The notes beneath the pieces were generated by a model. The model saw nothing but the letters and a program-made list of their open reading frames with translations. It was not told the DNA's origin and did not search any database. A DNA stretch of 46,136 bases from Caldifarciminota bacterium (lineage in GTDB: Bacteria; Hydrothermota; Tepidihabitantia; SM23-42). The translations under genes were made by a program, and so were the position numbers. How positions within the stretch are numbered: position 1 is the first letter of the stretch; every line of letters begins with the position of its first letter. Below are positions 1 through 46,136 of this stretch, piece after piece. The DNA is taken from positions 2,266,809-2,312,944 of the forward strand of contig CP070686.1 in assembly GCA_020353055.1 (NCBI GenBank). The letters are read 5' to 3'.

Positions 1-1451
1 CAGGTAATGAGTACCATGCCAGAGCCGTCGTTGTGACAACAGGCACCTTCTTGAACGGATTGATGCATATCGGCATGCAGAGTTTTGATGGTGGCCGCAT
101 GGACGAAGCCAGTGCTTCCGAACTGAGTTACTCGTTGAAATCAATTGGTTTGTCTCTGGGGCGTCTAAAGACAGGTACTTCGCCGCGCGTAAAGGCTGCA
201 AGCGTTGATCTATCGCATCTGAGGATTCAAGAAGGTGATGATCCGCCCGTGCCTTTCTCTTTCCGCACTAAACGAGTTATTGAAAGACAATTGCCTTGCT
301 ATATTACCCATACGAACGCGGTTACGCACGGCATTATTGGTGATAACCTGGACAGATCGCCTCTTTTCTCCGGTAAGATAAAAGGTGTTGGTCCGCGTTA
401 TTGTCCTTCAATTGAAACGAAGGTTGAGCGTTTTGCCCAGCGAGATTCACACATCGTCTTCATTGAACCCGAAGGATTAGAATCTTCTGATTACTATCTG
501 AACGGATTATCCACTTCGCTGCCATATGATATTCAGGTAGAAATACTACACAGTATCAGAGGTTTAGAGAAATGTGAGATAGTAAAACCAGGTTACGCAG
601 TGGAGTACGATTTCGTTTATCCTGTGCAGTTGTACTCGACGCTTGAGTCAAAAAAAGTGAAGCATCTCTATTTCGCCGGACAGATTAACGGCACTTCAGG
701 CTACGAGGAGGCGGCTGCTCAAGGAATTATGGCCGGTATCAACGCCGTGCTGAAAATCCGCGACGAAGAGCCGTTTATTCTCCAGAGACACGAAGGGTAT
801 ATCGGCGTATTGATCGACGACCTGGTCACCAAGAACACGAAGGAACCGTACCGTATGTTCACGTCGCTGGCCGAGCACAGGTTAATTCTGAGGATCGATA
901 ATGCCGCAGACCGTCTCATGCATTACGGTGTGAAATTCGGGTTGGTCAAACCAGAGCAATACAAGTTCTACATTGACCAGAGGAACGAGATCGACAGAAT
1001 CATTACGCGATTGAAAGAGACGGTTGTGAAACCTGATGTGGCTAATCCCATTCTGGCGGGGAAGAATGAGAGAGGAATTCCTGAAGACCGGGGCGGTCAG
1101 AATCTTTTCCAGATACTCAAGCGTCCGCTGGTCCATTATGGCGAGATAGAGGCAATGAGTAATCTCGAGATTGCCCCGGATGTAGCACAACGAGTTGAGA
1201 TTGAGGTGAAGTACGAGGGATACATCAGGCGAGAACAAGAAGCAATTGGGAGGTTAAGGGAACACCAGCGGGAGACAATACCTCTGGACTTTGATTACAA
1301 TGAGATCTTCGGATTATCTAATGAAGCACGAACGAAACTGACTGCAGTGAAGCCTTCCAATCTTGATCAGGCATCAAGAATCCAGGGTATCAGTCCGTCT
1401 GACATATTGCTTCTTTTACTTCATCTGAAGAAACCAACTAAAAAATCATGA
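1..1451 (+). CDS. mnmG: tRNA uridine-5-carboxymethylaminomethyl modification enzyme MnmG (GidA), 5'-truncated
   Basis: With MnmE this FAD enzyme installs the (carboxymethyl)aminomethyl group on wobble U34 of certain tRNAs. The frame is open from position 3 (GNEYHARAVVVTTGTFLNG, a hallmark MnmG stretch), so the gene starts before the window. About 482 codons are present, and roughly 140-150 N-terminal residues with the FAD-binding GxGxxG are missing. Visible signatures are GPRYCPSIETKV, the EPYRMFTSLAEHRL region (usually SRAEYRL, so Ala-Glu-His here is a small variation) and the C-terminal helical domain ending in a SRIQGISPSDILLLL segment used for MnmE contact. Its TGA overlaps the next gene's ATG by 4 nt, which implies translational coupling to the M50 protease. 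mnmG near parAB is a common arrangement close to bacterial replication origins. Identity is secure. Confidence 0.97.
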   Translation, partial: GNEYHARAVVVTTGTFLNGLMHIGMQSFDGGRMDEASASELSYSLKSIGLSLGRLKTGTSPRVKAASVDLSHLRIQEGDDPPVPFSFRTKRVIERQLPCYITHTNAVTHGIIGDNLDRSPLFSGKIKGVGPRYCPSIETKVERFAQRDSHIVFIEPEGLESSDYYLNGLSTSLPYDIQVEILHSIRGLEKCEIVKPGYAVEYDFVYPVQLYSTLESKKVKHLYFAGQINGTSGYEEAAAQGIMAGINAVLKIRDEEPFILQRHEGYIGVLIDDLVTKNTKEPYRMFTSLAEHRLILRIDNAADRLMHYGVKFGLVKPEQYKFYIDQRNEIDRIITRLKETVVKPDVANPILAGKNERGIPEDRGGQNLFQILKRPLVHYGEIEAMSNLEIAPDVAQRVEIEVKYEGYIRREQEAIGRLREHQRETIPLDFDYNEIFGLSNEARTKLTAVKPSNLDQASRIQGISPSDILLLLLHLKKPTKKS

Positions 1452-2500
1452 TGAACGAACACGTAATTGATTTCTTGAGGACCAAGATGTCCATTGAAGA
1501 AGTCGAAGGATCTTCTTTGATGGGTAGGGTAGAAGGTAAAATATATCCGCCGATAGGACAGACAATCGACGAGATCAAAGATTATTTTTCGCATACTGAA
1601 TACACACCGCTATTCAGAGAGGAAAATGATCGGCACGTTATTCGATTCGGGATATATCGCAAACCTGACACGAGACCCAAATACTGGTTGAATATTCTGC
1701 TCTTCATCGCAACCATACTTTCGACCATACTCGCGGGGTCGCTCAACAGTGGCGGTAATCCTTTTTCTGATCCACATGATTTGATATTGGGTATCCCTTT
1801 TTCTCTGTCGATAATGGCGATACTAACGTGTCATGAATTAGGGCACTACTTCGTGTCGCGCCGCGAAGGCATGATGACTACATTGCCCTATTTCATTCCG
1901 ATGCCTCTTCATTTCATTGGTACCTTCGGCGCAATAATCAGAATGAAATCCATTGTGCCGTCCAGAAGATCACTCCTTCGCGTCGGTATGGCAGGGCCAA
2001 TTGCCGGGTTCCTGGTCGCATTGCCAATAAGTATCCTTGGTATTTATCTTTCTGAGATCAGGATCGCACCCGACGCGGAAGGCATCTTGAGATTGGGTGA
2101 TTCACTGTTATTCTGGATATTCGCCAAATTGATACATACCAACATTCCGCAAGGGCATGATCTGTTTCTCCATCCTGTAGCGTTTGCAGGATGGCTCGGT
2201 TTGTTCGTGACCTCGATGAATTTGATTCCTATAGGCCAGCTTGATGGCGGGCATGTGACCTTCAGTCTTTTTCTGAAGAAAAGGCGGTATCTATATATTC
2301 CGATCTTTGCCGCGATCATCGGGCTCGGCTTGCTCTGGCTCGGCTGGTTTATCTGGGCGCTAGTTGCTTCATTTATTGCCCGTCGTGATCCAGTAATTCA
2401 GGATACACTGACTCCATTGACTACAAGGCAAAAGATCTATGCGTTGATACCTTTCGTTATCTTGGTGTTGACTTTTGTGCCGCAGCCGTTTGTGATATAG
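1448..2500 (+). CDS. Site-2-protease-family (M50) membrane zinc metalloprotease
   Basis: Predicted intramembrane metalloprotease of the S2P/M50 family, 350 aa. The zinc site is visible as HELGH at residues 129-133 inside a hydrophobic segment. The second ligand motif is NLIPIGQLDGGH near 258-269 (family form NxxPxxxLDGG). Several hydrophobic segments surround them, and an N-terminal soluble stretch of about 80 residues precedes the first membrane segment. There is no PDZ domain, unlike RseP, and the layout is closer to the EGY/cyanobacterial type. It starts by ATGA overlap with mnmG. The first two codons are both ATG (1448 and 1451), so the start is ambiguous by one residue. The substrate is unknown. 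It may act in regulated proteolysis, and other membrane proteases (PrsW, rhomboid) are encoded in the same window. Confidence 0.9.
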   Translation: MMNEHVIDFLRTKMSIEEVEGSSLMGRVEGKIYPPIGQTIDEIKDYFSHTEYTPLFREENDRHVIRFGIYRKPDTRPKYWLNILLFIATILSTILAGSLNSGGNPFSDPHDLILGIPFSLSIMAILTCHELGHYFVSRREGMMTTLPYFIPMPLHFIGTFGAIIRMKSIVPSRRSLLRVGMAGPIAGFLVALPISILGIYLSEIRIAPDAEGILRLGDSLLFWIFAKLIHTNIPQGHDLFLHPVAFAGWLGLFVTSMNLIPIGQLDGGHVTFSLFLKKRRYLYIPIFAAIIGLGLLWLGWFIWALVASFIARRDPVIQDTLTPLTTRQKIYALIPFVILVLTFVPQPFVI

Positions 2501-2510
2501 GGTTCTGGCC

Positions 2511-2669
2511 CTATTCTTTCATTCTTGTTTCAAAATACGAGCCGATAAGATACCCGAGCGTAACTAAAAACATGATCATTATTGTACGGAGGAAACCTAC
2601 CGTGGCAAAAAATATACCTACTATCCCGGCTGCGATTGCACCCAGGATGGCCTTGTTCATTTTTATCAT
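2511..2669 (-). CDS. Small DUF2273-like membrane protein, 52 aa
   Basis: A 52-residue ORF on the minus strand, short enough to be missed by simple ORF calling. It starts MIKMNKAILGAIAAGIVG and has two hydrophobic stretches separated by a short polar turn containing Arg (TVGFLRTIMIMF). It ends with a charged tail (ETRMKE). The pattern, with glycines in the first helix, F-L-R-T between helices and GYLIGSYF in the second, resembles the small DUF2273 integral membrane family. The resemblance is from memory. Support for expression comes from a consensus-quality promoter (TTGACA at 2702-2697, TATTAT at 2680-2675) whose -10 ends 5 nt before the ATG, so the mRNA would be leaderless. A second in-frame ATG lies at 2660. 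It converges with the M50 gene, whose stop is 10 nt away. Function unknown. Confidence 0.7.
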   Translation of the reverse strand: MIKMNKAILGAIAAGIVGIFFATVGFLRTIMIMFLVTLGYLIGSYFETRMKE

Positions 2670-2674
2670 GGTCT

Positions 2675-2702
2675 ATAATACAGAATTCTTTCTGGCTGTC
2701 AA
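2675..2702 (-). promoter_or_regulatory. Sigma70-type promoter for the DUF2273-like gene (leaderless)
   Basis: -35 TTGACA (2702-2697), 16-nt spacer, -10 TATTAT (2680-2675). The ATG begins 5 nt downstream, which places the expected transcription start at or next to the start codon. Confidence 0.7.
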
Positions 2703-2736
2703 GAGTAAAACGCTGAATGTCAAATGATAAAGCGCA

Positions 2737-3444
2737 TCACGGTTGTTTACCGATATCAATGCCTTCGTTTTGGGCTGTTCTTAATCGGCTGTCGATCTCT
2801 GCCTTTCTTAATTGCGTTCTTATCCACAGGAATAGGGCGACGAGTAATAGGATGACGAATGAGGAAAACGAACTCCTCGTCAGTAATAGAAAATCGTAAA
2901 GGCCGTGACAGAGTATCGCATAAATGATTCCACGCATCATTAATTCAGATTCCCTCGCACGATTGAATTTTGCCCGGCCGATATAGTAACCCATCAGAGC
3001 ACCGAAGCAGGCATGGCCCGGTACCGTGAGAAAAGCTCGGGCGACGCCTGTTGAGAGCCCGAGAGGAATTACATACAGGACATTTTCGAGCGTGGCAAAA
3101 CCCAGTGACGCAGAAACCGTATACACAATGCCATCCATCACTTCGTTGAATTCCAGAGAACGATAGATCCATCTCCGCACGGCCAGGAACTTGAGAATTT
3201 CTTCAGCCGGTGCAATAACGAAGAAGGAAATGACAACGATATAAAGCAGACCTCCGGTAATTCTGCCGACAAGATTCATTAGCAATATTTCAGCGAGTGC
3301 TGCCGGTATGACCATCAAGGCGCCGATAGCGAATATCTTGAGGATCTTCCGTTTTGGCTCTGGTTCATACTTGTCGCGGTGATTGAAATACCATATCAAG
3401 AACAAACCCGGTGCCAGCGCAATGAGAAGGGATATAACAAACAT
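2737..3444 (-). CDS. prsW: PrsW-family intramembrane metalloprotease
   Basis: 235-aa multi-spanning membrane protein of the PrsW (M82) family. In Bacillus PrsW makes the first cut in anti-sigma factor RsiW, and the substrate here is unknown. Family motifs visible are EEILK at 81-85 in a membrane segment, DGIVYTVSASLGFATLEN around 104-121, PGHACFG with His144, and HGLYDF near 180. The N-terminal segment (residues 1-20) is hydrophobic and followed by an HRDKYEPEP linker typical of the family. The C-terminal 30 residues are polar. The start at 3444 is supported by a promoter whose -10 ends 6 nt upstream. It is divergent from tsaD, and both promoters fit into 119 bp. Confidence 0.9.
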   Translation of the reverse strand: MFVISLLIALAPGLFLIWYFNHRDKYEPEPKRKILKIFAIGALMVIPAALAEILLMNLVGRITGGLLYIVVISFFVIAPAEEILKFLAVRRWIYRSLEFNEVMDGIVYTVSASLGFATLENVLYVIPLGLSTGVARAFLTVPGHACFGALMGYYIGRAKFNRARESELMMRGIIYAILCHGLYDFLLLTRSSFSSFVILLLVALFLWIRTQLRKAEIDSRLRTAQNEGIDIGKQP

Positions 3445-3450
3445 TGACTA

Positions 3451-3478
3451 ACGATAGCCAAATAATTGTTGTAGTCAA
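3451..3478 (-). promoter_or_regulatory. Promoter for prsW (leaderless)
   Basis: -35 TTGACT (3478-3473), 16-nt spacer, -10 TATCGT (3456-3451), then 6 nt to the ATG at 3444. The -10 is weaker than the others in the window. Confidence 0.5.
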
Positions 3479-3530
3479 CTGCCCAAGATAATCACTACGC
3501 TGTAGCCAGATTTCTTCTTCGAGTAAAACC

Positions 3531-3558
3531 TTGATTTTTTGTGTTCTTTTGCTACAAT
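3531..3558 (+). promoter_or_regulatory. Promoter for tsaD (leaderless)
   Basis: -35 TTGATT (3531-3536), 16-nt spacer, -10 TACAAT (3553-3558), then 5 nt to the ATG at 3564. It decides the tsaD start: the longer reading from 3531 would begin inside the -35 box. Confidence 0.65.
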
Positions 3559-3563
3559 CTGCA

Positions 3564-4559
3564 ATGATTACGCTCGGCATCGAAACTTCTTGTGATGAGA
3601 CATCGGTCGCAGTGCTTCAAGATGAATATGTGTTGGCGAATATTGTTTCGTCACAAATTGCCCATACCAAATTCGGCGGTGTTGTTCCTGAGATAGCAGC
3701 CAGAAATCATATTCGAGTAATTATTCCACTAACGACGACTGCGCTTGACGTCGCCGGAAAGCAAATGGCTGACCTCGATTTGATCACAGTAACACGCGGT
3801 CCCGGACTCATCGGTGCGCTGCTGGTTGGACTTTCATTTGCTAAATCTCTGGCGATATCGCTCGACAAGCCTTTTATCGGCGTCAATCATCTGGAAGGAC
3901 ACATCTATTCGCTGCAATTGGCGGACGCACGTCCTCGCTGTCCTTATCTGGTATTAATCGTCTCGGGAGGGCATACCGAGATCGTTCTGGTGGACAAACC
4001 GTTCAGTTATAAAACGCTGGGTCGGACGCTCGACGATGCGTGCGGTGAAGCATTTGACAAGGTCGCAAAGGTCATGGGCTTGCCGTACCCGGGCGGACCT
4101 TATATTGAGAAACGGGCAAAGAAAGGGGAGATTGGAAAAGTCGATCTTCCCGTTCCTCATCCGGATGGATTGACTTTCAGTTATGCAGGACTGAAAACAG
4201 CCGTTCTATACTATACGAGGGATAATCCTGATTATAACATAGATGATGTGGCAGCAAACTTCCAGGAGGCGGCACTGGAACATTTGACTCAGGTTGCGGA
4301 GAGGGCTCTACGTGAGACACGAACCAGACATTTGGGCCTGGTCGGCGGCGTCACCGTTAATTCCAGATTGCGTGAAAAATTCCAGCTGCTGGCGAAAAAG
4401 GTAGGTGCTTCACTCCACGTCGCACCGCCGCAATACTGCACTGACAATGGTGCGATGATCGCACGTGCCGGCATGGAACGGTTCAAGCGATTTGGGCCGT
4501 CAGATCTGTCAGTCGACGTCGTTGCAAGGGAACGACTGGAAGAACTACCGCACGTATAG
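3564..4559 (+). CDS. tsaD: tRNA N6-adenosine threonylcarbamoyltransferase TsaD
   Basis: Transfers the threonylcarbamoyl group to A37 of ANN-decoding tRNAs, working with TsaB, TsaC and TsaE in the cytoplasm. The protein is 331 aa, normal for bacterial TsaD. It begins MITLGIETSCDETSVAV, the ASKHA-fold phosphate-binding start. The metal-binding pair lies in NHLEGH (His109 and His113), followed by ILIVSGGHTEI-type residues, GRTLDDACGEAFDKVAK and a late CTDNGAMIARAG motif that carries the third ligand. I place the start at 3564 because the -10 box of its promoter ends 5 nt upstream and the family begins with this Met. No partner Tsa gene is in the window. It converges with guaAB across a repeat-rich gap. 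Confidence 0.97.
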   Translation: MITLGIETSCDETSVAVLQDEYVLANIVSSQIAHTKFGGVVPEIAARNHIRVIIPLTTTALDVAGKQMADLDLITVTRGPGLIGALLVGLSFAKSLAISLDKPFIGVNHLEGHIYSLQLADARPRCPYLVLIVSGGHTEIVLVDKPFSYKTLGRTLDDACGEAFDKVAKVMGLPYPGGPYIEKRAKKGEIGKVDLPVPHPDGLTFSYAGLKTAVLYYTRDNPDYNIDDVAANFQEAALEHLTQVAERALRETRTRHLGLVGGVTVNSRLREKFQLLAKKVGASLHVAPPQYCTDNGAMIARAGMERFKRFGPSDLSVDVVARERLEELPHV

Positions 4560-4728
4560 CTGAGAAAACGGAGCCTCGGTGCGACGGAGAAAAACAGAAA
4601 TAGAGAAGGTAAGAGGTTAATAGGATAAGAGGTTGAGAAAAACAACGGTATGGGACCTACGGTCGGTTTAGGCGCTTCGCGCGGTGGGCTTCTCGATAAG
4701 CTCGAAGAATAAACAAATTTACAACACT
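4560..4728. other. Intergenic stretch between convergent tsaD and GMP synthetase genes
   Basis: No gene found. It contains purine-rich sequence with repeated AGAGGTT/AGGTAAGAGG units around 4605-4640. A short GC-rich inverted repeat (GCGC TTC GCGC, 4672-4682) and a TCGA-containing imperfect inverted repeat (about 4691-4708) follow. Neither has a U-tract, so I do not call a terminator. It leads into the composite repeat at 4729. Confidence 0.5.
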
Positions 4729-4833
4729 AACGGGACTAACGAAAGTAACGAACTGAACGATATTAACGGGATTAACGCAATTAGCGGTAATAACGTCTTC
4801 TGTTAAATTCGAAATTCGATATTCGCAATTCCG
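4729..4833. repeat. Composite intergenic repeat, copy 1: 9-nt-phased AACG array plus ATTCGAAATTCG tract
   Basis: AACG occurs at 4729, 4738, 4747, 4756, 4765, 4774 and 4792, with the variant AGCG at 4783. That is eight consecutive units at exactly 9 nt, most preceded by T. The array runs in the same 9-nt phase into TGTTAA (4801-4806), then ATTCGAAATTCGATATTCGC, ending at the stop codon of the minus-strand GMP synthetase gene. Copy 2 lies at 38373-38432. Function unknown; candidates are a mobile minisatellite-like element, a 3'-end RNA element or a protein-binding iteron array. Confidence 0.8.
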
Positions 4834-4834
4834 C

Positions 4835-5770
4835 TTATATGTACTCTATCGTACTCGGTGGTTTGGGTGAGATATCGTACAACACCTTTGTAACTTCCGG
4901 TATTTGCGTCGTTATCTTCTTCTGTATCTTTTCCAGAACAGCATAGGGTACGCGGGTTGGTGATGCGGTCATGGCATTCTTCGACTGTACGCTGCGTACG
5001 ACAATGATATTTCCGAACGCTCTCTTACCTTTTCGTATGCCGGTCGCCCGGTCGTTCAGCAGAACCGCGAATGTCTGAAAAGCGTTGATGTTTCTCATCT
5101 CGCGCTCGACGATCGCGGTGGCCCTGCGTAATAACCTTACTTTTGCAGGAGTTACTTCGCCCACGACTCTCGTTGCCAGACCGGGGCCAGGGAACGGCAT
5201 CCTTTGATGGATCGATGATGGCAGCCTGAGTGCTTTTCCGATCTTACGTACATCAGGTTTGTAGAGTTCAACGAGGGGTTCGACAACATTAAGCCCGTAC
5301 CGCTTTGGATTTATCCCGATCTGGGCGAGCACGTTATGTTGTGACTTTATTTTGCCCTTTGTTTCAATAACATCGGCTGCGATCGTACCCTGTATGAGAT
5401 ATTTTGCCTTATACTTACGTACTGCCTTGCCCAAGGTTTTATAAAAAGTGTCGCGGAAAGCCTTGCGCATTTCCTCCGGATCTTCTTTTCCTTTGAGCGC
5501 CCTGAAAAAATCATCGGCAGCGCGCACGAGCACTGTCCGTATGCCCCGAGCGCGCAGCAGCGACGTCACTTTTTGAGGCTCACCTTCCCGCATGAGACCG
5601 TCATCGATGAACACTGCAATGAGATTTCTGCCTAAAGCACGATGCGCCAGGAAGGCACAGACCATTGAATCGACGCCGCCACTCGTCGCACAGAGTGCCG
5701 TATCATGTCCGACCTGAGTGCGAATTTCATTCGCCTTTTCGTCCACGAATTTTTTCGCAATGAATGCCAT
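4835..5770 (-). CDS. guaAB: GMP synthase [glutamine-hydrolysing] PP-loop ATP pyrophosphatase subunit (split GuaA, subunit B)
   Basis: Amidates XMP to GMP using ATP, with ammonia from a separate glutaminase. Only the ATP-pyrophosphatase and C-terminal dimerisation domains are present (311 aa). The PP-loop SGGVDS sits at residues 30-35, followed by FIDDGLMREGE, a QGTIAADVIET segment and the C-terminal RMPFPGPGLATRVVGEVT and PPSTIEYI ends that bind XMP. The usual bacterial GuaA is a roughly 510-aa fusion with an N-terminal glutaminase. Separate subunits are typical of archaea and some bacteria. No glutaminase is nearby. I start at 5770, 4 nt after AGGAGG, rather than at an upstream in-frame start at 5791. 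The gene has its own leadered promoter and no visible partner downstream. Confidence 0.94.
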   Translation of the reverse strand: MAFIAKKFVDEKANEIRTQVGHDTALCATSGGVDSMVCAFLAHRALGRNLIAVFIDDGLMREGEPQKVTSLLRARGIRTVLVRAADDFFRALKGKEDPEEMRKAFRDTFYKTLGKAVRKYKAKYLIQGTIAADVIETKGKIKSQHNVLAQIGINPKRYGLNVVEPLVELYKPDVRKIGKALRLPSSIHQRMPFPGPGLATRVVGEVTPAKVRLLRRATAIVEREMRNINAFQTFAVLLNDRATGIRKGKRAFGNIIVVRSVQSKNAMTASPTRVPYAVLEKIQKKITTQIPEVTKVLYDISPKPPSTIEYI

Positions 5771-5789
5771 CGAACCTCCTTTGTATATC

Positions 5790-5817
5790 ATATTACATGT
5801 GCGGAGAGCGATGTCAA
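5790..5817 (-). promoter_or_regulatory. Promoter for guaAB (leadered)
   Basis: -35 TTGACA (5817-5812), 16-nt spacer, -10 TAATAT (5795-5790), then about 19 nt carrying AGGAGG 4 nt before the ATG at 5770. This one has a short Shine-Dalgarno leader, unlike its divergent neighbour parA. Confidence 0.7.
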
Positions 5818-5832
5818 CGACCTATCGTAACC

Positions 5833-5866
5833 AAATTCTGAACTCGAAGTACGAAATTCGATTCGG
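5833..5866. repeat. Partial dispersed repeat, CGAAATTCG tract
   Basis: The stretch contains AACTCGAAG followed by ACGAAATTCGATTCGG, resembling the TTCG-rich half of the composite repeats at 4807-4833 and 38409-38432, without the AACG array. It lies between the divergent guaAB and parA promoters. Confidence 0.4.
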
Positions 5867-5921
5867 CAAATACTCAAACCCCTGACTAGATCCCGGTTGG
5901 CGGTTGGAGGCGAGCGACAGG

Positions 5922-5949
5922 TTGACTTTTCGATTTTTTTAAATACAAT
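5922..5949 (+). promoter_or_regulatory. Promoter for parAB (leaderless)
   Basis: -35 TTGACT (5922-5927), 16-nt spacer, -10 TACAAT (5944-5949), then 7 nt to the parA ATG at 5957. Confidence 0.7.
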
Positions 5950-5956
5950 AGGCAAA

Positions 5957-6715
5957 ATGAAGAAGATTGCGATCTGCAATCAGAAGGGCGGTGTCGGCAA
6001 GACTGCGACCGCCGTGAACATAACGGCCGGGCTTTCGCTGGCCGAAAAGAACGTTCTGCTAATCGATATTGATCCTCAGGCCAATTCAACGAGTGGTTTA
6101 GGGATCGATTACAAAACCTTGGACAAGTCGATATACGATTGTCTTTACGAACCGAGTCTGGTCAGGGGGATCACCTTAAAGACAAAGTGGCCTCGGGTAT
6201 CGGTTCTTCCTTCGACCACCGACCTGGCCGGTGCCGAGATCGAACTCGTTGACGAAGCTGATCGTGAAGAGAAGTTAAAAAAGGTTCTTTCACTAATCGG
6301 TTTCGAATATGATTTTGGCATCATAGACTGCCCACCGTCGCTCGGTCTTCTTACGGTGAACGCATTAGTTGCCTGCGATAGTGTGATCATTCCGATCCAA
6401 TGTGAGTATTATGCTTTAGAAGGACTGGAGAAATTGTTGAAGACACTGAAAGCGATAAAGAACGATCTGAACAAGAACCTTGTTATCGAGGGTATCCTTC
6501 TGACGATGTATGACGCAAGATTGAACCTGGCAAAAGATGTCGTTGAGGATATCCAAACGCATTTCCCTGATGTTGTGTTCAAGACCGTGATCCCACGCTC
6601 GGTCAGGGTTGCCGAATCGCCTTCGCATGGAAAGTCAGCAATACACTACAATATCATTTCTGCCGGTGCTCAGGCTTATTTGAGTTTAACGAGGGAGCTT
6701 CTAAATCATGCGTAG
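5957..6715 (+). CDS. parA: Chromosome-partitioning ATPase ParA (Soj)
   Basis: Deviant Walker-type ATPase that binds nucleoid DNA as an ATP dimer and moves ParB-parS complexes to segregate origins. The protein is 252 aa, typical of chromosomal Soj-type ParA without an N-terminal HTH. It opens MKKIAICNQKGGVGKTATAV, with the deviant Walker A at about 10-17. LLIDIDPQANSTSGLG (switch/A') and GIIDCPPSLGLLTVNAL (Walker B) follow. The start at 5957 is fixed by the promoter 7 nt upstream and by family alignment; a longer frame from 5897 would cover the promoter. It overlaps parB by 8 nt. Genomic context with mnmG fits a location near the replication origin. Confidence 0.96.
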   Translation: MKKIAICNQKGGVGKTATAVNITAGLSLAEKNVLLIDIDPQANSTSGLGIDYKTLDKSIYDCLYEPSLVRGITLKTKWPRVSVLPSTTDLAGAEIELVDEADREEKLKKVLSLIGFEYDFGIIDCPPSLGLLTVNALVACDSVIIPIQCEYYALEGLEKLLKTLKAIKNDLNKNLVIEGILLTMYDARLNLAKDVVEDIQTHFPDVVFKTVIPRSVRVAESPSHGKSAIHYNIISAGAQAYLSLTRELLNHA

Positions 6716-7556
6716 ACGAGCGTTAGGCAAGGGCCTTGAGTCGCTCATTCCGACCAAGGAGAAGGAAGTCTTCCAGGAAGGTTATCGCATGATCCCGATC
6801 AATGCAATCAAGAGGAATCCATATCAGCCGAGGGCTCCGATTGACGAATCCGAAATCAGAGATCTGGTCGCATCAATAAAGGAAAAAGGGGTCATCGAAC
6901 CGATTATTGTGAAGCGCAGTGGCGATGGGTTTATACTGGCAGCAGGTGAAAGGCGTTTGAAGGCAGCAAGAACCGCGGGGCTGAAGGAAATCCCGGCTTT
7001 GATCAGAGATTTGAGTGACCAGGAATTACTGGAGATTGGACTCATCGAGAATTTACAGCGGAGGGATTTGAATCCAGTAGAGGAAGCCCAGGCATACGAG
7101 CAACTTGCCAGCAAATTCCAAATGACGCATGATCGCATAGCCCAGTTGGTGGGGAAGGACCGTTCGACCGTAACGAATGCTCTGAGGCTTTTGGCTCTTC
7201 CCAGGCGAGTCGTGGAATATTTACGGACAGGGAAGATGAATGCTGGTCACGCGCGTGCTCTCCTTTCGCTCGATGACGAGATGCAAATAATTCACATCGC
7301 TGAGCGTATCGTCAGAGAGGATCTATCGGTCCGCCAGGCCGAGGCAATTGTCAGAAAACTAGGACGAAAGCCACGCATAACATTGGCCAAGACCAAAGAG
7401 CCGAATATTGTGATGCTGGAAGAGGAACTTTCCAAGTTACTAAGCACTAAAGTCAGCATTGAGTGGAAAAGAAATCGAGGTTCGATAGTCATACACTGTC
7501 CAAGTGTCAATGATTTCAATCGCATCTACGAGTACTTGAAGAAGAGTAAGAAGTAG
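6708..7556 (+). CDS. parB: Chromosome-partitioning protein ParB (Spo0J)
   Basis: CTP-dependent DNA clamp that loads at parS and spreads on DNA; partner of ParA. 282 aa. The N-terminal RRALGKGLESLIP is the usual ParA-contacting start. The ParB/sulfiredoxin domain contains GERR at 80-83 (nucleotide-binding motif) and ENLQR at 114-118. A helix-turn-helix follows (DRIAQLVGKDRSTVTNALRL, about 142-161), then a C-terminal dimerisation domain (about 220-282). It overlaps parA by 8 nt, so the two are probably translated together. I found no canonical parS (TGTTTCACGTGAAACA) by eye in the window. A near-miss palindrome at 8894-8913 is discussed separately. Confidence 0.96.
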   Translation: MRRRALGKGLESLIPTKEKEVFQEGYRMIPINAIKRNPYQPRAPIDESEIRDLVASIKEKGVIEPIIVKRSGDGFILAAGERRLKAARTAGLKEIPALIRDLSDQELLEIGLIENLQRRDLNPVEEAQAYEQLASKFQMTHDRIAQLVGKDRSTVTNALRLLALPRRVVEYLRTGKMNAGHARALLSLDDEMQIIHIAERIVREDLSVRQAEAIVRKLGRKPRITLAKTKEPNIVMLEEELSKLLSTKVSIEWKRNRGSIVIHCPSVNDFNRIYEYLKKSKK

Positions 7557-7598
7557 ATTTTTTTACCCGCTATTCAACGAGTCCATTGCTTTGTTACC

Positions 7599-7621
7599 CC
7601 TATCGGTGTCTTGCTGATAGG
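7599..7621. other. Imperfect inverted repeat between parB and the Roadblock gene
   Basis: CCTATC (7599-7604) and GATAGG (7616-7621) flank an 11-nt loop in which G:U and G:C pairs could extend the stem. No U-tract follows on either strand, so it is not a convincing terminator. It may be an RNA structure at the parB 3' end or a protein site ahead of the next promoter. Confidence 0.35.
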
Positions 7622-7653
7622 CTGCCTGTTGAAGTCCTTGTTGCTTACAGGTA

Positions 7654-7682
7654 TTGACTTGACAACAATTCTTAGTTATAAT
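7654..7682 (+). promoter_or_regulatory. Promoter for the Roadblock / tandem-DnaA-like operon (leaderless)
   Basis: -35 TTGACT (7654-7659), 17-nt spacer, -10 TATAAT (7677-7682), then 8 nt to the ATG at 7691. It separates this operon from parAB. Confidence 0.7.
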
Positions 7683-7690
7683 TTTTAGAA

Positions 7691-8098
7691 ATGCATATAC
7701 CCGAAGTAATCGTAATTTCAAAGAATAAATACGAAAAATTAGGGATTTTGCTTGAAGATTTCTGCAATCAGGCTAATACAATATGGGCGTTGTTTTCCAC
7801 CCTTGCTGGTCAACTGGTTGTCCAACGGGGCTTTGTTGATTCATTCGACGTTTTGACAATAAACGCGGTTGCTTGCAGTATCTTCAACTCAACTATGGAA
7901 CTTGCTCATATAGTCGGTGACAAGAAGTTTTCCAGTTTCTTACAAGAGGGAACCAGTGCAAGTATGTACTATACATGCATTAATGATGATTATCTGTTAG
8001 TTACCCTCTTTGATAGCCGCACGTTGCCCGGTTTGGTAAAGGTTGCATCCGCTGATTTTTGTGCCGAAGCGGTAAGAATACTGGAAACTGAGGGATGA
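7691..8098 (+). CDS. Roadblock/LC7-domain protein (MglB-like)
   Basis: 135-aa soluble protein matching the Roadblock/LC7 fold in size and pattern. An N-terminal helix is followed by a long amphipathic helix (SIFNSTMELAHIVG). A strand pair follows (SASMYYTCINDDYLLVTLFD), where a short-turn DD sits between strands, and then a closing helix (VRILETEG). Bacterial Roadblock proteins such as MglB act as GTPase regulators or polarity/scaffold components. No MglA-like small GTPase is present in the window; the next gene supplies two AAA+ domains instead. Its TGA overlaps the next gene's ATG (ATGA at 8095-8098), so the two are translationally coupled. The family call rests on pattern rather than a profile search. 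The start is set by the promoter 8 nt upstream. Confidence 0.72.
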   Translation: MHIPEVIVISKNKYEKLGILLEDFCNQANTIWALFSTLAGQLVVQRGFVDSFDVLTINAVACSIFNSTMELAHIVGDKKFSSFLQEGTSASMYYTCINDDYLLVTLFDSRTLPGLVKVASADFCAEAVRILETEG

Positions 8099-9909
8099 AA
8101 TCAGAATATACCTTCGATAGTTTTTATGTCTATGAGGGCAACAAAGTTGCCCTCAGCGCAGCTAAGAAGATAGTTGAGTTCCCAGGTGTGGTATTCAATC
8201 CCCTTTTTATTCATGGGGCTAAGGGCTTAGGTAAAACCCACCTGCTGTCAGCGATAAATTTCCAGTTGAAGAAGAAGCACTCTTCGGATTTCCTCACTGC
8301 AGAGCAATTTGAGAAAAAAATTGAGAGTCAAGGTGTATTTAACTCACCTCTGTTAGTTGATGATATTCATTTGGTCAACGATAAATACCAGAAACGATTG
8401 AAAGAAGTGGTAGAACACGCCCTGAAGGATAACATTCAGGTTTGTTTTTCTTCGGATGTCGCACCGCATGCTGTCAGCGGTTTCGACTCGAAACTCCGTA
8501 ATCTGATTGAGGGCGGACTCATTTGTGAGTTATCAGCACCCGAGGAGCCAATTCGACGAGAGATAATAAGAAGGGAGGCCGACGAATCCGGCATCATCCT
8601 TTCCGATGACATAGTCGATGAGTTGGCACGTATCCCGATTGATTCAGTGGGTACTATAGAAAATATGATAAAGCGTCTGGTGACCTATTCATCTCTTGGA
8701 AACCTGGCGATCGATGCAAATAGCATAAGACTAATTCTTAAGGGTTTGTTTTCTGAGAGGAAACCATGTTCTTTGCCTTCTTTACTAAGGGAATTTGGTG
8801 AAGGGGATATCTGGGCCCTAAAAGATATTGACGCACCACACGTAAAGGAAGAATACGAGAGGCGAATTTCTCTTTGGGAAAGAAAGGGTTTTAATGTTTC
8901 GTTTCTGAAACATGCGTTGTCGGACGACACGCTCGATTTAAGACGCTCGTATCATGAATATGTTGAACGCGTAAGACGGTTGATTAAACTGCAGACTACT
9001 TTTGCTAGCGTAGATCGGCGGAAGTCACCAACCGATGCGGTGAAGGTTGAGTTAAAGTTGCTCGACCCGGATAAAATCGAAGAAATAGAGGATCTCCTTA
9101 AGATATTTGATGAAGCTAAGGGAACCATGAAAGAACGTCGTAAATTCAATGAATTCATCCTGGGGTTCTGCAACAAGATGGTATGGGATGCATACCATGA
9201 AGAAGTCTTGGACAACCTTGGTATGTATAATCCGTTTGTCATTCTAGGCAATACGGGGACAGGGAAGACGCATTTTCTCGAAGCGGTCTGTGATGATCTC
9301 ATATCTCGTGAAAAATCGGTGAAGTTGCGTGATCTGGCACGTGAGCGCGACAGTGAATCTGTATCCTCTGCAGCCAACTATGATGTATTGATTCTCGACA
9401 ATTTTGATGTGGTCTTTAGCGCTTCTGAGAGTTTCATCAATGATATTGGCGAGCTTATTGATTCATTCCGAGATGAAGGTAAACAGGTCATCATCGCTTC
9501 CGTGCCGGCCGGTACGGGTACGGGGTTGCCGCCTTCATTGAAAGGTATTTTCGACGAAGGTAAGGTTGTAGAACTGGAAAAGCCTTCAGCCGATGTCATA
9601 ATAGAATACATCAAGCGAAAAGCATTCTCTGGGGCGGATGAATTTTTTGATGAAGGGATACCGGAATTCGAATCGTTTTATGAAATAGAATATTTTCTCC
9701 GTGGCGCAGGTAGAGAAGAGGAGGCGATTGTGCCTTTGGGTTTGCCTGGAGAGGATGAATCAGCGGAAATACCGATTGATGCTGCTGACGATATATCTGG
9801 TGAAAAACCGGTAAGAATCTCAGAGACAGAATCCAAAGTGGACCTCCACGATGATATCAATTACATGCTACCCGAGGTGCAAAGTGAGTTGTTGGCGGAA
9901 AAATTCTGA
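8095..9909 (+). CDS. Protein with two tandem DnaA-type AAA+ ATPase domains, no DNA-binding domain
   Basis: 604 aa. Domain 1 (about 5-220) reads like DnaA domain III: YTFDSFYVYEGNKVAL, then FNPLFIHGAKGLGKTHLLSA (Walker A 41-49) and LLVDDIHLV (Walker B, about 86-94). An alpha-helical linker with many charged residues follows (about 220-345). Domain 2 (about 349-512) repeats the pattern: FNEFILGFCNKMVWDAYHE, NPFVILGNTGTGKTHFLEA (Walker A 385-392) and VLILDNFDVV (Walker B, about 431-440). The tail (520-604) is acidic and probably disordered. DnaA's domain IV helix-turn-helix signature is absent, so this is unlikely to be the replication initiator. It overlaps the Roadblock gene by ATGA and is followed 38 nt later by a PATAN-TPR gene. 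An ATPase controlled by the Roadblock partner is plausible but inferred. Confidence 0.85.
   Translation: MKSEYTFDSFYVYEGNKVALSAAKKIVEFPGVVFNPLFIHGAKGLGKTHLLSAINFQLKKKHSSDFLTAEQFEKKIESQGVFNSPLLVDDIHLVNDKYQKRLKEVVEHALKDNIQVCFSSDVAPHAVSGFDSKLRNLIEGGLICELSAPEEPIRREIIRREADESGIILSDDIVDELARIPIDSVGTIENMIKRLVTYSSLGNLAIDANSIRLILKGLFSERKPCSLPSLLREFGEGDIWALKDIDAPHVKEEYERRISLWERKGFNVSFLKHALSDDTLDLRRSYHEYVERVRRLIKLQTTFASVDRRKSPTDAVKVELKLLDPDKIEEIEDLLKIFDEAKGTMKERRKFNEFILGFCNKMVWDAYHEEVLDNLGMYNPFVILGNTGTGKTHFLEAVCDDLISREKSVKLRDLARERDSESVSSAANYDVLILDNFDVVFSASESFINDIGELIDSFRDEGKQVIIASVPAGTGTGLPPSLKGIFDEGKVVELEKPSADVIIEYIKRKAFSGADEFFDEGIPEFESFYEIEYFLRGAGREEEAIVPLGLPGEDESAEIPIDAADDISGEKPVRISETESKVDLHDDINYMLPEVQSELLAEKF
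8894..8913. repeat. parS-like inverted repeat with wrong spacing, inside a coding region
   Basis: ATGTTTC (8894-8900) and GAAACAT (8907-8913) are perfect inverted arms with a 6-nt spacer. Canonical parS has TGTTTC and GAAACA arms with a 4-nt centre (ACGT). Here the centre is GTTTCT, so binding by ParB is doubtful. It lies about 1.3 kb downstream of parB. Confidence 0.3.
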
Positions 9910-9947
9910 GAGACCGGGTTTTTCCGGGAAGATCATAGGGGATAATT

Positions 9948-11534
9948 GTGGCCATTAAAGGTTCGTTGGTTGAAGCTTCACTTCCCGAGGTGATCCAGCT
10001 TCTTGCTTATTCCCTTAAATCTGGTTGTTTATCAGTGACCGACGGCAGGAATTTCGGTAATATCTTCCTGCAGGGTGGTAACATAATTTACGCAACGATC
10101 CTCAAACGCGGGGTCCGGTTGGGAGATTCATTGCTTGGGAGGAATCTGTTTGATAAGAGCATTCTCAAACAGGCTTTGAGTGTGCAGAAAGAGAAGAAGG
10201 AAAGGCTCGGCGAAATTCTGGTTGAAATGGGTGCGATATCGAGACAAATTCTCGAAGAAGAGTTGAAACGCCAGATCGAAGATGCGATATTCACTATGCT
10301 TACGTGGGATAAGGGGTATTTCAATTTTGAAGCAGGTCTATTGCCATCGCCTCGTGAGCATACTATCCAACTTTCCGCACAGGATATATTGCTCGGGAGT
10401 GCGAGACGTATCGCAACGTGGAAAGAAATTCAGGAGAGATTACCGGATTCCGAGACAATCTTGATTGTGAAAGAAGATGGCAAGAATCTGGAGCTTACTG
10501 AGATGGAAAAGAAAATCCTGGGGTTGATTGATGGTGAAAAGAGTGTCGATGAGGTTGTCAAAAAATCCGGGATCGATTTCAAAGATGCGTGTAAGGCAGT
10601 ATATGTGCTGTTGACCGCTGGCGTCATTGAACAACCGAAGACTCGCGTTGAGAAAAAACCAGTGTCTGGTGCTGCAGCTGAGCATATGGATATGGGTTTA
10701 GCACTTTATCAGAGTAACAGGTATGACGAGGCTGAAAGAGAATTCAAGAAAGTCGCAGATGACGATCCTGATAATGCCGAGATTCTATTCTATCTTGGCA
10801 TGATTGAATTGATGCGGGGCAATGATGACGGGGCCAAGGAATATCTCGGGACCTTACTTCAAAAGGAAAGGCGTGTCTCGGTACTGGTCAATCTTGGGTA
10901 TCTCTTCAGCAGAATGAAGCGCTTCGAAGAGGCGCGTGATTTGCTGGAGGAAGCGCGTGAAAGCGAACCGGATAATCTGAAGATTATTCTGAACCTTGCG
11001 ATAGCGAATTATCATCTGAATGAACTGGACGTTTCAACCACGATTTTTAAGCGCAGTCTTGATATTTCCAAAGATATTGTAACCCCTTATCTTTATCTAT
11101 CACTCATAAGTGCTAAGACCGGCGATGTGGACGTGGCGATTGATTGGCTCTCAGATGCGATCCAGAGGTTTCCAAGGTTCGCGGCGCTTAAGAATAATCT
11201 TGGGTTACTATATGAGAATATAGGTAACTACGAAGATGCCGAGGATCTTTACCATGAGGCCCTGTCGCTACAGCCCGGGGACACTGTGTTACTGAGAAAT
11301 ATCGCAAATCTCTACTATCAACTTGGATTTTACGGGGCCGCTTGCGATTATTACGAGCAGATTCCCGATAGTGAACGCGATGTTCTGACTCTGAGAAAAC
11401 TTGGTCGTGTCTATCTGTTGAAGGGCGATGAGAAAGGTGCGCTGAGTCAATTAAGAAATGCCCAGGTGTTGGATCTGCAGAACGACCGGTTAAGGCAGGA
11501 CATTGAGATCCTTAGTGATTTGGTATCGGAATAG
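9948..11534 (+). CDS. PATAN (DUF4388) domain protein with TPR repeats
   Basis: 528-aa cytoplasmic protein. The N-terminal PATAN/DUF4388 domain (about 3-100) shows the typical GSLVEASLPEVIQLLAYSLK start and the FLQGGNIIYATI strand, then RLGEILVEMGAIS and DAIFTMLTWDKGYFNFE. A winged-helix-like segment (about 185-230, MEKKILGLIDGEKSVDEVV) follows. From about 245 to the end lie roughly eight TPR-like helical repeats (for example LYQSNRYDEAEREFKKVADDD and FAALKNNLGLLYENIGNYED). PATAN proteins are often signalling or motility scaffolds, and TPRs mediate protein contacts. The start is GTG at 9948, preceded by an AGGGG Shine-Dalgarno. It follows the tandem ATPase gene by 38 nt in the same direction, so it is probably the scaffold of that operon. 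Confidence 0.88.
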   Translation: MAIKGSLVEASLPEVIQLLAYSLKSGCLSVTDGRNFGNIFLQGGNIIYATILKRGVRLGDSLLGRNLFDKSILKQALSVQKEKKERLGEILVEMGAISRQILEEELKRQIEDAIFTMLTWDKGYFNFEAGLLPSPREHTIQLSAQDILLGSARRIATWKEIQERLPDSETILIVKEDGKNLELTEMEKKILGLIDGEKSVDEVVKKSGIDFKDACKAVYVLLTAGVIEQPKTRVEKKPVSGAAAEHMDMGLALYQSNRYDEAEREFKKVADDDPDNAEILFYLGMIELMRGNDDGAKEYLGTLLQKERRVSVLVNLGYLFSRMKRFEEARDLLEEARESEPDNLKIILNLAIANYHLNELDVSTTIFKRSLDISKDIVTPYLYLSLISAKTGDVDVAIDWLSDAIQRFPRFAALKNNLGLLYENIGNYEDAEDLYHEALSLQPGDTVLLRNIANLYYQLGFYGAACDYYEQIPDSERDVLTLRKLGRVYLLKGDEKGALSQLRNAQVLDLQNDRLRQDIEILSDLVSE

Positions 11535-11554
11535 AAGTCGTCTCTGAAAGTGTG

Positions 11555-12361
11555 ATGCCGCAATTAGTTACCCAGAGAGATCTAACTCAGACCCTGCATT
11601 TTGTCGTGAATCTTGTCCACCGAGTCGGCAACAAGATAGCGAAAAAAACCCGAAAGAAGATCCGTGTTGAGTTCAAGGGAGAAATCGATCTTGTTACACA
11701 GTATGATCGGAATGCTCAAAAAAACATTGTTCTTGGTTTGAGTAAGCAGTATCCGGATTACGGCATACTAAGCGAGGAAGATGTTAATGTAGAACCTGAT
11801 AGACCCGTTCGGTGGATTATTGATCCGCTGGATGGGACAACTAATTTTGCGCACGGTTTGCCGATTTGGGCGATTTCAATCGGGCTTGAGGCCGATGGTG
11901 AGATTGTGCTTGGTGTCGTGTATGATCCGAATCGGCATGAGACTTTCACCGCGGTGAAGAACCGTGGGGCACGCCTCAATGGAAGAAGAATATGTGTATC
12001 GCGAGTGGGTAAGCTTGACAGAAGCCTGCTGGTAACGGGTTTTCCTTACGATATTCGTCGCAGTAAGAAAAACAATCTACGACAATTCAGCGAATTTGCG
12101 ATACGCGCTCGTGCTGTAAGAAGGCTCGGTTCAGCGGCGTTGGATTTATGCTATACGGCTTGTGGTCGATTCGATGGTTATTGGGAATTGAAATTATCCC
12201 CGTGGGATCAAGCTGCTGGTTCGCTTATTCTGAGTGAAGCGGGTGGTAGGATTACGGATTTTGCAGGTCGTCCCTTTAGTATCTATGGTGATGAAGTGCT
12301 TGGCACGAATGGATTGATACATCGCCAGATGATGAAAATACTCACAAGAATAGGCGTATGA
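11555..12361 (+). CDS. suhB: Inositol-1-monophosphatase family protein
   Basis: 268-aa Mg2+-dependent sugar-phosphate phosphatase of the IMPase/SuhB family. Metal-site motifs are complete: ILSEED at about 71-76, IDPLDGTTNF at about 89-98 and WDQAAG at 217-222, with SEAGG after it. IMPase releases myo-inositol from inositol 1-phosphate; some family members prefer fructose-1,6-bisphosphate or have an SuhB antitermination role. The inositol-phosphate synthase gene 3.4 kb away favours true IMPase activity, but this is an inference. It follows the PATAN-TPR gene by about 20 nt and may be its operon partner. GTG at 11552 directly precedes the ATG used here, so the start is uncertain by one codon. 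It converges with the next gene, 17 nt away. Confidence 0.88.
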   Translation: MPQLVTQRDLTQTLHFVVNLVHRVGNKIAKKTRKKIRVEFKGEIDLVTQYDRNAQKNIVLGLSKQYPDYGILSEEDVNVEPDRPVRWIIDPLDGTTNFAHGLPIWAISIGLEADGEIVLGVVYDPNRHETFTAVKNRGARLNGRRICVSRVGKLDRSLLVTGFPYDIRRSKKNNLRQFSEFAIRARAVRRLGSAALDLCYTACGRFDGYWELKLSPWDQAAGSLILSEAGGRITDFAGRPFSIYGDEVLGTNGLIHRQMMKILTRIGV

Positions 12362-12378
12362 CGTAGTATAAACACTGT

Positions 12379-13638
12379 CTATAATTGCTGAACTATCTCG
12401 ACCCCTCCGGCGTACTTTCTGCCGGTCAGAAAATAGTCATCGTATATTTCAGATCTATCATCGGTTATGTTATGGATCGCAAGATAGAACTTCAAGAATG
12501 ATAGTTTCAAACCAAGCGTAGTATTCATCATGTAGTACGCAGGTAAGGGTCTTTCTATGCCGGTTCTCTCTGATATATACTCTACATCGGTGCTCAACTC
12601 GATCATTGCAATGCTTACCGTGAGAGTATCGGTGGCTGCGTACTCCGGTGTAAACACCAGAGCACTGTCACTGGTGTTATAAGAGATTCGAAATCTATTA
12701 CGGAAGCGGAACCGTCCCACTGATATGATATTTCGCGTGGATAGATTCAAATTGGACTCTGTCACGCTCTGCGTTTGAAATATCATGAAATCACTCCCGA
12801 TATTCAAACGACATAGCCATTCCTTATACGAGCCGCCGAGTGCGAATTGGTGGTCGCCGAAATCGAGTTCAAATACAATATCTGCTGCCAGGCTTAGCGT
12901 TTCTGCAGGAATGCTCGTTGGATATCGTATTGGAATTTCGGGTCTGTATAGTGAACTCAACGTACTGTATCGAACGCCGCTGCTGAAGCCAGCCGTTATG
13001 TTGATCCGGGGTTCTGAATAGGTGATCGATAGTTGCGGGGATGGAAAGCCGGCGTTAACTAACGAGCCGAGTTCCAGGCGAAAGTTACCCACATTAAACT
13101 GGCCGCCAAGTGATGGCTTTAATTTACTCTCGGTATATACACCCGTTACCTCCAGTTGTGGCATGTAGCTTAATCTATCGAAAGTGAGTGAAATTCCCCC
13201 AACTGCTTCATGTACGCGTTCGCTGTTGAGTTGCCAGCGACTGTAATCGAGCACACCAGTCGTGACAAATGAAGGTGTGAATAGATTGAATTCGAACCCT
13301 GGTGTGATGCTACTGCATTTTTCTTCTCGCCTGACCAGACTCGCTCTTAGCCTTGGTTTCAGCCAGAAGCGCGGCCAGAATATGGAATAAGAGAGCGATG
13401 CGTCACCGGTATCCGTGCTGTCCCATTCACTCGTCCTGCTGAACCTTCCGGCAAGACTCAGATAGCGCAGGTCCAGATCGATGTTACCCCCGAAGAATTG
13501 ACCTGCGTAGCCATTGATTCGAAGCGATCTGGGCATTTGTTCTTTCCATAGCTCAGGTTCGGGGAATTCGCTTTTTGATAGATCGGGGAGAGGTGGTACG
13601 GAATCATGAATTGCAAAAAGCAAAATTATTAAGAACAT
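12379..13638 (-). CDS. Predicted outer-membrane beta-barrel protein, unknown function
   Basis: 419 aa with a short N-terminal signal-like hydrophobic start (MFLIILLFAIHDS). The rest shows alternating hydrophobic/polar strands typical of an outer-membrane barrel (for example LDLRYLSLAGRFSR, FRLELGSLVNAGF, SISYTSD-like turns). The last about 60 residues resemble the final strands of TonB-dependent receptors: TTLGLKLSFLKFYLAIHNIT followed by a GRKYAGGVEI closing strand. No plug domain or other family signature is recognisable. It starts 19 nt after the mtnA stop without a good Shine-Dalgarno sequence, so it probably relies on the folD-mtnA transcript. I do not recognise a specific function. Confidence 0.65.
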   Translation of the reverse strand: MFLIILLFAIHDSVPPLPDLSKSEFPEPELWKEQMPRSLRINGYAGQFFGGNIDLDLRYLSLAGRFSRTSEWDSTDTGDASLSYSIFWPRFWLKPRLRASLVRREEKCSSITPGFEFNLFTPSFVTTGVLDYSRWQLNSERVHEAVGGISLTFDRLSYMPQLEVTGVYTESKLKPSLGGQFNVGNFRLELGSLVNAGFPSPQLSITYSEPRINITAGFSSGVRYSTLSSLYRPEIPIRYPTSIPAETLSLAADIVFELDFGDHQFALGGSYKEWLCRLNIGSDFMIFQTQSVTESNLNLSTRNIISVGRFRFRNRFRISYNTSDSALVFTPEYAATDTLTVSIAMIELSTDVEYISERTGIERPLPAYYMMNTTLGLKLSFLKFYLAIHNITDDRSEIYDDYFLTGRKYAGGVEIVQQL

Positions 13639-13657
13639 AGTTCCAAAGGTTGTACTA

Positions 13658-14659
13658 CTATAACATTTTTGCTATATTCTTCCCATGCGGGCGATCGATT
13701 ATGCATCGTTCGGTGATGATACCGCTGACTAATTCAGCAGGAGTAATATCGAACGCTGGATTGCATATTTTCGCCGGAGGTGCGACAATACATCTTTCGT
13801 TGAACTTTCTTATTTCATCCTCGGTTCTTTCTTCGATCGGAATTTGAGTACCTGAAGCAACCGTGAAGTCGAAGGTTGATAGCGGCGCTGCGACGTAGAA
13901 CGGGACCTTGTAGTAGTCTGATATTATCGCCAATCCCTTTGTGCCGATTTTGTTGGCTACATCGCCGTTTGATGCGATACGGTCGGCACCAACCAGCACC
14001 AATTTCATCCGGGGCATGAAAGTCGCTACCATATTATCACAGATTGTGTAGGTATCGACACCGTTTTTTGTAAGTTCCCATGAGGTCAAGCGCGCACCTT
14101 GCAGCAGCGGTCTGGTTTCGCTGGAGAAAACGGAAAATCTTTTGCCTTGTTCCTTGGCTGTGTAGATAATGCCGAGTGCTGTTCCTATGCCACTAGTCGC
14201 AAGTGCGCCGGCATTACAGTGAACCATAATGTTGGCGTTGTCCGCGATCAATGTAGCTCCGAGTTTTCCCATTGCTATGCAGGCATTTTTGTCTTCCGCT
14301 TCGATTTTTTTTGCTTCGGCCAGCAGTTCAGAGAACGGATTTCTAGACTGCGCCAGTTTTTTTTCCATGCGCCCTATTGCCCACGAAAGATTCACTGCAG
14401 TGGGCCTGGCAGATCGGATGAGGTCGCATGCTTTTTGTATTTCATTCTGACTACCGGTTCGGGAGGCCAATACCACGCCGTATGCGGCAGTAACACCAAT
14501 CAGCGGTGCACCCCTGACATTCATGTTTTTTATCGCCTGGTAGATATCCTCTGCCTTCGTCAGGGTAAGGTATGCTTCTTCCTCGGGGAGTTTTGTTTGA
14601 TCGAGAACTGTTACTTCATTCTTTTCGCTGTTATATTCAATTGTCTTAAAATCTATCAT
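13658..14659 (-). CDS. mtnA: S-methyl-5-thioribose-1-phosphate isomerase
   Basis: Isomerises 5-methylthioribose 1-phosphate to the ribulose form in methionine salvage. 333 aa, normal length, eIF2B-like fold. Motifs are RGAPLIGVTAAYG (about 49-61), the catalytic Cys148 in HCNAGALATSG, SSETRPLLQGARLTSWEL (179-196), and Asp226 in VGADRIASNGDVANKIGT. These agree with MtnA rather than regulatory eIF2B-type paralogs, although related ribose-1,5-bisphosphate isomerases share the fold. The start codon overlaps the folD stop (TAATG, sharing the A at 14659), so translation is coupled. No other methionine-salvage gene is in the window. Confidence 0.93.
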   Translation of the reverse strand: MIDFKTIEYNSEKNEVTVLDQTKLPEEEAYLTLTKAEDIYQAIKNMNVRGAPLIGVTAAYGVVLASRTGSQNEIQKACDLIRSARPTAVNLSWAIGRMEKKLAQSRNPFSELLAEAKKIEAEDKNACIAMGKLGATLIADNANIMVHCNAGALATSGIGTALGIIYTAKEQGKRFSVFSSETRPLLQGARLTSWELTKNGVDTYTICDNMVATFMPRMKLVLVGADRIASNGDVANKIGTKGLAIISDYYKVPFYVAAPLSTFDFTVASGTQIPIEERTEDEIRKFNERCIVAPPAKICNPAFDITPAELVSGIITERCIIDRPHGKNIAKML

Positions 14660-15549
14660 TATACCTTGATACCTCTCTGCTTTCTGGCTGCTATTATCAC
14701 ATTATGCAGGAGCATGGTAATTGTCATCGGCCCGACACCGCCTGGAACCGGCGATATTGCACTTGCTTTCGCGGCTACTTCTTCGAATTCGACGTCGCCG
14801 ATCAATCGAAAACCACTTTTCTTTGTTTTGTCTTCTACGCGATTCACTCCAACATCTATTACGACCGCTCCTTCCTTAACCATGTCGGCATTTACAGTGT
14901 GAGGTCTTCCAGCAGCAACAACTAGGACATCAGCGAGCTTTGTGATTTCGCCTATGTTCTTGGTTCCGGTATGGCATATCGTTACCGTTGCGTTCGCCTC
15001 TTCTTTCTTCTGGACGAGTAACAGGGCGAGGGGTTTACCTACGATGTTACTTCTACCGAGAATCACGACGTGCATGCCGGAGATATCGATACCATTTCGC
15101 GACAGCATTTTCTGAATACCATGCGGCGTGCCAGGCACGTAGCCAGGGGCACCGATCATGAGTCGTCCGACATTTATTGGGTGGAAGCCATCGACATCTT
15201 TTTCGGGGTCAATCGCATACAGGACCTTCTCTTCGTCTATGTGTTCAGGTAAAGGTAGCTGCACGAGTATCCCGTGAACCTCTGGATTGTTGTTCAGGTC
15301 GGCGATCAGCTTCAACAGGCTATTTTCTTCGTAGTCTGCGTCGAATTTGTACTTTTGTACGTCGATGCCTACTTCAGCACATGCTTTCTCTTTGCCTTTT
15401 ACGTAGGACATTGAGGCAGGATCATCACCGACAAGTACAACGGCAAGGGCCGGGACCAAATTGTGTTTTTCTTTCAATTCTGATAATTCTGCTTTCATCT
15501 CCTCGCGCATCTTTTGCGCTAGCTCTTTGCCACTGAGTATTTTTGCCAT
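14659..15549 (-). CDS. folD: Bifunctional methylenetetrahydrofolate dehydrogenase / methenyltetrahydrofolate cyclohydrolase
   Basis: Interconverts 5,10-methylene-THF and 10-formyl-THF, supplying one-carbon units for purine synthesis and formyl-Met. 296 aa. The catalytic YVKGK lies at 49-53, followed by VQLPLPEHID, the Rossmann segment HVVILGRSNIVGKPLALLL and PVPGGVGPMTITMLL at the C-terminus. The usual PCTPxG motif reads PGTPHG (Cys replaced by Gly). I start at 15549, 4 nt after GGGAGG, instead of the in-frame ATG at 15618. It heads the folD-mtnA-barrel operon. The likely promoter lies about 120 nt upstream, leaving an unusually long leader. Confidence 0.95.
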   Translation of the reverse strand: MAKILSGKELAQKMREEMKAELSELKEKHNLVPALAVVLVGDDPASMSYVKGKEKACAEVGIDVQKYKFDADYEENSLLKLIADLNNNPEVHGILVQLPLPEHIDEEKVLYAIDPEKDVDGFHPINVGRLMIGAPGYVPGTPHGIQKMLSRNGIDISGMHVVILGRSNIVGKPLALLLVQKKEEANATVTICHTGTKNIGEITKLADVLVVAAGRPHTVNADMVKEGAVVIDVGVNRVEDKTKKSGFRLIGDVEFEEVAAKASAISPVPGGVGPMTITMLLHNVIIAARKQRGIKV

Positions 15550-15765
15550 CAAACCTCCCTTATTATGCCTTTTCAAATGCAAAGAAATCTGAGTTTTATC
15601 GTCATGATGAGAATTCATTAAAAACCGGACGAAAGCCGGAGATCATTGTGATGTGACATTTACGCATCCTCCATATGATAGCTAAATTGAATGCATTGTC
15701 AATCTTGGCTTTGTCAACCTTGACATTCCTATCAAAAGGTGTAAAATAAAAACTAAGGAGGACTC
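15550..15765. promoter_or_regulatory. Divergent folD / ips promoter region with long folD leader
   Basis: On the minus strand: TTGACA (15702-15697), 16 nt, TATCAT (15680-15675), giving a folD leader of about 120 nt. Inside that leader, read on the minus strand, CCGG-CTTTCGT-CCGG (15639-15625) is followed by five Ts, a weak terminator-like hairpin with only a 4-bp stem. The leader also holds a 21-codon ORF (ATG at about 15666). On the plus strand: TTGACA (15720-15725), 16 nt, TAAAAT (15742-15747), then a leader with AAGGAGG before the ips ATG at 15766. No known riboswitch was recognised. Confidence 0.55.
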
Positions 15766-16857
15766 ATGTCAAAGGTCAGAGTCGCAATCATTGGTGTGGG
15801 AAATTGTGCTTCTAGTTTGGTCCAGGGCATTTATTACTACCGTAATGCCAGAGAAGGGGATATAATTCCAGGTATTATGCATACCAGGTTGGGCGGGTAT
15901 CATATTAGTGATATTGAATTCTCGTTTGGCATTGATATCGATAAGAACAAGGTGGGCAAAGATTTGGCCGAAGCAATATATACGAAGCCGAATAACACCT
16001 ATAAGTTTTGTGATGTACCAAGATTGAATGTGCACGTGGTGAGGGGTATGACCCACGATGGATTGGGATATTATTTGTCGCAGATTATCCAGAAAGCCCC
16101 GGGTCCGACCGCAGATATCGTTGGGTTACTGCGTGAAACCAAGACGGATGTAGTCGTCAATTTTCTGCCTGTGGGTAGTGAGGAAGCGACGAAGTGGTAT
16201 GTTGAACAGGTGTTAACCGCAGGATGTGCGTTCATCAATTGTATTCCGGTTTTCATAGCCAGCGAGAAATACTGGCAGAAGCGGTTCATTGAGAAAGGTC
16301 TGCCTGTATTGGGTGATGATATCAAGTCGCAGGTTGGTGCGACTATTCTGCATCGTGTCCTGGTCAATCTCTTTAATGATCGGGGCGTTAAGCTTGAGCG
16401 GACATCACAGCTTAACGTCGGCGGCAATACGGATTTTCTGAACATGCTGGAGCGCTCAAGATTAGCGTCCAAGAAAGTATCGAAAACGAGAGCGGTGACT
16501 TCCCTCCTGCATTATGATATTGGTGAAGATAACGTATATATCGGTCCTTCTGATTACGTTGCATGGCTGAAAGATCGCAAATGGGCGCATATGCGACTCG
16601 AAGGCCGCACGTTTGGTGACGTGCCGTTGAACATCGAATTGAAACTCGAAGTTTGGGATTCTCCGAACTCTGCCGGCGTGGTTATCGATGCCGTAAGATG
16701 TGCAAAACTTGCGCTTGATAATAGATTGAGTGGTGCTATGGTTGAGCCATCCAGTTATTTCTTCAAATCGCCACCAGTACAGTTTCCCGATTATATATGC
16801 CGCGAAAAGACTGAGAAATACATTGCGAAATACGCTAAAGGGAAAAAGCGAAAATAG
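15766..16857 (+). CDS. ino1: myo-Inositol-1-phosphate synthase (inositol-3-phosphate synthase)
   Basis: NAD-dependent conversion of glucose 6-phosphate to inositol phosphate. 363 aa, the short actinobacterial/archaeal form. Visible features are the N-terminal Rossmann motif [14 protein letters not shown] (about 8-21), the [16 protein letters not shown] region and [13 protein letters not shown]. The conserved catalytic region spans [16 protein letters not shown] through [11 protein letters not shown], and [13 protein letters not shown] follows. The product may feed phosphatidylinositol-type lipids or inositol solutes; the partner phosphatase could be the IMPase at 11555. It has its own promoter and a strong AAGGAGG and is followed by tmk 18 nt downstream. 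Assignment is firm; the pathway end product is not visible here. Confidence 0.94.
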
Positions 16858-16875
16858 GGTAGAGAGTAGTCCCGG

Positions 16876-17517
16876 ATGCACGGTGTCAAACGCGGTATAT
16901 TGATCAGTTTTGAGGGGGTTGAGGGTTCGGGAAAAACTACTCAGGCCAAGGCGTTGGCAGAATGGTTGTCTGCAAGTAAGATTCCACACATATTTGTGAG
17001 AGATCCCGGTAGTACAGAGATCGGCGAGAAGATAAGAGGCATTCTACTCGACAGAAAGAACCGAGGTATGCATGCCAAGTGTGAAGTGTTGTTGTTTTTA
17101 GCAGCTCGGAGTCAGTTGACGTATGAAGTGCTGCTGCCGGCTCTCAAAGAAAAAAAGATTGTCATTACAGACCGTTTTTCTGATTCGACTTTTGCCTATC
17201 AGTGCTACGCGCGCGGTTTGCCGCTACGTTTGGTTACTGTTTTCAACCGATTTGCTGCTGCCGGTTTGAAACCTGACCTGACTTTCCTTGTTGAGATCGA
17301 GGCGGCAAAGCGCCGGGAGCGGGGCAAATATGTTGATCGGATGGAGACCGAAGCCGAAGGTTATCATCAGAAGGTGCAGCGCGGCTTTGAATTGATGGCA
17401 ATGCGTGCAAGGAAGCGATACAGAATACTCGATGGTGAGAGATCAGTCGATGCTCTTCACCAGGAAGTAGTCCATCATGTGAAGGAAATTTTATTGAGAA
17501 AGGGGTACAAGATATGA
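16876..17517 (+). CDS. tmk: Thymidylate kinase
   Basis: Phosphorylates dTMP to dTDP. 213 aa. P-loop EGVEGSGKTTQ is at about 13-23. The dTMP-binding motif RDPGST at 42-47 is a variant of the usual REPGGT. DRFSDSTFAYQ lies at about 97-107, and a lid region contains RRERGKYVDRMETE. The second and third positions of the RxPGxT motif (Asp for Glu, Ser for Gly) are conservative. The C-terminus overlaps ctpA by ATGA (17514-17517). The start ATG has only a weak purine-rich Shine-Dalgarno sequence. It is transcribed with ino1. Confidence 0.94.
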   Translation: MHGVKRGILISFEGVEGSGKTTQAKALAEWLSASKIPHIFVRDPGSTEIGEKIRGILLDRKNRGMHAKCEVLLFLAARSQLTYEVLLPALKEKKIVITDRFSDSTFAYQCYARGLPLRLVTVFNRFAAAGLKPDLTFLVEIEAAKRRERGKYVDRMETEAEGYHQKVQRGFELMAMRARKRYRILDGERSVDALHQEVVHHVKEILLRKGYKI

Positions 17518-19199
17518 AAAAAGCATCTATATTGTTATGTCTCATTTTCCTCGTCTGCGGCGGGATGTTTATTGGGCAGAAGCTTTGGGCCACCCCTGAT
17601 ACATATTCAATGCTCAGGGCTTTCAATAAGATACTCAAGGAATTGCAGGATAGCTACGTAACACCGGTCAGCGCTGACAGTCTCATAAGGGGTGCTATCG
17701 ACGGTATGATCGATATGGTCCACGACCCGCACACCGATTTCTTGACACGTGAGGAATATAGTGCCCTGCGGGAATCGACGACGGGTGAGTTTGGCGGAAT
17801 CGGAGCGACGATTGGCAGGCGCGACGAACGTATTATGGTAATATCACCGCTCGAGGGCACGCCAGCGTATCGTTCGGGTCTTCAGCCGGGTGACGAAATC
17901 CTGAATGTCGACGGCGCGCCGACCGAGGGTAAAAGTGTTGATGTGGTCGTCAAGGAAATCCGCGGAGATCCTGGCACAGAGGTTATTCTTACGATACATC
18001 GCTCACTGATCGATGAGCCATTCGATGTTGAGATTACACGTGCGATCATAAAACTCGATGCCGTACCCTACTTCGGTATGATCGACGATAAGATCGGTTA
18101 TGTGTACTTGCGCAATTTCTCAATCTCTGCCGACGTCGAATTAAAAGAAGCTCTGGACTCGTTGTTTGCGATGGGCGCGGAAAAGCTTGTGTTCGATCTC
18201 CGTTTGAATTCCGGTGGTCTGCTCAACGAAGGTCTTACCGTGAGTGAGCTGTTTCTGTCAAGGGGTAAAGAGATCGTTGCCACCAAGGGAAGGAACGAGC
18301 GTGAGAGAATGTTCAGGTCACAGAAGACCTATTCCTATGTAGATTTTCCGATGATAACCCTGGTGGACGGTGGGTCGGCTTCGGCGTCGGAAATCGTAGC
18401 CGGTGCGCTTCAGGACTGGGATAGAAGCTTGATCGTCGGCACTACTACTTTTGGAAAAGGTTCGGTACAGAATATTATACCCTTTGAGGACAGCACTGCT
18501 CTTAAGTTGACCACGGCTCGGTGGTATACGCCTTCGGGCAGGAGTATTGACAAACCCGTCGATTGGGATGGTTTGGACGGCAGGGTTACCTCGGCGCAGC
18601 AAAGGTTGGTTGATAGGCTCAGGAGTGAACTCGAAGAGTTGCGGGAACAGGCAGAAACGGATGCTGAAATCGGGATCGTGGAGAAGATCGAAGACGATTT
18701 GTATGATATTGAAGATAATATATACAGATTGCGCGTCGATTCGACAAAACTGGCAGAGCAAAAGGAATTTACTACCCTGGGACCGCTCAAGCGTAAGGTA
18801 TACGGCGAGGGAGGCATCACCCCTGACATTGTTATTGAACCCCAGAGACTTTCGCGACTGGAAACTGAAATTCTGACAAAAGGGCTGACCTTTGATTTCG
18901 TAGTAAAGTATACGGCGGAACACAATGATATCACTGATAATTTCGAGGTGGAGGACAAATTGCTGAAAGAGTTCGCCGTCTATCTGCTGGAGCACGAAAT
19001 AGAGTTCACCCAAAAGGAGTATGCGGATGTGAAGGATAGATTGCGCAGCCGATTGAAGCAGGAATTCTATGCAAATCTCTGGGGCATGAAAGAGGGGTAC
19101 CGAATACGCGTTGCCGATGATTCTCTTGTCCAGCAGGCTGTGAAAATGCTAAAGGAGGTGTCTTCTTCCCAGGACCTTTTTCGTTACGCTGGAGAATGA
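17514..19199 (+). CDS. ctpA: C-terminal processing protease (S41 family, CtpA/Prc)
   Basis: Periplasmic serine protease that trims or degrades proteins from the C-terminus. 561 aa. A hydrophobic N-terminal segment (4-25) serves as signal or anchor. An N-terminal helical region includes HDPHTDFLTREEY. A PDZ domain (about 95-175) contains SPLEGTPAYRSGLQPGDEIL. The S41 catalytic core has Ser290 in DGGSASASEIVAG and Lys315 in TTFGKGSVQ, 25 residues apart as in CtpB. The C-terminal about 200 residues include a charged coiled-coil-like stretch (350-395). It overlaps tmk by ATGA. Just before its stop codon is a strong AAAGGAGGTG (19151-19160) without a start codon at proper spacing, and the +1 frame continues into a membrane-segment ORF (see the next entry). 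Confidence 0.94.
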   Translation: MKKASILLCLIFLVCGGMFIGQKLWATPDTYSMLRAFNKILKELQDSYVTPVSADSLIRGAIDGMIDMVHDPHTDFLTREEYSALRESTTGEFGGIGATIGRRDERIMVISPLEGTPAYRSGLQPGDEILNVDGAPTEGKSVDVVVKEIRGDPGTEVILTIHRSLIDEPFDVEITRAIIKLDAVPYFGMIDDKIGYVYLRNFSISADVELKEALDSLFAMGAEKLVFDLRLNSGGLLNEGLTVSELFLSRGKEIVATKGRNERERMFRSQKTYSYVDFPMITLVDGGSASASEIVAGALQDWDRSLIVGTTTFGKGSVQNIIPFEDSTALKLTTARWYTPSGRSIDKPVDWDGLDGRVTSAQQRLVDRLRSELEELREQAETDAEIGIVEKIEDDLYDIEDNIYRLRVDSTKLAEQKEFTTLGPLKRKVYGEGGITPDIVIEPQRLSRLETEILTKGLTFDFVVKYTAEHNDITDNFEVEDKLLKEFAVYLLEHEIEFTQKEYADVKDRLRSRLKQEFYANLWGMKEGYRIRVADDSLVQQAVKMLKEVSSSQDLFRYAGE

Positions 19200-19320
19200 A
19201 CATTCAACTACACAGCAACAGCCGCTAACACCTCGGATACCGTGGGAAATCCCGGTGCTCGTTCTTCTCGCGATTGCGTTGTCCACTATTGTTTGGATGA
19301 TTAAGCGAAAAGGATCATGA
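19189..19320 (+). CDS. Small predicted membrane ORF without a canonical start, possible +1-frame extension of ctpA
   Basis: In the +1 frame relative to ctpA the sequence is open from 19153 to a TGA at 19318-19320. The coding part (43 codons from CTG at 19189) has a polar Gln/Thr/Pro-rich head (STTQQQPLTPRIPW), one hydrophobic helix (VLVLLAIALSTIVW) and a KRKGS tail, a normal single-pass membrane pattern. Its stop overlaps the purL ATG (ATGA 19317-19320), the coupling used elsewhere in this window. That argues it is real, yet no ATG/GTG/TTG follows the AAAGGAGGTG at 19151. Options are a CTG start, a +1 frameshift out of ctpA near CTT TTT C (19175-19181), or an indel in the assembly. The coordinate given is the CTG choice and is uncertain. 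Confidence 0.45.
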   Translation: MENEHSTTQQQPLTPRIPWEIPVLVLLAIALSTIVWMIKRKGS

Positions 19321-22151
19321 GGGTATGTAAAAAAATGGCAGTTGAATCTTACCGTATCAAAGTAACGAGTCGTTCAGACCCCAGAGGCAATTTTATCAGG
19401 GGTTCTTTTCAATCGTTCGGATTAGCCGGTGTGGAAGAAGTACTGGTCAGCGATATTTACTACATAACGGGCGAGGTCACTTTACCGCAAATAAAGAAGA
19501 TCACCAAGGAACTCTTATGCGATCCGGTTGTTGAAGATTATGACATCAAAAAAGCTGAGGAAACGGTAGAGGGTTTTGAGGTTCTATTCAATCATGGGGT
19601 CACCGATCCAAAAGAAGAAAGCGTTAGAAAGGCTATCGCCGATTTGGGTATCGAAATTCAGTCGGTCAAGACAGGTAATAACTATGTTATACGAGGCAAA
19701 TTCGATGGGAAGCAGCTGATAAGGAGTGCTGAACTTTTTCTATATAATCCATTGATCCAGCATATAAGGCATGGGGAGGAGGGAACTCACAAAACATCAG
19801 TATATGAATTACGCATCAGCAAGATCGACCTGGGGGGTGATTTACCAAAACTCAGTCGAGATATGGGCCTTTCCCTTTCACAGACTGAAATGGATACCAT
19901 TAAACGATACTTCGATTCAAAAGAAAGGAATCCGACCGATGTCGAACTCGAAACCATTGCTCAGACCTGGAGTGAGCACTGCCGGCACAAGACATTCCTC
20001 GGGAATATCCTGTTTAATGGTGAGCATATTGATAATCTCTTGAAGCAAACAATAATGAAGGCGACACACGAGATAGATCATCCGTTATGTCTATCTGTTT
20101 TTCACGACAATTCCGGAGTTATTGATTTTGATGAGGATTACGGGATTTGCTTCAAGGTGGAGACACACAATCATCCGTCGGCCCTTGAGCCCTATGGCGG
20201 TGCGGCTACAGGGATCGGCGGTGTGATCCGTGATATTCTAGGTACTGGATTAGGGGCAAAACCGATCCTGAACACAGATGTTTTTTGTTTTGGCCTGCCT
20301 GATTTTGACTACCATGACCTACCCGAGGGTATTTTGCACCCAAAAACAATAATCAAAGGTGTAATCCGGGGTGTTCGCGACTACGGTAACCGGATGGGTA
20401 TACCGACGGCGAGTGGAGCGATTTGCTTTGATGAAGCATTTCTCTACAACCCTCTTGTATACTGTGGCTGCGCAGGATTGATCAGAAAAGATCGTATTGA
20501 CAAGGGCGCAAAGCCGGGTGACATGGTTTTGCTCGTTGGCGGGCGGACCGGCCGCGATGGCATTCACGGTGTCACTTTTGCTTCGGCTGAGCTTTCCGGA
20601 GAGTCAGAGAAATCATGTGTCCAGATCGGAAACCCGATCATGGAAAGACGAGTCATGGATTGTCTGCTCAAGGTGAGCGAACAGGGTATTCTACATTCAG
20701 TAACTGACTGCGGCGGCGGAGGTTTGTCAAGCGCAGTGGGCGAGATGGGTAAAGAAACAGGTGTGCAGGTTTTCCTCGACCGCGTGCCTTTGAAATACAG
20801 TGGCCTATCTCCCAGAGAGGTTTGGATATCAGAATCGCAGGAAAGAATGGTGCTCGCTGTTCCTCCAGAGCATCTCGATATAGTCATCCAGATTTTTGAA
20901 AGTGAGGGGGTGCAATCAACGGTCATCGGTGAATTCACCGATGACAGGCGTCTCGTCTTATACTACAGAGAAAACAAAGTCTGTGATCTAGAGATGGAAT
21001 TTCTGCATGACGGTCTGCCAATGCCGGTGAAGAAAGCAATGGTAAAGACCAAGGTGCCCACTGATATCGACGTACCTAAACCGGTGGACTTAAACTCGCT
21101 GATCATCGACATAATCAGCGGTTTGAATACATGTTCGAGGGAATGGGTTATTAGAGAATACGACCACGAGGTTCAAGGTGGAAGTGCAATTAAGCCGTTG
21201 GTGGGTATCTATGGCATCGGTCCCCAGGATGCGGTTGTGGTGCGTCCTGATTTGAGTAAGAAAAGAGGGATTGTTGTTTCTTGCGGAATCAATGTGAGAT
21301 ACGGTAAACTGGATTCTTATCATATGGCATTATCGGTCGTCGATGAAGCGATGCGAAACTTAGTTGCCGCGGGTGGTAATATTGCGAAGGCGGCGATGCT
21401 TGATAATTTTTGCCTGTCCTCGCCCGAACGCGAGGAGGTGCTCGGTGATCTTGTTCTCTCCGCGAGGGGCTGCTATGAGGCTGCAAAGTGCTTTGGCGTA
21501 CCCTTCATATCCGGCAAGGATAGCCTCTACAATGAATGGGTCGACAAAGATGGGAAAGTCATTGCAATACCACCGGTCCTGCTTATTTCCGCTATCGGCA
21601 TAATCGAAGATGTTGATAGATGTGTGACGATGGATTTCAAGCAGATTGGTTCTGACCTCTACATGGTAGGTGAGACCAAAGAAGAGCTGGGCGGTTCTGA
21701 ATATTATCGGGTGCTCGACCTCGAAGCCGGAGCCGTTCCGGGTTTGGATTTCACGAATGCGCCGAGGATAATGTCAAGTATACACACGGCTATCAGGAAG
21801 GGGCTCGTCGTTTCCTGCCATGACCTTTCCGAAGGAGGTCTCGCATTAGCCCTAAGCGAGATGGCATTCAGCGGCGATATCGGGGCAGAAGTTAATTTAA
21901 TGGATGTCCCATTTACTGGAAAGAAGAGGCGATTCGATACAGTTCTGTTTTCGGAATCCAATACCCGCTTCCTGCTTGAGGTGCGTAGAGATAGGGGAGG
22001 TGAATTTACCAAATTGTTCAGTGGGCTGCCTGTTGCCCGGATCGGTGAGACGGTTCGCGACAAACGTCTTAAAATTTTTGCCGACGACCGTAAATTGGTA
22101 GACCTCCCACTCCTTGTCTTAAAGAAGAAGTGGCTCAGAAAAATCGTTTGA
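19317..22151 (+). CDS. purL: Phosphoribosylformylglycinamidine synthase, PurS-like N-terminus fused to PurL
   Basis: Fourth step of purine synthesis: converts FGAR to FGAM with ATP and ammonia. 944 aa. The N-terminus carries two PurS-like ferredoxin-fold units (about 9-80, YRIKVTSRSDPRGN; and about 86-150, FEVLFNHGVTDPKEESV). The PurL catalytic part follows, with WSEHCRHKTFLGN at about 216-228 and FKVETHNHPSALEPYGGAA, and a second half includes SGKDSLYNE and HDLSEGGLALALSE. The glutaminase domain of large PurL is absent, so a separate PurQ is expected but not seen here. An alternative start is ATG 19335 (MAVESYRI). The 19317 ATG is preferred because it overlaps the upstream small ORF's stop. 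Its TGA directly abuts the stop codon of the convergent subtilase gene. Confidence 0.93.
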   Translation: MRVCKKMAVESYRIKVTSRSDPRGNFIRGSFQSFGLAGVEEVLVSDIYYITGEVTLPQIKKITKELLCDPVVEDYDIKKAEETVEGFEVLFNHGVTDPKEESVRKAIADLGIEIQSVKTGNNYVIRGKFDGKQLIRSAELFLYNPLIQHIRHGEEGTHKTSVYELRISKIDLGGDLPKLSRDMGLSLSQTEMDTIKRYFDSKERNPTDVELETIAQTWSEHCRHKTFLGNILFNGEHIDNLLKQTIMKATHEIDHPLCLSVFHDNSGVIDFDEDYGICFKVETHNHPSALEPYGGAATGIGGVIRDILGTGLGAKPILNTDVFCFGLPDFDYHDLPEGILHPKTIIKGVIRGVRDYGNRMGIPTASGAICFDEAFLYNPLVYCGCAGLIRKDRIDKGAKPGDMVLLVGGRTGRDGIHGVTFASAELSGESEKSCVQIGNPIMERRVMDCLLKVSEQGILHSVTDCGGGGLSSAVGEMGKETGVQVFLDRVPLKYSGLSPREVWISESQERMVLAVPPEHLDIVIQIFESEGVQSTVIGEFTDDRRLVLYYRENKVCDLEMEFLHDGLPMPVKKAMVKTKVPTDIDVPKPVDLNSLIIDIISGLNTCSREWVIREYDHEVQGGSAIKPLVGIYGIGPQDAVVVRPDLSKKRGIVVSCGINVRYGKLDSYHMALSVVDEAMRNLVAAGGNIAKAAMLDNFCLSSPEREEVLGDLVLSARGCYEAAKCFGVPFISGKDSLYNEWVDKDGKVIAIPPVLLISAIGIIEDVDRCVTMDFKQIGSDLYMVGETKEELGGSEYYRVLDLEAGAVPGLDFTNAPRIMSSIHTAIRKGLVVSCHDLSEGGLALALSEMAFSGDIGAEVNLMDVPFTGKKRRFDTVLFSESNTRFLLEVRRDRGGEFTKLFSGLPVARIGETVRDKRLKIFADDRKLVDLPLLVLKKKWLRKIV

Positions 22152-24827
22152 TTAATTGACTACGGCAATCTTTACGACATCATTGCCGGCACCATGTGTT
22201 ATCAGCACACAATAATATAAACCACTCCCTACATCGTTTCCGTCTTCATCGGTACCGTCCCATATGAACGCAAATTCCCCCGTGTAGCTGCCTGGTAGGA
22301 GGAGTCCTGGTCTTTCTACACTCTTGACCAGGCGCCCACTCATCGAATAGACTTTGAATTCAACTAAGGACTCGCGATCTAATCTGAATGGCATATATAT
22401 ATTCTCATGCTGGCTCAACAAAAAGGGGTTCGGGTAGGGGGTCAACCATCCACTTCCTTCTACAGAATCGATTTGAATCGGCGAGTAGGTGATTGCTGCA
22501 TAGGCGTCGACCCAACCATAACCCATGCTGTCACTGGGAGTGTCCGCGAAGCTCGCCGTGCTGTAGAGTGCTGTCTGAACCGAATCGACATTCCAGTTCG
22601 GATGTGCTTCGAGAAGCAGAGCGCATATCCCCGTGATCATCGCCGTGGCGCCCGATGTCCCGAATGAATACAGATAAGAGTCTGATGAATCCGGGTTTAT
22701 GACGACGGGTGCTGCGGACAGACACATTATTTCCGGTTTCATTCTGCCATCAAATGTCGGTCCGTAACCTGAATACTCCCACCGGTTATATAATGAATCG
22801 ATGCCTCCGACAGTGATCACATTCATGGCATCACCCGGTATTTCGATTCTCGGTAATGATACGTTACCTGCTGCAGTAACGACCAGGAGGCCGCGTTTAG
22901 TTGCCTCATAAGCGGCGATTGAAGCAGGAGAAGTCTTGCCGTCAAAATCTCTGGGCCATGAATACCAATCAGAATAACCAAGCGAGCTCGAAACGATATC
23001 GGCACCAATGGATTCACACCATTCGAGGCCAGCGATGTAAGTATCCTCTTCGACTGGGAATTCGTATGCGGTATCCGGGTTTTCAGTTTTTGCGACAATA
23101 AATTGCGCGCCTGGTGCTACTCCAATGTAACGTCCACTAAAATATCCGCCGACAAGGGCGAGCATCTCCGTGCCGTGCCGTGGATAGTAATATTCCGGAT
23201 CAATTGTAGCGTAGCCATCGGTTTCCGAATCGCCTCTCACGGTATAGAATCTAGCAATTTCGGCGTCAGGTGCCGCAAGTGTCGGCAAGTATGCAAAAGG
23301 TGTGCTCAATGAATCTACGTTACCGAATGTAGTACCGTTGTCATATGACGTTCTTGAATATATCTTGCCGGATGACTCCCATGCTACGGATACGGTATTA
23401 TCTATTTTTGCCAGGGATATCTTACCTATCGCATTGAGTTCTGATGTGAGGAAGAGATTTGTTGCAAATGTTTCGCCGAAATCCTCAGATTTCGCGAAAA
23501 CGATACGGAAGAGTGGATCATTAGAGGTATCTTTCCATATTGCATATACCGTATCACCGGATGATATTGCTTCAGCATCTTTACCTGTTGTGCTGAACGT
23601 CTGGGTGAACATTGTGGGCGGTATCGATGATTTCACGAAATGCAGAATATTCGCCGGGGAAACATGGTAGAATATACCTATCGCGGATATGCCCTTAACC
23701 ATCTCCGGAGCTTGGATGCTCATCGATGAAGAGTCAATTACCGATTCCTGATTGAAGCCAGATATCGTTCCTCGATTGAGCAGCAAGTAAGTAGTATCGC
23801 TGTTGCTGTCTTTACTTTGATATGATACAAATACTGTATCACCGATTTGAACCGACGTTGGATCCCGGCGCGGCGGATCAGCAAGTGGCATTGATTGCAC
23901 AAGGAGAGTATCGGTATGTACCATGTATTTCAATCCATAGCGGTCGCGATAGAAGACATACATCGTATCTCTGCCGCATGCATCCAGTTCCACTACCCAG
24001 TTATTATAGTAGTTGGTCAACTTTATGAGATTTTCTGACCAGGTCGAGCCGTTGTCAGTTGAATATGTATACAATAGGTCACGCACCGGATCATTGTATT
24101 GAAGCGTATCGCCGGCAAGGAAGAGGTTGTAGCGGCTGTTCGTTCTGTGAAATACCATGTCGCTGAATGTTCCGTATTTTGCGGTTATTGGTATGTTGTT
24201 CATCAGGACCTGGTCGCCACCGAGAAAATCGTATTCGGCGATGACGTTCACATTGTTCACTGCGATATGGACGCGTCTCAGGCCGGTGTCGAGAAAACCC
24301 ACTCGGACATTCGAACCGAAAATACCCATGTCGTGTATCCGATCGATGCCAAACATATGTGATTGTTGGTAGGTCAACCCATATAGTGCAGTATCTTGAA
24401 CGGCCGATTCTGTTTCTCGCGGCGCACGAAATGGTGCAACCCTGTTTATTTTGTATACAAAATCGAGCTGCGCGATCTGTTCGATGTCTTCAATTGCGAT
24501 GAGAAAGCTTGCTGCATTGAGCCATTTTGACCTGGTGATGAGCAACCCTCCATTGGCCTCGACTTGCGCAATGTAATCCTCATATACCGGGATGTCCGCG
24601 TAGTCGGTCACGCCCTGGCGCAATGCCCGCCTCTGCCTGGACGCGTCGGTCAATTGACTCCGAACTGCGCGGATCGCATCATCATAATTCTCAACAGAGA
24701 TATTTTTATCGGTAAAATAAACCCAGGCTCTTACATGGGTGTCCACATAACAGCGCGGGTCAACTCTATTCTGGAGCGGTGCTCGGTAGTCATACATAAC
24801 ACCAAACAGAAATAGAACAGTCAACAT
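22152..24827 (-). CDS. Secreted subtilisin-like (S8) serine protease with inserted beta-propeller and C-terminal FlgD-like domain
   Basis: 891 aa. A short hydrophobic N-terminus (MLTVLFLFG) is followed by a propeptide-like region (about 25-130). The catalytic triad is Asp180 (GFLDTG), His551 (PRHGTEM) and Ser725 (FGTSGATA), with the oxyanion Asn655 in TAAGN. About 370 residues separate Asp and His, far more than in ordinary subtilases. The insert (about 205-530) contains three Asp-box-like motifs (YSTDNGSTW, SEDFGETF, SYDNGTTF), as in BNR/sialidase beta-propellers. The C-terminus (about 790-891) is a FlgD-Ig-like repeat with YPNPF and a GLYYCVLI strand, as used in secreted proteins of FCB-type and related bacteria. 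Start ATG 24827 lies 4 nt after AGGAGG; TTG at 24830 is less likely. It follows the rhomboid gene by 37 nt. Confidence 0.9.
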   Translation of the reverse strand: MLTVLFLFGVMYDYRAPLQNRVDPRCYVDTHVRAWVYFTDKNISVENYDDAIRAVRSQLTDASRQRRALRQGVTDYADIPVYEDYIAQVEANGGLLITRSKWLNAASFLIAIEDIEQIAQLDFVYKINRVAPFRAPRETESAVQDTALYGLTYQQSHMFGIDRIHDMGIFGSNVRVGFLDTGLRRVHIAVNNVNVIAEYDFLGGDQVLMNNIPITAKYGTFSDMVFHRTNSRYNLFLAGDTLQYNDPVRDLLYTYSTDNGSTWSENLIKLTNYYNNWVVELDACGRDTMYVFYRDRYGLKYMVHTDTLLVQSMPLADPPRRDPTSVQIGDTVFVSYQSKDSNSDTTYLLLNRGTISGFNQESVIDSSSMSIQAPEMVKGISAIGIFYHVSPANILHFVKSSIPPTMFTQTFSTTGKDAEAISSGDTVYAIWKDTSNDPLFRIVFAKSEDFGETFATNLFLTSELNAIGKISLAKIDNTVSVAWESSGKIYSRTSYDNGTTFGNVDSLSTPFAYLPTLAAPDAEIARFYTVRGDSETDGYATIDPEYYYPRHGTEMLALVGGYFSGRYIGVAPGAQFIVAKTENPDTAYEFPVEEDTYIAGLEWCESIGADIVSSSLGYSDWYSWPRDFDGKTSPASIAAYEATKRGLLVVTAAGNVSLPRIEIPGDAMNVITVGGIDSLYNRWEYSGYGPTFDGRMKPEIMCLSAAPVVINPDSSDSYLYSFGTSGATAMITGICALLLEAHPNWNVDSVQTALYSTASFADTPSDSMGYGWVDAYAAITYSPIQIDSVEGSGWLTPYPNPFLLSQHENIYMPFRLDRESLVEFKVYSMSGRLVKSVERPGLLLPGSYTGEFAFIWDGTDEDGNDVGSGLYYCVLITHGAGNDVVKIAVVN

Positions 24828-24864
24828 CAATCCTCCTTTTTTATCTCAAATTTCTGCTGATCTT

Positions 24865-25536
24865 TCAATAAATATTATAATCGATTGTCTTCTTTCTTTT
24901 TCTGAATGGCAGTGTCAGAAGAAGCCCTGCGACAAAGCCGCCGATATGGGCAAAATACGCGACTCCGCCGCGCGCCCCAAGTGAAGAAACACCAAAGAGA
25001 AATTGATAAAGGAACCATATGCCGAGAAAGATGAAAGAAGGCAGATATGATATTCTTAGAAAGAAACCAAGCGGGATCAGCGCAAGAACCCTTGCTCTGG
25101 GATAGAGCAGAATGTAAGCGCCCAAGACACCGGATACTGCACCGCTTGCCCCGATCATCGGGATCTTCGAATTTGGATCAATAACGCTTTGTAACAGCGC
25201 GGCAGCAATACCGCATGCGAAATAAAACAATACAAACTTCAAATGCCCCATCCGGTCCTCGACATTATCTGCAAATATCCAGAGAAAAAGCATATTCCCC
25301 ACTATGTGCATGATGCTGTCGGCATGGATGAACATGCTGGTAAAAAGTCTCAGGTAACTTTCGATACCGGTCGGATTGAACAGCAAGTAGGGCACGACTC
25401 CAAACTGACGTACGAAGTCATTAAGCTCAGCCCCGAGGGAGATCTCATAGATGTAGACAAGAACGTTGGCCGCGAGAATTGCGTAGACAACTACGGGTTT
25501 GGTGCGCGATTTTAGATTATCTTTCAGGGGTAGCAT
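24865..25536 (-). CDS. Rhomboid-family intramembrane serine protease
   Basis: 223 aa with about six membrane segments. The catalytic dyad is visible as Ser131 in GASGAVSG and His197 in AHIGGF. The HADSIMHIVGNMLFLWIF segment (71-88) carries the conserved His and Asn. The loop segment NVEDRMG matches the family. Substrates are unknown. It starts 20 nt inside the end of ispF and has an AGGAAG Shine-Dalgarno 5 nt before the ATG. The subtilase gene follows 37 nt later, so ispF, rhomboid and subtilase form one transcription unit. Confidence 0.94.
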   Translation of the reverse strand: MLPLKDNLKSRTKPVVVYAILAANVLVYIYEISLGAELNDFVRQFGVVPYLLFNPTGIESYLRLFTSMFIHADSIMHIVGNMLFLWIFADNVEDRMGHLKFVLFYFACGIAAALLQSVIDPNSKIPMIGASGAVSGVLGAYILLYPRARVLALIPLGFFLRISYLPSFIFLGIWFLYQFLFGVSSLGARGGVAYFAHIGGFVAGLLLTLPFRKRKKTIDYNIY

Positions 25537-26005
25537 ATATTCTTCCTATTTGACAGATGGCCCAGGCAGCTATCGCCTTGCCCTCACCAATTTCCCCGAT
25601 TCCTTCATTAGTTTTCCCCTTTATGGAAATCGCATCACTGGATATGGCGAGTGTGTTAGCAATTGCGGTTTTCATTTTGTCGACGTGGGGCAGTATTCTT
25701 GGCGCTTCCGCGATTATGACCGTATCGATGTACTTCACCATAAGACCTGAATTTTTCAGGAACTTACTTACTGAATTCAGTAATTTCAGACTTGAAATAT
25801 CTTTGTAACGGTCATCGTCTGGTGAGAAATGCCTGCCGATATCACCCAGGTTGGCGGCACCCAGTAGCGCGTCGCATATCGCATGGATCAGTACGTCTCC
25901 GTCCGAATGTCCGGCCAGACCCATGGGAAAATCGATCTGCACGCCTCCCAAAAAGAGTTGTCGCTCTGGAACGAGCAGATGTATATCATAACCAATGCCA
26001 ACCAT
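25517..26005 (-). CDS. ispF: 2-C-methyl-D-erythritol 2,4-cyclodiphosphate synthase
   Basis: MEP-pathway enzyme of isoprenoid synthesis, forming the cyclic diphosphate with release of CMP. 162 aa, a typical trimeric IspF. Zinc ligands are in GYDIH (Asp7, His9), followed by AGHSDGDVLIHAICDALLGAANLGDIG and HFSPDDDRYKDISS, with the C-terminal KGKTNEGIGEIGEG. The start at 26005 is set by a promoter whose -10 ends 5 nt upstream. The -35 lies immediately beside the stop codon of the upstream APC gene. No other MEP-pathway gene is in the window. Confidence 0.96.
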   Translation of the reverse strand: MVGIGYDIHLLVPERQLFLGGVQIDFPMGLAGHSDGDVLIHAICDALLGAANLGDIGRHFSPDDDRYKDISSLKLLNSVSKFLKNSGLMVKYIDTVIIAEAPRILPHVDKMKTAIANTLAISSDAISIKGKTNEGIGEIGEGKAIAAWAICQIGRIYATPER

Positions 26006-26010
26006 CCGTT

Positions 26011-26039
26011 ATTCTACTCGGGAGGTAAGTCAAAGTCAA
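26011..26039 (-). promoter_or_regulatory. Promoter for ispF operon (leaderless)
   Basis: -35 TTGACT (26039-26034), 17-nt spacer, -10 TAGAAT (26016-26011), then 5 nt to the ATG at 26005. A second TTGACT copy lies in the spacer (26033-26028). Confidence 0.65.
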
Positions 26040-26042
26040 GCA

Positions 26043-27890
26043 CTAGTGCCTTTTTCGCTTGCCGAGCAGCACGATATCACGCAGATCTTCGGGTTTTCCT
26101 GCCTTTTGCCATGTTCTATCAAAATCGGGGTCCTGCGATATTTGAGCAATTGCCATCAATGCTCTGAGATGGGATCTTCTTCTGTCTTGCGTACCGACAA
26201 GCACAAATATTATGTGAACCGGTTCGGGTGCATCAGGGAATATTATGCCATCTCTTGCTCTGACCAAGAGCACGTCGAATTTGTCGCTTCCGTCGATGAT
26301 GATATGAGGAATTGCCAACCCTGGTCTCAATGCGGTGCAGGATTGTTTCTCTCGTTCAATGAAAAGCTGAACGAATCTTAACTTTTCGACTCCCAGCCTC
26401 TTACTCAATTTTTCAGAGGCGATTTGAACAAATTCATCAAAATGCAGGCTCTTTTCAAAATCAAGTATTATCGCATCCTTTATTAAATGATCGAATTCAT
26501 CTTCGATTATTTCTTCACGTTCTTTCACGACTTCGCGCAGTTCTTCGCGCAGTGAGTCGGTTGCGATCTGCCGATCGGTGACACGTTCGACAATGCACAT
26601 GAGTGCCGACTCTCGCGTTATCTTTGGCCGAACGTAGAAAAGATACCAGATCAGTGCGGCAAGAATGAATACCGCCGTCGTCGTCAGTGTGAACACGCCC
26701 ATATCGACGATGAGGAATAGATAGCCAAGGATTCCGGCGATCTGGATATAGGGATATAATGGTGCCTTGAAACTTGGTTGATAGTTCTGAAGTCTGCTTT
26801 CGCGCATGACTATTACCGCGAGATTAGCCGAAATATACAGAAGGAGAAGCATTGTGGAAGCAACTTTAACCAAAACTTCGAGGTCGAGAAATAAGATGGT
26901 TATGATCATGATAAGTGAGGTTACGATTATTGCGATATGAGGAGTTTTGAATTTCCGGCTTATTCGGGAGAAAAAATGCGGCAGAATTTCATCACGGCTC
27001 ATTGCGAGCGGATATCGTGAGGCCGACATGATACCGGCATTGGCGGTCGAAATGAATGCAAGAAGAGCAGCGATTGCAGTGACGATGATACCCCCTATAC
27101 CCCAGAAGGTTTTTGCTCCAGTGGAGATCGGGGTAAGAGAATTTCTCAGTGTTTCCGGCTCGAGGATACCCACGGTGACGAACGCCACGGCGACATACAG
27201 ACCCAGAACCATAGTGTATGCAAGCATCATTCCAAGCGGCACGGTTATCTTTGGATTCTTGATCTCTTCGGCAACGCTGGCCACTTTGGTAAGTCCGCCA
27301 AAGGAAATGAAAACAAGCCCTGCGGTCGATAGCACGTGGCCGAACCCGTATGGCGTGAAATTATCAAGCCGTTGCGGATGGACATTAGTGAAACCGATAA
27401 TGACATAGAGACCGAGAATGACAAATAGCGCTGCGACGAGAAGAATTTGTGTGATGCCTGCTTCCTTGACGCCCAGGAGATTTATTACCATGAAGAAAAG
27501 GCACAAGATGACGGCGATTGCCTTTATTTCAATAGTGCTTAGTCCCGGGTTGATCAACAGCGCAAATATCCCCATGCCCATTAATGCAAACGCTGTTTTT
27601 AGGCTCAAGGATAACCAACTGGCCAGGCCGGCTACTGTACCTGGGGCAAACCCCATGCTTCTCGTTATGTAAAAATAGTCGCCACCTGCTTTGGGCATAG
27701 CAGTGACCAGTTCCGCTTTACTCAGTAGCGCCGGCACGACAAGCAAACCGGCGATAATATAGGAAAGGATCATGGCCGGTCCTGCCTTGGCAAATGCAAT
27801 ACCTGGAAGAACGAACAAACCGGAACTTATCATTGCACCGGCCGCGATTGAGAATACTTCAAGAATGCCGAGTTCTTTTCTCAGAGGCAT
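26043..27890 (-). CDS. APC-superfamily permease fused to a C-terminal PTS EIIA type-2 domain
   Basis: 615 aa. The N-terminal two thirds are an amino acid-polyamine-organocation permease of about 12 segments. The first helix has the substrate-binding pattern AGAMISSGLFVLPG (17-30), and further family motifs are KAGGDYFYI, ASVAEEIKNPK and STANAGIMSASRY. After a charged linker (about 415-465), the C-terminal about 150 residues match the fructose/mannitol-type EIIA domain. Its presumed phosphoryl-accepting His is at about 529 in GLAIPH, with FVLVGTQDRRRSHLRAL after it. No HPr or EI gene is in the window. The EIIA domain probably regulates transport, and the phospho-donor is unknown. It lies 17 nt after the K+ channel gene and is probably co-transcribed. 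Confidence 0.92.
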   Translation of the reverse strand: MPLRKELGILEVFSIAAGAMISSGLFVLPGIAFAKAGPAMILSYIIAGLLVVPALLSKAELVTAMPKAGGDYFYITRSMGFAPGTVAGLASWLSLSLKTAFALMGMGIFALLINPGLSTIEIKAIAVILCLFFMVINLLGVKEAGITQILLVAALFVILGLYVIIGFTNVHPQRLDNFTPYGFGHVLSTAGLVFISFGGLTKVASVAEEIKNPKITVPLGMMLAYTMVLGLYVAVAFVTVGILEPETLRNSLTPISTGAKTFWGIGGIIVTAIAALLAFISTANAGIMSASRYPLAMSRDEILPHFFSRISRKFKTPHIAIIVTSLIMIITILFLDLEVLVKVASTMLLLLYISANLAVIVMRESRLQNYQPSFKAPLYPYIQIAGILGYLFLIVDMGVFTLTTTAVFILAALIWYLFYVRPKITRESALMCIVERVTDRQIATDSLREELREVVKEREEIIEDEFDHLIKDAIILDFEKSLHFDEFVQIASEKLSKRLGVEKLRFVQLFIEREKQSCTALRPGLAIPHIIIDGSDKFDVLLVRARDGIIFPDAPEPVHIIFVLVGTQDRRRSHLRALMAIAQISQDPDFDRTWQKAGKPEDLRDIVLLGKRKRH

Positions 27891-27907
27891 TGAGCGCCCT
27901 ATAATTT

Positions 27908-28909
27908 TCAGGAACAGATCTTCCTGAGCTGCACTATTTGCTCAGGAGTTCCAAATCCGATCAACGTATCGCCTGGGTTTATTATACTGTCCGAACTTGG
28001 ATTGAAAGTCAATTTGTTTAAATTTACAGATTTAAGTGCGGGGATGACGATCCCGATTTTCTTGGATATCTCTGTTTCTTTCAATGTCTTACCGGCTACT
28101 GCAGACCCAGTCCTTACAATCACTTCGTCGAGCAGCAAGTTGAGATGTTGCCCGCGCAGTATCGAATCAAGAAACGACATGACCGTCGGCCTCAAGGCTG
28201 CTGAAGCAAGGTGGATGCCGCCAATCTTTTCCGGGGAGAATACGTAATCGGCACCTGCCTTTCTTAGTTTATCGATAGATGCGGCCTCCACGGCACGGGA
28301 AATGATCCTCAAATTTGCGTTCAAGGACCGTGCGGTAAGACAAATATAGAGATTGTCTGCATCGTGTCCCAGGGCAGCTATGATGCCTCTGGCCTTTTCG
28401 ATCCCCGCGGATTTGAGAACTTCGTCGTGGGTGGCATCACCTACCATATACAGTATCTTCGGGTTTTCTCTTATGAAGGTATCAACCACGCTCTGCTCTT
28501 TTTCTATCAGGACGAAAGGCTCACCGGCATTGAGGAATTCATGTATGACATCCTCGCCAACTGCGCCTACGCCGCAAATAACAAAATGATCTTTCATTTT
28601 AGATATTCTCTGCTGCATACCTTGCCTCCTGAAGACTTCGCGAAATGTTCCCTCCACGATAGAAGAGAAAATAAAATTGGCGCCTGTGGCGATTAACAAT
28701 ATACCGCTGATTATGAGCATGGCCGTAAAGACTCGCCCACCGTCGCTCAGCGGCCGCACTTCTCCATACCCAACCGTCGATACGGTGATGATAGTCATAT
28801 AAAACGCCTCATTGAATGACCATCCTTCAATGACCATGTATCCAATCGTTCCTCCTAAGAACACAGCGACGATCGCAGTGATTATGATTGCAATGCGGCG
28901 ATACATCAT
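27908..28909 (-). CDS. Potassium channel protein with RCK (TrkA-N/TrkA-C) domains
   Basis: 333 aa. Two membrane helices surround a pore loop with the K+ selectivity filter TVGYGE (45-50). An RCK N domain begins HFVICGVGAVGEDVIHEF (about 108-125, a GxGxxG Rossmann variant) and runs to about 230. A TrkA-C domain follows (about 245-333, VRTGSAVAGKTLKE and NPGDTLIGFGTPEQI). This is the MthK-like two-helix plus RCK layout. It starts MM; the promoter with consensus TATAAT ends 7 nt before the first ATG. The APC-EIIA permease follows in the same operon, and K+ homeostasis linked to amino-acid uptake is possible. Confidence 0.94.
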   Translation of the reverse strand: MMYRRIAIIITAIVAVFLGGTIGYMVIEGWSFNEAFYMTIITVSTVGYGEVRPLSDGGRVFTAMLIISGILLIATGANFIFSSIVEGTFREVFRRQGMQQRISKMKDHFVICGVGAVGEDVIHEFLNAGEPFVLIEKEQSVVDTFIRENPKILYMVGDATHDEVLKSAGIEKARGIIAALGHDADNLYICLTARSLNANLRIISRAVEAASIDKLRKAGADYVFSPEKIGGIHLASAALRPTVMSFLDSILRGQHLNLLLDEVIVRTGSAVAGKTLKETEISKKIGIVIPALKSVNLNKLTFNPSSDSIINPGDTLIGFGTPEQIVQLRKICS

Positions 28910-28916
28910 CTATTCG

Positions 28917-28945
28917 ATTATATATTTTATCTTTGTGCGTGTCAA
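28917..28945 (-). promoter_or_regulatory. Promoter for K+ channel / APC operon (leaderless)
   Basis: -35 TTGACA (28945-28940), 17-nt spacer, -10 TATAAT (28922-28917), all consensus, then 7 nt to the ATG at 28909. Confidence 0.8.
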
Positions 28946-28964
28946 CAATTACTGAAATTCATGC

Positions 28965-28992
28965 TTGAAAGTTGTATATATATATGTATTAT
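28965..28992 (+). promoter_or_regulatory. Promoter for ABC exporter operon (leaderless)
   Basis: -35 TTGAAA (28965-28970), 16-nt spacer made partly of TA repeats, -10 TATTAT (28987-28992), then 5 nt to the ATG at 28998. It sits back to back with the K+ channel promoter. Confidence 0.65.
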
Positions 28993-28997
28993 TGGCA

Positions 28998-29972
28998 ATG
29001 GTTGGAAGCGGTGAAATCGTCGTCGACGGCATACACAAGGTTTTCAAGAAGGGTAAGCCAGATGAAGTACGGGCAGTGGACGGTATTAGTTTTACCATCA
29101 ACAAGGGCGAACTTTTTGGTCTGCTCGGTCCTAATGGTGCTGGTAAGACGACGCTCATAAAATGTATTTCAACTCTCTTGATCCCCGACAGCGGCTCGGT
29201 GAAGGTCGGCGGCTACGATATCTACCGTGAACCCCTGGACGTGAGGCGTCACATTGGTGTATTAACCGGTGGCGAACGCTCCCTTTATTGGAAACTGAAT
29301 CCGGTCGAAAATCTCCGGTACTTTGCCGCTCTCTACGGCGTGCCGCGTAAGATTACAAAAGAACGCATCGAATACCTTCTCGATTTGATGGGGTTGACAG
29401 ACAAGACACGCGTGCGGGTCGAAAAGCTTTCTTCGGGGATGAAACAGAAGCTTTCCCTCGCCAGGGTTCTGATCCATGACCCGCCGATTCTACTCGTGGA
29501 TGAACCGACATTGGGTCTTGATCCCTATTTTGCACGTTTCATACGGGATTTTGTTAAGAATGAACTGAACAGAAAACTCAACAAAACGATTCTGTTGACC
29601 ACTCATTATATGGATGAAGCTGACGATCTCTGCGAACGTATTGCTTTTATGAATCGCGGCAAGATCGAAGCCCTCGATACGCCTGAACGATTGAAACAGA
29701 GCATGCCGCAGAAACAGGTGCTGGAGATAAAATGCCAGGGCACGCTCGAGAGGGAGATGTTCAGTAGTATTGAAGGAGCGGCGAGCATCAATATCTCGCA
29801 TGGAGATGGCTTCGCTTATCTGCGGTTGAATACAGACAATCCAGAAATAATCTTGGGCAATATCATTGAGCTGGTTCGGGAGAATGCGAAGATATATTCT
29901 GTGCGTGTGACCGTGCCAACGCTCGAAGATGTTTTTGTACATCTTACAGGTGCGAGCCTCAAAGACGGATGA
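28998..29972 (+). CDS. ABC-2 type transporter ATP-binding protein (DrrA-like)
   Basis: 324-aa nucleotide-binding subunit of an ABC exporter. Walker A GPNGAGKT (44-51), signature LSSGM (144-148), Walker B LLVDEPTLGLDP (165-176), and the H-loop His in LLTTHYMDEADDL. The C-terminal about 90 residues form the extra domain typical of DrrA/CcmA-type subunits (drug, lipid or polysaccharide export). I start at 28998 (MVGSGEIVVDG) because the promoter's -10 ends 5 nt before it. The longer frame from 28965 would begin inside the -35 box. Two permease genes follow at 30006 and 30814. Substrate unknown. Confidence 0.94.
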   Translation: MVGSGEIVVDGIHKVFKKGKPDEVRAVDGISFTINKGELFGLLGPNGAGKTTLIKCISTLLIPDSGSVKVGGYDIYREPLDVRRHIGVLTGGERSLYWKLNPVENLRYFAALYGVPRKITKERIEYLLDLMGLTDKTRVRVEKLSSGMKQKLSLARVLIHDPPILLVDEPTLGLDPYFARFIRDFVKNELNRKLNKTILLTTHYMDEADDLCERIAFMNRGKIEALDTPERLKQSMPQKQVLEIKCQGTLEREMFSSIEGAASINISHGDGFAYLRLNTDNPEIILGNIIELVRENAKIYSVRVTVPTLEDVFVHLTGASLKDG

Positions 29973-30005
29973 TATTTTTGCTCAAAGGCAAACCATAGCG
30001 GTACT

Positions 30006-30809
30006 ATGTGGGTGATAGTCGAAGAAGTCAGAAAGAGCATCAGAATACTACTCGCGTACCCGGCCGAAGTTATTTTCTGGGTATTTTCACCGCTATTGTG
30101 GGTGATTCCACTTGTTTTCCAAGGCAAGGCGCTGGTTGGTGCCTTCAGTAGCACTCAGTTTGGTAACCTTGCAGGTACTGATGATTTCATCCCGTATGTT
30201 CTTATCGGTGCGATAATAAGTACGTATATGTTCTCTGCTGTGTGGAGTATGGGTAATTCGTTTCGAGATGAAACGTACTACGGAACGCTTGAGCACATTC
30301 TCTCTTCACCTGCACGTCCAGCCTATATTCTCATTGGGAAAGGCCTGTACAACTCGATACTGTCTACTTCGTTTGTCATAGTGCAACTTCTCATCTGCGT
30401 TTTTATTTTCGGTCTCGAAATCACGCTGATAAAGATCCTGCCCATTTTTATGTTCTTGCTGCTGCTCATCGTTGGTCTCTACGGTATCGGTTTCATGGCC
30501 GCTGCGCTCACTCTTCTTGTAAAGGAAGCTCACGGTCTGCTGCACATGTTTGAATACATACTCTTTCTATTCTCGCCGATCCGGTATCCAGTTGAGGTAA
30601 ATCCAATAACGAAGACAATAAGTGTTTTCATACCGCTCACCTATGCGCTCATTGCCCTCCGTGGACTGTTATTGAATATCGAGTTCAATTTTCTTAAGAA
30701 CAGTGTGATTCTGTTCGGCATTGACTGCGTGTTGATCCCGCTTGGGCTAATTGTATTCCATTATGTTGAGAAGCGTACAAAGACCAGAGGCACGCTGTCA
30801 GACTATTAG
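30006..30809 (+). CDS. ABC-2 type transporter permease (first of two)
   Basis: 267-aa inner-membrane protein with about six hydrophobic segments and the ABC-2 permease layout. A short cytoplasmic N-terminal helix is followed by FWVFSPLLWVIPLVFQG, then DFIPYVLIGAIISTYMFSAVW. The cytoplasmic coupling motif is FRDETYYGTLEHILSSPARP, and FIPLTYALIALRGLLL lies near the end. It pairs with the ATPase encoded 33 nt upstream and with the related permease that starts 4 nt after its stop, probably as a heterodimer. No clear Shine-Dalgarno sequence. Confidence 0.87.
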   Translation: MWVIVEEVRKSIRILLAYPAEVIFWVFSPLLWVIPLVFQGKALVGAFSSTQFGNLAGTDDFIPYVLIGAIISTYMFSAVWSMGNSFRDETYYGTLEHILSSPARPAYILIGKGLYNSILSTSFVIVQLLICVFIFGLEITLIKILPIFMFLLLLIVGLYGIGFMAAALTLLVKEAHGLLHMFEYILFLFSPIRYPVEVNPITKTISVFIPLTYALIALRGLLLNIEFNFLKNSVILFGIDCVLIPLGLIVFHYVEKRTKTRGTLSDY

Positions 30810-30813
30810 TCTT

Positions 30814-31677
30814 ATGTCATTCAATCAAAGTCGCCAAGGACTGATCCATACGCTTCTTCATTATCTTCGGGCGATAAACGCGGAGAACATCAAGGAATGG
30901 AAGATCGAATTTACTTATAAGCCTGATTTTGTCAGGCAATTCATCGAGCCTTTTGTTTATCTATTCCCGTATTTTCTGTATGGTTTTGCTCTGCTCGGTG
31001 GTCGTTACTCAGAACATCTGAGGAGCATCACAGGAATAAGCGATATGGTTGCCTACACGTTTATTGGCTATTTGTTCATTGGCTTCTTGAACACCGCGTG
31101 TTGGGCAATGGGTTTTTCGCTACGCAAGGAACAATGGTTCGGTACTCTTGAAACGATATTCGTCGCTCCGGTTCCGCGTTGGGTGTATGTGGCCGGAATG
31201 GCGCTCCATTCAACGTGCCACCAGGGTTTGATAATGCTCATTCAAGCGGTAGCGATCGCCACGTTCTTTGCGATTGTACTGCACATGAGCGGTATTTTCA
31301 TTGCGCTCTTAATCGTTCTGCTGATGTTGCTTGGTCTGTATGGGCTGGGTATAATTGTCGCTGGTTTGACAATTGCCCTCAAACAATGGTGGGTTGTTTC
31401 GGAAGCGCTCTCGACGCTCATCGTCGTGGTAACACCGATCGCGTATCCGCTTGCGGTATTACCGTTTGTATTGCGTAAACTGTCGATGTTCTTACCGACC
31501 ACCTATGGCATTATCGGCGTCCGGCATTTTCTGTTGGGCGAGGAACTCGCCATAGCCCTGCCGACGATCTTCTTGCGCCTTTCATTGATATTGGTCGTCT
31601 GGTTGACATTCGGGATGATTGTATTTCTGGTCATGGATCGGTATGGCCGGAAAAGAGGTTCACTTTCCATATATTAA
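30814..31677 (+). CDS. ABC-2 type transporter permease (second of two)
   Basis: 287 aa, homologous in layout to the preceding gene. The sequence includes FVRQFIEPFVYLFPYFLYGF, DMVAYTFIGYLFIGFLNTAC, the coupling segment LRKEQWFGTLETIFVAPVPR and FLPTTYGIIGVRHFLLG. I place the start at ATG 30814 (MSFNQSRQG), 4 nt after the previous stop, rather than at 30751, which would overlap the first permease by about 60 nt. Two different permeases after one ATPase indicate a heterodimeric channel. Substrate not predictable. Confidence 0.86.
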   Translation: MSFNQSRQGLIHTLLHYLRAINAENIKEWKIEFTYKPDFVRQFIEPFVYLFPYFLYGFALLGGRYSEHLRSITGISDMVAYTFIGYLFIGFLNTACWAMGFSLRKEQWFGTLETIFVAPVPRWVYVAGMALHSTCHQGLIMLIQAVAIATFFAIVLHMSGIFIALLIVLLMLLGLYGLGIIVAGLTIALKQWWVVSEALSTLIVVVTPIAYPLAVLPFVLRKLSMFLPTTYGIIGVRHFLLGEELAIALPTIFLRLSLILVVWLTFGMIVFLVMDRYGRKRGSLSIY

Positions 31678-31689
31678 AAGGAGGAGAAG

Positions 31690-33111
31690 ATGAACAGCAT
31701 TGTCATAATAGAATTTGTCCTATACCTGGTGCTGATCATGGGGATCGGATTGTATTTTGCCAGGAAGAAAATGACTCAGGCTGATTTTCATCTCGGCGGC
31801 AAGAAAATCCCCGGCTGGGCACTTGCTTTGTCGGAAAGAGCAACCGGGGAGTCAGCATGGTGTCTGCTTGGGCTGACCGGTTTTGCATTTGCCGCTGGTT
31901 TTTCGTCGGTCTGGATTGCCATAGGTTGCGTGGCCGGTATCACCGTTTCCTGGTTGTGGCTGGCACGAGAATTCAGGCGGGAACGTGATAAGTATGATAC
32001 GCTGACCCTGCCAGACTATCTGGCCACCAAATATGCAGATCGGGGTAAGTTCATACGATGGTTCTCCAGTCTCATAATCATTTTCTTCTTCGTCCTCTAT
32101 GTGGCTGCACAGTTCAGCGGCGGCGGTAAGACGTTGAACATCACATTTGGTATTCCGATTACGTGGGGGATCATTATTTCGGCGGTCATCGTTATTCTGT
32201 ATGCGATGGCGGGAGGTTTCTTTTCTGTGGTTTGGACCGATGTACTCCAGGCTATACTGATGATAATCACTCTGGTGGTAACACCCATAGTTGCGCTTAT
32301 TGCCATTGCACGCAGTAATATCTCGATCCCCGGTGCTTTGTCTCTTGCCGGAGGCGGATTGGATTCCTGGACCGGGGGTGCGGTTGGATTTGCCGCGGGA
32401 ACTTTGATATTCAACAATTTCTCGTGGTTCTTCGGATATCTGGGTGGACAACCACAGTTGGATGCGCGCTGGATGGCAATGCGAAGCGATAAGGATGTGA
32501 AGATAGGCGCGGCAATTGCCATAATATGGACGCTCCTTGCATACGCAGGTGCGATCACGCTGGGTATTGCGGCGATCGCGCTATTTGGCACGGGTGCGGT
32601 TTCTGATCCCGAGCAGATCCTTCCTTTCATGCTTCTCAAACTCATGCCACCGTGGTTGGCTGGTATTCTTCTTGCCGGTGCGGTTGCCGCTATGATGTCG
32701 ACCGCGGATTCGCAATTGTTGATCGCAACATCTTCGATCAGCGAAGATATTGTGCACAAGGCGTTGCGTAAGGACTTTGACGATCGGAAGCTCGTTCTGA
32801 TTTCCCGTATTACGATTCTTGTCGTAGGCCTGATCGCGCTCGTGATGGCTTTTACGTCGAAGAGTTTGATCTACACGATCGTTGGTTGGGCATGGGCAGG
32901 TATCGGTTGTTCGTTCGCACCGGCGGTGATTCTTTCCTTTTTCTGGAAAAGATTCAGCGCGCGGGGCGTGATTGCATCACTGGTCGCGGGTTTCGTCACG
33001 ACGGTTGCCTGGATGACCACGGGTCTTGATGCATTCTTCACGGCAAGGGCAGCAACTTTTGTTATTGCCTTTGCTTGCGCCGTAATAGTAACGCTATGGA
33101 AGAATGAGTGA
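31690..33111 (+). CDS. Sodium:solute symporter family protein (PutP-like)
   Basis: 473-aa secondary transporter of the SSS family with about 13 hydrophobic segments. Family signatures are DFHLGGKKIPGWALALSERATGESAW in the first segments (LGG and S-E-R-A-T-G-E-S region as in PutP), LYAMAGGFFSVVWTDVLQA and the MMSTADSQLLIATSSISEDI stretch. The last resembles the sodium-binding region of proline/pantothenate symporters. The closest named relative in style is the Na+/proline symporter, but substrate cannot be fixed. A strong AAAAGGAGG precedes the ATG, and the gene follows the second permease by 12 nt, so it belongs to the same transcript. It converges with the patatin gene 16 nt downstream. Confidence 0.9.
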   Translation: MNSIVIIEFVLYLVLIMGIGLYFARKKMTQADFHLGGKKIPGWALALSERATGESAWCLLGLTGFAFAAGFSSVWIAIGCVAGITVSWLWLAREFRRERDKYDTLTLPDYLATKYADRGKFIRWFSSLIIIFFFVLYVAAQFSGGGKTLNITFGIPITWGIIISAVIVILYAMAGGFFSVVWTDVLQAILMIITLVVTPIVALIAIARSNISIPGALSLAGGGLDSWTGGAVGFAAGTLIFNNFSWFFGYLGGQPQLDARWMAMRSDKDVKIGAAIAIIWTLLAYAGAITLGIAAIALFGTGAVSDPEQILPFMLLKLMPPWLAGILLAGAVAAMMSTADSQLLIATSSISEDIVHKALRKDFDDRKLVLISRITILVVGLIALVMAFTSKSLIYTIVGWAWAGIGCSFAPAVILSFFWKRFSARGVIASLVAGFVTTVAWMTTGLDAFFTARAATFVIAFACAVIVTLWKNE

Positions 33112-33127
33112 AGGAGCTTGTAGTATA

Positions 33128-35332
33128 CTATTTGGTATAGCGAAAATCCTTGCCGACTGAGAAATAGAGTCTGTACTGTATATTGTCGCTGATAGGTCTT
33201 CGGTGCAGATTGCCGATTCCAAAGATTAATCGAAGTGGGCCGATCGGGGTGTCCGTACGGATTCCCGATCCAACTCCTATCTCAAAATCCTCGAGTGAAC
33301 GTTCGCCCCAGTCGAAGAGTACCGAGTCGGGTGTTGCAAATGAGGCTATGTTTGCAAGAAGTTGGAAGATTATCGGATTGTTTTTTCCGAATACAGAGAA
33401 AAGAGGAAAATCAAAACCAAAATTCAATTTGAGCCTGTAGGCCGTTGTAAACTCCTCATGGCCAAACCCGATGAAGTCTGCGCCCCCTGTATGGAAGTAT
33501 TCGGCCCATGCCATTTGTCCTGCCGAGGTACCAACGTGAACGCCGATATCGGCGATCAGCCACGATGTTATCGGGAACAGTTGCTCGATGCTCGCATCAA
33601 TTTTCAGAGCATCATTTCTTGCACCCAATTTCTTTAGGGTGATGAACAAATCGAATCTGTATTTACCGCCGCTTACCGGAAAATGCGGATTATTGTAATG
33701 GTTGAGTTCGAAATTATAGGTTGGACCTATTACCCATTCCTGTTCTGGCAAAGTGTCAAAAAAGGGGGATTCAGGCAATCTGTAGACTGCTTGATGAGCC
33801 TTCATTCCGATATTGAAGCACGATTGTTCGGTCCATGCATAGCATAACTCGGCCATTCCACCACGGCAGTCGGTATTATAGTCACCTTCCCATGATCCCA
33901 TATCATAGAATGAGCGATCGATTGAGTTCCAAAATAGATCGATCTCATAGCCCAAGGGTATTAGGAACGTCTTGGTGTCTGTAATTCCGACTCGGTATTC
34001 GTTCGGATCGCCGAGATGCATTATAGCACGGATACATGCTCCAATGCCAAAAATGTTACTCTGGCCGATTTCAAGTCCGAGTGTTGCGTTATTTGCATTG
34101 TCGTATCTGGCGCCGAGAAGATAGAATCCGTATGCCTGTTCATCTACTCTGATCAATACATCTACGGTATCCTCGCTCAATGAAGCCAATTCATAATCGA
34201 CATGTTTGAAAAGTCCGGTTTCGTAGAGTCTTGCCAGGTCATCTATCAGGAGGTTGAAGTCAAGAGACATCCCTGCTTGTGTAAGGATTTTTTTGCGGAT
34301 CGTTGCCGTGCGCGTCTTTTCCAACCCGTCGACTTCGATCTGTCTGATGTAAGGCAGCTTTTTCTCATTGATTGTGTTGTATATTGCCGCCGGCGTACGT
34401 CCCGCGATGATGGTGCGTATCGCATTGAGTTGTGCTTCGGTTGCTTCTTCCCCTGCCTTTATGATTTCTCCGGCGCGAGCGTAGTCTTGAGCACTGAATT
34501 GGCTGAGGTCGGGTTCTATTACGATATCAGCCAAGGTTTTTTGATATTCAATATCCTCAAAGCCGACTATATTCGTCAAACGGCTAACCACGTCCATGAT
34601 AGATCTACCAGTGTTCGCCCCCCGTAATACTGTTAGACTCGCGATTATGATGTCTGGGTCAAATTCATCGAGCGGGTCGACAGGGAAGTACTGCAAAACA
34701 CCACCATCCACGAGTATCCCGTCTTCTGCTTTGGTCTGCGGTGCGAATACCGCGGGCATCGCGATACTTCCGCGTACCGCCTGGTCGAGTCGACCTCCTT
34801 TCATCACTACCCTGCGTCCTGAGACGAGGTCCACTGCGATTACCCGAATTGGTATTTTGAAGTTATCAAATGAATAGTCAGTATCATATTCGATCTTTGA
34901 CAATAGCCTCATCAAGACGAACTCGACCTGCTGTAATGAGATTATCTCGGTCGGCATCGATGGTATGAACTTATCGTGTGACCACCTGAAAACATACTTA
35001 TGGCTCTGTTGACTCTTTGGCAGATATCTTGTGGTGTGCAGAATGCTCGGGCTCAGTAGATCTTCCCAATCCAAATTTACTGCTATGCTCTCAATCTGTG
35101 CCGCGTTGTATCCTGCTGCGTACAGACCGCCAATTATCGCCCCCATGCTGTTTGACGAAACATAGGAGATTGGTATATGCTCGCGCTCGAGTACTTTGAG
35201 TACTCCGATGTGGGCTAAACCGAGAGCACCGCCCGCTGAGAGTGTTAGACCAATACTTGTCTCATCGTCACTGAGTGGCTGTGCATTTAAACAGATAATA
35301 CATATAACAATGAAGATAACTACTCGGTTCAT
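33128..35332 (-). CDS. Patatin-like phospholipase fused to POTRA and Omp85-type barrel (type Vd-like), copy 1
   Basis: 734 aa. A signal peptide (1-17) is followed by a patatin domain (about 27-320), one POTRA-like domain (about 325-395, LPYIRQIEVDGLEK) and a C-terminal outer-membrane barrel (about 395-734, ending FSVGKDFRYTK). This order matches PlpD-type (type Vd) self-secreting lipases. Nucleophile elbow: Ser62 in SNSMG, where the first Gly of GxSxG is Ser. The catalytic Asp lies in the ILVDGG motif near 207. The oxyanion motif GGGxRG reads AGGALG, without the basic residue. Own promoter upstream. A paralog lies 90 bp upstream in the same direction. Confidence 0.9.
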   Translation of the reverse strand: MNRVVIFIVICIICLNAQPLSDDETSIGLTLSAGGALGLAHIGVLKVLEREHIPISYVSSNSMGAIIGGLYAAGYNAAQIESIAVNLDWEDLLSPSILHTTRYLPKSQQSHKYVFRWSHDKFIPSMPTEIISLQQVEFVLMRLLSKIEYDTDYSFDNFKIPIRVIAVDLVSGRRVVMKGGRLDQAVRGSIAMPAVFAPQTKAEDGILVDGGVLQYFPVDPLDEFDPDIIIASLTVLRGANTGRSIMDVVSRLTNIVGFEDIEYQKTLADIVIEPDLSQFSAQDYARAGEIIKAGEEATEAQLNAIRTIIAGRTPAAIYNTINEKKLPYIRQIEVDGLEKTRTATIRKKILTQAGMSLDFNLLIDDLARLYETGLFKHVDYELASLSEDTVDVLIRVDEQAYGFYLLGARYDNANNATLGLEIGQSNIFGIGACIRAIMHLGDPNEYRVGITDTKTFLIPLGYEIDLFWNSIDRSFYDMGSWEGDYNTDCRGGMAELCYAWTEQSCFNIGMKAHQAVYRLPESPFFDTLPEQEWVIGPTYNFELNHYNNPHFPVSGGKYRFDLFITLKKLGARNDALKIDASIEQLFPITSWLIADIGVHVGTSAGQMAWAEYFHTGGADFIGFGHEEFTTAYRLKLNFGFDFPLFSVFGKNNPIIFQLLANIASFATPDSVLFDWGERSLEDFEIGVGSGIRTDTPIGPLRLIFGIGNLHRRPISDNIQYRLYFSVGKDFRYTK

Positions 35333-35351
35333 AATATACTCTTCAGATATG

Positions 35352-35379
35352 ATTATCTACAATGACTGCGTGTTGTCAA
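35352..35379 (-). promoter_or_regulatory. Promoter for patatin copy 1
   Basis: -35 TTGACA (35379-35374), 16-nt spacer, -10 GATAAT (35357-35352), then 19 nt to the ATG at 35332, leaving a short leader with a weak GAAGAG. Confidence 0.5.
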
Positions 35380-35421
35380 GTATCACAACGAGCGGTCACA
35401 CAAACGCCCGCACGATTGGCG

Positions 35422-37629
35422 TTACTTTGTATACCTGAATTCGCGACCTATTGATATGTAGTAGTTCAGTCTGGCGCTGAACGTATTTTGCTGTCCGGTG
35501 TCCCCGATTCCGACATTGATTTTGAACGGGCCAATCGGCGTATTCGATCTGGCACCTATCCCGACGCCCCAGTAGAGGGTCGATGCCGGATCGTCCATCC
35601 GGAGAAACTCATCCAGACGCTCAAATGTTGCGACGTTGGCTAACATCTGCAAATAAACAGGGTAGTCTTCTTGATTCAGGAGGTTGAGTATTCTGAATTC
35701 AAGGCCAAAACGTAATATGGTTCTGTTCTCGGTCGTGAAGAATCCATTTTCGTATCCGGCTAGATTACTGCCACCGGTATGGAAATTATAATCCCACGCC
35801 AAATCGCCGAAAGATAATCCGAGATCTGCACCCGGATGAATCAAGATTCGCGAAGACAGCGGCAGGTAGTGGTCGAAAGAAAATTCTATTCTGGCAAAAT
35901 CAGATGTTGCTTTCAATCTTTGCGTAGAATAGATAACTTCAGTCTTGTAGGACGTCCCTTCGGTTGGCAGATGCAGGTCGTCGTGACTATTGTACTCAAG
36001 CCTGAACGTAGGTCCGATTATCCATTCGTTCTCAGGTATTGAATCGAAGGCCGTAATCTGAGGGAGTCTGTAGACCGCTTCTCTGACAGTGAGCCCGAAG
36101 TCAAAGAAAGCATTGTGCCCCAATATGTAACCGGCTTCGGCCAGCGCACCATGGTAGGTTGTTGTGTATGCCGTGAGCCACTGGTTATCATCAAAGAATG
36201 GTCGTTCAATAGAACCCCGGAAGACATCGATGCGGTAGCCAAATGGGAAGGCAAAGAGCCTTGTTCCGGTCAAACCCAATCTTCCGGCGCGCGGATTGCC
36301 TAGATTGAGGGCACCGCGGATGCTCGCGCCAGTTCCCCATAGATTACCTTGTCCGGCCTCGATGCCCAGGATCAGATTGTCGCTGTTATCATATCTCACA
36401 CCCAATGCGTAGAAGCCATATTCGCGCTCTTTTGTCTGTAGAATTATCGTGACCGAATCGGGCGTGTGGAAATCGAGTTGGTAATTAACATCGAGGAAAA
36501 GGCCGGTATTGTAGAGCGATGCCATGTCTTCATGGAGCAGTTCGAAATCCAGTTTCATACCGCGTTTTGTTTTCACAAGATGACGCACTGTCGAAGCGCT
36601 TGTTGCCTCAAGCCCTTCGAATTCAATGTCGTAGACAAACGGCAACGACCGTGGTCTTATTGGTCGGCGCTTTGCATAGACCTTCCGGTCATTCAAAGTT
36701 GCCATTATTTCGGGTAATGCGGCCTCTGCGGCTCTTTCACCAGCCATGATCAATTCGCGGGCACGGTTAAAATCTGATGACATGAAGGGATCGACATTGG
36801 GTTTTATGACGATGTCGGCGAGCTGTAATTGTGTACGGTAATCACAGATATTGATTAAATCCATGGTGCGTGAGATGATATCTATCAGTCCTTCGTTGCT
36901 TCTTTTTTGTTTGTTCCTGACGGTTGTGCTCGCTATGACTAAGTCGGGTTGATACTCGAGCAGCGGTTGTACTGGAAGAAATTGCTGGACGCCGCCATCA
37001 ATTAGTTCGAGCGTGTCGATTGTCTCCGGAGAGAAAACTCCGGGGATTGCGATGCTTGCTCTTATTGCCTGTTCTAGTCGGCCTTTCTTCATAGTAATGA
37101 GATCACCGCTCAAGAGATCGACGGCTATTGCCCGATAAGGTATCGGCAGGCTGTCAAAATCATAGTGTGTATTGAACTCTATTTCCGAAAGAAGATCCAT
37201 GAGCATGAATTCGACATTTTGGAGTGATATCAAACCAGAGGGAAGTGTTGGTACAAAGTTTCTATGTTCCAAAACCATGACGTAGCGCTGGCTCTGCTGG
37301 CGTTCAGGCAGATAGAGAGCGCCGAAGGGTTGGCTCGAGCTAAATAGTCTGGAAAAGTCTGCGTGGACAGCAATACTTTCTATCTCTGCGGCGTTGTATC
37401 CGGCGGCGTACACACCTCCCACCATTGATCCCATGCTGTTTCCAACGATGCAGCATGGGATCAGCCCTTCACGCTCCAGCACCTTGAGAACACCGATGTG
37501 TGCGAGCCCAAGAGCGGCGCCGCCGGACAAGGCAAGTCCGATGCGCACATGCGGCGTGTCGACATCGAGGGTTTCAGGTGTGGAAACGACACTGGCTAAA
37601 GATGCTGCAATAAGCAATATCGCTATCAT
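35422..37629 (-). CDS. Patatin-like phospholipase fused to POTRA and Omp85-type barrel (type Vd-like), copy 2
   Basis: 735 aa with the same architecture as its downstream paralog. Signal peptide (1-16), then a patatin domain with Ser65 in a complete GNSMG elbow and a catalytic Asp in ELIDGGVQQF (near 210). A POTRA-like segment (LPFVYDIEFEGLEA, about 330-400) and a barrel ending SIGREFRYTK follow. The oxyanion motif GGGxRG reads GGAALG, also lacking the Arg/Lys. An inverted repeat AACGCC/GGCGTT (35403-35423) begins at its stop codon but lacks a U-tract. The gene follows the SEC-C gene by 64 nt with no promoter that I can see, so read-through from there is likely. Confidence 0.9.
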   Translation of the reverse strand: MIAILLIAASLASVVSTPETLDVDTPHVRIGLALSGGAALGLAHIGVLKVLEREGLIPCCIVGNSMGSMVGGVYAAGYNAAEIESIAVHADFSRLFSSSQPFGALYLPERQQSQRYVMVLEHRNFVPTLPSGLISLQNVEFMLMDLLSEIEFNTHYDFDSLPIPYRAIAVDLLSGDLITMKKGRLEQAIRASIAIPGVFSPETIDTLELIDGGVQQFLPVQPLLEYQPDLVIASTTVRNKQKRSNEGLIDIISRTMDLINICDYRTQLQLADIVIKPNVDPFMSSDFNRARELIMAGERAAEAALPEIMATLNDRKVYAKRRPIRPRSLPFVYDIEFEGLEATSASTVRHLVKTKRGMKLDFELLHEDMASLYNTGLFLDVNYQLDFHTPDSVTIILQTKEREYGFYALGVRYDNSDNLILGIEAGQGNLWGTGASIRGALNLGNPRAGRLGLTGTRLFAFPFGYRIDVFRGSIERPFFDDNQWLTAYTTTYHGALAEAGYILGHNAFFDFGLTVREAVYRLPQITAFDSIPENEWIIGPTFRLEYNSHDDLHLPTEGTSYKTEVIYSTQRLKATSDFARIEFSFDHYLPLSSRILIHPGADLGLSFGDLAWDYNFHTGGSNLAGYENGFFTTENRTILRFGLEFRILNLLNQEDYPVYLQMLANVATFERLDEFLRMDDPASTLYWGVGIGARSNTPIGPFKINVGIGDTGQQNTFSARLNYYISIGREFRYTK

Positions 37630-37693
37630 ATTCTAATATTGAACAAGGTCAAACAGAAGGCAGGTTGGGTCCGAAAATAATGTTACGACGGTA

Positions 37694-38263
37694 TCAGTTT
37701 TGCCCGCAGCACTTCTTGAATTTCTTGCCGCTGCCGCAAGGACAGGGATCGTTACGGCCCACCTTTTCTTCTATCACCGGTTTCTTTACTTGTCTGCGTT
37801 TACTTGTCTGCTTCCGTGCAACCGGACTCTCGGATTTCCTGGTTTTTGTCTGGCCTTGCATTACTTTCTCGAAGGTTCTTTTTTCCGCTTTGATCGTTGC
37901 ACTCAGTTGCTCGCCGTTCTTAATGTATCCTGCATCGTCGAGAAAAACCAAGAAATGCGTCAGTATTTCAGGTGAATACTCTTTTGCTTTTGTCGATAAG
38001 ACAATCTTATTGGGGGCGTATACGAGCATGAAATCGCGGACATGATTTTCATTCAGCTCCCTGAGTTCTTTCTTTTCCTCGAAGAAGACATAATCGAGGA
38101 GACTCTTGCAAAGGTATTCGGCGGTTTCTTTGTAGGTAGGTGTTTTTGACTTGACTGCTTTCGAATACAGAAACTCGCGGCTCAATGCATTTGTTGTATG
38201 AACCAACCGTTTTTCCCGTTTGCGTTCTTCTGTGCTCTTCTTTTGTATGTCTGCTAATGCCAT
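37694..38263 (-). CDS. SEC-C zinc-motif protein of unknown function
   Basis: 189 aa, soluble, rich in Lys/Glu. The C-terminus carries the SEC-C zinc-binding motif [13 protein letters not shown] (about 173-186), first seen at the end of SecA, preceded by VGRNDP as in SecA and YchJ/YecA-type proteins. The N-terminal about 130 residues form a mostly helical domain I do not recognise (includes [19 protein letters not shown]). A basic linker (130-165) joins them. SEC-C motifs usually contact ribosomes or SecB/SecY-type partners, so a role in protein targeting is possible but inferred. A consensus leaderless promoter fixes the start. Confidence 0.85.
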
Positions 38264-38269
38264 GTTTTC

Positions 38270-38297
38270 ATTATATCCGGGCGATTATTGTTGTCAA
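38270..38297 (-). promoter_or_regulatory. Promoter for SEC-C gene (leaderless)
   Basis: -35 TTGACA (38297-38292), 16-nt spacer, -10 TATAAT (38275-38270), then 6 nt to the ATG at 38263. Confidence 0.78.
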
Positions 38298-38372
38298 TCA
38301 CCGAAATACATACGGATTTGCCTTCGCGACTCGCTCGAACAATAATCTATCTTCAACGATAATGTCGGCACA

Positions 38373-38432
38373 AACGAGATTAACGACCGAAACGCTCTTT
38401 GTTAATTTCGCGTTACGAAATTCGAAATATCG
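38373..38432. repeat. Composite intergenic repeat, copy 2
   Basis: AACG at 38373, 38382 and 38391 (9-nt phase), TGTTAA at 38400 in the same phase, then TTTCG, ACGAAATTCGAAATATCG, ending at the stop codon of the minus-strand membrane-protein gene at 38433. It has the same order, phase and placement as the copy at 4729-4833 but a shorter AACG array. Confidence 0.75.
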
Positions 38433-39062
38433 TTACTGTATTATCCCCAGCCACTCTCCCAGCAGGAACTGCAGTCTGCCAATAAGCAGGCTGATTCGCG
38501 CCATAACCGTATAACCGAACGAAGCGCCGAATCCCAACATGATAAAGATGACGCCGAGATTTGCTACCGGTTTGATAACACCCTTACGTTCTCTCGAGAA
38601 GAAGAAGTAGATCAATGTTGATATCACCCCAATCAATATCACGATCGCCCAGAGGCCGCTGTCCCATTTCGAGAAGGCTTCTCGTACCAGCAGGGTTCCT
38701 TGGGTTTGTCTGAGGATATCTCTCTGGAAGAAAGCCGGAATTGCCACGCCAGAACCCCATCCAAGCAAAAACGCGATTGGCAATCTTATCATGTGGTTGA
38801 ACCTGGGCACGAAACGGGTAAAGTAGCAAAGTGCAAAGGCGAGTGGTATGATATAAAGTATATTACCTTCGATGAACAGGGGGACGATTAGATTCGGATA
38901 GATCTGATTATGCCAGGTTAGAGCAACAAGATAACCTGCCGAGACTCCGACGAAAAGATGTTCGGCAAAGCGATACAGTATGTTGTCCTTGTATAAAAAT
39001 GAGAATATGCAAAGGGTCAAAAAGGCGGCAAGCCAGACCCACGGATCAGTCGATGGGTTCAT
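38433..39062 (-). CDS. Membrane protein, last gene of the DUF6754 operon, unknown function
   Basis: 209 aa with about six hydrophobic segments (WVWLAAFLTLCIFSFLY, LFVGVSAGYLVALTW, ILYIIPLAFALCYF, LPIAFLLGWGSGVAIPAFF, WAIVILIGVISTLIYFFF, LGVIFIMLGFGASFGYTV). A hydrophilic loop of about 25 residues (QRDILRQTQGTLLVREAFSK) lies between segments 4 and 5. No family recognised. Its ATG overlaps the TGA of the upstream gene (ATGA at 39062-39059), so it is translationally coupled. Co-conservation with the other three operon members suggests a membrane complex. Confidence 0.82.
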   Translation of the reverse strand: MNPSTDPWVWLAAFLTLCIFSFLYKDNILYRFAEHLFVGVSAGYLVALTWHNQIYPNLIVPLFIEGNILYIIPLAFALCYFTRFVPRFNHMIRLPIAFLLGWGSGVAIPAFFQRDILRQTQGTLLVREAFSKWDSGLWAIVILIGVISTLIYFFFSRERKGVIKPVANLGVIFIMLGFGASFGYTVMARISLLIGRLQFLLGEWLGIIQ

Positions 39063-39901
39063 TTCTTCCTCCTCGTGTAGAAATACCCGACATTGCCAAG
39101 AATGATGAATATCATGATCAATAGGTGTCCAAGTGATTGAGCGTCCATACCTTGCGAAGCCCTGAAAATTCCCTCTGCATAGCCCTTCCTCTGCACGAGA
39201 GTTTCATATTCCGAGGCACCTTTCATGCCGGCCAGCAGCCCGGTCACCTGGTCGGTTTCCACATAGGGGTAAACATCGGCCGCCGATACTGCGGTGACGC
39301 CGACGCCCAGGCGGGCGCCGTAGCGTGATTGCGCAAAAAGCAACCATTGGCGCCATCCCGGATCACCTGTGGAAAGGGTGACAATCAGGCTGATATCATT
39401 ATAGTTTCGCGTCGATCCCATCAACCGCAGAGAATCGAGGGGATTACCGTAGTAATCAACCGGGAAGACTCCTCTGATGTTCTCTCCCATTCCCAAAAGG
39501 ACCGCGGCGACGCCGAATTTGTAACCCAGAAAAACGTAATCGACGCCATATTCTTTCTCGAATTCCTGGGAGAGTTCCTCAAGACCCATTTCTACCATAC
39601 CTGTTCCTTGTGGCCATAAAGCCATCAGGATTACCTTGACATTCTTCGAAAAGCATTGACGCATTACCGCGAGTAGCATCGGATAGAGTTCGGGAAGAGA
39701 CTGAGGGTCAAAGTCGCACGAAATGAGCACTGGTTTCGAATCACTCGTTAGATCTTCTACGGCGTCGAAAAGTTTCTTGCTCTGTGGCATCACATTAACC
39801 GGTATGCCGATGGGAATGATCAGAGGGATGGCAACGGCGAACGCGATCGTCAGAAATATAATGCGCCGCGGTATTTTGGTTAGAGATTCAAACAACTTCA
39901 C
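39059..39901 (-). CDS. Membrane-anchored alpha/beta protein, unknown function (DUF6754 operon)
   Basis: 280 aa. One N-terminal membrane helix (about 10-30, [20 protein letters not shown]), a soluble domain (about 40-250) and a C-terminal membrane helix ([19 protein letters not shown]) followed by RRKK. The soluble part looks like an alternating strand-helix fold ([52 protein letters not shown]). Its last third resembles the DUF6754 protein two genes upstream in pattern ([20 protein letters not shown]). Start: GTG at 39901, 6 nt after GGAGG and overlapping the preceding stop as GTGA. An ORF extending to 40261 exists in frame but runs antisense-like through the neighbouring gene and is not used. 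Confidence 0.8.
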
Positions 39902-40524
39902 TTCGCACCTCCTCCCAGCCATGATCGTTCGATTCCGAGGATTATCTTGAGTGCGGTTGATACGCTTCCAAACGCTACGCCAAATATGATGCCGCGTTTT
40001 GCGGCGGTGTTGGGAACTCTCAAGAGCCATTCGGCAAATTCGGGGAGCCTCGGTGTTATGTAGTATCCGAAAGGTACCATACCCAGCATGACTACGAACG
40101 CAGCGATGAGCAGGATCGTAGCCTCCTTGGTGCGTGCGCGGAATGCACGGTAGGCAGCTGAGGCCATGTAGAATGCCAGTATGGCATACATTGAAGCTCC
40201 GAGGGGAAGCACAATATAAGTCCAGAATGTCATGAAGAGGCTGCCTCTTTGTATTCCCCAACCGATGCCCAAGGTAGCCATTGCTGCGAGACCGAACAGC
40301 GTTACGTAGCTAAAATACCAGCTTTCCTTCTTCCTCCGGATGCGTGTCGTATGGTGGTCGATGATACTGCCGATTCCCAAGACCCAGGCAAAACCGACTA
40401 TTGCTATATACCAGCGCGTTGTGTGATCGTAGAATTGTGCGCTTATCGAATGTGGAATAAAGAATTGCACGATCATGGCGAGTCCCAAGAACATGCATAT
40501 CATGAGTGGTACTCTTTTCTTCAT
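39898..40524 (-). CDS. Membrane protein, unknown function (DUF6754 operon)
   Basis: 208 aa with about six hydrophobic segments ([113 protein letters not shown]). A basic loop [14 protein letters not shown] lies after segment 2. No family recognised. The start at 40524 has GAGGAGG 5 nt upstream, 15 nt after the DUF6754 gene stop. The stop overlaps the next start as GTGA. Confidence 0.82.
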
Positions 40525-40539
40525 ATTGTCCTCCTCACG

Positions 40540-41634
40540 TCAAATGCTGAACAGATTGAGAACCCATGGCAGTCCGAGTAGTAGTAAAGCCGAGGCGACA
40601 AGCAGAATTCCCAGGACGATCATCTTGCCCCAGTCCTGGCCTTTTAGCGACCCCATGAGCAAAGGTTCCTTAGAAAGGTAGGCTGATGCCGCATAAAGTT
40701 CTTCACCAATCAGAGTGTAGTCACAGGCAGTAATAAAAAACGGTAATTGGAATACCGAATCGGTACCGGCAATCTGGATCGCGCCGGTCGATGCCCCAGT
40801 TTCCGCAAGCACAAGAGATTCGGCCCAAAAATGCCCGAGGAAAAGATTCGTTGCGGGTTTTTCTCTCACCATCGTACCGCAGACCGCTGCCGTATACGCC
40901 CACTGATTTTGCGTTAAGAAGTATACGTTGTCAGGATTGAAAGCATCCGGTCTCCCGGCATCGGTGTAGGCTTCCTTTACTATCTCCCTGGCAACGACGT
41001 AAACCACAGGACTACGGTTAGGCACGAGTAATGTTGTGTTGTATTCGGCGGTCTTCTTGGCGACAAGCGACAGGATGTTGAGAGATGCTAATGTTGCGAT
41101 ATCATCGATTGTTGACAAACCGGGAACATATAGGATCGGTTTGCCCATTTCGGTTGCCCGGCCCACGGCATCCTCAAGCGCCTCAAGCCCGGCGAGTCTA
41201 CGTATGAATAGATTTTTGCCACGGCGTGCGTGATAGATAAAATACAGAAGAATGGCCGCATAGACGATGAAACCGATCAACACATTGGTTCGGCCGGTGT
41301 TGAACCACTGCTCGCTGCTTTTGACCGGCGTCGAAACCTCAGATTCCGTGATGATTTCACCGTTTCCGACCACAATAATCTTGTAGCGGTATGTTATTCC
41401 ATTCATTGTTTCGGAATCAATATACTGTTGTTCGAATCTGTTCACCTCGGCGATTTTTTCAAAATCAGTATTTTCTTCGGCACGCCATATTTCATAGCCG
41501 TCGATTGCCATTTCTGAAGTGAACTCTTGCCAGGAAATAGCAATCCTGCTCCCGTCATCGTTTGGATTATCCATGACATCGGGGGCGTCCATCGTGCCGA
41601 ACAAGGATACTACAAGGATGAGTAGTATTTCCAT
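40540..41634 (-). CDS. Fibronectin type III plus DUF6754 membrane protein
   Basis: 364 aa. Signal-like N-terminus (MEILLILVVSLFGTM), an FN3 domain (about 18-105, with ISWQEF, YEIWRAEE and YRYKIIVV strands) and a membrane helix (about 117-136). The remainder matches my memory of DUF6754: GLEALEDAVGRATEMGKPILY, ASLNILSLVAKKTAEY, FLGHFWAESLVLAETG, GAIQIAGT, QLPFFITACDYTLIGEEL. A C-terminal membrane helix follows (MIVLGILLVASALLLLGLPW). The start ATG 41634 has GGAGG 5 nt before it; TTG 41637 is less likely. It is the first gene of a four-gene unit. Biochemical function of DUF6754 is unknown to me. Confidence 0.82.
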   Translation of the reverse strand: MEILLILVVSLFGTMDAPDVMDNPNDDGSRIAISWQEFTSEMAIDGYEIWRAEENTDFEKIAEVNRFEQQYIDSETMNGITYRYKIIVVGNGEIITESEVSTPVKSSEQWFNTGRTNVLIGFIVYAAILLYFIYHARRGKNLFIRRLAGLEALEDAVGRATEMGKPILYVPGLSTIDDIATLASLNILSLVAKKTAEYNTTLLVPNRSPVVYVVAREIVKEAYTDAGRPDAFNPDNVYFLTQNQWAYTAAVCGTMVREKPATNLFLGHFWAESLVLAETGASTGAIQIAGTDSVFQLPFFITACDYTLIGEELYAASAYLSKEPLLMGSLKGQDWGKMIVLGILLVASALLLLGLPWVLNLFSI

Positions 41635-41737
41635 CAATACCTCCTCTCTTGGTGCTTGTTTTTACGGCATTGTTAACAGGTGGAGTATAGTGTCTTTTTG
41701 AGATGTTTGGATTCTTCTTATGATTCCAGAATGCAAA

Positions 41738-42994
41738 CTATTTGGTAAGTGTTAGATACGATATTAAAAGTGATGCAATGACCGCCGTGATTTCCAGATA
41801 GTCCTGCCAGAATTTGAAAACCTGTCGCGGTATGTATATTATATCACCCTCTTCGATAAGAGGGTCACTGTCCGTGTCGAGTTTTTTGGTACCTCTTTTC
41901 ACGTATGCGCTCCCCATACTTGCATCACCGAGGGGACCGCCGGCGATGCCTATATAATCACTGGCACGCAGATTAGGCTGGAATGGAAAGGCCCCGGGGG
42001 TGGCGACCTGCCCCTGTACATAGACCACGGAATTTACAGATGGTATTACAAGGACGTCACCATTCTTCAACCTGATATTCTGCTGGCTGGAAGTATCGGA
42101 GAGTACTTCTAATAGGTTCACATACAGTTTTTCGCCGTTTCTCTCGATATATGTATGCGCAGGGTCAGCCCAGGGCGTGAGGCCTCCGGCCTTCACTATC
42201 AGATCGGCGGCACGTTCCCCTTCGAGTAGTTCGTAAAGTCCCTCACTGGATTTTTCCCTTGCCGCAGTGAGTTCTGCAACGCGCAGCTCATATTCCCTCT
42301 TTCCGAATACTGCACCTTTTACTACGACGGAGTTTTCCATCTGGGGTACTATGATCACGTCTCCATCTTGTACGTAAGGGTTTGTGCGAACATTGCCTGT
42401 TCGGTCAAATTCTGCGAGGTTCACATTAGCGTAAAAGCGCCCCCGTCTCCTCAATTCTATGTTTGCCCTTGAACCAATCGCATTAATACCCCCTGCTTCA
42501 TCGATGACCATCGACACTCGATATATTGGTAGTGCAGGAACGACACCCGGGTTCGTCACTTCACCGACTACAAGCACGTCAAAGGTGCGCATGCCGATAA
42601 GGGTGAGGTCAACATTGAAATTCCTGAGATATCTTGAAAACGCTTTGGCTACCGAGTCCTTGGCCGTCTTGAGGCTCAATCCGTATACCGGGATCGCTGC
42701 TACCACATCATAGTGGGGCATAAATGTTCCTTCCAAGGTCGGGACCGAGGCCACCGGCATATTCAAGGTAAGCTTACCTTCGTAGGTCACTCCTGTTATG
42801 TAGGAATAGTTCGTGGCACCTGTCACCGTTACAAGCAGTGAATCGCCTGGCATCAGCATATATTCTTTGTCAGACACGACTGGTTTCGGGAAATCCACAT
42901 CCTGTCCTGGACTCGAGGTTATTTCTACCTCAGTTGCGTCCAAATTTACGGAACCGACGATAAAAAACATGATCAGCAGCAAGAGTTTTTTCAT
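41738..42994 (-). CDS. SLBB-domain polysaccharide export (OPX/Wza-like) protein
   Basis: 418 aa. Signal peptide (MKKLLLLIMFFIVGSVNLDA), then a polysaccharide-export N-domain (MLMPGDSLLVTVTGATNY, about 47-64). Several SLBB repeats follow (for example FDVLVVGEVTNPGVV, VVVKGAVFGKREY, VVYVQGQVATPGAFP), each followed by a GDVIIVPQ/GDVLVIPS/GDIIYIPR strand. A C-terminal hydrophobic helix (YLEITAVIASLLISYLTL) could anchor it. No Wzx/Wzy/Wzz or glycosyltransferase gene is nearby, so its polysaccharide is unknown. Start 42994 (not TTG 43009, which falls in the -10 box) is fixed by the promoter 6 nt upstream. It is divergent from the TonB receptor gene. Confidence 0.9.
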   Translation of the reverse strand: MKKLLLLIMFFIVGSVNLDATEVEITSSPGQDVDFPKPVVSDKEYMLMPGDSLLVTVTGATNYSYITGVTYEGKLTLNMPVASVPTLEGTFMPHYDVVAAIPVYGLSLKTAKDSVAKAFSRYLRNFNVDLTLIGMRTFDVLVVGEVTNPGVVPALPIYRVSMVIDEAGGINAIGSRANIELRRRGRFYANVNLAEFDRTGNVRTNPYVQDGDVIIVPQMENSVVVKGAVFGKREYELRVAELTAAREKSSEGLYELLEGERAADLIVKAGGLTPWADPAHTYIERNGEKLYVNLLEVLSDTSSQQNIRLKNGDVLVIPSVNSVVYVQGQVATPGAFPFQPNLRASDYIGIAGGPLGDASMGSAYVKRGTKKLDTDSDPLIEEGDIIYIPRQVFKFWQDYLEITAVIASLLISYLTLTK

Positions 42995-43000
42995 GCGTGA

Positions 43001-43029
43001 ATTATACAAAAAATCGTTTAATGTGTCAA
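43001..43029 (-). promoter_or_regulatory. Promoter for SLBB export gene (leaderless)
   Basis: -35 TTGACA (43029-43024), 17-nt spacer, -10 TATAAT (43006-43001), all consensus, then 6 nt to the ATG at 42994. Confidence 0.82.
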
Positions 43030-43066
43030 CATAAAAGAACCGTCTTTGGCTAGCATAAACATCCGC

Positions 43067-43094
43067 TTGACGTGCATTGATATCGCGTTATAAT
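43067..43094 (+). promoter_or_regulatory. Promoter for TonB-receptor operon (leadered)
   Basis: -35 TTGACG (43067-43072), 16-nt spacer, -10 TATAAT (43089-43094), then a leader of about 30 nt with AAAGGAGG shortly before the ATG at 43131. It contrasts with the leaderless promoter facing the other way. Confidence 0.75.
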
Positions 43095-43130
43095 CATTAA
43101 TAAGCAAAAATACAACGAGAAAGGAGGAAT

Positions 43131-45686
43131 ATGGCTAAATTACTACTATTTATCACACCCCTTTTTCTTTATGCGGGTACGGTAGGTAAGATAGCCGGCC
43201 GTGTACTGGATGGTGAGACAAATCAACCACTTGTTGCAGTAGATGTCTATATTGATGCCCTAAGTGCCGGCGGTGCTACGGATCCAGAGGGCTACTACTT
43301 TATCCTGAACATTCCACCCGGTACATATGACGTGGAGGCGTCGATGATCGGCTACCGTGCCGAAATCAAGAAGTCGGTCAGTGTTTTTACCGACCGCACC
43401 ACGTATGTGGATTTCACTCTCGACCCAACGGTTATCGAACTCGAAACGCCTGTTGTCGTGGTTGCGAAGAAGCCAGTCATCGAGATTGACATGACGTCAA
43501 AAGAAACTCGCATAACAAGGGAGCAGTTTGACATTACACCTGTTGAAAAACCAACAGAAGCCTTAGCCTTGCAGGGCGGCGTCACGACCGATGCGGGTGG
43601 CAACCTGCATGTCCGCGGTGGACGCAGCGGAGAGCTTGCATACTACATCGAAGGGATAGAGGTATCAAATGCTTTGTTGGGCAGTGCCCCGGTACTCAAT
43701 AAGAACCTGATATCAGAAATGTCGCTCCTTTCAGGCACTTTCAATGCAGAATACGGAAACATCATGAGTGGTGTTGTTAATATTATCACGCCTGAAGGCG
43801 GGAGAGAGATGTCTGCAAGTTTGGAATACACTTCTTTCTTCATCAACCAATCTCCGTACCGCAAAAAAGATTGGATCAATGATATCGATACTTCGTACTA
43901 CGATGCGCACCGGGATAGCCTGGATGAATCTCAGTACGTGGTGCCTGATCTCGAAGATGTCACTGACTTGGGTAGATTTGGTAAGCATTTCCTGGGCGAA
44001 GTTAATGCCAGTGCAGAAGGTCCGTTTCCTGGTGACTACGCGACACGCTTTTTTATAGCGGGTAACTATTCTAATCAGGAGACTTATCTTCCATTTGGCT
44101 ATGATTTGACCAGATCGGTCAATGGCAAACTCACCCGGAAGTTCGGTACTAATTTCAAGTTACTCGTTGATGCCCAGTACATCGATGAGGAATCGCAGAA
44201 TTACAGTCATTCGTATAAGTATTTGTATTACAACTATCTGGTGAATAACAAGAAGAGTCTGCGCGGCATAGTTGGGGTGAATCATTCACCGGCAAGCAAT
44301 GTCTTCTACAACTTACGCTTTGGTTACATACAGGACAGATTCGAAACCAAAGTACCTTTTGATATTTTTGATATTTCCGGCTCCATTCCAGAACCGATAA
44401 GCGACAATTATTCTGAGTTTTATATTGCAGGTTTTCCTCAATTCCGCCAGGAGGTAAAAACTACCCAGTATATAGCAAAGGCCGACTTGAACTGGCAGTT
44501 GGGGAAGATGCACAGCCTGAAGTTCGGTGCGGAACAGAGTTTCTACATTTTTGAACTCGCGAATCGACAGCAATTATTCCCGCGCACACCGGTCATATAT
44601 CAGCAGTACGAGCAGAGACCCCGGGATGGTGCGGTCTTTTTCCAGGACAAGGTCGAGCATAAGTATCTGGTTGTGAACGCTGGGCTGCGTTTTGACTACA
44701 GCTATCCGAATGCCGCGATGTGGGAAGACATCGAAGATCCCACGTCTGAAGCCAGCGACGTCGGACCGCAATATCAGGTTTCTCCAAGACTCGGTCTGTC
44801 TCATCCGATCACCGATAATGCGATGCTACACTTCGCGTACGGCCATTTCTTCCAGATGCCGCCATATGAAATAATGTATTTCAACACTACCTACATAGAG
44901 AATCCGGAGAGCATGCCACGCTATGGACTGGTAGGTAACCCTCGGGTATTACCGCAACGCACTACCGCATATGAGGTCGGGATAAAGTACGCGATACTCG
45001 ATATATATGGCGTCGACGTGACGTTGTTCCTGAAAGACATAAAGAACCTGCTGGCGACGACCGAAGTGCGAGTATTCCCTTATAATTACATAATCTACAC
45101 GAATGATGACTTTGGCAGTGTGCAGGGTATCGACATTACGCTGCAGCGGGAACTCGTCTCGAACATCGGTTTTAGTGTGAATTACACCTATCAGGTTGCA
45201 CGCGGAAACCGTTCGTTTGCAATGCAAGGTTTCTATGACGTCTACACAGGTTTGCCCGAGCGCATTAAGGAATACTATCTGGATTTTGACCGCAGACATA
45301 CCCTGGCAGGTACTTTTCAATTTCTTTTGACCAAAAACGGTGGGGTCGGCGTGAACTTCAGGGTGGCGAGCGGATTACCTTATACCCCATACATCAGTGA
45401 GGGGGTTGTGGTCGAACAGAATTCTGCACGCATGGATTGGTCCTATTCTCTTGATGTGCTCATACATCAGGGTTTTCAGGTCGGACCCGCCTTACTCGAG
45501 TTTTTCATCAGCGGGACCAACCTCACCGATGCTCTAAATCCCCTGTATGTTTATTCACGTAGCGGCGAACCATGGGAAACGGGTGAAGAGGCGGGGGGAC
45601 TCATGGGTTCACAAGACTATATCATCGATCCTTCGAATGTCGGACCGAGGCGGATGATCAAAGCCGGCGTGAGAATAAAACTATGA
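43131..45686 (+). CDS. TonB-dependent outer-membrane receptor with N-terminal carboxypeptidase-regulatory-like domain
   Basis: 851 aa. Signal peptide (MAKLLLFITPLFLYAG), then a CarboxypepD-regulatory-like beta-sandwich (about 17-100, GKIAGRVLDGETNQPLVAVD, PPGTYDVEASMIGYRA). A plug domain (about 112-225) contains LHVRGGRSGELAYYIEGIEV and NAEYGNIMSGVVNIITPEGG, and a 22-stranded-type barrel runs to the C-terminus. This is the SusC/CarboxypepD-type receptor layout. A SusD partner is not visible; instead the next gene starts 14 nt downstream and encodes an unknown secreted protein. The ligand is unknown. Strong Shine-Dalgarno sequence and its own promoter. Confidence 0.92.
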   Translation: MAKLLLFITPLFLYAGTVGKIAGRVLDGETNQPLVAVDVYIDALSAGGATDPEGYYFILNIPPGTYDVEASMIGYRAEIKKSVSVFTDRTTYVDFTLDPTVIELETPVVVVAKKPVIEIDMTSKETRITREQFDITPVEKPTEALALQGGVTTDAGGNLHVRGGRSGELAYYIEGIEVSNALLGSAPVLNKNLISEMSLLSGTFNAEYGNIMSGVVNIITPEGGREMSASLEYTSFFINQSPYRKKDWINDIDTSYYDAHRDSLDESQYVVPDLEDVTDLGRFGKHFLGEVNASAEGPFPGDYATRFFIAGNYSNQETYLPFGYDLTRSVNGKLTRKFGTNFKLLVDAQYIDEESQNYSHSYKYLYYNYLVNNKKSLRGIVGVNHSPASNVFYNLRFGYIQDRFETKVPFDIFDISGSIPEPISDNYSEFYIAGFPQFRQEVKTTQYIAKADLNWQLGKMHSLKFGAEQSFYIFELANRQQLFPRTPVIYQQYEQRPRDGAVFFQDKVEHKYLVVNAGLRFDYSYPNAAMWEDIEDPTSEASDVGPQYQVSPRLGLSHPITDNAMLHFAYGHFFQMPPYEIMYFNTTYIENPESMPRYGLVGNPRVLPQRTTAYEVGIKYAILDIYGVDVTLFLKDIKNLLATTEVRVFPYNYIIYTNDDFGSVQGIDITLQRELVSNIGFSVNYTYQVARGNRSFAMQGFYDVYTGLPERIKEYYLDFDRRHTLAGTFQFLLTKNGGVGVNFRVASGLPYTPYISEGVVVEQNSARMDWSYSLDVLIHQGFQVGPALLEFFISGTNLTDALNPLYVYSRSGEPWETGEEAGGLMGSQDYIIDPSNVGPRRMIKAGVRIKL

Positions 45687-45700
45687 ACAAGGAGTCGTTA

Positions 45701-46136
45701 TGCTATTAGTTCTATTTTTGATTTTCTATCCCGAAGTCGATAAGGCGGTTGGCATTTCAGACAAAGGTGAATTGTCAAATGTCACATCAAACTTTGGATT
45801 GCTCGCGAATCTGCACTATTTCACGCCAGCATTTCACTGGCCTAATTCCGCGCCTTTTCAACACCAATACAGCCCGGGTTGTGGTATTTTTGCGGCGCGA
45901 AATGACACGGTTATCGAATCTTTTCTGAGCCTGGCAAATCCTGAATGGGCACCGTTAGAAGGTTCTTTTGGCACACTCTATTCAGGCGAGGTGATTACCC
46001 CCGACGGTACACCAGTCATCGCGACCTCAGACAATATTGAAACCTGGCCATTGATTGGTGGTGTACGTACCTGGCCCGGTCCATATCGCAAAGATAGTAC
46101 CGGCCAGCAGGTGGTTGGTGAGTTCACCTCTGACCA
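45701..46136 (+). CDS. Secreted protein of unknown function, 3'-truncated by window end
   Basis: An open frame of 145 codons runs off the window edge without a stop. It begins MLLVLFLIFYPEVDKAVG, a short signal-peptide-like start, with AAGGAG 6 nt before the ATG. It continues with a mature part containing NFGLLANLHYFTPAFHWP, SPGCGIFAARNDTV and GVRTWPGPYRKDSTGQQV. It follows the TonB-receptor gene by 14 nt, so the pair is probably an operon. The composition (Trp/Pro/Gly-rich, many Asp/Thr) looks like an extracellular or surface protein. I do not recognise the family, and the C-terminal part is missing. Confidence 0.72.

Follow-up and report, generated by a model that had tools for sequence, protein, structure and literature searches.

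A tandem DnaA-like AAA+ protein as a probable new component of MglA/MglB polarity gene clusters in candidate division WOR-3

The question raised by this locus is what a protein built from two DnaA-like ATPase modules does when its gene stands between one for a small Roadblock protein and one for a PATAN-TPR protein, just downstream of parAB. The window, which is the whole stretch of 46,136 nucleotides that was analyzed (C1:2266809-2312944), belongs to a single-contig genome of 2.69 Mb from candidate division WOR-3/Stahlbacteria (NCBI phylum Caldifarciminota), and no Rfam RNA was matched within it. An earlier note had described three consecutive reading frames, and these do lie at the coordinates it gave (7691-8098, 8095-9909, and 9948-11534), the first two sharing an ATGA overlap and the second and third separated by 38 nt. 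It had further proposed that a DnaA paralog became a switch under the control of its Roadblock neighbor, with a possible link to ParAB. The features that matter here are the following:

7654..7682, plus strand: sigma-70-type promoter of near-consensus sequence, TTGACT-17-TATAAT
7691..8098, plus strand: MglB-type Roadblock/LC7 protein, 135 aa (from PDB MglB, NCBIfam MglB, and orthologs)
8095..9909, plus strand: tandem DnaA-like AAA+ protein, 604 aa (from Pfam Bac_DnaA in two stretches and predicted structure)
8215..8238, plus strand: module 1 Walker A, GAKGLGKT, aa 41-48
8350..8370, plus strand: module 1 Walker B, LLVDDIH, aa 86-92
8494..8520, plus strand: former box VII of module 1, LRNLIEGGL, aa 134-142; the genus no longer has the SRLEGGL arginine
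8641..8667, plus strand: former sensor 2 of module 1, DSVGTIENM, aa 183-191; the genus no longer has the GSIRTIEGM arginine
8827..9117, plus strand: middle helical domain, aa 245-341, with a WExKGF motif
9247..9270, plus strand: module 2 Walker A, GNTGTGKT, aa 385-392
9385..9405, plus strand: module 2 Walker B, VLILDNF, aa 431-437
9712..9906, plus strand: disordered C-terminal tail (pLDDT ~30) with a VPLGLPGE motif and a conserved extreme end that reads ELLAEKF here and ELIEENY in relatives
9948..11534, plus strand: PATAN-TPR protein, 528 aa (from DUF4388, TPR matches, and predicted structure)
10116..10274, plus strand: MshEN-type c-di-GMP motif, aa 57-109, which makes up the helical insert within PATAN

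The claim that the 604-aa protein carries two AAA+ modules of the DnaA domain III type, each with Walker A and Walker B, is borne out by the agreement of Pfam Bac_DnaA (134 bits over two stretches, with module 2 alone reaching 36.7 bits, above the cut-off), the DnaA model TIGR00362, and the predicted structure (mean pLDDT 76, with the modules mostly at 80-95). A structure search with the predicted model, which covered mainly residues 1-294, superposed module 1 on DnaA domain III with a Z of ~25 and an rmsd of 2.4-2.7 A over 216-219 residues, and on Hda with a Z of 18-20. Scores against the corresponding curated models remain below their cut-offs, both for DnaA (193.7 bits versus 343.9 for TIGR00362) and for Hda (100.2 bits versus 194.8 for TIGR03420). 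Because the TIGR00362 match stops at model position 342 of 437, the DNA-binding domain IV is missing, as the earlier note had stated. The protein is not the only DnaA of the genome, since a separate full-length dnaA is present as a 449-aa frame at C1:2668654. A plasmid origin was considered and rejected, the best matches in the plasmid collection being at ~25-28%, an ordinary DnaA-level similarity. Beyond the phylum, where the search for the middle domain used a single narrow peptide pattern, homologs were recovered from a second phylum, in a MAG labelled Gemmatimonadetes (J002) and in one further genome. Both modules of the J002 homolog are intact and 41-52% identical to DnaA; therefore, both modules derive from DnaA.

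The best conserved part of the protein across the phylum is the middle domain, above either P-loop, with W261, G265, and P325 invariant, and searches of Pfam, NCBIfam, and PDB sequences gave it no convincing match. Module 1 has lost its P-loop in family f11, as has module 2 in f21, R replaces K in module 2 of two genomes (G079 and G081), and the whole of module 2 is missing from f30, from one genome of f15, and from two members of the window's genus. Almost everywhere, at least one module still has its Walker A and B. At two loci of the window's genus (L060:1872-3152 and L061:9130-10386), module 2 has been removed by an internal deletion, with VPLGLPGE and the C-terminus retained. The box VII and sensor-2 arginines of module 1 are gone in the window and its genus, where SRLEGGL of box VII has become RNLIEGGL, and are kept in most of f1 and in f2. 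Because the middle domain persists even where one of the AAA+ modules has lost its P-loop or is missing, the sequences appear to fit a nucleotide-dependent scaffold or switch better than a processive motor. The extreme C-terminus is likewise conserved across families (ELIEENY, ERIFEDYP, FRLIEEY, ERLINDY, or TRLDMEL), and our guess is that this end of the disordered tail is a docking peptide for TPRs.

The 135-aa protein encoded upstream had been read as Roadblock-like, an identity that can be narrowed to the MglB type. Although its score against Pfam Robl_LC7 falls short of significance, the NCBIfam MglB model (NF052242) matches residues 8-126 with E 4.4e-8, the solved Myxococcus MglB (6h5b_B) matches the protein over its full length (residues 8-132, E 5.3e-9), and MglB orthologs are encoded immediately upstream of the ATPase gene in 27 loci. 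We call it MglB-type rather than an NF052242 equivalog because its 33.4 bits lie below the curated equivalog cut-off of 200. The client of known type for such a protein is the GTPase MglA, on which it is predicted to have GAP activity, and linkage of the two genes is seen in relatives, with the order mglA-mglB-ATPase in L050, L052-L054, L057-L059, and others. A second MglA/MglB pair is encoded in the same genome (L083:9113-10243; G000:C1:1282130-1283194), and its MglB fits the NCBIfam model better, at 95.6 bits. Another region (L084; G000:C1:313000-332500) holds two pilT-like genes, accB/accC-like genes, and a TPR792 - TPR+Roadblock - small Roadblock set.

The assignment of the third protein to the PATAN-TPR type holds as well, with 101.9 bits against DUF4388 (PF14332; gathering score 25) and additional TPR matches. 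Its residues 57-109 score 43.0 bits against the curated MshEN motif model NF053729 (cut-off 38) and contain a pair of 24-residue motifs spaced by 5 residues, the first of which has N for the conserved G (motif definition in PMC5013675). Both MshEN halves occur in only 8 of 45 PATAN-TPR orthologs under a relaxed pattern. The protein may read c-di-GMP through this predicted insert, an input that is plausible because the window genome has ten GGDEF matches.

Relatives provide the most important constraint on what these genes do together. We searched for the ATPase in 147 genomes of the phylum, fetched up to ~10 kb on each side, and mapped the genes by phmmer; gene calls were mechanical, and the adjacency counts derive from those calls. 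Co-occurrence of the three genes, for which the earlier note had proposed a survey, is strongly conserved: a profile of the middle domain (alignment A2) matched 55 of the 147 genomes, with one copy each except for one genome with two, and at 47 of the 53 loci measured, the gene that adjoins the ATPase gene upstream is mglA (20) or mglB (27), mostly with a short overlap, usually of 4 nt. Genomes with a hit for the middle domain bear WOR-3/Stahlbacteria names. Among the six exceptions, one has another small Roadblock-like protein upstream (L067), two have unrelated genes there (L070 and L072), two are limited by contig ends, and one is the second copy in G088 (L047; G088:C1:268000-287000), which is partly N-masked and has no mglA or mglB nearby. 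The common order is mglA-(mglB)-ATPase-PATAN/TPR-cheR-cheD-cheB-TPR, followed in f1 and f2 by an inositol monophosphatase gene; in f21 the set is mglB-ATPase-PATAN-cheR. The pilus motor gene pilT is the immediate 5' neighbor of mglA in both f11 and f12; in f16 and f28-f31 it is one or two genes away, and the arrangement accB-pilT-accC beside mglA recurs in these last families. Because gene order is conserved over many families, a chance arrangement is excluded.

In seven families (f11, f12, f16, and f28-f31), MglA touches the ATPase and no MglB is adjacent. The Roadblock protein and the ATPase are thereby ruled out as the core pair, since mglA replaces mglB beside the ATPase. Of the proposal that a DnaA paralog turned into a switch under Roadblock control, the paralog lacking a DNA-binding domain and the polarity context stand, and Roadblock control is not core. 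The translational overlap of the ATPase gene with mglA or mglB might instead suggest an enzyme-like regulator of the MglA cycle, either a stimulator of the MglB GAP resembling RomY or an exchange factor resembling RomR/RomX, with ATP resetting the switch. MglB is the GAP of MglA and needs a partner, RomY (PMC9481161), and the near-universal retention of one Walker A/B set would suit such an enzyme. We regard this as doubtful, given the seven families with no mglB adjoining the ATPase gene and the disappearance from the window's genus of the box VII and sensor-2 arginines, which are hydrolysis features.

Co-occurrence extends to genes outside the operon. MglA is found in 54 of the 55 ATPase genomes versus 42 of the 92 others (Fisher p 2e-12), PilT in 55 of 55 versus 67 of 92 (p 2e-6), and CheA in 42 of 55 versus 3 of 92 (p 1e-21), with kinship ignored in all of these tests; the sole ATPase genome without MglA is an assembly that is 76% complete. 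Genomes of f3, f22, and f23 have MglA, no PilT match, and no ATPase. Pfam confirms CheR, CheD, CheB, CheW, response regulator, CheA domains, and CheC in the clusters, and one cluster (L104) includes CheW, CheY, CheA, and CheC. The extended order cheW-cheY-cheA-cheC-TPR-TPR/Roadblock-Roadblock-like-ATPase-PATAN-cheR-cheD-cheB, seen in L104:918-10666 and in L068, appears to encode a chemosensory system that is almost complete and includes several Roadblock proteins. In the second phylum, a DUF4388 gene lies near the ATPase gene in two of three copies, and one cluster (L156) has CheA, CheW, and CheC; an AAA_22 ATPase and a CheW-domain protein are encoded between CheA and CheC there (L156:2251-4022).

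Such associations could mean that the AAA+ and PATAN-TPR proteins are CheA-pathway adaptors of a chemosensory array, for which MglA/MglB would be one output only. CheA is almost confined to ATPase genomes, cheR, cheD, and cheB come after the PATAN gene in most families, and CheA falls within the cluster in two phyla. The window's genus decides us against this, however, and we think it quite improbable: its eight genomes have no CheA and no CheB match, and the genus nonetheless still encodes MglB, the ATPase, and PATAN-TPR, as well as an MglA at another site. Because the ATPase outlasted CheA and CheB there, the AAA+ protein is independent of Che, and the chemosensory half of the cluster is dispensable in this genus.

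The same genus accounts for the position of the operon beside parAB. At C1:2004002-2004595 the window genome encodes an ortholog of operon-type MglA (71% identical; E 1.8e-68 against solved MglA), through which the identity of operon-type MglA was verified, and the old upstream genes, encoding a small membrane protein, a DHH protein, and MglA, are together at C1:2.00 Mb. The operon broke just after mglA, before mglB, and what follows parAB today is the mglB-ATPase-PATAN-phosphatase half. The TTGACT-17-TATAAT element stands directly 5' of mglB in seven of seven locus-bearing genomes of genus g1, window included, and its -10 ends 8 nt upstream of the mglB ATG, a position from which the operon transcript is probably leaderless. 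ParA itself (ORF 5897-6715) probably starts at 5957 (MKKIAI...) rather than at the TTG at 5897; a promoter-like TTGACT-16-TACAAT at 5922-5949, directly before that start, suggests a leaderless transcript there too.

Because the mglB half has its own conserved promoter, lying between parB and mglB, the parAB adjacency looks incidental. Coupling to ParAB, as once proposed for this locus, is not supported, given that promoter and the restriction of the adjacency to genus g1. This also weighs on the idea that the AAA+ protein is a DnaA/Hda-like regulator of replication or chromosome position, tying ParAB or the origin to polarity, which we hold to be very improbable. Its nearest structures are indeed DnaA and Hda, and parAB is directly upstream in the genus; against this, domain IV is absent, mglB is separately promoted beside a parAB found there in g1 only, dnaA is 0.39 Mb away, and elsewhere the cluster has mglA, pilT, and che genes and no replication genes.

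Judging from gene content and family assignments, we favor as probable the reading that the cluster is a polarity module for type IV pili, based on MglA/MglB, whose new component is an AAA+ switch or scaffold derived from DnaA. The three window genes would be the remnant of a phylum-wide (pilT)-mglA-(mglB)-AAA+-PATAN/TPR-cheR-cheD-cheB-TPR cluster that controls the place and timing of type IV pilus action. In line with the established behavior of MglA/MglB, MglA-GTP would label the active pole and MglB would switch MglA off; the AAA+ protein would act as an ATP-dependent scaffold or switch, contacting MglA/MglB and coupling them to PATAN-TPR through its middle domain and C-terminal tail; and the PATAN-TPR protein would act on the pilus motors, possibly sensing c-di-GMP through its MshEN insert. 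The DnaA-derived ATPase probably belongs, as a part not described so far, to the machinery by which a bacterium chooses where its pili pull. Counting against the full polarity-module reading are the loss of CheA and CheB from the window's genus, the absence of MglB from the cluster in seven families, and the patchy occurrence of the paired MshEN motif among PATAN-TPR orthologs. More tentatively, it is possible that a duplicated replication-initiator ATPase became an ATP-loaded AAA+ switch that sets the state or pole of MglA, replacing RomR/RomX/RomY-type factors, and relays it, together with chemosensory and c-di-GMP input, via PATAN-TPR to the pilus motors.

Part of this association has precedents. 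Makarova reportedly placed MglA/MglB genes beside PATAN-domain genes in 2006. Some Group 1 and Group 5 MglA genes and MglB genes are near PATAN genes (PMC4316618, Wuichet and Sogaard-Andersen 2014), and in the text of that survey the word DnaA is absent and no DnaA-like gene figures in the reported association. Our literature search, which had most subscription papers outside its scope so that absence is unproven, returned no description of a DnaA-like protein in MglA systems and no paper combining MglA, MglB, DnaA, and Roadblock. Thus, the proximity of MglA/MglB and PATAN genes is already known, and the DnaA-derived ATPase would be a new component of a known kind of system. Polar placement and switching of small Ras-like GTPases are known in detail in few organisms, mainly Myxococcus (RomR, RomX, RomY, and SgmX). 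If our reading is correct, a DnaA-derived AAA+ protein tied to MglA/MglB by operon structure across a phylum would be a new kind of regulator and a case of a replication AAA+ module re-used for polarity, with a defined gene set for testing.

The closest known system is that of Myxococcus xanthus, in which GTP-bound MglA identifies the leading pole, a TPR protein mediates its action on pili (PMC7519303), and a chemosensory system reverses polarity (PMC3441718). MglA and MglB are both present in the window genome, and MglA/MglB homologs, a TPR protein, chemosensory genes, and type IV pilus motors are shared with the Myxococcus set (Frz, RomR/RomX, RomY, and SgmX; PMC3441718, PMC7519303, PMC9481161), whereas no DnaA-derived AAA+ protein is described there and the gene order and the PATAN/MshEN component differ. 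With DnaA domain III and Hda the window protein shares the fold of module 1; unlike them, it has two modules per chain, a private middle domain, a conserved tail, no domain IV, and another gene context, in a genome with a separate dnaA. The cyanobacterial proteins PixE, PixG, and LsiR likewise link PATAN to type IV pili, PixE through the pilus motor PilB1, which cyanobacterial PATAN proteins bind (PMC9090330, PMC7690835), but these are CheY-like response regulators for which no MglA/MglB or AAA+ partner is described, whereas the window protein has TPRs. Finally, the MshEN receptor of MshE/PilB has the same paired motifs and spacer as the window protein, where by contrast the MshEN motif is an insert in a PATAN domain and its first motif has N instead of G.
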